Below, one piece after another: positions 1-64,000 of a stretch of DNA of 64,000 bases. The notes below the pieces were generated by a model that saw only the letters and a program-made list of their open reading frames with translations, made no database searches and was not told the DNA's origin. Each line of letters begins with the position of its first letter. The stretch's first letter is position 1. The stretch comes from Glomus cerebriforme (Eukaryota > Glomeromycota > Glomeromycetes > Glomerales > Glomeraceae), in assembly GCA_003550305.1 (NCBI GenBank), contig QKYT01000006.1, forward strand, positions 421,457 through 485,456. The letters run 5' to 3'. Both the position numbers and the translations under genes were made by a program.

Positions 1-2
1 GT

Positions 3-134
3 GATAAAGGTGGTGAAGACGAAGATAAAGAAAGAACTGAAGAAATCGAAGATATAGGTGTAAATGAATATGGATATGAAGGTTCTACTGACGAAGATGA
101 GAAATTAGCAATGAAGGAGTTAAAAAAAATATAA
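3..134 (+). CDS. C-terminal fragment of an acidic protein (partial)
   Basis: An open frame enters from the left edge and runs 43 codons to a TAA at 132-134. It is rich in Asp, Glu and Lys (DKGGEDEDKERTEE..., ending in KELKKI). The composition is far less AT-rich than the sequence that follows, which argues for real coding sequence. No domain is visible, so the product cannot be named. It could be the tail of a nuclear or ribosome-biogenesis protein, but that is only a composition-based guess. Confidence 0.4.
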   Translation, partial: DKGGEDEDKERTEEIEDIGVNEYGYEGSTDEDEKLAMKELKKI

Positions 135-300
135 GGAATTCTAATTATTAGTCTTTTCAAATTTAGTAATTCATTTTTATCATATAATATAATAATAAAT
201 ATAATAAACATTGAATATATTATTGTTATTGTATATTTTTTGGATATTTTTTCAGAGTATAATAATGATTTATAAAAACTACTAACGGGTAGGTTATGTG

Positions 301-455
301 TAAAGTTGTGGAGTATTACATTATATAAAATGAAATATTAATGCTAGATTATACATAAAGTTATGGAGTATTACATTATGTAAAATGAAATATTAATGCT
401 AGATTATATATAAAGTTGCAGAATATTATACTATGTAAAATGAAATATTATATAA
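301..455. repeat. 55-bp tandem repeat, about 3 copies
   Basis: Copies begin with taaagttgtgg, taaagttatgg and taaagttgcag at 301, 356 and 411, an exact 55-bp spacing. Each carries the word gtattacatta or a variant followed by aaaatgaaatatta. Related gagtattac words continue degenerately to about 630. No ORF is associated. It looks like an intergenic minisatellite in the 3' flank of the partial gene at the left edge. Confidence 0.85.
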
Positions 456-677
456 TTAGTTCTTGTAAATATTTTAAAGTATTACACAGTGTTTTGAAAT
501 ATTACGCATTTTAATATAATGGAGTATTACACTTGGTAAAATTATGGAGTATTACGCCACATAAATTATTAGAGTATTACATTCCATAGTCTTTCGATGA
601 GATTGTAGCCTTACATAGTATTACAAAAGTGTAGATTTATGAAATACTTCGTATTAAATAAATTCCTGATATTATTT

Positions 678-1240
678 TTTTATTTTTTTTCTTTGTTAGA
701 AACGTTCTAACCAAATGTTTTTCTTTTTTTTGTAGATTCAGTTTGTTCCTTAAAATTTGAATTTTTGGGAATCAAAAACATAAGTTTCACAACTTAGCTG
801 CGAAACTTAGTTACTTTTTTGTAGGTTCTGGATTTGAATATTAGAATTGAATAGTTAGTTAGTATAATATAGTTAGTATATATATCTAGGAAGAATTTGT
901 AATTCAATACATTTTTAATAAACAAAAATAGTTTAAATATAATAAAATCAATTAACAATACTTTTATTTATTAAATGTAGTTAATATATGCTAAAATTTG
1001 TATTGTTATATGCATTTTTCAACTAATAATATGCGTTTTTCAACTAATCTAATGTTGTTATACATATTTTTAAACTGCTGTTATTTTACTGTATGTTGTT
1101 ATACACCTAAAAAAGTATTGTGCAATACATTTTTAATCATGTTGGTTGACAAAGGATTTATTGCACAACACTTTTTTGGTGTTGAGTAACACATGACATA
1201 TGTTTACACTTTATACACCTATTCAAAACTTCCTAATGTA
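678..1240 (+). repeat. Dispersed copy of the 3' end of the intron/micro-exon array
   Basis: This stretch is a diverged direct copy of about 17573-18183. It repeats the last array units (branch-like ttctaacc, T-rich tract, tgtag acceptor, then a micro-exon starting attcagtttgttcc), then the terminal block containing gaattgaatagttagttag and an approximately 400-bp downstream flank ending near aaaacttcctaatgtaagg. Similarity stops abruptly after that on both sides. Splice-like signals are retained, so it is a DNA-level duplication and not a spliced retrocopy. The ORF at 998-1189 lies inside and does not look genuine. Confidence 0.8.
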
Positions 1241-2851
1241 AGGATATATTCTAGGTGTAAATTTTTATTATGCCAAAATTACAATCAGAAAGGCATACAA
1301 AAGTAAGAAAATAAATTAGCGATTTTGATAAGAAAAGAGAGTTGGGAATCAATAATTATCATCCATCTCCTTGAGATTTATGATCAATTAAATTAATAAG
1401 TAATCATTTTAGTAGCAGGAAAGGTTTGGAATACTTATTTTGATAACTATTTTTCTTGGATTTCTAGGTAAAAATAAAATGGTCTACCCACTCTCTCTGC
1501 TACTATTAATCAATATTTACATATTTTATTTATTAAAAAAATATTTACATACTAAAAAAAAATTGGCTCAACTCCAATCAGATATTGAAAAAAAATTGAC
1601 CTGACTTTAATCAGATATTGAAAAAAAAAATTGATCTAATTCCAATCAGGTATTGAAAAAAAAATTTGGCCCAATCTAATCCAATCTTAATAAAAAAAAA
1701 TTTTAGGTTTAAATTTTAAAAATTAGTAATTAATTAATTATTTTAAAATTTTACTTACCAAAATAAAATAAAAAATTATATAAGCCATCTCTTTTATTTG
1801 AAGTGCAATTTTTAGTTTGATGCTTTATAGAATTCTAGCACTTTATATAATATCTAATGTATTCCTTCAGTATTTCTGAATACTTGATAATCTAATGGTC
1901 TTGATAGCAATAAATACATTATATCTTGAAAGATTTAAAATTTTTATTTTAATAAGTTATTATTTAATTTATAAAATTTAATTTTATATTAAACTGATAA
2001 AATTCTATTATCTGAAGAAGATTGGTAGAAAGATTAGTTGTTATTGTTATTATTGCTATGATCACTACTATCATAGCTGCTGCTATTATTACTATTACTG
2101 TTGCTCTGTTGATATCTCTACTTGTGATACTAATAATAATATCTATTAAAATTTTAGTTGTTAAATATATTTTATATAAATAATAAAATTTTATTATCAA
2201 TTCCAGATAAAGATGTTCTTGTTTTATTAACAATTGAAATCATAGACCGGTTTACTTTTGATCTAAAAAAAAAATATAATTATAATTAAGATTTTTTTTT
2301 TATTTTAATATTAATTATTTACTTACAATGATTTATTATTGATTGCATCTACAGTAATCTTAAAAATGTCTTTTATTCTATCAATAGCTACTTTTTTCAC
2401 TTCTATCATTAATTGTTTATTATTTTTTTTTCATTTTTTTCAATTTTTTTTTGAGTACTACTACTATCATTATTTTCTTTAAACATTATAAGTGTAAAAC
2501 AAGAAAAAAAAAATAATAAAAAATTATGAGAACAAAAAATTATGTGAAAATAAAAAAATTATGTGAGAACAAAAAAATTATGAGAACGAAAAATTAAAAC
2601 TTTTTTTATTTTTTTTTTATTTTATAATAAGTTTCAAAGTCAGTATATATTTTTTTTTAATAATACATATGTTTAAAAACTTTAAATCATGATAAATTTT
2701 TAAATTAGGAAATGGTTTATTATTTTATAGTATTTTAGAGAATCTTGGTGTAATTATTGATAATCTGAAGATGAAAACTGCATTAAATTATCAATAATAC
2801 AATAAGTATAATAATAAACTTACTATATAAAATCAATGGTGCAATATAGTA
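1241..2851. other. AT-rich intergenic region with short repeats
   Basis: No credible gene. It contains a 33-35 bp tandem motif at 1575-1700 built on atcagatattg followed by an A-run (starts at 1577, 1610 and 1645), trinucleotide-like tattattac low complexity at 2035-2130, repeated aaaattatgagaac words at 2515-2600, and an imperfect hairpin (attattgataat ... attatcaataat) near 2753-2798. The minus-strand ORF at 1964-2233 is low-complexity Ile/Thr and is not supported. Confidence 0.7.
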
Positions 2852-3111
2852 TAGCCATCTAAGTAGGACCAGAAAAACTTCTAATAAAGGTTACCACCAA
2901 TTTGAATTATTTTTAAATGCTAATATCTTGATCATGTGCTATAAATATTTCATAATGATGACACTTTTACTAGTAAATGTGAGGCCTAAAAATCTTTTCC
3001 TTTAATGCTAATTTTGAGATGATCTATAAAATGTCAAAATTTACTAAGTATGTGAACCAGATTTTAGCGATAACTTCTATTAAAAGTTTTTCTAGTTCTA
3101 TCTAAGCCCTA
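2852..3111. mobile_element. Short inverted-repeat element (MITE), Tc1/mariner-like
   Basis: The left end at 2854 (gccatctaagtaggaccag) and the right end at 3109 form inverted repeats of roughly 40 bp. Both share agaaaaact, ctaata or ttaata, and gtta blocks in the same order when the right end is read in reverse complement. A TA dinucleotide flanks each end (2852-2853 and 3110-3111), as in Tc1/mariner insertions. The interior, about 170 bp, has no ORF, so it would be non-autonomous. TIR identity is about 75 percent, suggesting an old copy. Confidence 0.6.
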
Positions 3112-3485
3112 AGGCATCTAATTAAATAAAGTATATTCATATTTAAAAATAATTTATTACAGTATCAGATCGTAAGATGCAAAAGGTTACAATGTACAAT
3201 ATAAAATGTGTAATTTATAATAAAACCTCACAATTTGTTAAGATTGAAAAATTATCAAAAATTTCTTTTTTGATTTTGTATTTAGAGAACATATATTTCA
3301 AATAAGCTGAAGGAAGAACTAAGGCAAGATTATATTTTATCTTTGGTTAATATCTGATATGATATACGCGTCGCGTTAATTTATAAGCGAGTTTTAAATA
3401 TACTGTACTAACATTATATAATGACTACCGAACATAAGGAAATTTAACAGATAATGATCACAAGCTATATTTTTGATATCAAAAT
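3112..3485. other. Intergenic region downstream of the lipase gene
   Basis: AT-rich sequence with no ORF and no recognisable RNA gene. It forms the 3' flank of the minus-strand lipase gene, whose stop codon is at 3486. Confidence 0.6.
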
Positions 3486-5267
3486 TCATACACAGTATTG
3501 GTTATCTATTTGATCTAAATATTCTTTATAACCCTTAAAAAATAATCTTTGTTTATGAGTTTTATACCAACCAGATATGAGACCAAAATGAGTAGTATTA
3601 TCAATTTCCCAAACATCCCATTTACCAACTTCAATTTTATATGAAGATACTCCTTCAGGTAATCCTTTATGATGTTTACATATATCTAGTGAACATTCGT
3701 GATGGGGATGCGTTTGGGAATATTTTGGACATAATCCATCATTTTCATACCACTTATACATTTCATCACGTGAAATTGGTGGATTTGGTGTGTTTTCAGG
3801 AAAATTAAAACTTCCAGTATGTTTGGAGAGAAAATAAATTGGAATTGGAAGGGAAAATGAAAATTTTGGTTGATGATATTTTGTTATAGGATCTTCATAT
3901 GTCTGAAAGAAACAATAAATTACTTTTTTTAAAAAAAAAAAAAATGATAAAATAAATAAAAAAAGCCACCGTATATTAAACTTACAATGGACGTGACATA
4001 AGTCCTATAAAATGTGTTTTTAAAAGTTTTACTTGTAGAATTAACTTCTTCCATTGAATGAATCGTCATGTCATAGGGACCATTATCTACACTATTTAAC
4101 CAAGGACTTTTACATAAACATTGTAATAATCCATATGTAGAGCACAACGAATTTGCCGTTTCTTGTATTAATTCTTCACTTTCTTCTATAAAAATGGTGG
4201 CAGTTTGGTTGATATTCCATGGTAACAAAGAGGTCCAATTTTTGCGAAAACTTAAATTCCAATGATCAACATTGAAATCATAAGCCAAACTTTTTAACCA
4301 TTTAATATCCAAATACTCATAAATATGAACGAATCTACCAAGCCAGGCACCAAAAGAGAATGGACGAACTGTTCCAGAGGGATCGGTTGTGGCTCCTAAT
4401 AGATATACACTTTGGCTTCCTATATATATCATTTAAAACGTGTTAACAAGTATTAATTATAAGAATTTTTTTTTTTTGAATTGATCACCTTTGAATGGAG
4501 AAGATACCGCGGTGAGAGAACGTATCATGTCAGGATGTGGCTCAAGACAAAGTGGAAAAGTATCATTAGCCAATAACTGTTGAAGTTTCCAAATAGTTAC
4601 ACCACCCTATAATTATCAATAAAATGAGTAATTAAATCACTTTTCTTCTAATGAATTTATATTATGAACCATACAAGAGAATGTCCAAGAAAATGCAATG
4701 GTTTTGATACACTCCACTCTGGATATAAACCTAAAAATTTTTTAATAAATATTTAGAAATAAATTACGAAATCGGCTGAACTCGTTAAAAAAAAAAAAAG
4801 AAAATTTTTGAACCTGAATATTCACGACCATAACGAGAATGACCAAACTTTTTGGAATGATTTTCACCATAATCAACTTCGTTTATTAATAATAATAAAA
4901 ATAATGAAAAAAAAATTTGTGGCGCAGAAAACGAATTGGAAAGAGAACTTTTTTTTCGATAATTACCTCTTCCACCTTTAATTTGATAAAAAATTTCAAT
5001 GGCTCTATCATATAAAGAACTTCCACATCCGGGAGCAACAAAAATGCATCGTCTATCCTTTAAAATTTGTTTTTTATTGAAAGAAACAAATATTTCTTCA
5101 AGTGGGCCCCAATAAGCAGGTTTACTAGGACCCATAAAACCTTCAACAAAAACAACAGGAGTTGGTATTATATCATCATTCAAATGTAATGATCTAATGA
5201 AATCATCACGTTCTAGTTCTACTAATTTATCTCGATTTAATTCATTATCATACAGTTCTGGAGGCAT
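3486..5267 (-). CDS. Alpha/beta-hydrolase lipase, six exons
   Basis: Six exons with consistent phases (5267-4967, 4876-4814, 4730-4675, 4606-4489, 4419-3986, 3902-3486) give a 462-residue protein, assembled by hand from GT..AG introns. The nucleophile elbow GHSLGG is split by intron 3 at HSL|GG. An oxyanion-hole-like PVVFVEGFMG precedes it. A late ENDGLCPKYSQ supplies the likely acid, and TTHFGLI near the C-terminus the likely catalytic His. This order resembles the bacterial family I.5 / Staphylococcus-Geobacillus lipase fold, so triacylglycerol or ester hydrolysis is expected. There is no signal peptide at the chosen ATG, suggesting an intracellular enzyme. The first Met of the only long exon was used as start. 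Intron 1 contains a readable but non-homologous stretch. Confidence 0.85.
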
Positions 5268-6786
5268 TTTTGTAATTTTGAATTTTTTAAAAGATGATAT
5301 CTGCTAATATCCATCATTTTTTTGTGGGTTTTTATAAGAAAATTGCAAACCATCATTTTTTGTGGGTTTTTATAAGAAATTGTAAACAATAGATTTTTTT
5401 GGGGGAGAACAAGATACATTTATATCACTATCGAGTAATTTTAATTAATTATACATAAAATAAATTTACACAAAAAAAAGATTACATATATATGTTTCAA
5501 GTGGAAAAACAATTAACAGTCGGAGGTTAAATTCTCCGATTAAAGATAGTATATTTTGTCACGTGCATGTGTTTTAGCTGATATAAAGTATGATTCAACG
5601 ATGTTGTTATAGGCGAAATGTAGCGTAGACTTGGCAAAGAATTTTTTTTCGGCACATACAACAATAATCATCTTACAATACTTATAGTAAATTCATCATT
5701 TATAGAGTCACGAGATATTAAATCACGTAACTGAGAGGTAATAAAACATTGTCACACAAGTATTTATATATCCAGGTAAAATAACTACGATTATTATTAT
5801 TTTTTTTTTGATACTTGAGAATTTACTAAAATATCTATCAACACATCTTATTAAACATCATTCTATTTTTATTAACCCATATAAGAGAACTATGTCTAAA
5901 TTCCTTCCATTGATCAAGTGATCTAAATTCTTAAAAGAGTTCATAACAAACAATCTCGATTATTAAGACAATCTTTAAAGAGGAGAAAATCAACATGCTA
6001 TATTTTCTTAACATTCCTTTGTAACATTTGCTTTATTCACTAACAATTTTCTTTAAATTAATAATATTATTATTTTACATATAAAATACACTATAGATCT
6101 AACCTCATACAATTCATTCCATAAAAACAGAAAAAAATAAATGCTACACAAACTTTTGCCTTATTTAGTATTGCATGCATTTCGATCTCCATTAACTAAT
6201 TAATTTTAAATATATATTCGTTAAATTTCTTTTATTACTTGCTTTAAATCTCAAGTACAATTTCATTCGCGCTAAAAAAAATTACTAGCATATTGTTAAA
6301 TATCAGAAACAAATGTGAATGTTATTATATAATTGTATTAAAATACTTGATACGATGGGTTTCTTAATTTTGTAATAATGTAATCTCACGACATTTACCT
6401 GTTACAGTAATGATTTCTCTAGTAACTGTCACTTTACAAGAAATAATTATTAAAAGTGTAAAAAAAAAAAGCAAATGAAGTTTTTGTTGATCTAATTTCA
6501 TTTTCATATCGATAATCGTTTGTACAAGTGCACGTGTCATACCTAACATGTCCAACTCCGATTTGTTATATGATTTTAATTTACCGTCTCACAAGTTACC
6601 TGCAATTCGATACAATGTCTATATAAACTTAGCTAAGCCACTTAATTTGATTTATAGATATGTCCGTCTGATATAAAATATAAATTTTTTCATTATAAAT
6701 TATGAACCGCTCTATCTTAATATTTAGTTTTGACTTTTCTCTTTTTTTTTCCCTTTCCTATGAACCACGGAAGTGAAATAACAAAA
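5268..6786. other. Intergenic region between the lipase and the Sds3-like gene
   Basis: This is a divergent upstream region shared by the minus-strand lipase and the plus-strand Sds3-like gene. A roughly 40-bp duplication sits at 5311-5390, in which catcattttttgtgggt followed by tttataagaaa occurs twice. A CACGTG box lies at 5560-5565. The ORFs seen here (for example minus 6364-6555) are short and lack any domain. Confidence 0.6.
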
Positions 6787-8824
6787 ATGCCAGCTTCAAA
6801 GTCTCGTAAAGCCCCTGAGAGGCCAACAACACGAGCTTCAACGAAAACAGCACATACTAACGGTATAAGAATTAAAAAGTTATTACTACAATAAATATTA
6901 TTTTCATGTAGTAAACTTTACTTTTTTACTCTTTTTTTCGGTAAAAGGTGACTTTGCGGTTAAACAACGTTTAAGGTCCTATCCTAACGCTGTTACTCCT
7001 TCGTCTACTGCTTCTCCTGCAACGACGCGTGCAAGCTCTGTTGAATCCGCGCGGGAAGCAAACCACCGCAAAGCTTCTTCACGAACAAGCACCCGTTCTT
7101 GCCACAACAATAAAAGCGATGGTGTTGTGACTCGACGCTCTATTTTACAAAAAGAACACATAGGTATTAAACTTATTATTTTATCTCATATATCGATATT
7201 TTTAGTTATTAACTTTATATGTTAATTCTTACACACAGAAGATACTGAAATTATTTTCGACAGTCATTCCTCAGATGACGAGGAGTCTACAAACATAAAA
7301 CGTGACTATAGAAAACAAAAACGACGTGCGGACGAAATTGTTATCCAATTTAAGTCACTAAAAGAGAGGTAAAATAATTTCTTTCTTTAATATATCGTTC
7401 AAACAATGTATATTTTATATTCACTTATTATTATTTTTTTTTTTTTTTNAATAATTTTAATTTTTTTTNTTTNTATAGGATGTTTATTTCGAGGTTAAAT
7501 GATCTCGACGAAGAGAATAATGCAATCCAAGAAGGCCTTCATCCAACGTTATCAAAACAGATGGATGAGATTGAAGAGAAACATAGAGCTCTTACACTAA
7601 GAGCCGAAAAACGTCGAGACCACCATAAAAATGCAATAGAAACTGTATTCGCCGCACAGGAAAAACAGATACGAGACGAATTTCTGGTAAGTTTTTAAGA
7701 CTTAACCAAAATCCTTTTTAGAATTAAGTATTTATTCTTATATTTATATAATGCAGAATGACAGACATAGATTGAGGACAATGATGATAGAAGAGCTGGA
7801 AATGAAAAAAAGTCAACTTAAGAGGGAGTATTATAAGAGTAGAGTATCTTTTCAGTTTTTCTATCTAATAATATACTGTCCTTGTGTTGTATTTTGTTCT
7901 TTAAATCTTCTTACGCTTATTTCTATTTTTAATAAAGAACCTGAAGATAATCTGCTAGATTTGGTAATGAAAAAAATTGAAGGAACACCATTTGATCCAA
8001 ATTATAAAGTAGTTAATAAAGGATCAGATATTCGTATATCTTCACCGGTTTATACCAGATTACAAAATGGGCATCCACGTACACCGAAAACTAATATTGA
8101 TATTCAATATAGTCAATTATTCAATTTAAATATCCTTTATTATCTCTATCTTTTTTCTAAACTCATAAATTTTATTTTGCTGTTTAAATTTTCCTTAACC
8201 ATGATTCTTATTGTTTCGATACGTTTCCATCCGACAGGGATTAATGAAGAAGAGATGGCGGAGGATTTAATGGCGATGCAATTACGGAAACCAATAAGGC
8301 CGCAATTACCGCCACCACAGCCACTACAAATTTCATCATCCTCACATATTCATTCTATAACCACAGTTCAATCACATCCTAACATAATTTCATCTACTTC
8401 CAATGTTAGTATCAACTCTTCTCGACGGAAAAAAGAACCTCGTGCGAAACGACTTCGTCGTTCTAATCGAGAAAGTATTTCAGAAACACGTAGGGAAACG
8501 CCTATTATTTTAGCACCCAAAGAGTTTCCTAAGGCTTCTTTAAGGGAAATGCCCAAAGTTCCCAAAGCGATTCATAGGGACATATCTAGTGAGCTACTTA
8601 GGGAACCTCCTAAAGAGGTACCCAGAATATTATCACCAAAAGAAATTGTTTTGCACAGAGAGTCTCCCAGGGAACAAGTAATGAGGGAGGTAATTAGACC
8701 TAGAGAGCCACCACGAGAGTTATCTAGAGAAATTTCAAAAGACTTATCTATAGATACACCGCGAAATTCTATCGTCGACCGATGGCTTGCTGAAGGACCA
8801 GAAGATAATGATTCAGATCAATAA
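6787..8824 (+). CDS. SDS3: Sds3/BRMS1-family subunit of a Sin3-type histone deacetylase complex
   Basis: The ATG at 6787 starts a basic Ser/Thr-rich N-terminus (MPASKSRKAPERPTTRAS). Introns at about 6863-6947 and near 7163-7239, 7369-7479 and 7690-7755 join a helical Sds3 core: HPTLSKQMDEIEEKH, AEKRRDHHKNAIE, AAQEKQIRDEFL, then NDRHRLRTMMIEELE. This coiled core is the family signature and normally binds Sin3 and dimerises, so a nuclear co-repressor role is expected. Two further segments, about 7839-7937 and 8079-8237, are AT-rich, encode hydrophobic residues alien to the family, and are flanked by GT..AG with preserved frame. I read them as introns, although the frame stays open. The C-terminus (8440-8824) has many Arg-Glu-Pro-Pro repeats and ends in DRWLAEGPEDNDSDQ. 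Ns at 7449-7472 lie in an intron. Confidence 0.8.
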
Positions 8825-11028
8825 TATTGCATTATCATAGCAATTTGTTATATATAAAAAATAGAATATAATAATTTAGGTGTTTTAGTGCAAAATAAAT
8901 TGGACTTTCGGGAAGAGGTAGCAAGACGTGATTTTTTTCAGATAGGAATTTTTTTTTAAAAAAAAAACCAAAAAAAGGCTTGAATTCTGTAATATTATGT
9001 TTAAAAGGACAAATATGTGTCTTTGTTTATAGGAGGGTATAAATAATATTTGTATTTTATATATATATATATTTTTTTTTTCTTTGCATACTGCAAAGCT
9101 ATCTATTATTTTTTTTTTTTTTTTATTTGTTTTTTTGTTTAAAAACGTACTGGCTAGCATATATGCATGGAATATGACCAGTTTTGGATATGTTCAAATA
9201 TATAGTCAACGCCACAATAGTACGAAATTTATTGTTACCAAAATATAGTTGCAACTTGCATTGCAATCACATGAATCACATGATATGCTTATTATGTATA
9301 TACTGTATATAATATAAATAATATACCAGAAATTTCATTTTAAGGTTAATTTTTTTTTTTAATTAGACGAATTAATTTTTATTTAAAGCATAATTATTTG
9401 TAATATAAAATTATCAAAATTAGCTATATATAAAATAAAATATAATAAGTGTAATCCATTATGCAATAATTCAAAATATAAAGGTATCCTTAAGTATACA
9501 AGATGTCTTAGTTACAACTAGCCCTTTAGTCTTGCTTCAAATTACTCTAACCTAATACTAATATAACTACCTATATATCTATCTAAACCAAAATTACCCT
9601 CCTTACCATTTATATTACCTTTATCTATATTATATTTAATGTTTATAGTGTATAATTAATCTTTATTAAATTAGTAATATTCAACCTTTGGTTCTTTTTA
9701 TTGTAATATAATCTTGAATAGTAGTAGTTTATCTTTTATAGATGCATGAATAAGTTTCATATTTATCTATTATTCGATTATTTCCTTTGTCATAATCTTT
9801 GTTATTTCTTTTCCAATGATTGGAACATTATTCCAGATTCTTTGAGTTTGTAGTTATAAAAATACTAAATTTTCTATTAAATTAAGTAATAAAGTAAAAA
9901 GTAAATTTATTTAATAATTTTATTGTATGTATTTTATGTTATATAATTTCTTAAAGTTATTATATCATAGAGTTTGTAATTAAGAATCTCAGTAATATAA
10001 GTCTAGTAGTATTTTGATAATTATTATCTGTATTAGTAAAATTTAAAAAAAAGATATAAAAGTATGTTTTTAGTTTTTGGACTCTATTATTAGTAAAATT
10101 AGAAAAGTTTTTTTCTTTATTATAGTCTATATAATTATTAATATCAAATAAATAAGTATTTATAATTTCTTTTCATATATTTTCAAATTATAAATATACA
10201 GTCAAGTGAAGTTCTATTTTCTTATATTATAGCAATTAAAGTATTTATAGTTTTTATATTTTTTTGTAATTATATTATTTAAGAACTTCTAGTATAAGTA
10301 GTTAAAGATTAAGTAATTTTATTTCTACTAATCTATTGATTTGAAATTATTTGAAAAGTATAATAAATATTGTTTCTGCTTTGTAATACAAACTATATAA
10401 ATTTCCAATTAATGAAATCATATGTTTTATTACATACTACTTTATAATTTAATAAGTATGAAGTTTATATAGTATATTATTAACCTATATATTCTTTTTA
10501 TAAATTGATTAATATTTTGTTCTATACTAATATTCTTTTCAAACTATATTAAATTTAATAAAACTATTATAACTATTTATATAATCTAATAATTCTAATT
10601 CTAATTCTATTAATATATTTGCTTAATCATTATTTATATCATTAAAATGCTTTTTGATTTTAATTAATAATAATTCTATATTTTTCTACAAGATAAATTT
10701 ATACTATTAATTATAAGTAATTTGTTATTATATTTAAAGATTATTCTACTATTTATTTGTAATTTATTATTATCTTTAAATATATTAATATTATCTATAA
10801 TATATTTACTACTTATATATATAATTAATAAGAATAATAATATAAGTTCTGCTCTTATTAATAAAGACCAATTAGAAATCATATATAAAAATTTAATGTT
10901 ATAATAATTTATATCAATCCAACCTTTTTTTAAGAAAATATTCATTATAGATGCCATCCAAATTCCAAAATCAATTTGGATATGTATTATTTATTTCATG
11001 GGGGGTTAGGAATATTATGTTTTTTCCC
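8825..11028. other. AT-rich intergenic desert, left part
   Basis: Extremely AT-rich sequence, with homopolymer tracts at 8950-9130. No ORF carries recognisable protein signals. Minus 10676-10957 and plus 10722-10904 are low-complexity Ile/Leu/Asn readings of the same AT stretch. No tRNA-like B box was seen. Confidence 0.6.
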
Positions 11029-11418
11029 NNNNNNNNNNNNNNNNNNNNNNNNNNNNNNNNNNNNNNNNNNNNNNNNNNNNNNNNNNNNNNNNNNNNNNNN
11101 NNNNNNNNNNNNNNNNNNNNNNNNNNNNNNNNNNNNNNNNNNNNNNNNNNNNNNNNNNNNNNNNNNNNNNNNNNNNNNNNNNNNNNNNNNNNNNNNNNNN
11201 NNNNNNNNNNNNNNNNNNNNNNNNNNNNNNNNNNNNNNNNNNNNNNNNNNNNNNNNNNNNNNNNNNNNNNNNNNNNNNNNNNNNNNNNNNNNNNNNNNNN
11301 NNNNNNNNNNNNNNNNNNNNNNNNNNNNNNNNNNNNNNNNNNNNNNNNNNNNNNNNNNNNNNNNNNNNNNNNNNNNNNNNNNNNNNNNNNNNNNNNNNNN
11401 NNNNNNNNNNNNNNNNNN
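11029..11418. other. Assembly gap (390 N)
   Basis: A run of N. The left flank (about 10950-11028) is slightly more GC-rich than the surroundings. The ORFs spanning the gap are artefacts of translating N. Confidence 0.98.
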
Positions 11419-11472
11419 ATAGTAAAATTCCAAATTATTTTTAATATCCCAAATTATTTTAGTACTTTACTT

Positions 11473-11673
11473 AATAAATTACATATAAAACTCTGAGGAC
11501 TCATGCTATGTAAGTGCGATGCGTTAGAATTTTCCATTCAGTTGGAGGTTTTACATCTGAGCTTATAACTTTATTACTATTTGTATTCTGCCTATATGCA
11601 TCGATTTACTTAAATAAAGTTCATGATTCAGCGCGTCTTTAAAAAAAAAAAAAATAAATAAATTACATATAAA
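11473..11673 (+). mobile_element. Retroposed poly(A) insert (SINE or 5'-truncated LINE/mRNA) with 17-bp target duplication
   Basis: The 17-mer aataaattacatataaa occurs exactly at 11473-11489 and again at 11657-11673. Between them, 11490-11656 is of clearly different, more balanced composition and ends in a poly(A) run from about 11641. An AATAAA signal lies at 11613-11618, about 22 nt before the A-run. A target-site duplication plus a poly(A) tail plus a correctly spaced polyadenylation signal is the hallmark of LINE-machinery retroposition of a Pol II transcript. No tRNA-like A/B box was found, so a tRNA-derived SINE is less likely than a truncated LINE end or a processed mRNA tail. The source gene is not identified. 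Confidence 0.8.
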
Positions 11674-11893
11674 TCAAATTTACTATCTATATTATTTATT
11701 ATATGTAGTATTTATTATCTTATAATTTTATTAATAAATTAAAGTATTATTTAAGTTACATATTAATTATATTATTAAATATATATTTATCAATAAAATT
11801 TAACTTCTTAAAAATAATAAAATTTCAGAATATCACATATTATCTTATGGATTGATTTTACTTAATTTTCATTAAAGAATTTTACTATCAAAT
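11674..11893. other. AT-rich spacer
   Basis: No gene or structured element is visible between the retroposed insert and the decayed ORF to its right. Confidence 0.5.
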
Positions 11894-12181
11894 ATGGATC
11901 CTAAGATGCAAGAAGTTTAAAAATAGGAATCAGCTCAAGCTAACCTTACAGAACTTGCAATATCTGATTACATATCTTTATCAAAACCCAACTACAAGAT
12001 TTTATATTACGTTAATGGACAAGCATTTGACAAATTCAATTATTGTATTGAGGACAAAAAGTTATACATTAAACAGGTTGCGGAAGTGGATTATACCATG
12101 GTGAAAAACTATATAGAAAAGAATATCATTTATTGTACTCATTTCTTTAAAAAAATATACATGTTAATAGAAAAGATTTAA
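11894..12181 (+). pseudogene. Decayed ORF of unknown origin
   Basis: A frame starting with ATG at 11894 is broken by two close stops (about 11918-11929) and then stays open to TAA at 12179-12181. The readable part contains balanced residues such as LTELAISDYISLSKPNYKI and CIEDKKLYIKQVAEVDYT, unlike the Ile/Asn/Lys noise of the neighbouring DNA. I cannot name a family. A relic of a transposon-encoded protein or a gene fragment is the simplest guess. There is no intron arrangement that obviously removes both stops. Confidence 0.4.
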
Positions 12182-15100
12182 AATATGCATAGTGGAGACA
12201 TCTTACAATATAATAGATTTTACAAAAGAAATAATGAAGGGCAATATAATATTAGTAATAATAGAAATAGTTTGTAATAATATTAACAATATAGATAGTT
12301 TAAATAGAATAAATTTTAATAAAAATAATTTAATAGATAAATAAATTACTTATATTAACTTAGATAGTTACATAGTATTGGATCAAAAAACTTTAGATAA
12401 AATGTAAGAACCAGTTTGAAGTTGTTTTACTTTTCACTTTTACAAATCTATTTTTTTGTACAGCAACAAGTTACATTTTTTTAATTTAGAAAATGTATAC
12501 ATGATTTATAAGATGTATTCATTATATATTTAATTTATCTTATTAAAAAAAAATAATAAGATTTAACTCCATACTATTAGCCAATTTTATTTGTAAGTTT
12601 AAAGAAAGGGGTAGATTTTTGTATCTAATAAATAAAAATTAAATAAAGTAATTCTTAATGAAAAATAAAAGTATATTTCATTAGTGTTATTATAAAATAC
12701 TTTGATTATATTGAGAAAAGTATAGTAAAAAGACTTTCATTAATTATATATAAATAGTTAGATATTTAGTTTATATAAACCTATTTATCTTTCCATTTAG
12801 ATTATTATATTTTCTTTATTATTATATTATAAATATATATTATAATCTAATAATTATTAATAATGTATTTTTTAAATATATCTTTCTTAATAATTTTTCT
12901 TATAATAAAAATGTATTTATGATTAATATGGATTTATTCTTTTTTCTTATAATCTGTAAAAGAAAAAATTAAAGATGAATTCTATAAATTAGTATTAAAA
13001 GAATAATATTTAATAAGTATTATTGAGCTACTATTTGAAATTCTGTATATACATTTAGAATTCTAAGTTTTATTTGAATTAATAATTTATTATAGATAAA
13101 ATATATAATATTTTATACTAATTTTATGCAATTATTAAGTCTAAAATATCATTTATAATAATTATTTTTCTAATTGTAAAGTCAAATTTATTCTTAAGAT
13201 AGTTTAATTTAAATATATAATTATTATTATTATAGATTATTTAATTTAAAAAAATTATTTTTAAATTATTTGTAAAAATCTATTATATAAATATATCATT
13301 CATATAAATCTTAATTAAATTATACTAAATAAAATATTCTATTTTTTTTAAAATAGGCAAATTATATTTATTATTACTAATTTTTACAATTAAAATACTT
13401 ATTATAATTTACAATACAACCTTTATTATTATGATATAGAAAATTATTACCTATCATATAATAAAGTATACAGATTTTTAGAGTAAGGTACATAAACTAC
13501 AGATTTTCTTAGATAAAGTATGCTTTAACTTTTCTCTATATCCCAATATAAATACTAAATATATATAAAGAAAATTAAACCTAAATTATCTCTACTACTA
13601 CTTTATAAAAACCTAAAATAAAAGCTTTTATCAGTATAATAGATCTATAATTATACTCTGTGATATTCAAATTCTATCTAAGTATCTATATTATAAATAT
13701 ATCTTTATAGTATTTATCTTGAATTAGTCAATTTCTAATAGTACAAGACTGCTTTTTTTTCATCAGATTAAGATAATTACTTATATAGAAGCCAGCTTTA
13801 AAGCTTTACATATTCTACTTCTATCTAAGAATTTTCATTCTTAATATATACACTTATTAAAAATAAATAATACATGTGATATTACTCTAAATTTCAAATA
13901 TATCTATTCTATTTCAACCATATTTTCCTATTTTTTTTTTATTTTTTTTTAAATATCAACAATATGTTACATCACTTTAAGAAGCTAAAAAAAATTACTA
14001 TTCTATAAAACAAATAATCATGATTGTAAAACAATAAACTGAAGAGAACTAATTATATAATAATAATTAGTTATTAATCAAATTTTTCAGTATCTTTTAC
14101 TTCTTTCTAATTTAATAATATTTTTAGTAACTTTAAGAACAAAAAAAAAATAATTTTAAAAGTAAATAAGCAATATATTAAGATACTAATTCAAAATACC
14201 TAAAAAATAAAAATTTAAATTTTAATAAAAGAAAATTTTTACCAAATAAATATTAAAGAAAGATCTCCTTTTGGCTTTTACTTTTCTTTTATCTTCTTAC
14301 ATTTATAAAAATTTAGAGTAAGCAAAGTTATAATCTTTCTTATAAAATCTTTTTCTTTTGACTTTATTCATCTAATGGCTAAAGTAAAGATATTCTTTCT
14401 AAAAACTTAAAATAGTTAAACATACTAGTTAAAAAAAAATAAGTTATTATTCAAAGAAAAGGTAAAAAGTTATGAGTATATTTCATAAAAAATTAATGTA
14501 AACAACTTAAATTAATAAAATTATATATAAGAATATATGACATTTAACATTTGATTTGAATTTAATTTGAATTTAATTTGAAAATTCTTTAATTTGATTG
14601 GTCAATTCAACAAATATTTGATATTTAATTCAAATTTGACTTGAACTTGGTTTGATTTGTCAAATTCAAATTAGCTTCATATTTGATTTGATTCAAGTTT
14701 AAGAAATCCTAATTATACATAAAATAAATATAAGACTATTTTTACTTAAACCTTTAAAGCTTTTTGTTATTTAGAAAAACTTCAAAATTATGTTTTTATT
14801 TTTTCAAAAAAATGGGCAGAAAATTATAGAAAAGAGTTATTTTCTAAAATATTCTATTTTAAATTATTATTGTTAATTAAAATTTTTATTAATTGCTATT
14901 TTGATATGTAAAAATATAAAAAAAAAATTATAATTATATTATTTTTTTTTTGAAGACAAGATGGAATAGAAAAACTTTATTTATTAAGTAATATAATGCA
15001 TATAATCGGTCTACTATAAAGTATTTATTTTCATATTACATTCTTTACCATAATATGAAAAAATGCTACTTCAAAATACTATAATTACAATTACAGTATT

Positions 15101-15560
15101 TTGTATGACTATAAGTAATTAGCAAATCTAAATATTTTACAATCTCTTGAATTATAAATTAATAATACTCAATCTTGATATCAATTAATGTTTAATTTTT
15201 TTTTGAATATTTAATCTTTACATTTTGCAAATTAACATTATAGCATATTTATGGTATTACAGTATTATAGTATAAGTTTTATATGCTATAATTAATTTTG
15301 ACAGCATCTATAAATATGAGTTCTCAGAGTAAGGATTAAAAGCAAGATCTCTTTAATACTCTGATTCTTTTTCATATTTCAGTACTAAAATTAAAAAATA
15401 ATCTCTTCAGCCAGTTCTTCTAAATCTTCCTTTAAACAGAATATTTCCCTTCAATCACATGAATCTTTAAACTAGTATAAAATATTGATAAGTTTCTAGA
15501 GACTGAATGCCTTCAGCATAAAGAATACCTAGCTCATAGACTTGGATTTTTTAATCACTT
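12182..15560. other. AT-rich desert, right part
   Basis: More than 3 kb of very AT-rich DNA dense in stop codons in all frames. A low-complexity tract of repeated tttgaattt and aatttgatt words lies at 14530-14705. Some stretches (for example 13400-13750) have slightly more structure and could be heavily mutated transposon sequence, but I could not identify any protein motif. Confidence 0.55.
14530..14705. repeat. Low-complexity ttgaattt repeat tract
   Basis: Irregular head-to-tail repetition of words such as tttgaatttaatttgaa and tcaaatttgactt over about 175 bp, in both orientations. No coding potential. Confidence 0.7.
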
Positions 15561-15584
15561 TTTGAACTTTGTTCTAGAAATTGA

Positions 15585-17760
15585 AAAATGATAAGTTTCT
15601 TTATAAAACTTACCATTTTTTTTCAATTTTTTTTAAAAAAACGTTTCTAACATTTCTTCTTTTTTTTTTTATAGGTTTCTCAATTTTCGACCTAATACTG
15701 GAAAGTGAAAACTGGTAAGTTTTTTTCACAAAACTTACCATTTTTTTTGTTTTTTTTAAAATGCTTATTAATATTTCTTTTTTTTTTCTTATAGGTTCTC
15801 TAAGCTCTTCAGTCCAGACTGGAAGGGAAAAATGGTAAGTTTCTTCATAAAACTTATCATTTTTTTTCATTTTTTTTAAAGAAACATTTCTAACATTTCT
15901 TCTTTTTTTTTCTTGTAAGTTTTCTGTGTATTCAGTTCAATATTGAAATTAGAAATAGTAAGTTTTTCAAGTTTTTTTGGGAAACTTACTGTATTTTTTT
16001 TAATTTTCTTTTATTAGAAATGTTTCTAACATTTTTTTCTCTTTTCTTTTATAGGTTCTCTTTGTTTTTGGATTAGTACATAAAATTGGAAAATGGTAAG
16101 TTTTTTTGCAAAACTTGCCATTTTTTTTCTTTTTTTTAGAAATGTTTTCTAACAGTACTTTTTCTTTTCTTGTAGACCTCCTTCAGTTTGAATATTTGAA
16201 ATTAGGAAATGGTAAGTTTTATAACGAAACTTACTATTCTTTTTTTTGTTTTTTTAAATAGAAATATTTCTAACATTTCTTTTTTTTTCTTTTTATAGGT
16301 TCTTAAATTTCATTTTAAATATGCAAAATTTCCATCTGATGCATTTACTTAAAGAATCATTAGTAGAAATAGTACTAACATTTATTTCTTTTTCATTTTT
16401 TTGTAGAATCAGATTTTTTTTAATTTTGGCTTAAAAATCTGGTAAGTTTTGAAGTTAAAACCTTAAAACTTTCTTTTCAGAATGTAAGTTTATAACGAAC
16501 CTTTATTTTTTTTATTTTTTTTAAGAAATATTCTAACCAAATGTTTCTTCTTTTTTTGTAAGTTTGTTTTTGAATTTAAAAAACTAAAATATAAGTTTTG
16601 TAATGTTCATTTTATTACAAAACTTTATTTTTTTTGGTTTTTTTTTTAAGAAATATTCTAACTGAATGTTTCTTTTTTTTTGTAGATTAATTTAAAATTG
16701 AAAACAAAAATGTAAGTTTTGTAACAAATTACTTCATTATAAACTTCATTTTTCATTTTTTCTTTCTTTATTAGAAATATTCTAATCAACTGTTTCTTCT
16801 TTTTTTTGTAGATTTAGTTCTGAAAATGGAAATGGAAATGTAAGTTTTATAATATTTATTTTATTATAATATTTATGATACTCATACTACACTAATTGTC
16901 AAATGAAACATAAGTTTCATAATATTCATTTTATTATAAGCTTCATTTTTCATTTTTTTTCTTTATATAGAAACATTCTAACTAAATGTTTCTTCTTTTC
17001 TTTTGTAAATTTTTCTTTGAAAACAGAAATAAAAACATAAGTTTTGTAATGTTCATTTAATTATAAGCTTCATTTTTCATTTTTTTTTGTATAGAAACAT
17101 TCTAACTAAATGTTGCTTTTTTTTTGTAGATTCAGCTTTGAAAATAGAAATAAAATGTAAGTTTTATAATGTTTATTTTGTTACAAACTTCATTTTTTAT
17201 TTTTTTTCTTTATATAGAAACATTCTAACCAAATGTTTCTTCTTTTCTTTTATAGATTCAGCTTTGAAAATTGAAATGAAATGTAAGTTTTGTAATATTT
17301 GTTTTATTACAAGCTTTGTTTTTCATTTTTTTTCTTTGTATAAAAACATTCTAACTGAACGTTTCTTCTTTTCTTTTATAGATTTAGCTCTGGAAATAGA
17401 AATGAAAATGTAAGTTTCATAATATTCATTTCATTACAAACTTTATTTTTTATTTTTTTTTCTTTGTATAGAAATATTTTAACTGAACATTTCTCTTTTT
17501 TTTATAGGTTTGCTCCTAAATTTGAAAAACTGAAACTTAAGTTTTGTAATAAATATTTTGTTACAAAACTTTATTTTTTCATTTTTTTTATTTGTTAGAA
17601 ATGTTCTAACCAAATGTTTTTTTTTTTGTAGATTTAGTTTGTTCCTTAAAATTTAGATTTTTGGAAGTTTTACAACTTATCTGCAAAACTTAATTTATTT
17701 ATTCTTTTTATGAAAAATGTTAATTAATATTTCTCTTTACTTTTTTGTAGGTTCTAAATT
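15585..17760 (+). repeat. Tandem array of about 17 intron/micro-exon units
   Basis: The unit is about 105-138 bp and has a fixed order: a micro-exon of 27-41 nt, a GTAAGT-type donor, an inverted repeat around the donor, a T-rich stretch, a TTCTAAC branch-like word, a pyrimidine run and a TATAG/TGTAG acceptor. Clear donors start at 15715, 15835, 15958, 16096, 16212, 16442, 16484, 16712, 16840, 17157, 17283 and 17410. Degenerate ones (ATAAGT, TTAAGT, CATAAG) lie near 15593, 16590, 17037 and 17537. Measured micro-exons include 15675-15714 (40 nt), 15795-15834 (40), 16055-16095 (41), 16812-16839 (28), 17130-17156 (27), 17256-17282 (27) and 17382-17409 (28). Two subfamilies are evident: units starting gttctc on the left and attcagctttgaaaa on the right. 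Continuous ORFs over the array (plus 17087-17413, minus 15610-15870) read through introns and are not accepted as genes. Confidence 0.8.
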
Positions 17761-18183
17761 TGGGTATTAGAATTGAATAGTTAGTTAGTATAGCATAGTT
17801 AGTATATCTAGAAAGAATTTGTAATTTAGTATATTTTTAATAAATGAATATAGTTTGAACATAATAAAATCAATTTGACAAGTTTAACAATACTTTTATT
17901 TATTAAATGTAGTTAATATAATATATATGCTAAAATTTGTATTGTTATACATGTTTTTCAACATTTTTATATGCATTTTTCAACCAACCTAGTGTTGTTA
18001 TATGCATTTTTAAACTGCTATTGTTTTGCTGTATGTTATTATACATCTAAAAAAGTGTTGCATAACACATTTTTAATCATGTTGGTTGATAAAGGATTTA
18101 TTGTATAACACCTTTTTGATGTTAAGCAACACATGGCATATGTTGACATATTATACGTCTGTTCAAAACTTTCTGATATTAGG
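17761..18183 (+). repeat. Terminal exon-like block and 3' flank of the array, duplicated near the left edge
   Basis: After the last acceptor (tttttttgtag at about 17750) comes a block containing gaattgaatagttagttag, then AT-rich sequence with aataaa-like words and three ttgttatay...attttt...aac motifs. The whole block matches about 820-1240 in the same orientation. Similarity ends at aaaactttctgatattagg. Confidence 0.75.
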
Positions 18184-18838
18184 CTTGTTCTTCTTCTGTT
18201 TTACCTGCTACTTCTAATAACTTTTTTTTCATCTAGCTTGATTGGATGTGATAAATGGTTTATATAGGTAAGACTCTAAAAGTTACAATCAAGTGTAAAT
18301 CTATTAATCTTTAGAAAAGAAGGTTTTATCTAAAAATGTCAGAATGGACTTATAGCTAATTAGTTGATTAATAGTTATTAGATTATAGCTTTATTTTTAT
18401 TTTTTTTTTTAGTTTTATTTTTTCCTTTTATTATTTTTCCAGTGTATTTTGAACTAAAATTCCTTGCTTTCTTATTTTACTTAATATATCAGAGTTCACT
18501 TAAATATTTTATTCAAAATTGTATTTTATTATATGCTAATATATGACTTCTGTTTTTTAATAAATTTGCTGTTTACAAAAAAAATAAAAAAAAACTTGGG
18601 CATATTATCATAGAAATAATTGTCACCCAAGCAGTATTCAAAATTACTATTTATCTAAAAGATGAATTTTTCAATTAATAAAATATTATTTGTCACCTCT
18701 ATTTATTATATACTTTTATGTGTTTATGCATATTTAATTAATTTAGCATATTTGAAATCTGTACCAAGTTTGTGGTGTAGTTAACTGATATGACGCAGTA
18801 AAAAATCATAACTAGAAAAAGAAAATTTTTTATAATAA
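18184..18838. other. Intergenic region, nothing recognised
   Basis: AT-rich sequence between the micro-exon array and the hAT relic. No ORF, RNA gene or clear repeat was found. Confidence 0.5.
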
Positions 18839-20318
18839 CATATAAACAGTGTTATCATTAGACTTGGACATGAACATTGGACGTTCAAAACCAAACAGTC
18901 CCTATCCATGTCCAATATCTTTAATGTCCCAGATATTTATTTGGACATTTATATATATCACATGATTTAAAAGTTTTTAAATTATCTATAAAAATTTTTA
19001 TAAGTTTAATATAATAATATGTAATTAAAATATAATAAAATCATTTATATAAATTAAAAAATAACGTGCAGAATTTTTTTCTTTTTTAAATGAATCTTTA
19101 TTCATAAAAATTGGATAAAAACTCATAAAATTTTATTAGTAAAGAAATGACTTTAAAATCCAAGAAATTTGCAAAATATTAACTTTTTTCTTTTCCCTAA
19201 ACCTCCCAAACCTCCCATTTACCTATGAACAAAGGTTTTTTATATAGTTTTTGCTTCTTAATAATACACAAATTGTAACGCAATACGCATCTCTATTTAT
19301 AACTTTAATTTTATACAATTCCCTAATTAAAGTAACCTATGATACATAAATATTCTCAATTAAAATAGTAATTCTATACTTGCATTAATTTTAAAAAGTG
19401 TTAACAAATCCCATTTAGCATTTGAATTATTAGTAAGATGAGTAATATCATTTAATATATTACTATTTTCATCAATTTCTTTATCAAATTCGAATTCAGA
19501 ATTTTTCTTCCTTTCTAGTATTTCTATCCAATTTTGAAGATTAAATTTACCATCTGATTCATCATCTGATCCATCACCTTTATCATCCAAATCTTCTAAT
19601 TCAATTTCATTTTTAAATTAATAACTAAACCATTGTTATTATTTTCTGATTATAATTAGTATTAACATCATCTTTATTTACTATAAATATTGAATTATTA
19701 TTAAGACAATGATTATATGTAATTTCAGCTCTTAATTTGCTCATTTGAAGAGCTTTAGATGACTATGTATATGAAAATTAGAATATTAAAATAAAATTAA
19801 TAAATAAATAAAAAAAAAAAAAAAAAAAAAAAATAAAAGAAAAAATAAATTATAAAATATACCATTAATCTATTATGCCTCTTTATTTGCAAAAAACCCA
19901 TACAGTTCCATAATCTCTCTACAGAAGCTGCATTTACACAAATACCAAAAATCCTANATNCTANAATNNCTAATTCATTTNTTGAAATACTTACATAGNA
20001 NCAATAATGCCAAATATCATTATCAAATTGTTTATAAGTATCATAATCAAACGAATACTTATTTTAAGTTTAGTTCTGACAATATATTGATTTACCAAAG
20101 CATATTAAAATTTTTTTTAAATTTTTTTTTTGTGGCTTAGTTGGACATTTCGGACATATAATTTTATCCCAGACTATTTTTAGAAATATCCAGATGCATC
20201 CGTATGATAATCACTAATCGGAATATTTTTTGGGACATAGATAATGGACAGCGGACATGGACATAGTTGTCTAAGCAAAATGCTACAAACAGTGTCCATG
20301 TACAACACTGCATATAAT
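18839..20318 (-). mobile_element. Degenerate hAT transposon with TIRs and 8-bp target duplication
   Basis: The left end starts with cagtgtt at 18847. The right end, read in reverse complement from 20310, also starts with cagtgtt. Both are followed by tagac and repeated ggacat words. Flanking 8-mers are catataaa (18839-18846) and catataat (20311-20318), a 7/8 match with the 8-bp length typical of hAT insertions. Inside, the minus strand keeps recognisable pieces of the transposase C-terminus. The element, 1464 bp, is shorter than an intact hAT and has lost the catalytic region. Confidence 0.8.
19360..20060 (-). pseudogene. hAT transposase C-terminal (dimerisation) domain remnant
   Basis: Reading the minus strand from about 20060 gives pieces of the hAT dimerisation region: DNDIWHY, then IFGICVNAASVERLW, NCMGFLQIKRHNRL, then after an AT-rich intron-like gap SKALQMSKLRAEITYNH, and finally an acidic tail leading to WIEILERKKNSEFEFDKEID. 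The AASVERLF-x-x-x-G and KRHNRL blocks are diagnostic of the family. The frame is broken by a stop after IITMV and by further lesions. Ambiguous bases at 19957-20001 lie in the conserved part. No DDE catalytic residues remain. Confidence 0.75.
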
Positions 20319-21300
20319 CTTTAAAAGTTACTAAATATACCTAATTTCGGCTACTCTGCAATTTTACTTAGAGTGTTAAAAGCAGTTTTAAATATCATTA
20401 TTGACTTATTTGACAAAAATTTTTTTGTTAAATCTAATGATTTGCAAAGATGGTAAAATCAATCATTTATATATAAAATCAAAATGGTATTTTAACCCTT
20501 TTCCCAAAGCATAAGTAAATTTGCAAAGCAGCCAAAATTATATCTATAGTAAAAATTTAAAAGCTTTATTACAAAGAAAAAAATTGTTATGTATTTTTTG
20601 AAAAATTATTGTGCCATAAATCTGACACAGATTTCAGACATACATTAATTTACCCTAGTATCATCACAAAAATTTTTCATCTCATGTGATTTCAGCTGGC
20701 ATTATTATATTCTCAGCCTGCATTAAGAAATTAAGCATATGATAAATAAAGTGTGACAAATAGGATTTTTTACACTAAAAAAATTTGTTCTTAGAATACA
20801 TAGTAAAAATGGAAAACAGAGAGGATATGACACTGGTGACAAATTTTAAAGGTTATGTGAAATGGAAAAATTTTGTGGTAAAGATCTTTAATGTATACTC
20901 CAGATATAAATCTTTATCCTAAACTTCAGAGGTGTAGACTTTTATCTTGTATCCCTCTTTAAATTTGATTAGTTTGTGGTTGTGTACCAAATATTAAGCT
21001 AATCAAAATATTGCAAAAAAACTTAAACATGAACTTTTTTTAAAAATATTAAAAGAAAAAAGAATTTCTTATTTTTGTGTACTTTAAAAATTAAAGAAAA
21101 ATTATACATTTTAAATAAATATTAGAAAATATTAATATATATTTTTGTATATTTAAAAATATTAGAAATAAAGATTTTAAATCATAATGAAATTATTTTA
21201 TTTTATTTAATTTTAATTGTAAAGTACAATTTATTATTATTTTATTATTGATACTACATCTTTATTAAATGATATTAACAGTTAAAGCCAATCTTAGAAT
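20319..21300. other. Intergenic region, nothing recognised
   Basis: AT-rich with scattered moderately complex segments (20600-20960), but no ORF over 60 codons, no TIR pair I could match and no RNA gene. Confidence 0.5.
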
Positions 21301-21309
21301 TAATAATTA

Positions 21310-22020
21310 TTAATATTTATCAAAAAAATACATTCTATTCTAGTATTGTTACAAAAAAAAATTATAATTTTACAACTACTTAAGCTAAATATATAAAAAT
21401 TAATATATAAGTGTTTCAATACTCACTGAACAACTTTACTTAAGCTTCCTTTGTATATTTTCTTTGATCAAAGTGTTCAAATTACACCTTGAAAGTAAAA
21501 AATATAATGCATTTTAATATTATTACAAAAAAATTTGTAACTTCACAACTAGCTAAGCTAGATATATAAAAATTAATATGTGAATATTCAATACCTGTTA
21601 AACAACTTTACTTAAGCTTTCTTTGTATGTTTTCTTTGATCAAAGTATTCAAATTATGCTCTAAAAGTAAAAAATACAATATGTTTTAATATTATTACAA
21701 AAAAATTTATAACTTCACAATCACTTAAGCTAGGTACATGAAAATTAATATGTAAGTATTTCAATATCCGCTAAACAACTTTACTTATGCTTCCTAGTTC
21801 CTTCGTATGTTTTTTTTGATCAAAGTGTTCAAATTACATCTTGAAAATAAAAAATAAAAATGCATCTTGATATTATTAGAAAAAAATTTATAACTCCAAT
21901 AACTCCACAGTTAGCTTCATAAAAATCAATATACAAGTATCTCCATACCTGTTAAATACCTTTCTTAGATATTCCTGCCTATCTAGATTGACCTAAAGTA
22001 TTTAAATTATCTTATGAAAT
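21310..22020. repeat. About 175-bp tandem repeat, four diverged copies
   Basis: The landmark tttgatcaaagtgttcaaatta or a variant recurs at about 21463, 21635, 21815 and, degraded, about 21985, giving spacings of 172-180 bp. Each unit also contains tattattacaaaaaaatt, a taagcta word, aaaattaatat and caactttactta in the same order. There is no coding potential. The last copy is the most diverged, suggesting growth from the left or older decay on the right. Confidence 0.85.
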
Positions 22021-22242
22021 CTCTATAAAGTATGAAAAAATGTGTTTTTTACTTATAAAAATATTTATAAATTCATTCATGATAATATTTTATATCAAAG
22101 TTTTGAAAGATATTAGCTTTATTAATTAATTAAAAAAAATGTTTAAAACATATTGTTAAAAATAAAGAAAAGAGAAAGAAATAAAAAATTTATCAACAAA
22201 CAAATAATTAATGTGACTGATGACAATGATGAACCAATCAAA

Positions 22243-22320
22243 ATTCGGGGGGTCTAGGATAAGATCCTAGATCCCGGGGTTTACGTTAAGATCCTAGACC
22301 CCAGGGTCTATGTTAAGATT
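22243..22320. repeat. Palindromic/direct repeat cluster around gatcctaga
   Basis: ggtctaggat-aag-atcctagatcc forms a near-perfect hairpin. The words gatcctagaccccagggtct and gatcctagatcccggggttt are close direct repeats, each followed by a g-t-t-aagat word. It is GC-rich in an AT-rich setting and lies just left of the Tc1/mariner element. Confidence 0.7.
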
Positions 22321-22352
22321 TCCCTTTTGTGGCGATACTGGGGAAGATTATT

Positions 22353-22825
22353 TACAGCTGTTTTTCATGTCATGGGACACTCGGCAAATTTTGCTGCCGA
22401 GTATGTGTCGGCAACTTGGCAACTTGGTGAACAGAGAAATTATCATGTAAATATGCGCGTTTCGTAATCATTATAATTAATTCCCATACATTTCTTACGC
22501 GTACAGTACTAATGCATAATGCCCATTCCAAAAAAACTAAATGAACATATTCGTTGGTTAATTGTTGAAAAATACTTAGAAGGCTTATCTTGTAGAATAA
22601 TAGTAGGACATTTAAACATTAGTAAATCTTATTTTGTATACACTTCCAAAAATATGGATGTGTTGAAGATCGCACATATTTACATAGGAGGCTAAAGCAA
22701 TATTATTGGCTGTTAATTTTTGGTGATAATTTCTCTGTTCACCGAGTTGCCGAGTTGCCAAGTTACCGACACATACTCGGCAGCAAAATTTGCCGAGTGT
22801 CCCATGACTTATGAAAACAGCTGTA
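22353..22825 (+). mobile_element. Tc1/mariner-type element with about 95-bp terminal inverted repeats
   Basis: 22355-22450 and 22728-22823 are near-identical in inverted orientation, both starting cagctgttttcat or similar and containing atgggacactcggcaaattt and tgctgccgagtatgtgtcgg. A TA dinucleotide lies immediately outside each end (22353-22354 and 22824-22825). The interior keeps the N-terminal helix-turn-helix of a transposase but no DDE/D domain. At about 470 bp it is an internally deleted, non-autonomous copy. The high TIR identity suggests relatively recent activity. The right arm has an extra cgagttgc duplication. Confidence 0.85.
22519..22740 (+). pseudogene. Truncated Tc1/mariner transposase N-terminus (HTH)
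   Basis: The ATG at 22519 reads MPIPKKLNEHIRWLIVEKYL then EGLSCRIIVGHLNISKSYFVY, a homeodomain-like HTH typical of Tc1/mariner DNA-binding domains. The frame then shifts: the original stops at 22693-22695, while the neighbouring frame continues with YGCVEDRTYLHRRLKQYYW. The catalytic domain is absent, so the product cannot transpose. Confidence 0.7.
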
Positions 22826-22915
22826 ATCAAACCCTTGCGTATCTATATACATATTGCGCGGGCTCCTGCAATAACCAATTAGAAATAAAATTAATCACTT
22901 ATTTTTTAAATCAAT

Positions 22916-25239
22916 TTAATTTTGCTTATTTTTATTAGGTAATTTATTTTTATTTCTTAATGCACCACCAGCAAATATCATTTCTACAGAACCTATTACT
23001 TTTGCAATCTCTTTTTGTACTGAGATTTCATATTTTACTTTTTGATGTAAAGTATTTATAAGTTTTGTTATATCCGAGGATTGCCCAATTACAGGGGAAT
23101 AAAGTTCTAATTTTTTTTTTTTTTTTTGGTTGAAATAATAAATGTTAATAGAAAGATTTTTAAAGAACTTGAATATTATTCATACTATTTTTATATGCCA
23201 ATTTTACCTAGTATGACTTGGGAAACATCAATCATAAGACTCGTATATTTTGGATCAGTTATCCAAGTATTCACAAATTTGATTAAAGGTGCCAAAGAAG
23301 TTTCATCCCGTCCAGCGATTGCTATTGTTAAAGCATCGCGAAGTATAAGTTCTTGAATTAACGAAACTGTTAAAACAGGAAGTGTGGTCTGTAGAATGCG
23401 CAATATTTTTTATCATGAGGAAATTGAACAAAATAAAAAGAAAAAAATTTTGCAAATATACTGTATATTTACGCACGGGTCTTAACACAGCATCAAGTGC
23501 GTTCGAATATTGAAAATTCTTCAAGTATTTGTCATACTCTGCTAATTTCTCCTTTCGCTTGGCTTCTATTACATGATCATCCTTGTTTAAAAAAATTTTG
23601 AACATCAATATCAAAATAACAAAAAAAAAAAAAAATACTATATCTCATTATATCTCATTATTTGCTATACCTTATTTCCACTGTGATTAAACCCACGAAT
23701 AAAGTATTGATAAGTGCCTGGTTTTGGGTGTTTTTTTTCACGTTTTGAAGTAGTTTCTGTATTTCGAACTCGTACAGTTAAAGAGCCAGATGTCATCCCG
23801 GCTATTATGTGTGTTTCATCAGGCTGAGATTTGAATATTGAATTAGACACATTGAAAGAATTGAATATTATCTAATCTATGTTTCAAGACAGCACAGAGT
23901 ACTATTTTCGGCCTATGCAGACCTCTATAAACGACTTACTGAAATTGCAAGACTTAAAATTGGATCAGGATACGTTAAACCATGCACAACTTCAAAATTC
24001 TTAGTATCATAGACTTTGACATGGCGATCTAAAGATCCAGTAAGAAGTCGAGAATGTATCGAATTAAAGCACATTGAAGTAACCGTCTTTTGATGATTTG
24101 ATACGGAATGTACAATTCGACCTCCGCCATTGATATCCCAAACTTTTATAATTGGTCCACCTTAAAATAATAAATATTAAAATTTCAAATAAGAATATAA
24201 AGAACCATTGAAAGTAAATTGTCTTAGCGAAAAGAATTGTTCTTTTAAAAACCTGCTGAAATTACTGTTCCACCACTAGGGAATATTAAAACATCTTCAA
24301 CAGGCATTTCATGGTTCAAAGTCATAACACAAGCATTTGTACGCAAATCCCAAAGTTTCACTGTTTGATCATAAGAACCTGACAAAACTAAGTGAGGATT
24401 GTCATTGCTTATCAAACCAGCTCGTACATAATCCTTTAATTTAATTTATTAAATTAGCAAATTAACATTAACTTTAAGATCATCTTTTGAAATGAAAATC
24501 ACCGACCTGATGTCCTTCAAAAATTGATACCGATTCCTTTCCAGGTATATCCCAAATTCGAACAGTTTTATCGTCTGAACAAGAGAGAATTTGTGTGTTT
24601 CCGGGGACAAATTTAGTTATCTGCACAGGACTAATAAATAATGGTTAGTAATTTATAGTTATAAGTAACTCGGTTATAATAATAATTTTATGCATGCAAA
24701 ATTTACAGTTGATGTCCTTCTATTGTTCTTAATATTGCCCTACTATGAATATCAAAAATCTATGTAAAGAGGGATAATATTAGATATATCACTATAAAAA
24801 AAGTCAACATCAGAAAAGTATGAATATTACATACTTGGATCAATCCAGTAGCATCTCCAGCGACAAGAAGTTTACCATCATTTCGAATATTCCCGCTATA
24901 TGCAATGTCATTAAACCTTGATATTGATTTGGTTACTTGATAATCTTTCGAAGAATAAATTTGAATCCGTGTGGATGATGTTACGGCGAAATTATGTGGT
25001 GCGACAGGAGAAAAACAAATTGAAGTTACTGATGCAATTTCTTTCAATGTTACTTTAGACTAGAAAAAATGAATTGTACATATAATCAGTTAAATTATAG
25101 TCATTTATATATAGTATAATTTGTTTTTTTTAAAAAAAAAAATCACCTTAAATCCTTTCCAATATTTTGATTCTGTTGTGACATTATCAATAGGGTTTGC
25201 GAATTTTCTTATTGATAATTTTTTGTACGGAGCAGCCAT
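22916..25239 (-). CDS. UTP15: U3 snoRNP component Utp15 (WD40), ten exons
   Basis: Ten phase-consistent exons (25239-25147, 25059-24835, 24759-24707, 24630-24507, 24433-24253, 24160-23940, 23823-23671, 23581-23477, 23388-23208, 23106-22916) give 508 residues, matching the roughly 510 usual for Utp15. The start MAAPYKKL and TESKYWKGFK are family-like. A WD40 propeller follows (CSDDKTVRIWD, SGSYDQTVKLWD, GGPIIKVWD, TGSLDRHVKVYD), then a helical Utp15 C-terminal domain (NALDAVLRP, TVSLIQELILRDAL, KYEISVQKEIAKV). Utp15 is a t-UTP/UtpA subunit needed for pre-rRNA transcription and early 18S processing in the nucleolus. It is divergent from mitochondrial uL23, about 100 bp between the ATGs. One donor (GTGCGT) is inferred from phase. 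Confidence 0.93.
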
Positions 25240-25342
25240 TTTTCCAAAAAAAAAAAAGGGAAGGAAATTTTTTTTAATAAAATATCTTGTAACACTAAAC
25301 TTTGATTGGCTGCTTACATCAATTTCTTATTCAAATGATCAA

Positions 25343-25858
25343 ATGAATCAACACCTTTTGAAATTTATTTTAAAAAATATGGATGGATGGAAAACTGGTT
25401 TAAAAAAAGTTTATCTTCCCAACATAATTTTTCGTTTGATACGTACACCTTCTTTGCCTCCAAATAAAGTGGCATTTCGAATTCCAACTAATATTAATAA
25501 ACTAGATATAAAAGATTATCTTACACACATTTATAAACTGGACATAGTTGATGTACGTACAATGGTTTATGCTGCAGAATCACAAACCAACCTTGGAAAA
25601 TATCGACCTAGTTATAAAAAAGCTATTGTTACTTTAGGTGATGATTTTAATTATCCTCCAAAACCATTCGAGTTAAAATATTCCGATGCTGAACTTTTTC
25701 GGGAAAATAGAAAAATTCAACTTAGAAAATTAGCTGGTTGGAAACCTAGGCCTATTAGAATGATCGTAAAACAAGAAGAAAATTATAAACTAAAAGAAGA
25801 GAATGAAAAGCAAATTAAAGAAAAAAATTCTAAGGTAGAGAAATCAGAAGTAAATTAG
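25343..25858 (+). CDS. MRP20: Mitochondrial large-subunit ribosomal protein uL23
   Basis: Single-exon ORF. Motifs KKVYLPNIIFRLIRTPSLPP, NKVAFRIPTNINKLDIKDYL and YKLDIVDVRTMVYAA correspond to the uL23m core that docks at the polypeptide exit of the mitoribosome. The tail is Lys/Glu-rich, and GWKPRPIRMI ends the conserved part. Upstream in-frame codons exist to 25121, but that stretch overlaps the divergent UTP15 5' end. The ATG at 25343 gives 171 residues with a short Leu/Lys-rich leader that could serve in import. The ATG at 25379 (MDGWKTGLKK) is an equally possible start. Confidence 0.85.
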   Translation: MNQHLLKFILKNMDGWKTGLKKVYLPNIIFRLIRTPSLPPNKVAFRIPTNINKLDIKDYLTHIYKLDIVDVRTMVYAAESQTNLGKYRPSYKKAIVTLGDDFNYPPKPFELKYSDAELFRENRKIQLRKLAGWKPRPIRMIVKQEENYKLKEENEKQIKEKNSKVEKSEVN

Positions 25859-25954
25859 TTAAAATTATTAAATAAATTGTCAAATCAACTGTATCAGATA
25901 TTTAATAAATAACTTTATTTATACAATTTATACATAATTCAATAAACAAATGAC

Positions 25955-27427
25955 TTATAATTTGCTTCTTTTTGGTATAGGTTTATCGTAAACATTTGAA
26001 AATAAATAGTCTTTTGGTATAAAAACATGATCCGTTAAATTTTTGATATCTACCATCTCAGGTTGAATATCAGCAAGTGTATTGGCTCCCGCGAGCCGCA
26101 TAGCCAATTCAAATTCATCTTTTAACAATTGCAATGCGCGTTCTACACCTGCCTGTCCATAAGATGCCATTGCATAAAGTAATGGTCTCCCAATTCCCAC
26201 AGCTTTTGCTCCTAAAGCTATCGCTTTGAAAATATCGGTTCCACGCCGTATACCACCATCCACGTACACTTCCATTTTATTGTAAAACCCTTCTTTCTTT
26301 AATACTTCAACGACCTCTGGAAGAATTTCAATTCCAGAACGAGCGAAATCAAGTTGACGACCTCCATGATTTGAAAGAACAATGCCCTCGCAACCATATT
26401 TGGCTGCAAGTATTGCATCCTCAGGAGTTTGAATACCCTTAAGTATAATGGGCATTTTTGTTATCGACCTGAACCATTCCAAGTCTTTCCAATTTAAACC
26501 TGTATCAATAAACGAAGAAATCGCTCTTGCGGCACCTTGATCACGTCTTATATCTTTTTCGTCTTGAACATCAGGTGGCGCATCGATAAACTTTACGCGC
26601 ATATCTTTCTCGCGACGACCTAATTGTGGAGCATCTACAGTTATAAAAAGAGCTTTACAACCTTTCTGCTCGGCTGCTTCAACAACCTTTTTTGTAATAT
26701 CTCTATTTCGATTCACATATAATTGATAGAATAGAATTTGTCCTTCACCTCTCGCATTTGACATCTCATCTAAAGAACAAGAAGCAAGAGTAGGTAACAT
26801 TTGAATTATATTTTGTGCATGCGCAGCACGAGTAAGAACTACCTCCCCTTCAGGATGACCTAATTTTCCCAATGCAGTAGCAGTTATATACACGGGGAAA
26901 GATGAATCATAACCTAAAAGTTTTGTTCTCGTATTCACGTAAGTTACATCTCTCATGACTCTAGGACGTAGCCAAATACGTTGAAAAGCATTATGATTTT
27001 CTCTGAGAGTAATTTCATCATCAGCACCCGAACTGTAATAAGCCCAAGCTTCAGTTGATAATACTTGCGATGCTACCGCTTCAAAATCGTACAAATTTAA
27101 CATTTCGCTTAAAGCAGGCTTATTCTCAATTGCTTGACGACGTCTTTTGTCCTCTTCAGTTTCTGACTTGACAGTTTTAACCATCGTAGCAGGGTCAATA
27201 TTTCCAAGACAAACTTCAGGAGGCAAATATTGGTTGATAATATCTAGTGGATGAATAAGATCAAATGCTGATGTAGCGTCTTTGCCAGCTTGATTCAAAA
27301 TCACTTTAATCCCACCGGGATGTTCGGGTAGAAAATTCGTTAAATCATACACTTTATCATGGATAATTACCCAACAATCTTCGCGTTTGTTATGTTTGCT
27401 AACTTCTTGAGCTGAAATAAATTTCAT
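25955..27427 (-). CDS. CYB2: Cytochrome b2-type L-lactate dehydrogenase (FMN, b5 heme)
   Basis: 490 residues, intronless. Residues about 1-80 are a cytochrome b5 domain: DCWVIIHDKVYDLTNFLPEH with HPGG supplying one heme His, and LIHPLD the second. The rest is an FMN alpha-hydroxyacid dehydrogenase: TATALGKLGHPEGE, FYQLYVNRNRD, ITVDAPQLGRREKD, LSNHGGRQLD (catalytic His and Arg) and YVDGGIRRGTD with GRPLLYA. It oxidises L-lactate (or another 2-hydroxy acid) to the keto acid and passes electrons to cytochrome c. The frame extends upstream to an ATG at 27529, but a TATA-like site at 27507-27514 lies inside that extension, so 27427 (MKFISAQEV) is preferred. With this start no obvious intermembrane-space presequence is present. 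Confidence 0.9.
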   Translation of the reverse strand: MKFISAQEVSKHNKREDCWVIIHDKVYDLTNFLPEHPGGIKVILNQAGKDATSAFDLIHPLDIINQYLPPEVCLGNIDPATMVKTVKSETEEDKRRRQAIENKPALSEMLNLYDFEAVASQVLSTEAWAYYSSGADDEITLRENHNAFQRIWLRPRVMRDVTYVNTRTKLLGYDSSFPVYITATALGKLGHPEGEVVLTRAAHAQNIIQMLPTLASCSLDEMSNARGEGQILFYQLYVNRNRDITKKVVEAAEQKGCKALFITVDAPQLGRREKDMRVKFIDAPPDVQDEKDIRRDQGAARAISSFIDTGLNWKDLEWFRSITKMPIILKGIQTPEDAILAAKYGCEGIVLSNHGGRQLDFARSGIEILPEVVEVLKKEGFYNKMEVYVDGGIRRGTDIFKAIALGAKAVGIGRPLLYAMASYGQAGVERALQLLKDEFELAMRLAGANTLADIQPEMVDIKNLTDHVFIPKDYLFSNVYDKPIPKRSKL

Positions 27428-27506
27428 TCTGTAAATTCTGTAATGTTTCTCAGTATGGCAAAATTGCAGAAAAAGTTCTTTAAAAAATATAATTTCGAAA
27501 CCCGAT

Positions 27507-27514
27507 TTTATATA
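27507..27514 (-). promoter_or_regulatory. TATA box for CYB2
   Basis: The minus strand reads TATATAAA about 80 bp upstream of the preferred ATG at 27427, a normal TATA-to-ATG distance for a compact fungal promoter. Confidence 0.55.
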
Positions 27515-27527
27515 TAAGTTTGAACGC

Positions 27528-28067
27528 ATAGATCATTCGATCATCTGGCGCTAATGATTACAAATTCCATTGTTACAGTAGTTACACATGGATTCTAATA
27601 AATCATCCCATCCCCACTAAGGCATTACAGCATTACGTCAATTACGTCAATACCGCAGTAAAATTTTTAATTAGTAATACATTAATGCTTATTATAGGCT
27701 GATTTATTAGGTCATATTTATATTACTGTTCACGAATCTAAGCATAACTTTTACTTTCTGCCCTACCTACAATAATGCTTTCAAAGAAAAGTCCATTTTA
27801 TTTTATTTTATTTTATTTTTGTATTTTATACTATAATAATCCTTTAAAAATACAAAATGATTTATCCAGTTTATCTTTTGTACCTTTTTATGCTATTGCT
27901 ATCAAAAAACTCTAATGATAATCGGCTGTGCCACACATTATCGGCCAACCATATTTACATCCAGGGTACGAATTTCTGAAATCACGTGATAAAATGATCT
28001 ATATAACATAGAAATTTACATTTTTCATAAATTGAAACATTCGTTTTGATCTAATAACAACTTCAAG
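27528..28067. other. Divergent intergenic region CYB2 / NUP54
   Basis: No ORF. It contains the two CRE-like boxes, a ttttatttta microsatellite at about 27798-27825, a CACGTG box at 27983-27988 and a TATATAA at 28000-28006, which lies 62 bp before the NUP54 ATG and is a likely TATA box. Confidence 0.6.
27633..27649. promoter_or_regulatory. Two tandem TTACGTCA (CRE/ATF-type) boxes
   Basis: TTACGTCA occurs at 27633-27640 and 27642-27649, about 210 bp upstream of the CYB2 ATG and 420 bp upstream of the NUP54 ATG. This 8-mer is a known target class of ATF/CREB-type bZIP factors. The repeated spacing suggests a regulatory element of the divergent CYB2/NUP54 region. Function is inferred. Confidence 0.5.
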
Positions 28068-31000
28068 ATGTCGTCCTTTGGAAGATTTCCTTCTTCAACA
28101 GGGACTTCACCTTTTGGAGCTAGCACTGCTACAACTAGTCCCTTTGGTTCCACCTCAACAGGAGGCTTTGGGAATTATTCAGGTGGGATTTGATCAAACC
28201 TTTGGTTTTTGTTCTAGTATTGCGTGCTTGGACCTTCTGCTAGTGTACTAACTTATATAAATGTTTTTTTTTATTAGCAGCAACTCCATTTGGTGGAGGG
28301 GGTTTTGGTTTCGGTGCACAACAGCCTTCAACCACCACGAGACCTGCGTTTGGCTTTGGTGGTAGTGTAGGTTTTGGACAGTCTACTTCACAACCGAGTG
28401 GATTTGGTTTTGGACAAACAACGCAACCAGCTTCTGGTGGATTTGGTTTTGGACAAACACAAACATCACAACCGACAGGATTTGGNNNNNNNNNNNNNNN
28501 NNNNNNNNNNNNNNNNNNNNNNNNNNNNNNNNNNNNNNNNNNNNNNNNNNNNNNNNNNNNNNNNNNNNNNNNNNNNNNNNNNNNNNNNNNNNNNNNNNNN
28601 NNNNNNNNNNNNNNNNNNNNNNNNNNNNNNNNNNNNNNNNNNNNNNNNNNNNNNNNNNNNNNNNNNNNNNNNNNNNNNNNNNNNNNNNNNNNNNNNNNNN
28701 NNNNNNNNNNNNNNNNNNNNNNNNNNNNNNNNNNNNNNNNNNNNNNNNNNNNNNNNNNNNNNNNNNNNNNNNNNNNNNNNNNNNNNNNNNNNNNNNNNNN
28801 NNNNNNNNNNNNNNNNNNNNNNNNNNNNNNNNNNNNNNNNNNNNNNNNNNNNNNNNNNNNNNNNNNNNNNNNNNNNNNNNNNNNNNNNNNNNNNNNNNNN
28901 NNNNNNNNNNNNNNNNNNNNNNNNNNNNNNNNNNNNNNNNNNNNNNNNNNNNNNNNNNNNNNNNNNNNNNNNNNNNNNNNNNNNNNNNNNNNNNNNNNNN
29001 NNNNNNNNNNNNNNNNNNNNNNNNNNNNNNNNNNNNNNNNNNNNNNNNNNNNNNNNNNNNNNNNNNNNNNNNNNNNNNNNNNNNNNNNNNNNNNNNNNNN
29101 NNNNNNNNNNNNNNNNNNNNNNNNNNNNNNNNNNNNNNNNNNNNNNNNNNNNNNNNNNNNNNNNNNNNNNNNNNNNNNNNNNNNNNNNNNNNNNNNNNNN
29201 NNNNNNNNNNNNNNNNNNNNNNNNNNNNNNNNNNNNNNNNNNNNNNNNNNNNNNNNNNNNNNNNNNNNNNNNNNNCCAGCTGCTGGTGGATTTGGTTTTG
29301 GACAAACACAAACATCACAACCGACAGGATTTGGATTTGGTCAACAAACTACTACACAACCGGCTGGCTTTGGATTCGGCGCGACAAAGCCTGGTGGGTT
29401 TGGCTTCGGCCAGACAACTGCTGGTGGATTTGGTTTTGGACAGCCAACATCACAGCCGACAGGATTTGGATTTGGTCAAACTACTACACAACCAACTGGC
29501 TTTGGATTCAGTTCAACAAAACCTGGTGGATTTGGTAGTGGATTTGGACAAACCACACAAGCCACAGCATTTGGATTCGGACAAACTACGCAACCAACAG
29601 GATTCGGATCTTCGCAAAGTGGCTTTGGCTTTGGACAGTCATCACAACCTAGTAGTGGTTTTGGTTTTGGACAGGCTTCGCAAAGTGGCTTTGGCTTTGG
29701 AAATTCATCACAACCTGGTATGTTTAGTTTTGGTCAAACTTCACAATCAACTGCTGGGTCTCAATCAAATCTTGGTGGCTTTGGATTATCAACTCAGCCG
29801 GGGACTTCAATTGGTATACAATTTTTTTTAAAATATTATATTGAGAATTTAACAATCAATTATTTAATAATCTTAATATTTCAGTTCCAGCTTTTGGTGT
29901 TGGTACGGGTGCTGGTACTTTGCAGCAAACTGGTTTAATCACAACACAACCAGGTAAGGATTATTTTTAACATTTATAATGTTATTTATGTTGAATAAGA
30001 ATTTAATTTTCTAACGATCATAGGTCAACAGTTGCAACATCGTACACCTGTCCAAGAACTGAATGAATTAATGAATTCTTGGAATACATACAGTCCTCAG
30101 TGTCGATTTGTCGTAAGTATATTTACTAAAAATCACGTTGTTTACGTTGTTTAATGTATTTGTTTTTATAATTCATAAATTGTTCTAATTGTCATTATGA
30201 TTTCTGGCAGACTTATTTCTTCAATTTATCAAATCCTGGTTCAGCGCAATATTTCCAACCACAACAACAACAACGTTGGACACAAGAACTTTGGGAAGAA
30301 GCACAAAAAAATAACCCAGATAAAACGATGTAAGTTAATAGTATTCATTTAACTTATATTATATTAATTATAGTGTAAACCAAAATTTTGTACTAACATG
30401 TGGTTATTATTAGAATGATGCCAATTGTGGCTGTTGGTTTCGAAGACTTAAAAAAGAGGATTATGGAACATTTAAATGGTAAAAACGAAATTAATGCAAA
30501 ATTAAAGGTAAATTTGATTTCAAGATTTATTATTCCTTTTTAAGATATCATACTTATATCGATGTTCAATAGGAAATCGGAAATAAAATTGAAAAATTGC
30601 AAATTAAACATAACTTAGAAACTTCGGTGAATTTGGAAAATCAAAAACGGAAGCATATGGAATTAACGCAAAGAGTTATTAAGGTTTGTTGAATTAAGTT
30701 AGTAAATGTTTAAAAAAATCTAAATATTTTAATTTATTGTCAAATCAACATAGCTTATGAAACGAATTCAAGTAGTACGTCTCAGGGGAAATTTGATTCG
30801 TTCAAGCGAGGAGCAACTCAAAGGACGTTTAGAGGAAATCAAACAGAATTTGTTAAGGCCAATGGTTAAACTTGATCATATTAAGACACAATATAGTATA
30901 TTAAAATTACATTGGGATAATCGAGAACCATCGGTGGCTCATAAATACAACACTGTTGATGCAAATCAATTAGATAATATCGTGAAGGTAAGTGTTTGTT

Positions 31001-31199
31001 GTATATTCAATTTATTGATCAATGAATCTGAGAACAACTCTATTTTTGCTTTTCTTTCTTTTCTTCAAACCACTTTTAGGTTCTTGGTGCTGAACATACA
31101 GGGATAGTACATGGTATTGATACATTGAAGAAGGATTCAAAAGATGTTGATCTTGTCATCAAAAACCTCAATGAAGTTGCTAGATCATTGAAACCATAA
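28068..31199 (+). CDS. NUP54: FG nucleoporin Nup54/Nup57, interrupted by an assembly gap
   Basis: The ATG at 28068 (MSSFGRFPSSTGTSPFGAS) opens an FG-repeat region of GFGFGQ and TQPTGFG units, continuing on both sides of an N gap (28486-29275). After introns near 29814-29883, 29953-30023 and 30114-30210, the conserved C-terminus appears: TPVQELNELMNSWNTYSP, FVTYFFNLSNPG, RWTQELWEEAQKNNPD and MMPIVAVGFEDLKKR (alpha/beta domain), then a coiled coil (KNEINAKLKEIGNKIEKLQI, LMKRIQVVRLRGNLIRSSEE) ending VLGAEHTGIVHGIDTLKKD. The FG region forms the permeability barrier, and the coiled coil joins the Nup62/Nsp1 channel complex. Length is undetermined because of the gap. Antisense and frame-shifted ORFs over the repeats are shadows. 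Confidence 0.9.
28486..29275. other. Assembly gap (790 N) within FG repeats
   Basis: The 45-50 nt ending at the left edge (ggatttggttttggacaaac ... ggatttgg) recur identically just after the right edge (from about 29286). The break is therefore inside a near-identical tandem repeat, and the stated gap size need not be real. Confidence 0.95.
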
Positions 31200-31731
31200 A
31201 ATTTCATCAGAAAAATCATCGTTTTTTAATATTAACGAGGCATGAAAAGGTTTAAAATTTTTTCACAATGGTATACTAATGATTGAATTTATTTTTTTTT
31301 TTTTACTATCATACACATAAAATTATAAAATCCGAAAGAGAAAAAAAAAATAAAAAAAAATAATTAAAAATAAATTAAATACAATAAAATTAATAATGCA
31401 AAATCCAACTTACAAAAAATAATATTTTTTATACTGTGAATTTTTGTTTCAATTTTTATTTGATACTAAGTTTCAGTTTTTTTATTTAGAATTTAGAGGA
31501 TTCCAATAAATGATTTGAACGTACATTGGATATTTTTCTGTTTCACAATTTCATTGCCTCAAATTGCGCAATTTGCAACCGTACATTGATTATATTGATT
31601 ATCTTGATTAGTTTGATGAAAAATTTTTTCGCGATTTTAATATGTAACAATATAAATAGTGCATGATTCCCAATTATTATAAATTACATCTGCGTTTTAT
31701 AATATTAAACGAAGTCTAATAACGAAACAAA
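31200..31731. other. Intergenic region NUP54 / SAM synthetase, with TATA box
   Basis: AT-rich, no ORF. TATAAATA at 31651-31658 lies 74 bp before the SAM synthetase ATG and is a probable TATA box for a highly expressed gene. Confidence 0.6.
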
Positions 31732-33412
31732 ATGTCTGACGAGACAACTTTTCTTTTTACCTCTGAATCTGTCGGTGAAGGTCACCCTGGTAAAGCCAGA
31801 ATATTTCCAATTAATATACTTGTAACAAAAGAAAAGCTTTCAAATTGAAACCTTGAATTAACCGACCTTTTCTTAATATACAGATAAAATTGCTGACCAA
31901 GTATCAGATGCCATCTTGGACGCCTGTCTCAAAGTCGATCCTTTTTCCAAGGTTGCTTGTGAGACCGCAACAAAGACTGGGTTGATTTTTGTATTTGGAG
32001 AAATTACAAGCAAAGCAGTTCTTGATTATCAAAAGATTGTCCGAGATACCATTAAACGTATTGGTTATGATGATTCATCTAAAGGATTTGATTATAAGAC
32101 TTGTAATGTACTTGTAGCTGTCGAACAACAATCGCCTGATATCGCTCAAGGTCTTGTACAAAGAGGTCAAAACCTTGAAGAAATTGGTGCTGGTGATCAA
32201 GGTACGAATCAAATTTCTTGCGTTATATCAATGTAATATTAATCGGTTGTTTATGCTTTTTAGGTATTATGTTCGGATATGCTACTGACGAAACCCCTGA
32301 GTTAATGCCACTTAGCCTGGTATTAGCTCACAATTTAAACAAGAAGATGGCTGAACTTCGCAGGAATCAAACTCTTAGCTGGTGGGTTAGTTAATATAGC
32401 AGATATCTCATAGTTTCATCTTTTATAATTTTGCGAATCATTATAGGCTTCGACCAGATTCCAAGACCCAAGTTACTGTGCGCTATAAGAAAGAAAACGG
32501 TGCTTTAATTCCTCTTGAAGTGGATTCAATCGTAATATCTGCACAACATTCTCCTGATATTGATACACCACAACTTCGAGTTCAATTAAAGGAACACGTT
32601 ATCGATAAAGTTATACCAGCAAAATACCTCACGGATAGAACTATTTATCATATACAACCTTCTGGCTTATTTATTATCGGTGGGCCTCAAGGTGATGCTG
32701 GTTTAACAGGACGTAAGATTATTGTTGATACGGTAAGCCATTATATTATTGAATTATTTTACTATTTTTTTTCAATTCTTGTATTAACAAAAATAACCTT
32801 TCAGTATGGTGGTCATGGTGCTCATGGTGGTGGTGCTTTTTCTGGCAAGGATTGGTCCAAAGTCGATCGTTCTGCTGCATACACCGGTAAATTTTTCTAG
32901 TCACAAATTTCACCGTATCCATATTAGCCATATATAAAACGTTGGAAAAGACTTAAAAGAAGATTTAATATGAGTTTATAATAAATTGTGTTTGTCATTA
33001 TTAATTTGTGATCTTTTGTTTCACTCAGCTCGCTGGATTGCCAAATCTATCGTTGCAGCTAAATTAGCACGTCGCATATTGGTTCAACTCTCTTATGCTA
33101 TTGGAGTGGCTGAACCTCTCTCTATTTTTGTTGATACTTACGGTACATCAACCAAGAAAGACTCTGAAATATTGGATATTATTAAAAAGAACTTTGATTT
33201 GAAACCAGGTATTATTGTACAACAACTTGGTCTTCATAAACCAGTTGGTTGGAATTATGAGCAGACCGCTGCTTACGGACATTTTGGACGTGAAGAGGTA
33301 AATTTGATTAAATATATTTTTATTTGTTGATCTTTCCTGAATATTATTTGTTAATTTGAAAATATTTTAATAATAGTTTCCATGGGAAAAAGTCAAGCAT
33401 TTAGACATTTGA
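31732..33412 (+). CDS. SAM2: S-adenosylmethionine synthetase, seven exons
   Basis: [20 protein letters not shown], then after an intron [16 protein letters not shown], gives the N-terminal ATP/methionine site. Further exons contain [16 protein letters not shown] (signature 1), [16 protein letters not shown] (signature 2, P-loop-like), then [16 protein letters not shown] and a last short exon [11 protein letters not shown] ending at TGA 33410-33412. All K+ and Mg2+ site motifs are present and the length, about 385-390 residues, fits the family. The enzyme makes AdoMet from methionine and ATP in the cytosol. The product is the donor for OPI3 and the EEF1AKMT4-like methyltransferase encoded in the same window. 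The ATG at 31732 follows the TATA box closely. Confidence 0.95.
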
Positions 33413-34520
33413 TAATATGAATTCTGTTTGTTGGATGTTAAGAAAAGAATTTACACAATATATTTCATTAAATAATAGAAATCATGACAATTTTGTACAT
33501 TTTTATTTAACTTTTAATATTAAACAAAAATTGTTCTTTTGCAATATTCCAATATAACATCTATTCTTTATTTGTATCGTCGACATTATTTATAAAGAGA
33601 ATTTGTATAGTTATCCTTTCATTTTTTGCTGCTATATATCAAATAGCAACTATTATTGCACAAAATATAAATGTTTCTTCATGTTATTGTCTTGGCATGT
33701 AACTTTGTTTTTTTTTTTGAGAAAACAGATTACCTGATATCACAGATCGGTAGTTCCAAAATACCAATTTGAATCAACATTGTGTTTTGGTTTAAATTTA
33801 TAATCAACAATAAAGATTGTTTAAAAGTATCTTTTTTTTGACACAAACCTAATTTTCGATTTTTATATCCCTGATAATTTTAGCTTAGGCTTAAAAGCCA
33901 ATATATATACAACATACAGTCATACAAGTTCAACAGTAAAAAATAATAATAATTCACTCCTACTTTGATATCTGCTTGAAACTTGTTTAATGAGTTATTT
34001 AAAAAACTGGAAATTTTATAAAATAAAATCATATAGTTTTGATTTAAAAAAATTTACCATTTTTGACTTTCAGAACTAATTTATTGACTATATACTCAAG
34101 AGCTGCCTTTCAGTTTGAAGGAATAGATTGTGTGATAATAAACTAAAGAAAATAGTATTAGATATTTTTCAGATAATTTTATCAAATTAAAGAAATATAA
34201 AGATTATGATGCAATGATTGCAATCAGATCAAATAAATATTTTCAGTTTAATCAATAAATGATATAAACTTTAAGAAAAAATAAGAAAACAAAAATATTA
34301 TCAAACAATAAATAGCCAACTCTCCATAAATGCACCCTTCACAAATGCATGAACTATATACATGCACACTCTAGTATGATTTCTAAGTTATTTGCTTATA
34401 AATGCATACCCTTTCTAAATGCATAATTATGATAATTTTGTCTATGAATACAAGAGAATGCATTTATGAGGAGTTAACTGTAATTATATAATGAATTCTA
34501 AACTTTTTTTATGTAATCTC
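33413..34520. other. Intergenic region SAM synthetase / bZIP
   Basis: No gene. Convergent 3' flanks. It contains a candidate small inverted-repeat element at 34313-34480, listed separately. Confidence 0.6.
34313..34480. mobile_element. Candidate MITE (pogo-like ends)
   Basis: The left end tagccaactctccataaatg and the right end, read in reverse, cagttaactcctcataaatg share about 18 of 25 positions. Both point inward and are followed by gca. Internally, aaatgca words recur. A TA follows the right end, but the left flank is mutated. It is short, AT-rich and has no ORF. Confidence 0.5.
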
Positions 34521-35086
34521 TTAAGACCTATTTATAATTCTTTTATGAGCTTCAGCCAATTGACATTCTAATATTTTAATCCTATTATCTTTATCTAAAT
34601 TTTTTTCTTCCAAACTTTTCTTTTCAATCTCCAATACAGTAAGACGAGTTTTCAGCTCATTATTTTCAGTAGTTAATTGACCTACTTGCTTTTCAAGATT
34701 TTCCATTTTTACAACTTTACGCAGTCTACTTCTTCTCGCTGCATCAGTATTTTTTGCACGTTTTCTTACTAAGTCTTCAGCAACAGTTTGTGGATCTTTG
34801 ACAAATTTGATAAAAGTTTTTTTACGCGATGACCGTGAAGACGAAGAACTATTTTTTTGAGTTTTAGCTTGTTCTGAAGTGAGTGCAGAAGTACTATTTA
34901 CAGCGGATGGTGTTATTGAACATGACGGTCCTACAGAACTTGAATCCTGTGGAGAAGAACACGACGATTCATTGGGTTCGACTTTTTCCTACAAATTCAA
35001 TAGCTTGTTGTTAAGTTTAAGGTTCACAAATAAATTACAAATTTTTATAAACTATTTTATTTTTTTTAAAAAAATACCAAATTCAT
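34521..35086 (-). CDS. GCN4-like bZIP transcription factor (small)
   Basis: Two exons: 35086-35078 (MNL) and 34988-34521, giving about 158 residues. The N-terminal half is a Ser-rich acidic segment (EKVEPNESSCSSPQDSSS). The basic region AKNTDAARRSRLRKVVKMEN contains the N-x7-R signature of Gcn4/Cpc1-type bZIPs and is followed by a leucine zipper (LEKQVGQLTTENNELKTRL, VLEIEKKSLEEK). It is nuclear, binding AP-1/CRE-like sites as a dimer. Gcn4-type factors control amino-acid starvation responses; whether this one does is inference. The 9-nt first coding exon is an inference from donor GTATTT and frame. The alternative start is an internal Met. A CACGTG box lies in the divergent upstream region. 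Confidence 0.8.
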
Positions 35087-35388
35087 TGTAGTTTATTAGA
35101 CATTGGTTCTCAATTTCGACTCGCAGAATACGAACACAAGTTGATTATATAGCATGCTAAATTTGAAAATACCGCAAAAAAGTAATTAAATTAACTACTA
35201 ATAATTATGATTCAACAAAAGTAATTATGAAATTTTGATCTACGGCGAATTAAGGAATCATAATTAACATTTAGATTATCAATCTACATTAAGAGATCAA
35301 CCATGTGACAAGCAAGTCACGTGGGATAAAATTTACTGAGGAGAATCAGATTATCATTTATCCTTTCGCGTTCTTTCGCGTCTTGAAA
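35087..35388. other. Divergent promoter region, bZIP / unknown gene
   Basis: No ORF. A CACGTG box is at 35318-35323, followed by GGATAAA. Confidence 0.55.
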
Positions 35389-36935
35389 ATGATGACTTCA
35401 GAGGTAGCTGATCAAGATTCTAGAAATAATAATTGTGATATGGATAGTGAAAACAACAAAATGTAAGTTTAATAATGGCTCTTTTAAGCTTTAAGCGCAG
35501 TATTGACCTACCTGAAACTATAAAGGGACGCCATGGCTACATTGTTACAAAGTAGCATTCAAGGAGTGCAAAATTCTTTTAGTAGTGTCTATGCTGTAAG
35601 TCAATTATTTTTATAATTTATAAATCGCATTTTTCGATATAATAATTTATCTATTATTTAACAAAAGACACTGGCTGCGAATTTAAAACAATCACTTGAA
35701 ATGACTCACGCTATGAATTCAGTGATGGAACAATTTTTATTGTCTAATATTCGAATTAGTTTGTATTTTTATTTTGCCAAATTTCGCAATATTTTAATTT
35801 GCATCCGACTAAAAATTTCCTTATTATTTCAGCTACCAATATAACACAAATTCGTAAATCAGAAACACAAGGAGGAAATTTTATTCCTAGTTTATTAACT
35901 ATCACTATTACCAATTCTGGCCAATTTCCTATACCACACGTTTCATGTAGTTTGACATTTGAAAAGAAAAGCGATAATGAGGTAGAAATAAAATTTCAAT
36001 ATTTTCATTAAAAAATTTGGATCTAATTATAAAATTTTATTATAGCTAGTGAATATAGATATGAAGTGCAATGAATCAGTAAAACGCGATACTATGAGAC
36101 CTGATTCCGAGTATAAATGTTTACTGTTATTAATGATGTCAATAAAGAACGAATAAAATTTAAAGATACGAATTCTTTCAAAAATAGATCGTCTCCCACA
36201 CCTTCAATATTTGTACAAGAAACTTGTAACGTTTCTGCGACACATCCAACATCGATTTCAACCTTTACATTATCGCCACAAACACAAATTATTGAGAAGT
36301 TGAGATTAGCACCATCCGAGTTCAGTCAAGTAAGTTATTAATAAATTTTCATAATTTCAAGCAATTTGATATTAAATAAGTATTGTTTTAAAGTATAACG
36401 CAAAAGTAACCGTGAGATTTGCAAGTCCTGGAACTGGAAAATTACTACAAAAGGAACATCCTTTTGGTTTATATCTTATTGATCAGGTTAGTTAATGAGA
36501 AGAATATAATTTTTTTTTTAATTTTTAGCATGATTTACTAAGGAACATTTATTTTCCAAAAAGTGCGAGAAGCATCTAAGCTTCACAAGTCGATTAACAG
36601 ATATTGCAAAATATAATTATGCTACCGTGGAGTTGTCTCCATACCTTTTACGTCAATTATGGAATGTCCATCCAAGTAGCGGATTGTCCGAAACGATGGC
36701 ATTTGAAATTTGTTTGAAGGTAAGAAATTTATTTGATTTGGTTTTTTCTTAAGGTTAGATACTAAAAATCCTTTTCCGGTTAAAGAACGTGATGTATTCC
36801 TTTATCCATATAAAGGAATGGACCGGTGATAAAGTCCTTTGTCAAGTTCTTTACATTAATAATACAGAATCAAGGATTATTGAAAGAATTGTTGAAGAAT
36901 TAAAAGTATTAAGTATTAATAAATATACAGTGTAA
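35389..36935 (+). CDS. Unrecognised protein, multi-exon, with a frame break near 36.11 kb
   Basis: Exons join in phase from ATG 35389: 35389-35462, 35526-35595, then TLAANLKQSLEMTHAMNSVM, then a beta-rich part (NFIPSLLTITITNSGQFPIP, HVSCSLTFEKKSDNE), then VNIDMKCNESVKRDTMRPDS. Downstream, another frame carries the continuation (KFKDTNSFKN, HPTSISTFTLSPQTQIIEKL, KVTVRFASPGTG, ELSPYLLRQLWNVHP) to TAA 36933-36935. The two parts connect only through a 37-nt GT..AG segment (about 36110-36146) or an indel. A short helical N-terminus followed by beta-sandwich-like segments is all I can describe. I do not recognise the family. Confidence 0.6.
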
Positions 36936-37119
36936 TATCGCTTAGCAATAAATTTATAGTAAACCTACAGACAGTATATCAAATAAAAAATTAAAAAAAC
37001 TGACGAAATGATCGACATAGTGAATTAATAAAATTAATAAATATTTGTGACGTCATATTCAAAGTTATTCTGCTATTTACAATTTACAATCCTTCTCTTA
37101 ATATTTCTTAAAAAAAAAA

Positions 37120-38659
37120 ATGGCCACTAAAGCAGATCCAAATAAGCAAGGCTGGGAAGAATCTGTAAGCTTGTTTAATTTTTAGTTATGACTTAACATT
37201 AACTATTATTATTCACACGTTTTTCACATTACGTCAAGGAATTTCCGATTCTTTGCGAAACTTGCCTAGGTGATAACCCTTACGTTCGAATGGTAAGTAC
37301 AATTTTAAAAATCATAGTTCTTTAAGTACTTCATTAACTTTTTTAATTTATTCATAATTAAAAGACAAGACAAGGATTTGGAAAAGAATGCAAAGTAAGT
37401 TTGATTTCTCGATATTATCGATGCTTCGATTGAAACAATTAATTATTCTATTAGGTCTGTTCTCGTCCTTTTACAATCTTTAGGTGGCTACCTGGAGCTG
37501 GCATGCGATACAAAAAAACAGAGATTTGTCAAACTTGTGCTAAATTAAAGAATGTGTGTCAGACATGTTTATTAGATTTACAGTACAACCTTCCCGTACA
37601 AGTGCGTGATACAGCTCTTGATATCACTAATGAAGCGCCTAGATCAGAAATCAATAGGGAGTATTTTGCTCAGAACATTGAAGGGAAGGTAAGTTAAAAC
37701 ATTAATGCTTTGAAATTTTAGTTATTATATTATTAACCTTAAATCATTTGAATTTGATAGATTGCGGCTGGTGAAAGTCTAATTAATTATGGAAAAGCTG
37801 ATTCAAACGGTCGAGAGATGTTAAAAAAGCTTGCTAGAACGGAACCTTATTATAAACGCAATAGACCACATATATGTTCATTCTATGTTAAAGGGACGTG
37901 TACGCGTGGTGATGAATGTCCATATAGGTAGTTTACTCATTAATAAATAACTTTATTATTTAAATTATTTGTTTAAATCATTTATATTATTAGACACGAG
38001 ATACCTGAAGAAAATGAATTATCCCATCAGAATATCAAAGATCGTTACTATGGTACAAATGACCCAGTTGCAAAAAAGATTTTAAATCGTATGAAGGGTG
38101 GCAATGGTCTAAGTATTACACCACCAGAAGATAAAACAATCGTATGTTTCTTTTTTTTAGTGTATTTATGGATTAATTTTCATTAATAATTTCTTATAAT
38201 TTGTAGACATCGCTATTCATCACTGGAATCGAGGATGATATTACAGAAACTGACATTAGAGGATATTTTTACGCTTACGGAGAAATTAAATCAGTCGTAG
38301 TTGTACACAAATCACGATGTGCTTTCGTTAATTATGCAACTAGAGCATCGGCTGAACAAGCAATAGATAAATCTCATAATAATTTGAATATAAAAGGACA
38401 TGCTTTGAAAATTACTTGGGGGAGACCGCGCCCTACTGGACCTAAAACTGAAGTGCAAGCAGCTACTTCTCAAAATGTTGTTCTTCCTCCACTCGAATCA
38501 ATGCAAATTCCTGCACCTCCTGGTGAAGCACCATCGGATTTTCTTTACCCAAGTCAAGGTAAAAAGGAATTGAATCTTTTTATATATTTAGAACTCTTAA
38601 CTGACAAGATGATTTATTTTGTAGATCCAACTTATCAAGGTTCATCAACAAAGAGTTGA
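37120..38659 (+). CDS. SLT11: Pre-mRNA splicing factor Slt11/RBM22
   Basis: Eight or so exons. The N-terminus has paired Cys motifs ([52 protein letters not shown]) characteristic of Ecm2/Slt11 and RBM22. A CCCH zinc finger follows ([20 protein letters not shown]), then an RRM ([38 protein letters not shown]) and a Pro-rich tail. The length of about 360 residues lies between yeast Ecm2 and human RBM22. In the spliceosome this protein binds U6 ISL/U2-U6 helix II and helps shape the catalytic centre, so it acts in the nucleus. Start ATG at 37120 follows an A-run. The last exon is only about 11 codons ([11 protein letters not shown]). Confidence 0.93.
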
Positions 38660-38901
38660 AACGTTCATTTTTATATTTATTATCCATGCACAGTATAGTT
38701 CCTATGTAACTAATTTTTTGAATTTTTCGGAGTTTATAATGGTAGGGCTTTATATTTTTTATATTTTTTATATTTATTGATTGCTAGTAAAAGTAACAAT
38801 AAAATTATATATCCCAAAATTTTATTTTTATTTTTCCTGTCTATAATTTAGAACATATAAATATACAATGATAAATAAACAATTAGTGAAAATTTACAAA
38901 A

Positions 38902-39933
38902 TTATGCATCAGAATTATTTAAAATCTTTTTTTCTTCTACTACATTTTTTTTACGTCTACTACCATCAATGATTATAAGACTTATGGCAATAAGTAAGAA
39001 AACGGAACTCCAACCGGATAAAGACATAGCAGGACCAGTCTTATTATCTCCAATACCAGGAATAGCACCAATTACATCAAATACTAAAGAAAATAGCGAA
39101 AAAGTAATAAAGAAAGAAACTATATTAAGGATAAATGATATTAATAATAAAATAAAAGCTGAAGGATAACAGTACTTTCGGTTTTCAGTATTGGTAATTA
39201 ATAATAAAAGCAAAGCAAGTGTATTAAAAACTGTTGCAGTAATAATGGGACGAGCTATCCATCCGGATTTACCGTTAGTAGGTTCCTTAGGAACGAAACT
39301 ATCAAAGGCCGATAATAAAGTGTTCACAGCTTTTCTAGCAAGATCGTTAGCAACTGAATTTAGTGTGTCACCAGCATTTTTTGCAACATCTCCTGCGCTA
39401 TTTGCAGCATCGCCCACGCCATTTGCAGCTTTATTTGCAGCATCGCCCACACCATTTGCAGCTTTATTTGCAGCATCGCCCACGCTACCGACGACACCGC
39501 TGGGATTAATATCAATACCACGTTTATTTATTTCTCCAGACTGAATTTCATTAGAAGTTGGCGCTAAATAAATAAAAAAAAAACCTTTTTTAATTTATTC
39601 CGCAGTAAATATAATAATCACACAGTAATATTGATAATAAGACTTACCTTTATCGAAGTTATGAGATACATCTTTTGTACATTTATCATCGATACAATAG
39701 CCTAGCAAAGTGAATTTTATACTTTTCCTTTGAAGGATTGTGCTGATGGGCTCTTTAAAAGTAAACGTATTTAAATCAACAGTTCCAACTGCACTACCAA
39801 TTAACATAGTAAGGAAGAATATCATGGATAGAAAAACAAAAATTATAGCAGCGAGTCTAAACTTGTTTTTATATGTTTCTTGTAATTGGGTTTTAATTCT
39901 TTCTTGTAATTGAGACATTTTTGTTGGATTCAT
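38902..39933 (-). CDS. SUR7/PalI-like four-TM membrane protein with internal repeats
   Basis: Two exons (39933-39648, 39563-38902) give 315 residues. One TM segment near residue 30 (LAAIIFVFLSMIFFLTMLIG) is followed by an extracellular-type stretch with a Cys pair (GYCIDDKC). The central repeat GDAANKAANGV occurs about three times. Three more hydrophobic segments lie in the C-terminal half (FNTLALLLLLITN, FILLLISFILNIVSFF, VFLLIAISLIIID). This 1+3 topology with early Cys residues matches the SUR7/PalI family, plasma-membrane proteins of eisosomes or pH signalling. Assignment to a subfamily is not possible. Alternative start Met6 (MSQLQ). The GCA/GCC-rich plus-strand ORF is a shadow of the repeats. 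Confidence 0.7.
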
Positions 39934-40833
39934 TTGTTTATTATTCTTTTTTGGCGAAACTGGTTTAAAGGATTAATAATTTTTTAAAAAGAATTATTTT
40001 GTTTCACAGTCCCGCTGTGTACTTATTGTATATTTATCTATAGAGAGGAAAAAAAAAAAAAAAAATCGGGATATAAATGTTTTTTAATCCTCAACAGCGT
40101 TGTCAATTCATGGTGTATTTATAAGAAAATATATTTCAAGAATACTATGTCTATCATTTTTTGTTTTCTTTATTAAAATCATGGGAACTGAGACAAAGGG
40201 AGAAAAAGAAAGGGAAATTTTTTTATTGTATGCGAACATTTGTATTGTATTAAAGGTTAAACCGACAAACTGATCACGTATCCGAAGTTGACAAACAAGA
40301 AGATCTGTTTATTCCTAAATAAGGAAATAAGTAATATAAAATTTTCTATAGAACACAAGGATACAAAATTTTTTTTTTTTACTCTTTTGAAACAAGTCTA
40401 TAGCGTCGTTTCGTGATAGGATAATATTAAAAAAATTTATCAAAACTCTTGTTTACTTAATTTTATCTAATCAAATTCAAATTTTAATTTGTTTCATAAA
40501 CAATGGAACTGATAAAAAAGAAAAATTCTCCACATTTTTCTTACCTATAAATACCTTACTGATGAACATGTAGAGCACAAAATTCGAAATAAGGAAATAA
40601 TTAAACAAATTCCAAATTCCGCACCAGAGAAAATTTTAAAACTGACATTAATGATCGGCGGCATGAACCGCATCATGCAACATTTTTTGTCTGACTCCGC
40701 TAGCTAGCACAAATAAACACGTACAACCTTAATTTCATGGAAGCTTGTAATAATAATCTTATTCGATGTAAAATTAATCTATAGAAAGACTATATTTATT
40801 GTAGTAGTTTTCATATTTAAACCGCTAGTTACT
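39934..40833. other. Intergenic divergent region SUR7-like / USP
   Basis: 900 bp without ORF or clear repeat. Contains poly-A/T tracts only. Confidence 0.55.
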
Positions 40834-42228
40834 ATGGAAACAAGTAATCTAGTTACTGTTTCACTAGTTGTTACTACAGCGATCTTAATAATTACACCAT
40901 TTTTTGTAACTCCAAAAGTAAAGGACTCAAAACGAAAGAAAAAAAACATTTCCAGTAAGGAAAAAGAGACTAAGACTTATACGTTTGGTTTAATAAATCA
41001 AGGAAATAATATTTGTTTCCTTAATTCTGTACTACAAAGCCTGGCTTCGTTAAAGAGTTTTCGGAAATATCTAGAAAAAAAAGTTGAAAATGAACCAATA
41101 ATTGCCGAAAGACCAGTAACTGTTGCATTACACGCAACTTTAGAGAGACTCAATGAGCCTCTAACAAAACAACAGTCATTTATTGCGACTGACGTAGTTT
41201 GGGCTTTACAGGCTAACGCAAGGCGTTTAATTAATAGGCAACAACAAGACGCACACGAGCTGTTTCAATTCTTATTTCAATCTCTCGGAGCTGAAGAAGA
41301 TCATAGTCGACGTCCAAAGTCTCTTTTTGACTCTGAATTAATTAGAAAAATGGCTGCAAAAATTGACAAAATTACGAATTTTGTAAATGATCGTAACCCG
41401 CTTCGTGGATTAACAGCATATCGTGTTTCTTGTATGAAATGTGGATATTGTGGGCCAATTCGACACACGACATTCGATAATATCTCGATTCCACTTCCCT
41501 CAGGACTCCCATCCGTTCCTCTAGATGTTCTCTTAAGAACATATGCCGGAACCGATTTTATTGATGAATATAATTGTCCACATTGTAGTTTGGTCGAAAC
41601 ATTAGCAGCTATCGAAAAGAAGCTTGAAGTCGAAAAAGATGCAGGAAAACTTGAAAATGATCGACAGGTCATCAAAAAGGCACTTGCAACCGATGTTGAT
41701 ACGGATATAAGTGGTTTATTGCAATTGACAAAATTGGTCCATGTAAAAAATACGGCCAGCAAGGTTACAATGTTTGCAAAATTACCGGATGTTTTTTCGA
41801 TTCACTTTTCTCGATCCATTTATTATCAAAGTGGATTTACTTTTAAGAATTCGTGCAAAGTTAAATTTTCAGAGACAATTGACATGATGAAATATATATC
41901 AGGAGGATACTTGGCCAATATGCCGAGTGAACCGATGTCAGCGCCACCATCACCAATTGCCTCGTCCCCAATGTCATCCCCAATTTTAGCTGGTGTTGGT
42001 GCAAGTTGCGGGGAAGATCCATCTGTTGAAGGTGAAAATATTTATAAATTAAAATCGGTGATCGTTCACCAAGGGGATCATAAATCCGGTCACTTTATTA
42101 CTTATCGTCGCAAGGAAGAAAGCGATAATTGGTGGCGGCTTTCTGATGAGTATGTTGAGGAGGTTAAGTTAAAGCAAGTGCTCAATGAAGAGGCTTATAT
42201 GTTGTTTTATGAAAAGGTTCAACAGTAA
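40834..42228 (+). CDS. Membrane-anchored ubiquitin-specific protease (USP30/Ubp16-like)
   Basis: 464 residues, intronless. An N-terminal TM helix (residues about 6-28, TVSLVVTTAILIITPFFVTP) followed by a Lys-rich patch (KDSKRKKKN) resembles tail-in signal anchors of the mitochondrial outer membrane. The Cys box GLINQGNNICFLNSVLQSL carries one extra residue before the catalytic Cys compared with the usual GNTCF. A Gln-rich DAHELFQFLF follows, then a Zn ribbon-like pair CMKCGYCG ... CPHC, and a His box HKSGHFITYRR with the closing YMLFYEK. The enzyme should cleave ubiquitin from proteins. Outer-membrane location is inferred from USP30 and yeast Ubp16. A Ser/Pro-rich insert lies at about residues 365-390. 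Confidence 0.88.
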   Translation: METSNLVTVSLVVTTAILIITPFFVTPKVKDSKRKKKNISSKEKETKTYTFGLINQGNNICFLNSVLQSLASLKSFRKYLEKKVENEPIIAERPVTVALHATLERLNEPLTKQQSFIATDVVWALQANARRLINRQQQDAHELFQFLFQSLGAEEDHSRRPKSLFDSELIRKMAAKIDKITNFVNDRNPLRGLTAYRVSCMKCGYCGPIRHTTFDNISIPLPSGLPSVPLDVLLRTYAGTDFIDEYNCPHCSLVETLAAIEKKLEVEKDAGKLENDRQVIKKALATDVDTDISGLLQLTKLVHVKNTASKVTMFAKLPDVFSIHFSRSIYYQSGFTFKNSCKVKFSETIDMMKYISGGYLANMPSEPMSAPPSPIASSPMSSPILAGVGASCGEDPSVEGENIYKLKSVIVHQGDHKSGHFITYRRKEESDNWWRLSDEYVEEVKLKQVLNEEAYMLFYEKVQQ

Positions 42229-42954
42229 ACAACATTGTTTCCTTTTTCTTTTTTTTTTTTTCTTTATCTCAATTTCAACATGTAAATATAATTGCTAAAG
42301 TTTTCCTTTTACATATTACATTATCATAATTTTCGTAATCGATGATTTTTTTCTTTTTTATGCTTCTAAAAAAAATTTTCGTGTAAATATGTGTTTTTAA
42401 TTCGGTTATCCCGCGAATATTTGATTTTTTATTTATTTATTCAACTTTATCGAAAAAAAATTAATTTACAATATTTTTTATTTTATCTGGGCTCTCTAAT
42501 TGATCGAGGCCATTATTTAGTGACAATCTAATATATATATATATTTTTTTAATAAATGATTTCTATTTTTCAAAAAAACCCTTTGAATCGTAAAAATTAT
42601 CAATCGTATCACGAGATTTTTTTTTTTGTCGGAAATGTGTAAATTTTCTTGTATTTAAAAAAAAATAAATAAAAAGCGAAAAACTTGGTTAGAATGATTT
42701 TTCTAAAGTTCTGTGTATAGATAAAAACGCCAATATGATAATTTTTTATTTCTAAGACGTGTCATTAGAATTTAGATAAGATATTATGAAATCCACATGA
42801 AATCTATTATGCATGTTGTACATTACATACTTTGCACATGCTTGAATAAGGCGCGCTTTTTTTTTTTTTTTCAATAAATAACTTTTTTTTGTTATTTTTT
42901 TTTACGTGATCCAGTTTCTTTTACATATACATATTTTTACATAGAATACTAAAA
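42229..42954. other. Intergenic region USP / OPI3
   Basis: Rich in T-runs, no ORF. 3' flank of the USP and promoter of OPI3. Confidence 0.5.
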
Positions 42955-43910
42955 ATGTATCAAGAATTTTTGGATAGGATTGATTTTTCTCAAAATTCCT
43001 TTTGGATTTCTTTCGCTTCTATAACTTTTAATCCCTTTTTTTGGAATATTGTCGCGAGAAAAGGTAATTAATTATATTTCTTTTACCTTCTTTATCAAGT
43101 ATAACAGGATTCAAATTATTATTATTTTTTTAAAAAATAATAGAACATAAAACGAGATTTTTAACTCGTCTTGTTGGTGGAAATCCGTATGTTGGTTGTT
43201 ATTGTTTAGCTGTAGTAATTTTTTTTCTTGGAATTTTCAGAGATATCTTGTAAGTCTTTTACCTATCAATTCAAAAAAAATCATATATTTATACACATTT
43301 ATTCACGACGTTTCTACTAAAAAAAAATAATAATAAAAAATAAAATGAAATGAAATAAATAATTAAAGATATAAAAAAGCAATTGAAAAACAACCAATAC
43401 TACCTTCTTTAGATAATGATTATTCAAAAGGATTAGCTTTAGTATTATTTTTTGCTGGAAATTGCTTCGTACTATCATCAATGTATGTATTAGGTGTAAC
43501 AGGAACTTATCTTGGTATGTGGAGTCTTTTTTCCTTCCCCCCCCCCCCGCCTGTATAGTTTTTTATTTTAATTCAATTATTAGGCGATTATTTTGGTATT
43601 TTAATGGATGAACGAGTTACTTCTTTTCCTTTTAACGTTCTTGATAACCCGATGTATTATGGTTCCTCAATGGTATTTTTATCTACTGCTTTATGGTATG
43701 CAAGTCCTGCTGGAATTATTTTGACTATTTGGGCTTTTATACTTTACTCAATTGCACTTCAATTTGAAGGGTATGCATCATGATTATATTGACATAGCTA
43801 GGGTTATTTATATCTGCTTTACTAATTTCATTCTTCTTTTTATTAGACCATTCACTTCAATGATTTATGCACAACGTGACGAGAAAATAAAACGACAAAA
43901 AAATGAATAA
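42955..43910 (+). CDS. OPI3: Phospholipid methyltransferase Opi3 (PEMT-like)
   Basis: Five exons joined in phase from ATG 42955: MYQEFLDRIDFSQNSFWIS, then HKTRFLTRLVGGNPYVGCY, then KKAIEKQPILPSLDNDYSKG, then GDYFGILMDERVTSFPFNV with DNPMYYGSSMVF, and a last exon with PFTSMIYAQRDEKIKRQKNE to TAA 43908-43910. About 200 residues and four hydrophobic segments, as in yeast Opi3 and animal PEMT. The G-x-G-like and DNPMYYGS motifs form the AdoMet site. It performs the last two methylations of PE to PC in the ER. It is convergent with PAH1, another phospholipid gene. A C10 run lies in an intron at about 43539. Confidence 0.92.
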
Positions 43911-44169
43911 AGGGGCTTATATTTCGGTAAATAATAATTGGGGGTAATCTATATTAATATATATATGAATTTGTTGAACAAAAGGTGGGTTGGTATATTA
44001 TATATTTAGCATAAAATGAAATTATTTAATTACTGTATATCAACATCATCATATTATAAATTAAAAAGTTAAAATTTCATAAATTAAAGATTATATTGTA
44101 AACAAATAATAATAATACATAAAGTACAATTACAAATAAAGAAAACAAAAAAAGCCTTTTTTAGTTAAT

Positions 44170-47100
44170 CTAATATGGTATACTACTTAAATCAATATCA
44201 GCCGGTATATATCCTTCATCGAAATCAATTTCATCATCATCATTCTCATTTTCATCCTCATCCTCATCCTCATCCTCATCATTTTCATATTCACCTTCAT
44301 CATCACCATCATCTATTTCATCATCATATCCTATCATTCTTTCATTGTTTTCATTTTCATCTGCATATATAATGTCCATCCTTCCTGGCATATCAACATC
44401 ACCACCAACATAAACAAATTTTTGATTTATTATTGTAGAATCGAAATTCTCATTTGTTTTATCTAATAAAGGAGAAATATTTCCTGGTGATTCTAATATA
44501 CCTTGTGCTGGATATAGTGAAGGATTATTACTTTGACTACTGCTACTTCCCGTTATACTTTCGGTCAAATTTCGAATCATTCCTAAACGTGGGGATCCAA
44601 TTATAACGGTCGAATTTCGCGGGGATGATTGTGTTGTTGACTGTTTCTCATATATTTCTGAAGGTATTTCAATTTCTGGTAAAGGCGGTTTCCAATAATT
44701 CCAATCATTATAAACGGTATCCCATTTACGACCATCAATGTGAGGAAACATTTGATCTACTAAATCACTTAAATCCACATATCTTTTAACATTAAATAAA
44801 ATTTCATTAGACGTCATGGAATTATACGTACTAATAGAATAATAATAATACTAACGATGATTTATATCCCGATAATAATTGCAATTTTACTTCGCCATTT
44901 GAATCAATTGTGAAGATTCTTGATGATGGTACATTAACGCTTCGATAAGATAAGGCATCCTATATAAAAAATGTAATTAATGAGTCAAGGAAAGATTCCA
45001 ATATTCAATATTTTTCAAAAATATATACCGTTATTCTATTTCCAAATCCTGCAAAGAATGGATTTCTATCACCAAACAGTTTCTGTACATCTCGCAAGCA
45101 TGCCATTTTAAAAACTTCTGGTTTGCGCATAATTACTTCCCTAAATTAGAAAGGAATTCTTTATTAGACCCAATCAAAAATTTACATATATTAATGATTT
45201 GGACGTGTACAGTACCTATGAAAAGCAGTCAACAGGCGATCAGGTGACATAATGACAGGACCATCAGGTAACTGATATTTGTCTTGTTCCACTTTCTTTA
45301 AATAATCTCTTGTATAATCAGCCTAAAAATAACATATAAAAGCTCAAATTTTTTAATGTTTATAGAATAAATCAAATGAGTTTTGCAAGTAATTTTGGTT
45401 ATATTACCTGCCCAATAGCTCTACTTGTCAAATATAAAATTTGATATCCATTTTTTGTGATATCAGTATATAATTTGGCAACACCCGAATGTGTCCAGTC
45501 TTTGCCAATCATTGTAAACACATGACCAAGAGCATCCGACCTAAAAATGGCAGAAAATTAGTTTATAGTTATATAATAAATCATTTAACATTTTAATTAC
45601 TTTGTTATAGTTCCATCTATATCAGAAATTACGATCTTTGTATCGTAATCCCAGAAGAATATTTTCGCTATGCATGTAGCCTTTCTTTGATAGGAAGAAG
45701 GTACGGAGAAAGATATTGTGTTTGCCCCCTTCTTTAAGTCAAGACTTTTCTGTAATAAGTCAATAATATTTAGTACATATTACCATATTATTTCTAAAGA
45801 ACTATAAAATAATTAGCTTACCAATTGTTCAGAAGTAAGACGTAGTGTTTTTGCATAAAACTTCGTCGGTTTTTTTTCTTCCTAAATGGATAATAATAAT
45901 TAACATATGATCTGAATTTTTCGTACTACCAATTATATTGATTTTTATATTATAAACCTTTTCAATATTATTTTTTGGTTTCTCGTCGATCTTTTCTGGT
46001 GCTTCTATTGATGAACGACTCCACCACCGACTCCATCCTCTTAAACTATATCTACGTTGATCCGATGATCTTGATGATCTTAATCCCTCAAGCTTATTAT
46101 TAGATAAATCAGCCACCGTTGAATCTGGAAGAGGCTTTTGAAATACGAGCAAGGAAACTATTATTGGTGCAGCGGTTTGCCACGAATAATATCTTGTTGA
46201 GCGAAACAAAAAAGTTTTAGGATTTCAAAGTTTGAAAAAATTTTTTTCTTATAAATAATATAAAATAAAATAATACCTGTTGTTATATTTAATAACTAAT
46301 GATTTATCATTTAAAATCCGTAGATTTTCGGAGAAATGCTCGTATGTAATTTGATTCTTTCGAAACATATCAGCGTCAGTTTGCTTTTTTTTTTTATTTA
46401 TAATAAATGAATATACAATGTTATTAAATACTGGAAAATGATACCATAAATCAATAAAACATTTTAATTACCTCGTCCCTTCCAAAAACTTCGCTTCCGC
46501 ATAATGATATTTCAAAATGATGAACCTTTCCTTCAATTTCTATACCTGATTCTTTTTCGGCTGTATTGTCATTTTTCCAATCCTTATCGCCAATGTCATC
46601 TTCCCAGTGTTCAATTTTCTCTGATTTTCTTACAGGTAGTGCTCCCCACCTCCAAGACCATTCTTCTGAATCTTTTGAAGGCTTTTTGGTATCATATTCT
46701 AATTCTGTATCGCTCAAAGGACTATGTCTACTTATTCGTCTTTCCAAAGGTTTTTCTGGTTTTCGTGTTTCTTCCAATTCTGTATCGGAAAATGGTCCTT
46801 CAGATTTCCCCCCTGTATAGTATTAAACCAAATGTTAATCAACTGCAATTTTTCACCTGAAATTGTCTACAATGTCACAATTATTAAATCCAAATAAGCA
46901 AAAAAAAAAATAACGCACGAACAATTTGAATGAACCGGTGGCATTGATAAAACTCTTTCTCGATTTTGTTTCGATATTTCGGTTTCTAATTTTTCTTCAA
47001 CCTTTTGCGTTGCCATCGCGTCATTAAGTTGAGCTTTTTTAAGTTGAGCCTCTGCACGAATTAACTGCATTATTATTATAGTTCTATTTATTGTAAATGA

Positions 47101-48329
47101 TGATAAAAAAAATGAAGAGATATATTATTATTTTGGATTCCTTACCTATATCAGATCCGATCTTCTTTAAATCTGATACAGAAGTGGCAGTAAAATCGTT
47201 TAAATTATGTTCATAACCATTTTCTACATTCGGTTGATTTGCATCCTCATCTTTTGTATTCTTTTCATTGAAAGTATCTAAAGCATAATTAATATTAAAA
47301 TAGCTACATAAATGTATTCACCAATTTAATAAAGAATAGGACGTTTACCGGTTTCAAGATATAACTTTTCTAACGACGCTTGTTTGGAATCAACATCATC
47401 ACTTATTGAAAACACTGAATCCGATTTGTTTGATTCCGATTTTGTATCCTGATTGAGTTTTTCATTTACTTCATGAATAATGTCTCCATTTAAAATTGCC
47501 TTATTTAATTCTTCATCATATTCATCTGGTATCGTAGTTGGAGTCGCGACCTCATCTATTATAGTTTCTTCTTCAGACGTTGGACTGGTTAAAGCTATTA
47601 TTTCTGAGGGTGTCTCAACTTTCATCCCATTCATGCGTTTTGGCTCAGCAACAAACACTTTTGGTTCAGCATCTCCTTCATATCCATCTTCTGTTCCAAA
47701 ATCTAAAACATCAACGTAGTAAATGTTATCAAAAATCATTAACCCGATTACAAAAAAAAAAAAAAATCACATACCTGAGCCAATTGTATTATTTTGCTCA
47801 ACTTTATTTTTATAATTACCACTTACTTTAGAATTATCCGTGTTTAAATCTAAGAAATCGGGCTCCTATTATGTTCAAAAGATTGTTTAATCGTTCACGT
47901 GTGTTTAGGGTTACTAAATTAAATCATAATTACCTCTTCAGTCGGTAATGGTTGACTGGGACCTGCTAATGGGGAGGTCTGCAGTTCTTCTGGGACATGG
48001 TTCTCAGTTTCGAACACGAAAAAAGCCTCACCAGCTTCTCCGATTTTCATTGGGACATCTACAACTTTCCCATTTACAATAACTTCGACCTAGATCAACA
48101 AGAGATTAGTTAAATCTTAAAAACCAATAATATTATTATTACTAAATACCTTTTTATCTTGAGGTCTTAGAACCAATAATTTACCAAATCGAACATGAAA
48201 AGGTGAACATGCTAGTTCACCATTAGGTTGTTTAACAACGATTACGTCAATTGCACCAGAAAGCGTCGCGGGATTGATTTCTCTGTAAAATTGATTCACA
48301 GTAGAAACTAACTTGTATACTGATTGCAT
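44170..48329 (-). CDS. PAH1: Phosphatidate phosphatase, lipin family
   Basis: About 15 exons. The N-lip domain opens with [32 protein letters not shown] and [20 protein letters not shown] (exon 1, 48329-48150). The middle is acidic and phospho-site-like (SDTELE twice, [17 protein letters not shown]). The C-lip HAD domain is marked by [20 protein letters not shown] (DxDxT catalytic motif), [18 protein letters not shown] and [16 protein letters not shown]. The C-terminal exon ends in a long Asp/Glu tail (44175-44340). It dephosphorylates phosphatidate to diacylglycerol at ER and nuclear membranes, controlling the split between storage lipid and phospholipid. MISM upstream (48338) was set aside since lipins start right before this hydrophobic motif. 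Convergent with OPI3. Confidence 0.93.
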
Positions 48330-48656
48330 ACTTATCAAGCAATCACTTAAAGTTTAAATGGCGATCGTTCGAGATTGCAACAACTGTTCGTATTTAATTT
48401 CGAAGATCAAGGTAATAACAGAAGCAAATGGATATAAACCAAATCAATTTATAACCAAATTTAGGAATACGGGAAATTTGGTCGCCCGATTGCCATTATG
48501 CGAATGATATCACTATTGCCGGCATGTATAAAATAACTTGATCACTCGATTTTTGAATTTTTGACATGTGGATCAATTTATGGTTATGAACATATAAGGG
48601 AAGTAACACCATCAGTCTAAATTAATTTTTTTTTGACTTTAAACGTGTAAATTCAA
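48330..48656. other. Divergent region PAH1 / LOTUS-like gene
   Basis: No ORF. Relatively GC-rich next to PAH1. Likely shared promoter. Confidence 0.5.
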
Positions 48657-49558
48657 ATGGTAAAAATTGAAATAGACTTTAGCCGATATTGTATTGGAAA
48701 AGGGAGGGAACAACAAGTGGAATTGTTATCCGATGATGAACATTCAGATTTCTATTCTCAAGAAGATTATGAAGAACTTAAGAAAATCGAAGAATGTATC
48801 AGAAATTTATGTAAGCAATTTATATTATTATAAGTACTGTAGTGTTATTAAAATATTAAAATGAAATATTAATATTTTTCATTTTAAACATGACAGTCTT
48901 GGTACACGAAAAGGTAACATTTATTAACGTTGACCAGATATTGGACTTATATTACAAGATCTATTGTAGTGAATTTGATTGGGATAATTTCGCGAGATCT
49001 TCTGATACAACATTATCTGAATTCATACGTGAAACTTGGCCCCAAAGTTTCAGAATTACAACTTGTACAGGCAACAACTCGGAATGGGTTTCTTTAATCG
49101 ATTCAAGTGAATATTTTGACACTTTTCAAGTTACAAAGAAAGCGAAATCTAATGGTTATGATAAAGATTTATATGATATCAGATTCGGTCGTGATATTGG
49201 CAGGATTGATAATGAAAAGCAGTTAAAAAAGCAAAAGCAAAAAGCCGAGCAAATTTTATGGAAAACACGAAATTTAGTTCCAAACCGAGCAATTTTATAT
49301 CCATGCTGTCTGGAATTACTATATAAAGAATTTTATAAAGAGAATGTTGATATTAAATCAACAGAGTATCGAAGTTTATCAGAATTAATGCGTAATTCCA
49401 TGATCTGGAAGCCTCTTGGAAATGATAAATTCATTGCAATCAGAGCTGAAAATCAAAAGTGCGACACTTTACTATTAAAGAAAGAAGAACTTGCAAAACT
49501 GAGTGACTTGCAATTCGGTGCAATATCAATTATAACAGGTAAATACTATGGTGACTAG
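48657..49558 (+). CDS. Unknown protein with two possible LOTUS/OST-HTH-like segments
   Basis: Two exons (48657-48810 and 48897-49558) in phase give 271 residues. The acidic N-terminus (LLSDDEHSDFYSQEDYEEL) is followed by two segments of similar layout: VDQILDLYYKIYCSEFDWDN with TTLSEFIRETWPQSFRI, and LELLYKEFYKENVDIKSTEY with RSLSELMRNSMIWKPL then FIAIRA. The helix-helix-helix-wing order with L-x-E-hydrophobic motif recalls OST-HTH/LOTUS winged helices that bind RNA or DEAD-box helicases. The similarity is by eye and weak. A basic stretch (KQLKKQKQKAEQ) links them. No enzyme motif. Confidence 0.65.
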
Positions 49559-49657
49559 GAAAAAGTATAAAATCAAATACAATCATTGGAATTATAAGAA
49601 TGTTTTAATATATCTTGAGATTTTACTTAATATTGCTTAAAAATAATACACCCATTT

Positions 49658-50611
49658 CTACCAACTTCTTTTTTCTCTTTTCATCGTTTTCTTTTTTGCT
49701 TTTTCTTTATCCCGCTGTTGTTTTTCCAAAAGTTTACGATTCTTTTCTTTTTCTTCCTCGTGTTGCTTTTTCAATTGCTCTCTTTGTAATTGTTCTCTTT
49801 GTTTTACTTGTTCTGCATTGCGGTTGGCTTGTAACAAATCTTTCATGTAAAATGAAATAAGATTTTTAATTGATTTGAAATCTTAATAATCTTAAAAATA
49901 AAATAATATGTACTGTTATTAATTTCCTTAGTTTCACTTCTGTCTTTATATTGGATTTCCGCTTCTCCATCTTCATTTTCTACAACCTCGTCCAAATCAT
50001 AGCTATATCTTGCAAGCAATTTCTCGCGTCTTTTGCGTTCTTCTTTCGAAAGTTGTTTTTTTGTATTACGAAGTGACGTAGTGGATTCGGTAGATATTGA
50101 AACACCCGATTTTTGTTGTAAAGCTTCGCTTTCTTTAAGTTATAATATGTTATAATACTTATAAAATTTTTTGGTACATAAAAAGGAAATTATAATACCC
50201 CCTGTCTCTTTTTCGTGTTTTTTCTCAATCTCTTTAATTTTTTGTTCCTCTTCGTTAAATTCGGTCCATGCATTGAAAATATCGTCTATTATCGATCCTG
50301 ATGGTGTATCCTCAATGAAGATTGGAAAAAAAAAAATTAAATACAATAACCAAATCATTCAATTAAATTTATTAAATATTCTCACTGTTGCACCCGATAT
50401 AAATTCGGAAATGGCCTCTCGCTTTTCCGATTCTTCTAATGAATCATCGCTGATAATTCCTGCAATGTACTCATCAAACGTCTAATTAAACAAATTAAAC
50501 AGTAAATTTTAATTTAAATTCACTTTGTTAATAAGCACCATAGTTAACAAGTACCTCATCATGTAAGCCAATAGTGGATAATTGTTTTTTAATAAGTTGT
50601 ACTAGATTCAT
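49658..50611 (-). CDS. CCDC43: CCDC43-family coiled-coil protein
   Basis: Five exons or so from ATG 50611: MNLVQLIKKQLSTIGLHDE, TFDEYIAGIISDDSLEESEK, SGSIIDDIFNAWTEFNEEEQ, then LSKEERKRREKLLARYSYDL and a basic coiled-coil tail (MKDLLQANRNAEQVKQREQL ... KKKTMKREKRSW) to 49658. The order of a short helical PWI-like N-terminus, E-rich linker, K-x-L-x-A-x-Y motif and highly charged C-terminal coil matches animal CCDC43, whose function is not settled. ORFs on the plus strand across the coil are shadows. It is divergent from the LanC-like gene with about 160 bp between ATGs. Confidence 0.8.
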
Positions 50612-50770
50612 AACGGAATAATTTATACTTTAAATGCAGCTAGCTATAATTTATATAAAGTAACAAGTTGGCAAACTATGCGGACTGTGACAGTGTGACG
50701 TATCTTGAAATCATTTACCAATATAACTTGAAAAAAGAGCCGATCCAAATTTATTTATTTCTTTATAACA

Positions 50771-52273
50771 ATGACTGAGCGTTATCTGAAAAACACGCTG
50801 AGCCTTCCGAGTGTTAGCGACACTAATCCTGAAATGCTTGATCACTTTGTAAAATTTAATACTGAAAAGATACTCTTCAATTATCCAATATCACATTATT
50901 CTCGAGACTATAGTATATATGCTGGTAAGTGCGTTCAAGAAATATTATTTTTTCCTGTAGTCATTAATTTTTTTTAAAAATTTAGGGTATGCTGGTATAG
51001 CTTTCACGTACTTCCACCTACACCAACTTAACCCCAATTTGACTATTGCTGGTGACAAAGTTGGGCTTTTGTGCACGACATATCTTTCAGCTGCATTATC
51101 CGCAGTTAAGAAAACTACAGAAAACCATATTGGATTTTTAGACAGTCATGTTGGACCTCTAGCTTTAGCTGTTGTGGCTTATTATACTATAGAGAATAAA
51201 CCCCATGAAGCTTTAAATTATATGAATTTAATTCTCGATAAGTACCATCCTTTAGCAATAAAAGAGAAATCTAATGAATTGTTGTACGGACGTGCAGGAT
51301 ATATTTATGCGTTAAAATTTATACAAAATTATTGTTTTGATAATATAGAGATCATGCAAAGATTAACAGATGACAAAATTAAAGAAATTTTTGAGTTAAT
51401 TATTGTAGAAGGTCAAAAAGGCGGAGTAGATTCTGATAGTATTGAGAAACCTCCATTAATGTGGACTTGGCATGGCAAGGAATATCTTGGAGCTGTGCAT
51501 GGTGTTGGTAAGTGATTTCTTTAATGAATTGTCGCGTATTTTTATAAATTATAATCATTAATAGAAAAAAAAAGCCGGTATTATTGCTATCCTATTACAA
51601 TTTAAAAATCTTGCCGAACCATATTTGGATGAGTTATTTCAAACAATGGAATGGCTAGCTAATGTTGCATTTGAGAATGGTAATTATCCTTCGAGCTTAT
51701 CAAAGCGTGAAGATCACTTAGTTCAGTGAGTACGCTATTATAATTATTGTTAAGACTATGATTAATTATTGATAAAATATATTCTGGATTGATGAGCGGG
51801 ATGATTTAAAATTTAATAGAGTATGCCATGGCGCTCCAGGAATTGTTCCAGCATTTTTGAAGATATATGAATTATATCCAACACGTGCAACTTCTTCAAC
51901 TTTATTGTCTGCAGCTATTAAATCATCTGACTTGATATGGGAACGTGGCATTTTGAAAAAAGGTCTTACGGGCCTCTGTCATAATGCTGTTGGAAATGCT
52001 TATTCATTCCTCCTCCTTTATCTTGTTACTAAAGATGAGAAGCAATTACAAAGAGCACTCGCATTTGGATTTCACGCAAGTCAATGGGAAAAAGAAACTG
52101 AAAAGAGACATATCAGAGTTCCGGATAGGCCTTGGAGTTTATGGGAAGGTCTTGCTGGAGGAGTTATGTTTTGGGGAGATTTATCAACAGTATTAAGAGA
52201 TGTAAAAGCAAATCAAGGATTGAAAGTGGCCCAAGAAAAAGTTCTCGGGTTCCCTTGCTTTACTGATTTGTAA
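50771..52273 (+). CDS. LanC-like protein (LANCL family)
   Basis: Five exons from ATG 50771 (MTERYLKNTLSLPS) to TAA at 52271-52273. A seven-fold helical toroid is indicated by repeated G-x-x-G motifs: YGRAGYIYAL, HGVAGIIAILLQ, HGAPGIVPAFLKI, GLCHNAVGNAYSFLL and LWEGLAGGVMFWGDL. Zinc ligands are the Cys in VCHGAPG and the Cys-His of GLCHNAVGN. The usual Trp before the first CHG is Val here, a consequence of the exon junction (HLVQ|VCHG, split codon). Eukaryotic LANCLs are reported to bind glutathione or to add it to dehydroamino acids, and are not lantibiotic synthases. Cytosolic. Confidence 0.9.
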
Positions 52274-52380
52274 CTTTCGAAATAATTTTTAAATTATAAA
52301 ACAAAAATAAATTTATAAATAAATGTTATCAATGAAAATAAAAATTGAATAAGTTTACATTTACTATGTAATTTTCTCTA

Positions 52381-53001
52381 TTATAATCTTGGACCATCAA
52401 CTAAAACACAAGGACCACCGCTAAGCAAATCCATTCCCGCTTGATTTGCATAATCTTGGCATTCAGTATCTTCAGCTCCGGGTTGTAACCAAACTTTTTT
52501 AATTCCAAGCTAAAAGAATAAATAAAATATTATTATTTGAACAAATAGAAAGAAATAAATAATCATTGAACCTTACTTCATTAGCTTCCTCTAGAATAGT
52601 TTTAGTAATTTTTGGAGGAGTAATAATTGAGACAGAAACATCATTATGATTAAGGTTTGAGATTAATGAAGAAAGATTTGGAGCACATTGTAAACCTTCG
52701 ATTGATTTTTCATTCTAATAAAATTAAAGATCAATTAGAAGAAACGTGAGAGTTTATATATGAAATAAAATTCATACCGGATTGATTGGAGTTACAGGAC
52801 GATTATTAGCCATATACCTAAATGTTTAATTTGATTTAAATTAAATTTTTTTAAAAAAATTGAACATATTTATATTTATGGATACCATTTTAGAACTTTG
52901 TTTCCGTATTTTGTTGGCACACTAGAAGCACCCACAACAGCGTAATGAGAAGAAGAAAAAAATTCTTTTATTAAATTTGCTGTTTTTGCACGAGTTTTCA
53001 T
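52381..53001 (-). CDS. CoA-binding (Rossmann) domain protein, YccU-like
   Basis: Four exons from ATG 53001: MKTRAKTANLIKEFFSSSHY with AVVGASSVPTKYGNKVLKW (Rossmann glycine region), YMANNRPVTPINPNEKSIEG, then NLNHNDVSVSIITPPKITKT, then LGIKKVWLQPGAEDTECQDY and GGPCVLVDGPRL to 52381. Small CoA_binding_2 proteins of about 140 residues are common in bacteria and fungi, with unknown substrate. The Q-P-G-A motif and the closing G-P-C are family features. The upstream Met (MHCSTC...) was not used because it lies beyond the likely 5' end. Confidence 0.85.
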
Positions 53002-53937
53002 TTTAGAAAAAAATTGATCAACAAAATTAAAAAAGTGCATTTTTATATGCCAAACGCACGTGGAACAATGCAATAATTGTAATAATTATTGTTCGCACGG
53101 ACGTTTGTCGATTACGCGTAACAATGCATAATTGATTGAGTAGATTATAATTATTCTTAGTGTTAGAGGGAGAATATTTTTCTCTTGTGAATGTAATCAA
53201 ATCATTTTTGTTTATGATATTCACGCTTCAAAGATGTCATAACTGAAGCTAACAATAATTATACACAGTTATAAAGTATATCACGTGATCTTTTCAGATA
53301 AGGCAAAGATAATTTATATAACTGAATAAGTTCTTTCTTTAGTATTAAAGAAAATAACTCATCTATCTTTAGTTGACTTAGATCGTGATTGTGATTGTGA
53401 TTGAAATTGAAATTGTCAATTAAATTTTTTTGGAGATTAAAAATTCTATATGAAATTTCAATCACGTTTTTTGGTTTTTATGAAGACACAATGCGTAATT
53501 TTAAAAACCAATTTTTTTTTAGCGAACGAGAATTTATGAGATGAAAGGCAAACGATAGTTAAACGATATGTTTCATTAAATTTAGCGCTTGAAAAAAAAT
53601 TGATTTTTTTTAATAAAGATTTATTATTGTCATTAGAATTTATTAATTACTATATCACAATTATCTAATATTATTATATTGGGGGATTAAAGGAAATAAA
53701 AAATTTGTGTCCTCCAACGTCATTGTTAGAGTTAGATACATATTTATGAAAATAATTATAACAGAAATAAACTTCTGAACGATCACTAGAGAAAAAATAC
53801 AAAATAAAATTATTCCTACCTCTTTTTTCAAAAAAAAAAAAAAAAAAAATAGAAACCGAAATTAAAATGATATCAGAAGTACTACATCCCCCCGAGTCTA
53901 GCGTAAAATGTAATATAGTAAATGGAGGAAAGAAAAA
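53002..53937. other. Intergenic region CoA-binding gene / H2A
   Basis: No supported ORF. It contains CACGTG at 53282-53287 inside a TATCACGTGATC palindrome, a tgattg microsatellite at about 53384-53415, and the 3' flank of the H2A gene. Confidence 0.6.
53384..53415. repeat. tgattg / gaaatt microsatellite
   Basis: Tandem gattgt and gaaatt hexamers, imperfect, about 5 copies. Confidence 0.7.
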
Positions 53938-54504
53938 TCATGCCGTTTTTTGAACAGCAGGAGATTTTCCACCGGCTTTAGGTTTCTTTGGAGATGGGTT
54001 TACAGAACCACTACCAACCACAACAGTCTTCTTTTCACCTTTCTTCTTGGGAAGTAATTCGACGTGAATATTTGGAAGAACACCACCCTCAGCGATATGG
54101 ACGTGTCGCAATAAGATATTAAGTTCTTCATCGTTTCGTATAGCCAATTGTAAATGTCTAGGGATAATTCTTTGTTTCTTGTTATCTCTCGCAGCATTAC
54201 CGGCAAGTTCGAGTACTTCTGCAGTTAAATATTCTAGGACGGCGGCCAAGTATACAGGAGCACCAGCACCAATACGGTCAGCATATCTACCCTTCTTGAG
54301 AAGACGGCTCATACGACCGACAGGAAAGGTAAGACCTGCTTTAACACTCTTTGTTACTTTTTGAGGGGTTGTTATTGCTTTCGCTCCTTTGCGTTGTTTA
54401 GTTTTTGTTTTTCCGCCTTCTTCCGGAGCGGGTGGAGCGGTGTTTTCGGTGTTACGGCCACGAGAGCTTCTTCCAGCAGAGTCACCTCTTTCTACAGCAG
54501 ACAT
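53938..54504 (-). CDS. Histone H2A with extended N- and C-tails
   Basis: 188 residues, intronless, from [16 protein letters not shown]. The histone fold begins at about residue 55 with [20 protein letters not shown] and continues with [40 protein letters not shown] and [15 protein letters not shown], with the nucleosome acidic patch residues kept (RNDEELN). Canonical H2A starts this core at about residue 20, so the N-tail is about 35 residues longer and Pro/Lys-rich ([18 protein letters not shown]). The C-tail is also long and contains SPKKPK, resembling plant-type H2A SPKK minor-groove motifs; there is no SQ-E/D phosphorylation motif. The longer frame to 54657 (hydrophobic) is rejected since it crosses into the promoter. 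A TATA box at 54664-54672 supports a nearby 5' end. Confidence 0.9.
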
Positions 54505-54663
54505 TATTGAAATAAAAAGCTTGGGATAATAAAATGTAAAGTTTCTTTTAAGTATAAGAAGTATTAAAGGAAGTGTCAAAGAGACTTGACAATATTTGAA
54601 TTTATTTGTGGTTAGGAGGAAGAGTTTTTGAATCAAAAAAAAAAACGATATTGACAAGTAGCT

Positions 54664-54672
54664 CTTTATATA
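54664..54672 (-). promoter_or_regulatory. TATA box for H2A
   Basis: The minus strand reads TATATAAAG about 160 bp before the ATG at 54504. Confidence 0.6.
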
Positions 54673-54796
54673 ACCGTGTCGTGTTTTGTGATGAGTGATT
54701 TGTGTTACCTTTGATCCTACAAGCCACTAATGATAAATAATGACAAACGCGTGTCACGATATTTGATTCTTCAATATATTTTTAGTTACTAATTGC

Positions 54797-54815
54797 TTAC
54801 GTCACGTATATAAAG
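54797..54815 (+). promoter_or_regulatory. CRE + TATA on the plus strand with no ORF behind it
   Basis: TTACGTCA at 54797-54804 is followed at 54807-54815 by TATATAAAG. Together with the minus-strand TATA of H2A this forms a divergent promoter arrangement about 135 bp wide. No coding frame follows on the plus strand before MED4's 3' end. Confidence 0.45.
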
Positions 54816-55143
54816 CCTGTTTTCCTAAAAATAGACGAGTTTGTAGTCGCGTGAAAAGATCCGATTTTTTATTTTGTTTAATTTGGGTCATCGCGTTAGT
54901 GTTTAACGTGGCAGAATGAATGTTTAGTTCGATCAAAACATTTGTTTCCTACTATTGTATAAAGTTTGAACGTGTACTTTTTATATTGTTGATCAATTTT
55001 TTTGTTTCCCGAAATTTCCGAATTTGAAATCTCGATCATTTTTATACTCATCATCTCGTGATATTAGCATACATTATATATAAGCTTTATTAAATTATAA
55101 TTTGTTTAACAAGATTCACTATAAGTTTTTATTATACGTAAAT

Positions 55144-56128
55144 TCATTCTAATTCAGGATTCAAATCCAAATTGAAAGCTTCTGTTTGATTTGTTTGCTG
55201 CACAATTTCAACCGAGCCAAAAGAATTTGATCTTGCGTGTGTTTCATCCAAATTCACTACATGATCAAGTTCCTCATCATCATCTTCTTCCTCGTCCTCT
55301 TCTCCACGAGAATGCTCTTCTATTGGATTTAAATCAAATAAGTTTCAGACAATAAAAATATAATATACTAATTTCAATCGCATATTACCATCTTCAAAAC
55401 TTTCATCTGCGTATTGTCGAAATAATAATCCCATTCGCATGTGTGATTCATCGGGATAAGGTGGATATGCTATCATCGAAGAGGGTATTGCAGGATTGAA
55501 ATGTGGTGGAGCTGATGTATATTGGCTTAGTTTGTTAGCATACTCCAATATATCCTTGGCACTCACTTGAGCTATTATTAAAAGTTGGGATCAAAATATG
55601 ACATCTGAAGAAATGAGAACGAAGATGAGAAATACGATAAAAATCATAATAGTGTTTAATTATTAATTACATTCTTCTGTCATTCGAATGGCTCGTTTTA
55701 TTATAAGTGCTTCATCCAGACATACATCGAGTTGTTCTTTTCCCGTTTTCAGTGCCAAAGCAAAATCCATTAATGCTTGATTTTCTGCGTCAATTTCATT
55801 TTCCATTTGTAAAAGTTTACGATGAACTTTTTGATGTTCTTCGACTGTTAATTTTATAAGATAAAGTTATTAAACATGAATTAAGATTAAATTAAATTCT
55901 TTTATATAATTCCTTACTCAAATCAAGTCCTTTTTGTAATTTTTTATCTAATGCTATAATCTCTTTCATTATTTCTATCGGCGTTTGATTTATTTGTTTC
56001 TTTCCTTCCGAGTATCCTGCAATCGCAGTAAAAAAATGGTCTATTAAACCTTCATACTCGATCAAACAACCTTTAACTGGTGTGGTTATTTCGTTTGGGA
56101 ATTCCTCTGATTGAAGAAAACTAGACAT
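55144..56128 (-). CDS. MED4: Mediator complex subunit 4
   Basis: Four to five exons from ATG 56128: MSSFLQSEEFPNEITTPVKG, LIDHFFTAIAGYSEGKKQIN, coiled-coil VEEHQKVHRKLLQMENEID, then KDILEYANKLSQYTSAPPHF with NPAIPSS and PYPDESHMRMGLLFRQYADE, ending in an acidic tail (EEDEEEDDDEELDHV) to 55144. The motif S-x-Y-T-S-A-P-P followed by P-x-P-x-E-x-x-M-R-x-G-L-L is the diagnostic Med4 signature. Med4 is a core subunit of the Mediator middle module and acts in nuclear Pol II transcription. The tail is longer and more acidic than in yeast Med4. It is divergent from the methyltransferase (about 120 bp). Confidence 0.9.
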
Positions 56129-56251
56129 TTGAAATTTGTTCTCTTTGCATCTATATTGTTACACCGAATTCTATAGCTGCTCGAGTTTCTTACATCATGT
56201 GATAAACTGATTATCAATTTATATCCACTAAAAATTTCTCTCGATTAAACA

Positions 56252-57515
56252 ATGTCGACAAACTGTTAAGTTCTTTTTTTATTCCCTTCATTATTATTTT
56301 ATTAAGAATATATTATCCAACTAATCTAAAGTACTAAAATAGTAGAAATTCTTCCCGATGATGCGACTGAATATCGAACCAAAGAATACTGGGAAACCCG
56401 TTATTCAAAGTTGTTATTTAATTTTTATGTTTATCTGTATATATTTAATTTATTAAATTTGTCGAATTAATTTTTGGATAAATTAATTAAGAGAACCACC
56501 TGAAGTTTCTTTTGATTGGTTTAAATCTTATAAAGAACTAAAGCCATTATTTGATGTACATCTACCTGACAAAAATGTATCGATACTAGTGTTGGGATGT
56601 GGTAACTCTAGTATGATCATAATCATAATAAAATTTTTTATGTACTTAATTATTTTTATTTAAATTTGCTTTTCTTTTTTTGTATGGACGAAATCGTAAT
56701 TATTTATAATAGCATTGTCAGAAGATATGTATGATGATGGATATCATAATATAACAAATATTGATTTTTCAGAAACTGTAATTGAAAACATGCGATCTCG
56801 ATGTAAGGACAGAACTGAAATGACATGTAAGACCTTAATGAAAAGGTTGTTTAATGCGAATTATTAAAAATGTTTGCTTATTTATAATCGTTTAAAAAAA
56901 GGGAGTGTAATGGATATCCGTGATCTCGCTTTTCCCGATAGGACATTTGATATTGTGATTGATAAAGGTATGTGAAAAACTTACATTAATGAAAAAAAAG
57001 ATTAAGATATTTTAACTTGTACGCATTTTAATATTCTAGGGACGATGGACGCATTAATGTGTGATGAAGGCGATGTTTGGGATCCAAAACCCGAAGTTAT
57101 TGAGAATGTAAAAAAAGAAGTCGACGAAGTAATGAGGTATTTTGATTTTATTTATGTAACAATTTCTTGTTTGCATTGATAAATACAGTTTCTTTTCCTT
57201 TAAAAGGGTATTAAAAGTCGGTGGAAAGGTACCGAATTATATTCCTTATATATTAAGAAGACATCTTGTTGATAAAATAATTTTTGTGTTTTTAGTTTAT
57301 ATATATAACATTTGGACAACCACATTTTCGTCGCCGATATTTAGAGAGATCATGTTGGGAAGTAAAAATAGAAACATTAGGTAGGCATAACAGGTTTATT
57401 TAAAATGTAAACATCAATTGTGAATATTATAACTAACTTTTGGATCGGCAAAGGCGAATCATTTCATTATTTCTTTTATTACATGACAGTTAAATTTGCA
57501 GATGAAGTTATGTAA
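56252..57515 (+). CDS. Class I SAM methyltransferase, EEF1AKMT4 (ECE2)-like
   Basis: Exon 1 is only 13 nt (56252-56264, MSTN plus one base). Following exons join to [39 protein letters not shown], motif [20 protein letters not shown], motif [17 protein letters not shown], then [53 protein letters not shown] and a final [19 protein letters not shown] ending at 57513-57515. The F-x-x-x-P-H-F-R-x-R-x-Y and the W-x-x-x-x-x-x-x-G-x-x-F-H-Y-x-x-Y motifs match EEF1AKMT4, a lysine methyltransferase of elongation factor eEF1A. The family assignment is good, the substrate is inferred. The first donor is GTTAAG, a variant. Confidence 0.85.
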
Positions 57516-58122
57516 CTTTTTCTTTTCTGGAAGATCAATTGTTTATTTTCTGTATAATTACATTAAAATTTTTTAATTTGGTTTTTTTCCTTATTTCAAA
57601 TTTGCCATTTCAAGTTGAAGAAAGAAACTTTTCTTTTCGTTCACATCCAAGTGATCCAACCCATTAAGAAAATTAATCGTCATTTACTAAAATAATAATC
57701 TTAAGTTTCAAGTACCAGAAATTTCTGAATTTACAAATGCTATAGATGATATATATATATATTATTAAGATATTTTTAGTCCATATGATAAATTTTCTAT
57801 TGAACCTAAAGGAGTAGTACAATACCAAGATTGAGATTTCATATATGAATGAAAGAGTTAATCAAGGATAATCTCTAATATACACTCACAAGAATCACAA
57901 GAATCATTAGCTTCACGATTTGAGCTATATTTATAATTTCACCCAATTCGATCTACAAAATTAGAATTTCAGTGTTTGGCCAAAAAACTTTTTGGTCAGA
58001 AACACTAACTTTAGTGATTTCATAGTATTGCTGTGGCCATACTCTGATATTAAGAAATAAATGCAAGTAATGAAATTATATAATAATATTTAAATTATGA
58101 AATTATATTTATAACTTTTAAA
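57516..58122. other. Intergenic region methyltransferase / HTD2, with palindrome
   Basis: Convergent 3' flanks, no gene. A 36-bp imperfect palindrome lies at 57971-58006. Confidence 0.55.
57971..58006. repeat. 36-bp palindrome with hAT-like ends
   Basis: agtgtttggccaaaaa and its near-complement ttggtcagaaacact flank a short loop. The preceding base gives cagtgttt, similar to the ends of the hAT relic in this window, so it may be a footprint of an excised or collapsed element. Confidence 0.55.
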
Positions 58123-59296
58123 TTAAATGTTTTCTACAATTGCATTTCCTTTCATAGCAACTCCACCATGTTTATTCTCTGCCCATAATTCATAGGAATA
58201 ACCATTCAGACTACCTGATTCACTTCTCCTCCCACATATTTTAAATTCATCACCTACAAATAATGGGCTAACAGCTCGATAGGAAAAGGACTTAATGTAC
58301 GATACTTTGTTTGGAAGATTATCTCTCATTAAATCAAGAAGAAGTGTAAGCGTAAGGGGGCCGTGAACCAAACATCCTGAATGAATAAAAACAAATAAAT
58401 AAGCAAACACGAGTAGCTTTCCGCCATTTACAAGCATTAGATTAACAACATTTACCAGGATATCCCTCAACTTGAGTTGTATAAGGGTGGTCATAGTGAA
58501 TACGGTGACTGTTGAATGTCAAAGCTGAAAATCGAAATAATAAAAGTGGAGTTGGAAATATTGTCTGTTCAAAATCCGGAGTCTTTTTTACTAGTTAACG
58601 AACATATTGTTAGCATTGCACGAATCAAAGGAATATCTAAAAAAAAAAATAAATAAAATAATCATTACATTTAATAATTTTTTGTTCTGGCTTCTTTTCC
58701 TCAATTTTCATGTATACTAGGCATCTTGTATCTCTCATACTCCATCCAAATTTATTAGTAATATTTCTATCTATCCATACAAAAATATTTTCTCCTCTAG
58801 GGCTTAACTTAACTTCAACTTCACGGCATTTTGTATTCATTGTAGCATGTTGTCCGACGCATAATGGATTATTAGCACTAAATAATAATTCTCCACCTGC
58901 CCACATTCTTCTTAAGGACGGTAATGGTGGCTCATGTCTAGTTTCTGAACCATCCTTTCCTAAATCACTTTCATAAACTCTAGGAGGAAAATATGCTAAA
59001 TGATAATTTGGTGGAATTCGTGTTCCTTCTGGAGGAATTTGTGTTGCAGGGATACCTTCCATTATATATTTTCTTCTTAGAGTCATTGCAAAAAGTTGAA
59101 GAGGGGAAGCCGTGATAGTATCATTGAAACTTTCAGTATCTTTTGTCACCTTTTTTTTCCAGTCATTAATGAGTTTTTTTGTGTCAGAAATATCAATGTC
59201 CACTCCTTTACGTTCTAAAGTGTTAAAAAATGTTCTAATTTGTTGTGGGCCTGCCAAACATTGCGAAGTCCTTGAACGAACTGCGTAGAAATACAT
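58123..59296 (-). CDS. HTD2: Mitochondrial 3-hydroxyacyl-thioester dehydratase, Htd2-like
   Basis: Three exons (59296-58669, 58590-58456, 58376-58123) give 338 residues with preserved phase. N-terminal half: PLQLFAMTLRRKYIMEGIPA, NYHLAYFPPRVYESDLGKDG, PLPSLRRMWAGGELLFSANN and LCVGQHATMN. The hot-dog catalytic region is RFSALTFNSHRIHYDHPYTT followed by CLVHGPLTLTLLLDLMRD, carrying the hydratase Asp/His (H-R-I-H-Y-D). The enzyme dehydrates 3-hydroxyacyl-ACP in mitochondrial fatty-acid synthesis (type II), linked to lipoic acid. The acceptor of intron 1 (gttaactag at 58591) was chosen because an earlier TTTAG would run into a stop. CTAAC branch site visible. Tandem with ECHDC1 on the same strand. 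Confidence 0.88.
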
Positions 59297-59540
59297 ATTT
59301 TCGACAAATCGTATAAATATCAGTTAATGCTCGTTTTTTATCTGAAATTTTTTGGCAACCCAGATCTGACTATTTGTCACACCAATATACAGCAATTTGC
59401 GATCACATGACTTTATATTCGAAAAAAATTCCATTGAAACAAAATCTCGAACTACGCGTCAGAATTCATCAACGGCAACAGAAAGTTTACAAAAATTATC
59501 AACAGAACAAGTTTACGGCCTTACTCCAAGTGACTAAATT

Positions 59541-60797
59541 TTATTTTTTTGGTTTTAATATTGTAGCAAGATTTTCTTCTTGCCCCCAAAGACTACTAAA
59601 CAAGGCATGTTCAAAACGTATATAATTTCTCTGCATTCCACTATCATTCGCTTTAGCAATTATTGCTTTCATTCCTCGTACCTTTTTTTTAAAAAAAAAA
59701 TATTTCAATTTTCATCAATTTATGATAAAGTAGGAAAAAGATTTACTTACTGCTTTCACAGAATTTCTTTTTCTTTCTGTATCTAATTCTCCCTCTTTAG
59801 GGGAGAAATATATATAAGGATCGAAAAACTCTTTTGATTTGCTTATTGTTTCACCCTTCTCTGCAATAATATCAGCATAACCTATATCATATGCTTGTTT
59901 CCCGGTTAATAATTCACTTGCTCCCAAGACTCTTAAGGCTTTCGTTTTTCCAATTATATTGATTAACCTCCCACCACCACCCCATCCAGGTGTAACGGCC
60001 ATCTTCACGTGTACAAATCGGATTTTAGCAGTAGCTAATAAAGACATCAAACATGTTCTTTCAAAGGAACAAAATAACAAATGTATCGAACATATAATTT
60101 AAAGAATCAAATCATTATCTAACCTGAAATACAACGATGGTCACACGCTGTCGTTAATTCTGCGCCTCCTCCTAATGCATATCCTTCAATCGCGGCGATT
60201 GAAATTAGGGGAAGGCGACTAAAACGTAATAGTGCATCTTGCATGAGCGAACTCATTTTTTTACCATTTTCTGGAGTCAGAATATGGTTTTTTGCTACGC
60301 TTAAATCTTTTTTTTTTTTTTTTGAAAAGATCATATTTAAACTGTACCGATTAATTCTAATTTAAAGTTCTCGATATTAGGAATTCTTACCTAAACCGGA
60401 ACAAAAAGTGTTTCCATCTCCTGATAATATTATTGCGACTAAATCATTTTCATCTTTTGAATTACTTTTGCCTTTTGTTATATCTTCTAATTTATCAACT
60501 ACATCAGCCAATTCAGCCATCATTTTGCCACTTAAAGCATTATGTCGTTCAGAATTTTTAAGTGTTATCAGACCAATTCCTGGTAAAAAAGAGGAATTAA
60601 ACTCTATTGAACCGGAACTATTAAAATATGAATATTAATTATATTAAATTGTAAATTTGGGTTCAAAACGATAAAACCGCCAAGTACCCGAGTTCTCGAA
60701 GATCTTCACGGATAATGTTAAGGTTCTCTTGTATTGGAGAAAGTCTAAACCTCTCAGAGAAAAAAGAGGAAAAAACACGTTTATACAAGGTTGACAT
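59541..60797 (-). CDS. ECHDC1: Ethylmalonyl-CoA decarboxylase-like crotonase (ECHDC1)
   Basis: About six exons from ATG 60797: MSTLYKRVFSSFFSERFRLS (mitochondrial-style leader), GSIEFNSSFLPGIGLITLKN, SERHNALSGKMMAELADVVD, VAIILSGDGNTFCSGLDLSV, LPLISIAAIEGYALGGGAEL, TTACDHRC, IRFVHVKMAVTPGWGGGGRL, and the last exon FEHALFSSLWGQEENLATIL to TAA 59541-59543. The crotonase oxyanion-hole glycines (GGGAE) and the R-F-V-H-x-x-M-x-x-x-P-x-W-G-G motif match ECHDC1, which removes ethyl- or methylmalonyl-CoA formed by side reactions of acetyl-CoA carboxylase. Exact chemistry is inferred. An ordinary enoyl-CoA hydratase is less likely because the ECHDC1-specific motif is intact. Confidence 0.88.
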
Positions 60798-61020
60798 GAA
60801 TTAAAATAAGGGGAAAAAAAATGAAATCTGTAGTTCAGTATAGGCTAAGCCGCTTAAATCAGATTAGATCATATCGTGTAACAATAATTTTATTTTTTTA
60901 AAAAAACAAAAACTGATTCTGACAAACAAATTTTTACAATAGCATTAAAAATTAAATTTCTTAAAATAAATACAGTTCTTTCACAAGAAAATAATATACT
61001 GATATATATTATATCAGTCT
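60798..61020. other. Short spacer ECHDC1 / carrier
   Basis: 223 bp, AT-rich, contains the ECHDC1 promoter and carrier 3' end. Confidence 0.5.
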
Positions 61021-62559
61021 TTAAACTTTTTCGAGAATTCTCATTGTTAGTTCGTATACCGTAAACGTTGAACCTGCTGCTGGCAAACTACAAAATGAAA
61101 TATAAATAAGAATGGTAAATTAAACAATCGAAATGTTGGGAAATGATCACACATATTGATATTATTGCATACCTTCTCAAGACTTTTACATTTTTTTTAA
61201 AAAAAAATAAATTATTGAATTAGATTTAGAAAGAAAGGTAAAATGATTTATTAAATTATGCTCACTTGTGGGACTGATTCCTCGTGTGAACGCTCTTGCG
61301 CCCTCATTTTTATATATTGAATTTATGGTTGTGAATACATATAAAATTCCTTTGGGAGGATTTTTATGATTTTGAACCTACAAAATTAAATTGAATTGTC
61401 AATTATATGGTAACAAAGATTTTGGATATAGCTCACATTGGATATTCACTTTGGATTTTACAACGTCGAAAGGATAACAACATATCCAATAGGAAAAACC
61501 TCCAAAAGAGCCAGCAAGCATCAATTTACTTGGAGGTAAACTATCAGGACTACTTCCTTCCGAAGTTAATTTCCTCTTAGCAAATTCAAATCCTGAATAA
61601 AATCCAGCATATGCAGGTATTTCGCGTGTAACAGTTGCCCAGAATCCACGAAATAAACCGTTACGAATACCAAATTCACTTATCAAATGTTTTGCGCAAT
61701 CAATAGGTCCTTTATAAATAAGTCCACTACTTCCAGCTGTCGCTCCATACTGCGCCTGCATTTTAATTTTGAGCAATTCGACGGGTGACGAAAGCACACT
61801 GTTGATAGCTCCTATTTTTGGATTAGCGTATATTAAATTATAGTTGCATAACTAAAAAAAAAAAGAATAATAAAATTTCATGCCTGCGCCTGCACCAGCG
61901 ATTGCTATCTTATAAAGAGCCAATTGCTCATTAAGAGACGTGGTCTGGATAGATTTTAAACGCGAATAAGCTGCAAATAATAAAGCATTTACGGCGCCTA
62001 TGCCGACTAGCGGACTAGCCATTCCTGATAAATATAAGTTTATATATTTTATTATATTTTATTATATAAGAATTAAATATTCCTTTCAATGCACGTAACT
62101 TTACTGTTTTGACAACCTTTATATAGAGCGAAAAAACCTTCATGTTTTACGGTTTGTATGAAACAATCCATGGGACCTTTGAATCTTGATTCTACTTGAA
62201 GTCGAACCTATTCATTGAAGTATTTATTTAATAAAATTTCAACAGAAAATATTCTATGCAATTTATACCACCTTAATTGTATCCAAAGGCTGCCCAACAA
62301 TGACTTGTGACTACATTTTCATTCAAAACGAATAAGCCTAAATTGAACGTGTATTTTCATATATATATATATTTATTTATAAGAATTGCTTACCATTCCG
62401 GCAAAACTATAACAAATTATTGAAAGTTAATTTTTTTTTACCGTTAAAATAGCAATATACAATTTACGAGTTCTCTCATAATGCTTACTTGCCAGCAACA
62501 AAGTCTTTCCAACCACCTTTCTTTGATGAAGGAGGTGGAACGGGCGGAACTTCAGACAT
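61021..62559 (-). CDS. Mitochondrial carrier (SLC25; Ymc1/Crc1-like)
   Basis: Multi-exon from ATG 62559: MSEVPPVPPPSSKKGGWKDF, VAGSFAGMAQVIVGQPLDTIK with VRLQVESRFKG (first PxD-x-x-K repeat), GMASPLVGIGAVNALLFAAY, second repeat SSPVELLKIKMQAQYG (P-x-E), FRGFWATVTREIPAYAGFYS, third repeat CCYPFDVVKSKVNIQCE, then NEGARAFTRGISPT and SLPAAGSTFTVYELTMRILE to TAA 61021. The three repeats mark an inner-membrane transporter. Contact residues look closest to amino-acid/carnitine-type carriers (Ymc1, Crc1, SPBC29A3.11c-like); the substrate is not determined. A 10-nt exon (61173-61182) between SPT and SLPAAG is needed to keep the frame and gives ILRSLPAAG. Confidence 0.85.
61173..61182 (-). other. 10-nt micro-exon of the carrier gene
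   Basis: tcttgagaag (minus strand), flanked by ...aaaag acceptor and gtatgc donor. It restores the frame between an exon ending in phase 1 (SPT + a) and the next exon (t + TTG...), encoding ILRS of the conserved third-repeat tail. Confidence 0.65.
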
Positions 62560-62985
62560 TGCTTAGGTGTCTTCGAATTTCGAATTAAAAATTTTCACAA
62601 TTTTACGGTAAGAAAATTTTTTCAATAAACTTATAAGCTTTGGACAAAATTTTCGACACGTGGACGACCCGATATTTATTCCCATTTGGGTTTCTAATAA
62701 GTTGATCGTTCATTTAATGATAGGAATGATGGGATATATTTTTATGCATTTAAATTTAAAATGAGGTCGAAAGGTGAAATCTTTTCAGGCCGTGACTAAG
62801 ATGACAAATAAAAATTGTTCGTTAGCTGCTATGTATATTTTTTTTCCATGCAACCGTAATTGATTGCACAGCCAATCAACATTAGATAAAATCGTGATTT
62901 ATGATTATCACCGAAAAATTTTTTTTTTTTTGATCAAAACTCCGTATCAAATTATAATTACAAGATTTAGCAGTATCATTACAAA
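62560..62985. other. Divergent region carrier / TSR1
   Basis: No ORF. Shared promoter region of about 425 bp with T-runs near 62920. Confidence 0.5.
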
Positions 62986-64000
62986 ATGCCTACAGAAAAA
63001 CCATTTCATCATAAAGCTGGATCACTAAAACAATCCAATAAGCCATTCAAGTCAAAACATGCAACCAAAGGGGCCATTAAAGATAAAGTAAAAGGTTTAG
63101 TTAAAAAAAAATTATACTTACTTTCAAATTTAAGAATGTTTATAATTAACATTATCATTAAATCATACTTTTGTCTCGTTAGGTAAGACTAACAGAAAAC
63201 CTATAAAGCATTCGAGTGCAAATACGCGTTCAATTACAAGGACTGATAGACGTAATGCGGCAAAGTTGGAACAGCAAAAGAAGAGGGAGGAGGTATTAAA
63301 AGCGAATAGGTTTTTCGAGGGGAGACATGGAACTCCTAAAATTGTGGTATGAATAATCTTTTAAATTGAGTTCAGATAAAGATTCAAATACGAGAAATAA
63401 AAAATTTTAAATGAAAATTATATTTAATTTCTTTCTCTATAGGCTGTTATTCCATTATGCCCTGATGTAAATTCTTACAGTGCTGTAAAGTCTATCTATA
63501 GTAGTATCGATCTACAAGAGCCATCAATTTTAAAAGGAACTGCCCATATAAAGTATGATATACTGTTTTAAATTGTCTTAATTTAAAAAAAAATCCAATT
63601 AATTTTTATCAATTATTTTAATTATAGTGCTGAAAGGTTTAAGCAAAAAATTCAATTCATCCTTCTTGATAGGAATTTTGTTGACATCTTGGATGCTTGT
63701 AAAATTGCAGATTATGTGTTATTTGTTGTATCAGCTGAAGTTGAAGTTGATCAATTTGGTGAATTATGTTTAAAAGCTATACAATCTCAAGGATTACCTA
63801 CTGTTATGACTACTGTTATGGTCGGTTCATTTTTGTCCCAATACGAAAATTTTTCAATCCATTTTAATTATTAATTAATGAATTCATAAATCAATCAGCA
63901 CATGGAGAAAATTCCACAAAAAAAACGTAATGATCTTAAAAAATCATTACTTAGTTATATGAAACATTTCTTTCCTGATGAAGAAAAAATTCATTCAGCA
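62986..64000 (+). CDS. TSR1: Ribosome biogenesis protein Tsr1 (5' part, cut by window edge)
   Basis: Four or more exons from ATG 62986: MPTEKPFHHKAGSLKQSNKP, KPFKSKHATKGAIKDKVKG, then KTNRKPIKHSSANTRSITRT with RRNAAKLEQQKKREEVLKAN and RFFEGRHGTPKIV, AVIPLCPDVNSYSAVKSIY, IQFILLDRNFVDILDACKIA, DYVLFVVSAEVEVDQFGELC, then EKIPQKKRNDLKKSLLSYMK to the edge. The basic N-terminal tail followed by a GTPase-like domain lacking active-site motifs (Bms1/Tsr1 family) identifies Tsr1, needed for late cytoplasmic maturation of the 40S subunit. The C-terminal two-thirds lies beyond the window. Stop-terminated ORFs inside reflect introns. Confidence 0.92.

Follow-up and report, generated by a model that had tools for sequence, protein, structure and literature searches.

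The window, by which we mean the whole 64,000-nucleotide stretch analysed here, carries a tandem array of exon-intron-like units (Table 1). Between positions 15585 and 17760 the plus strand holds 14 GTAAGT words and 10 composites, strictly defined as GTAAG, YTAAY and a pyrimidine-rich YAG and, being tandem relatives, mutually non-independent, while the minus strand holds no composite. In 300 dinucleotide shuffles of this interval the mean was 0.13 composites and the maximum 2, and the remaining 61.8 kb of the window contained 3 on both strands combined. The array is far beyond chance. An earlier note on this DNA had described an array of about 17 units with all landmarks on the plus strand. 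On re-inspection its location and unit order were found as stated, as were the single orientation and the two exon-length subfamilies, the parsed exon-like pieces of the window copy measuring 36–41 nt on the left and 26–28 nt on the right. The count came out at 18–19 unit starts instead, several of them with a damaged donor, and the strand claim held for the composites but not for single words: GTAAGT also occurs four times on the minus strand, since the donor forms one half of the palindrome GGTAAGTTTC..GAAACTTACC. Damage to the units of the window copy was largely G-to-A and C-to-T: donors read ATAAG at 15591, 16591, 16910 and 17037, and one was lost near 16320. Scanning the window with Rfam and for tRNA gave no matches. 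Two other tandem arrays were observed in the window, one of a 172-bp unit (21323–21895, 3.3 copies) and one of a 27-bp unit (22249–22319; unit start GGGGTCTA, end TAGACCCC).

Table 1. Positions in the window of the array, the element that carries it and their parts
Feature	Position	Strand	Remarks
Tandem array, 18–19 exon-intron-like units, some damaged	15591..17759	+	
Left subfamily	15591..16299	+	exon-like pieces ~36–41 nt; intron-like pieces mostly ~80–100 nt
Degenerate unit, without GTAAGTTT donor in the window copy (CGG|GTATGG in less decayed copies)	16320..16441	+	
Right subfamily	16484..17650	+	exon-like pieces ~26–30 nt, last ~44 nt; intron-like pieces ~95–100 nt
Example donor hairpin (GGTAAGTTT ... 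AAACTTACC), holds the donor at 15715	15714..15741	+	from sequence and consensus-unit folding
Remnant transposon copy lacking the 5' part; array and 3' part retained	15549..18178	+	shared with other copies
Shared 3' region, ~420 bp, ends in inverted repeat	17760..18178	+	
3' terminal inverted repeat CAAAACTTTCTGATA (family form CAAAACTTCCTGATG)	18164..18178	+	
Second, truncated copy of the element: array end and 3' region	672..1243	+	3' inverted repeat at 1224–1238

Each unit follows the same order. A GC-rich piece of 28–44 nt comes first; GTAAGTTT and its matching arm then make up a first hairpin, and a T tract leads to a second one, whose loop contains or adjoins CTAAC. After this come a pyrimidine tract and, last, TTGTAG. 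The intron-like pieces, mostly of 80–100 nt, thus take the form GTAAGTTT...YTAAY...TTGTAG, and the inferred exons have a GC content of 0.41–0.57 in T-rich surroundings. The splice-like words that the earlier note had reported as retained were upheld across the unit consensuses, with TT(G/A)TAG and YTAAY each in 16/16, GTAAGTTT in 13/16 and ATAAGTTT in 2, a conservation that is partly built in since the units were recognised and cut by these landmarks. Two palindromes built on GAAAC/GTTTC are present in each unit, and folding of the consensus units gave z ≤ −2 (mononucleotide shuffles) in 15 of 17. With the brackets read by eye, a donor hairpin was predicted in 16 of these 17 (U15 being the exception), and the acceptor word TT(G/A)TAG falls outside both hairpins. 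For unit 8 the plain consensus gives GGAAG, and less decayed copies give CGG followed directly by GTATGG. The units resemble host introns in size and ends, judging by the introns of the actin gene on contig C85, which as read by eye have similar ends and are mostly 60–90 nt long, the first being longer.

A search of the genome of Glomus cerebriforme, an arbuscular mycorrhizal fungus (112.5-Mb assembly, 1117 contigs), as the earlier note had proposed, found the left array and the right flank again at dozens of loci among the matches listed. A dispersed inverted-repeat element has the array as its interior. In the window copy the sequence common to other copies runs from about 37 bp before the array up to the 3' inverted repeat, so that the feature, which had been given ends at 15585 and 17760, extends on to 18178 and is cut off on the left at about 15549. 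Less truncated copies share a further ~820 bp of 5' sequence, and its start, CATCAGGAAGTTTTGGAGGTG, is reverse-complementary to the 3' end ..CAAAACTTCCTGATG. Full-length copies have CATCAGGAAGTTTTG at their 5' terminus and the reverse complement of this 15-bp sequence at their 3' terminus, a pair of terminal inverted repeats as expected of a TIR DNA transposon; a retroelement with 5' truncation was dropped as a candidate, since the 5' end of these copies is their 3' end in reverse. With the window's two copies excluded, 23 of 24 3' ends reached CTGATG or a close variant, the exception being the second arm of L026, which stops earlier. The CATCAGGAAGTTTTG 15-mer had 196 genome matches at ≤1 mismatch (control, 6), and a 27-base core word of the 3' region occurred 71 times at ≤3 mismatches (control, 0); we estimate the family at about 70–100 copies. 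The left flank of the window copy (15001–15584) also matched elsewhere in the genome, yet outside the loci of the element. Just to the left of the element lies another dispersed repeat (15071–15317), which matches about 20 places at 75–90 % identity.

Target site duplications were of a fixed length of 2 bp and identical in 12 of the 15 insertions checked (L017, L019 outer, L021, L024, L026, L031, L032, L036, L038, L039, L040 and L041); the flanking dinucleotides differed at L022 (TT/TA), L033 (AA/GA) and L019 inner (CA/TA), and the ambiguous pairs at L034 and L016 were left out of the count. At L019 one family copy is nested in the 3' region of another, with borders CA/TA, and the target, CA, is contained in the family's own 3' region sequence. 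From end to end, 10 of 13 copies measured 3.0–3.5 kb and the remaining three 2.6, 2.7 and 3.8 kb; among these 13 lengths, three were taken across assembly gaps. The anatomy of the family thus comprises a 5' region of ~820 bp, including a short ATG-led GC-rich stretch, the array, whose length points to very roughly 9–22 units, and a 3' region of ~420 bp. Copies at loci L017–L041 were observed to differ mostly by C-to-T and G-to-A, often at CpG, a pattern that suggests methylation-driven or RIP-like decay. Tail-to-tail pairs of copies, 130–230 bp apart, were also seen on contigs C104, C203 and C540 (L026, L019 and L036), three such pairs being, by impression, above chance.

No transposase partner with the same ends was found among the first 100 of the 196 end matches or in a search for one transposase family. 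The latter search gave a transposase-family match near one element end in L054, which appears to lie in a nested element beginning CACTAG, whose other end falls beyond the end of the contig; Pfam returned nothing for four open reading frames of this nested element. The extra part of L037, about 6 kb inserted in the 3' region, we take to be Helitron-like, and from their open reading frames or ends the nested elements of L037, L018, L028 and L054 are presumably Helitron-like, pogo/Jerky-like, Tc1/mariner-like and CACTA-like. As for the family itself, its 2-bp duplications are not confined to TA, which speaks against Tc1/mariner. The seemingly different interiors of L038, L039 and L040 turned out to be assembly gaps. 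Among the copies with perfect ends, those on C512, C751 and C828 contain gaps.

We infer from these features that the array units may be spliced by the host. The composites confined to a single strand, the host-like size and ends, the GC contrast between exon-like pieces and surroundings, and the acceptor word kept outside the hairpins all favour splicing, while the burial of the donor in a predicted stem in 16 of 17 consensus units speaks against it, since access of U1 should be hindered. A query of joined exons, for which 40 of the 71 candidates were scored, gave 103 matches, none of them spanning two exons in full, but a failure to find spliced copies has little weight because a DNA transposon carries its introns along in copying. 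Homogenisation between units could keep the words alike without selection.

Taken together, the results are best explained, in our judgement with moderate confidence, by a decayed, 5'-truncated copy from a non-autonomous inverted-repeat transposon family with a tandemly amplified exon-intron module that would yield a host-spliceable micro-exon RNA under no coding selection. One exon-plus-intron module may have been captured by the element or have arisen within it, and its amplification in tandem would have given rise to the two subfamilies. The element would move as DNA via a transposase supplied by a partner, so that the array would travel unspliced; in sense transcripts of a copy, the units could be used by the host spliceosome to produce a micro-exon RNA free of coding selection, and the donor hairpins might damp or regulate this splicing. 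We advance only tentatively the stronger proposal that the body of the transposon consists mostly of working introns, about 10–20 in tandem per insertion, with 5' splice sites masked by hairpins and a micro-exon RNA released by regulated or stepwise splicing.

The most serious competitor, which we nevertheless regard as rather unlikely, holds that the splice-like words are incidental and that the two-palindrome unit is a DNA or RNA structure, for instance one bound by a transposase or by some protein of the host, or else a product of functionless amplification. The GAAAC/GTTTC palindromes with their low folding z-scores and the position of the donor within a stem agree with such a structure, as does unit 8, which retains its hairpin where the plain consensus is without the GTAAGTTT donor; yet the less decayed copies offer a possible donor, GTATGG, in that same unit, and neither the confinement of the composites to one strand nor the 16/16 retention of an acceptor word that belongs to no hairpin is readily explained by structure.

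It is improbable, in our view, that the transposon instead bears a protein-coding micro-exon gene starting MGGGSSNGSSP and read through the array. A chimeric peptide, made of the 5' ATG stretch and the joined inferred exons, matched 19 annotated G. cerebriforme proteins (E ≤ 10; 274 candidates), 17 of them with E < 0.05, and the joined exon pieces were present in all 18 of the matching proteins whose sequences were inspected. The statement of the earlier note that no host protein can be read through the array was therefore too strong, since other copies carry annotated gene models. On the other side, the same search gave no match outside G. cerebriforme, and Pfam reported no family at or above its cut-off for six of the gene models. 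Different models use different units of the array, and the four that were placed on loci had GTAAG donors in 28 of 41 introns and other donors in 13, in a mapping that favours GTAAG donors and that covered P0128 for its first half only. In P0123 and P0128 the array is apparently joined to a second gene, indicated in one by an F-box name and in the other by an open reading frame beside L024, and these fusions are probably annotation chimeras.

The tests of openness were mixed, and no one open frame was kept through the exons. Once C-to-T and G-to-A decay was allowed for, 25 of 30 sense frames were open in the inferred forms, but so were 26 of 30 antisense frames; in the majority forms 21 of 30 sense frames were open, as against 15 of 30 antisense, and stop words were rarer than in dinucleotide shuffles in both (P 0.02 for inferred and 0.03 for majority forms). 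A description of all frames as closed, taken from the plain consensus, was dropped, many of the stops being decayed sense codons. As a coding gene would have it, the sole open frame of exon 5 matches that of exon 7 provided that exon 5 is 40 nt long; 7 copies had it at this length, 8 at 41 nt and 1 at 39 nt. Moreover, copies in which the parser, which misses decayed units, detected the exon type of 40 nt had between 1 and 6 such exons each, so that the frame is not kept. The long exon, exon 7, shows no codon-position bias in 21 copies: relative to a reference inferred by preferring C and G, differences at the three codon positions numbered 43, 45 and 52 for the decay type and 9, 11 and 3 for the others. 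Because the number of units ignores the frame and codon-position bias is absent, the 19 matching proteins look like products of the gene finder, and the micro-exon gene of a new type that the earlier note had entertained finds no support as a protein gene, given the variable count of the 40-nt exon and the unbiased exon 7.

Very improbable, finally, is an introner or introner nursery, also raised in the earlier note, in which individual units would insert into genes and become new introns there: intron-like units do lie inside an inverted-repeat element here, and 72 of 177 introner families have such repeats according to the part of PMC9860276 drawn on, but the loci are arrays or pieces of the element, with no single genic unit among the matches listed.

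If the units of this transposon are spliced, its copies would provide dozens of related natural constructs for the effects of a hairpin at the 5' splice site, of micro-exon length and of choice among tandem sites, together with an example of how introns could multiply in tandem and be dispersed through transposition. Should splicing be absent, the family is a caution, in that ordered splice words have led to at least 17 annotated proteins that are probably transposon DNA. Among the titles and abstract openings that made up the part of the literature searched, no paper dealt with such an array, and a natural splicing substrate of this kind was without counterpart.

Rows of very short exons are also found in the micro-exon genes of schistosomes and the bicycle genes of aphids, but these genes code for protein, while the units described here are part of a transposon and preserve no frame. 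Foldback transposons, which have tandem repeats within the transposon and long inverted arms around one loop, share the internal tandem repeats, and some loci here have two facing copies; a foldback element was nonetheless rejected, as the middles of the facing pairs on C104, C203 and C540 are unrelated, so that the pairs look like two insertions, and many copies are solitary. Nor is the array ordinary satellite DNA, which the earlier note had named as its alternative, for it is bounded by inverted repeats in the copies with both ends found. Non-autonomous Helentron elements of the oyster carry satellite-like arrays and, as far as the portion of PMC7492417 used here goes, likewise spread a tandem array genome-wide within a mobile element; the present family differs in its inverted-repeat ends, its 2-bp target duplications and its intron-like two-hairpin repeat. 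Introners, as presented in the same part of PMC9860276, resemble it in their intron-like sequence, many copies and signs of DNA transposition, but they are single introns inserted in genes, while here the units are internal and tandem and the ends of the element are not splice sites. In the curation of the Rhizophagus irregularis transposons, in the sections of PMC11075540 relied on, inverted-repeat elements with a match to a transposase domain were kept, and elements that lacked one were termed MITEs if between 50 bp and 1 kb long; at 2.6–3.8 kb the copies described here exceed the latter range, and an element of ~3.3 kb without a found transposase would fall between the two classes. The element thus belongs to the non-autonomous inverted-repeat transposons, a known kind, and what is new is its body, an exon-intron-like tandem array of double hairpins.
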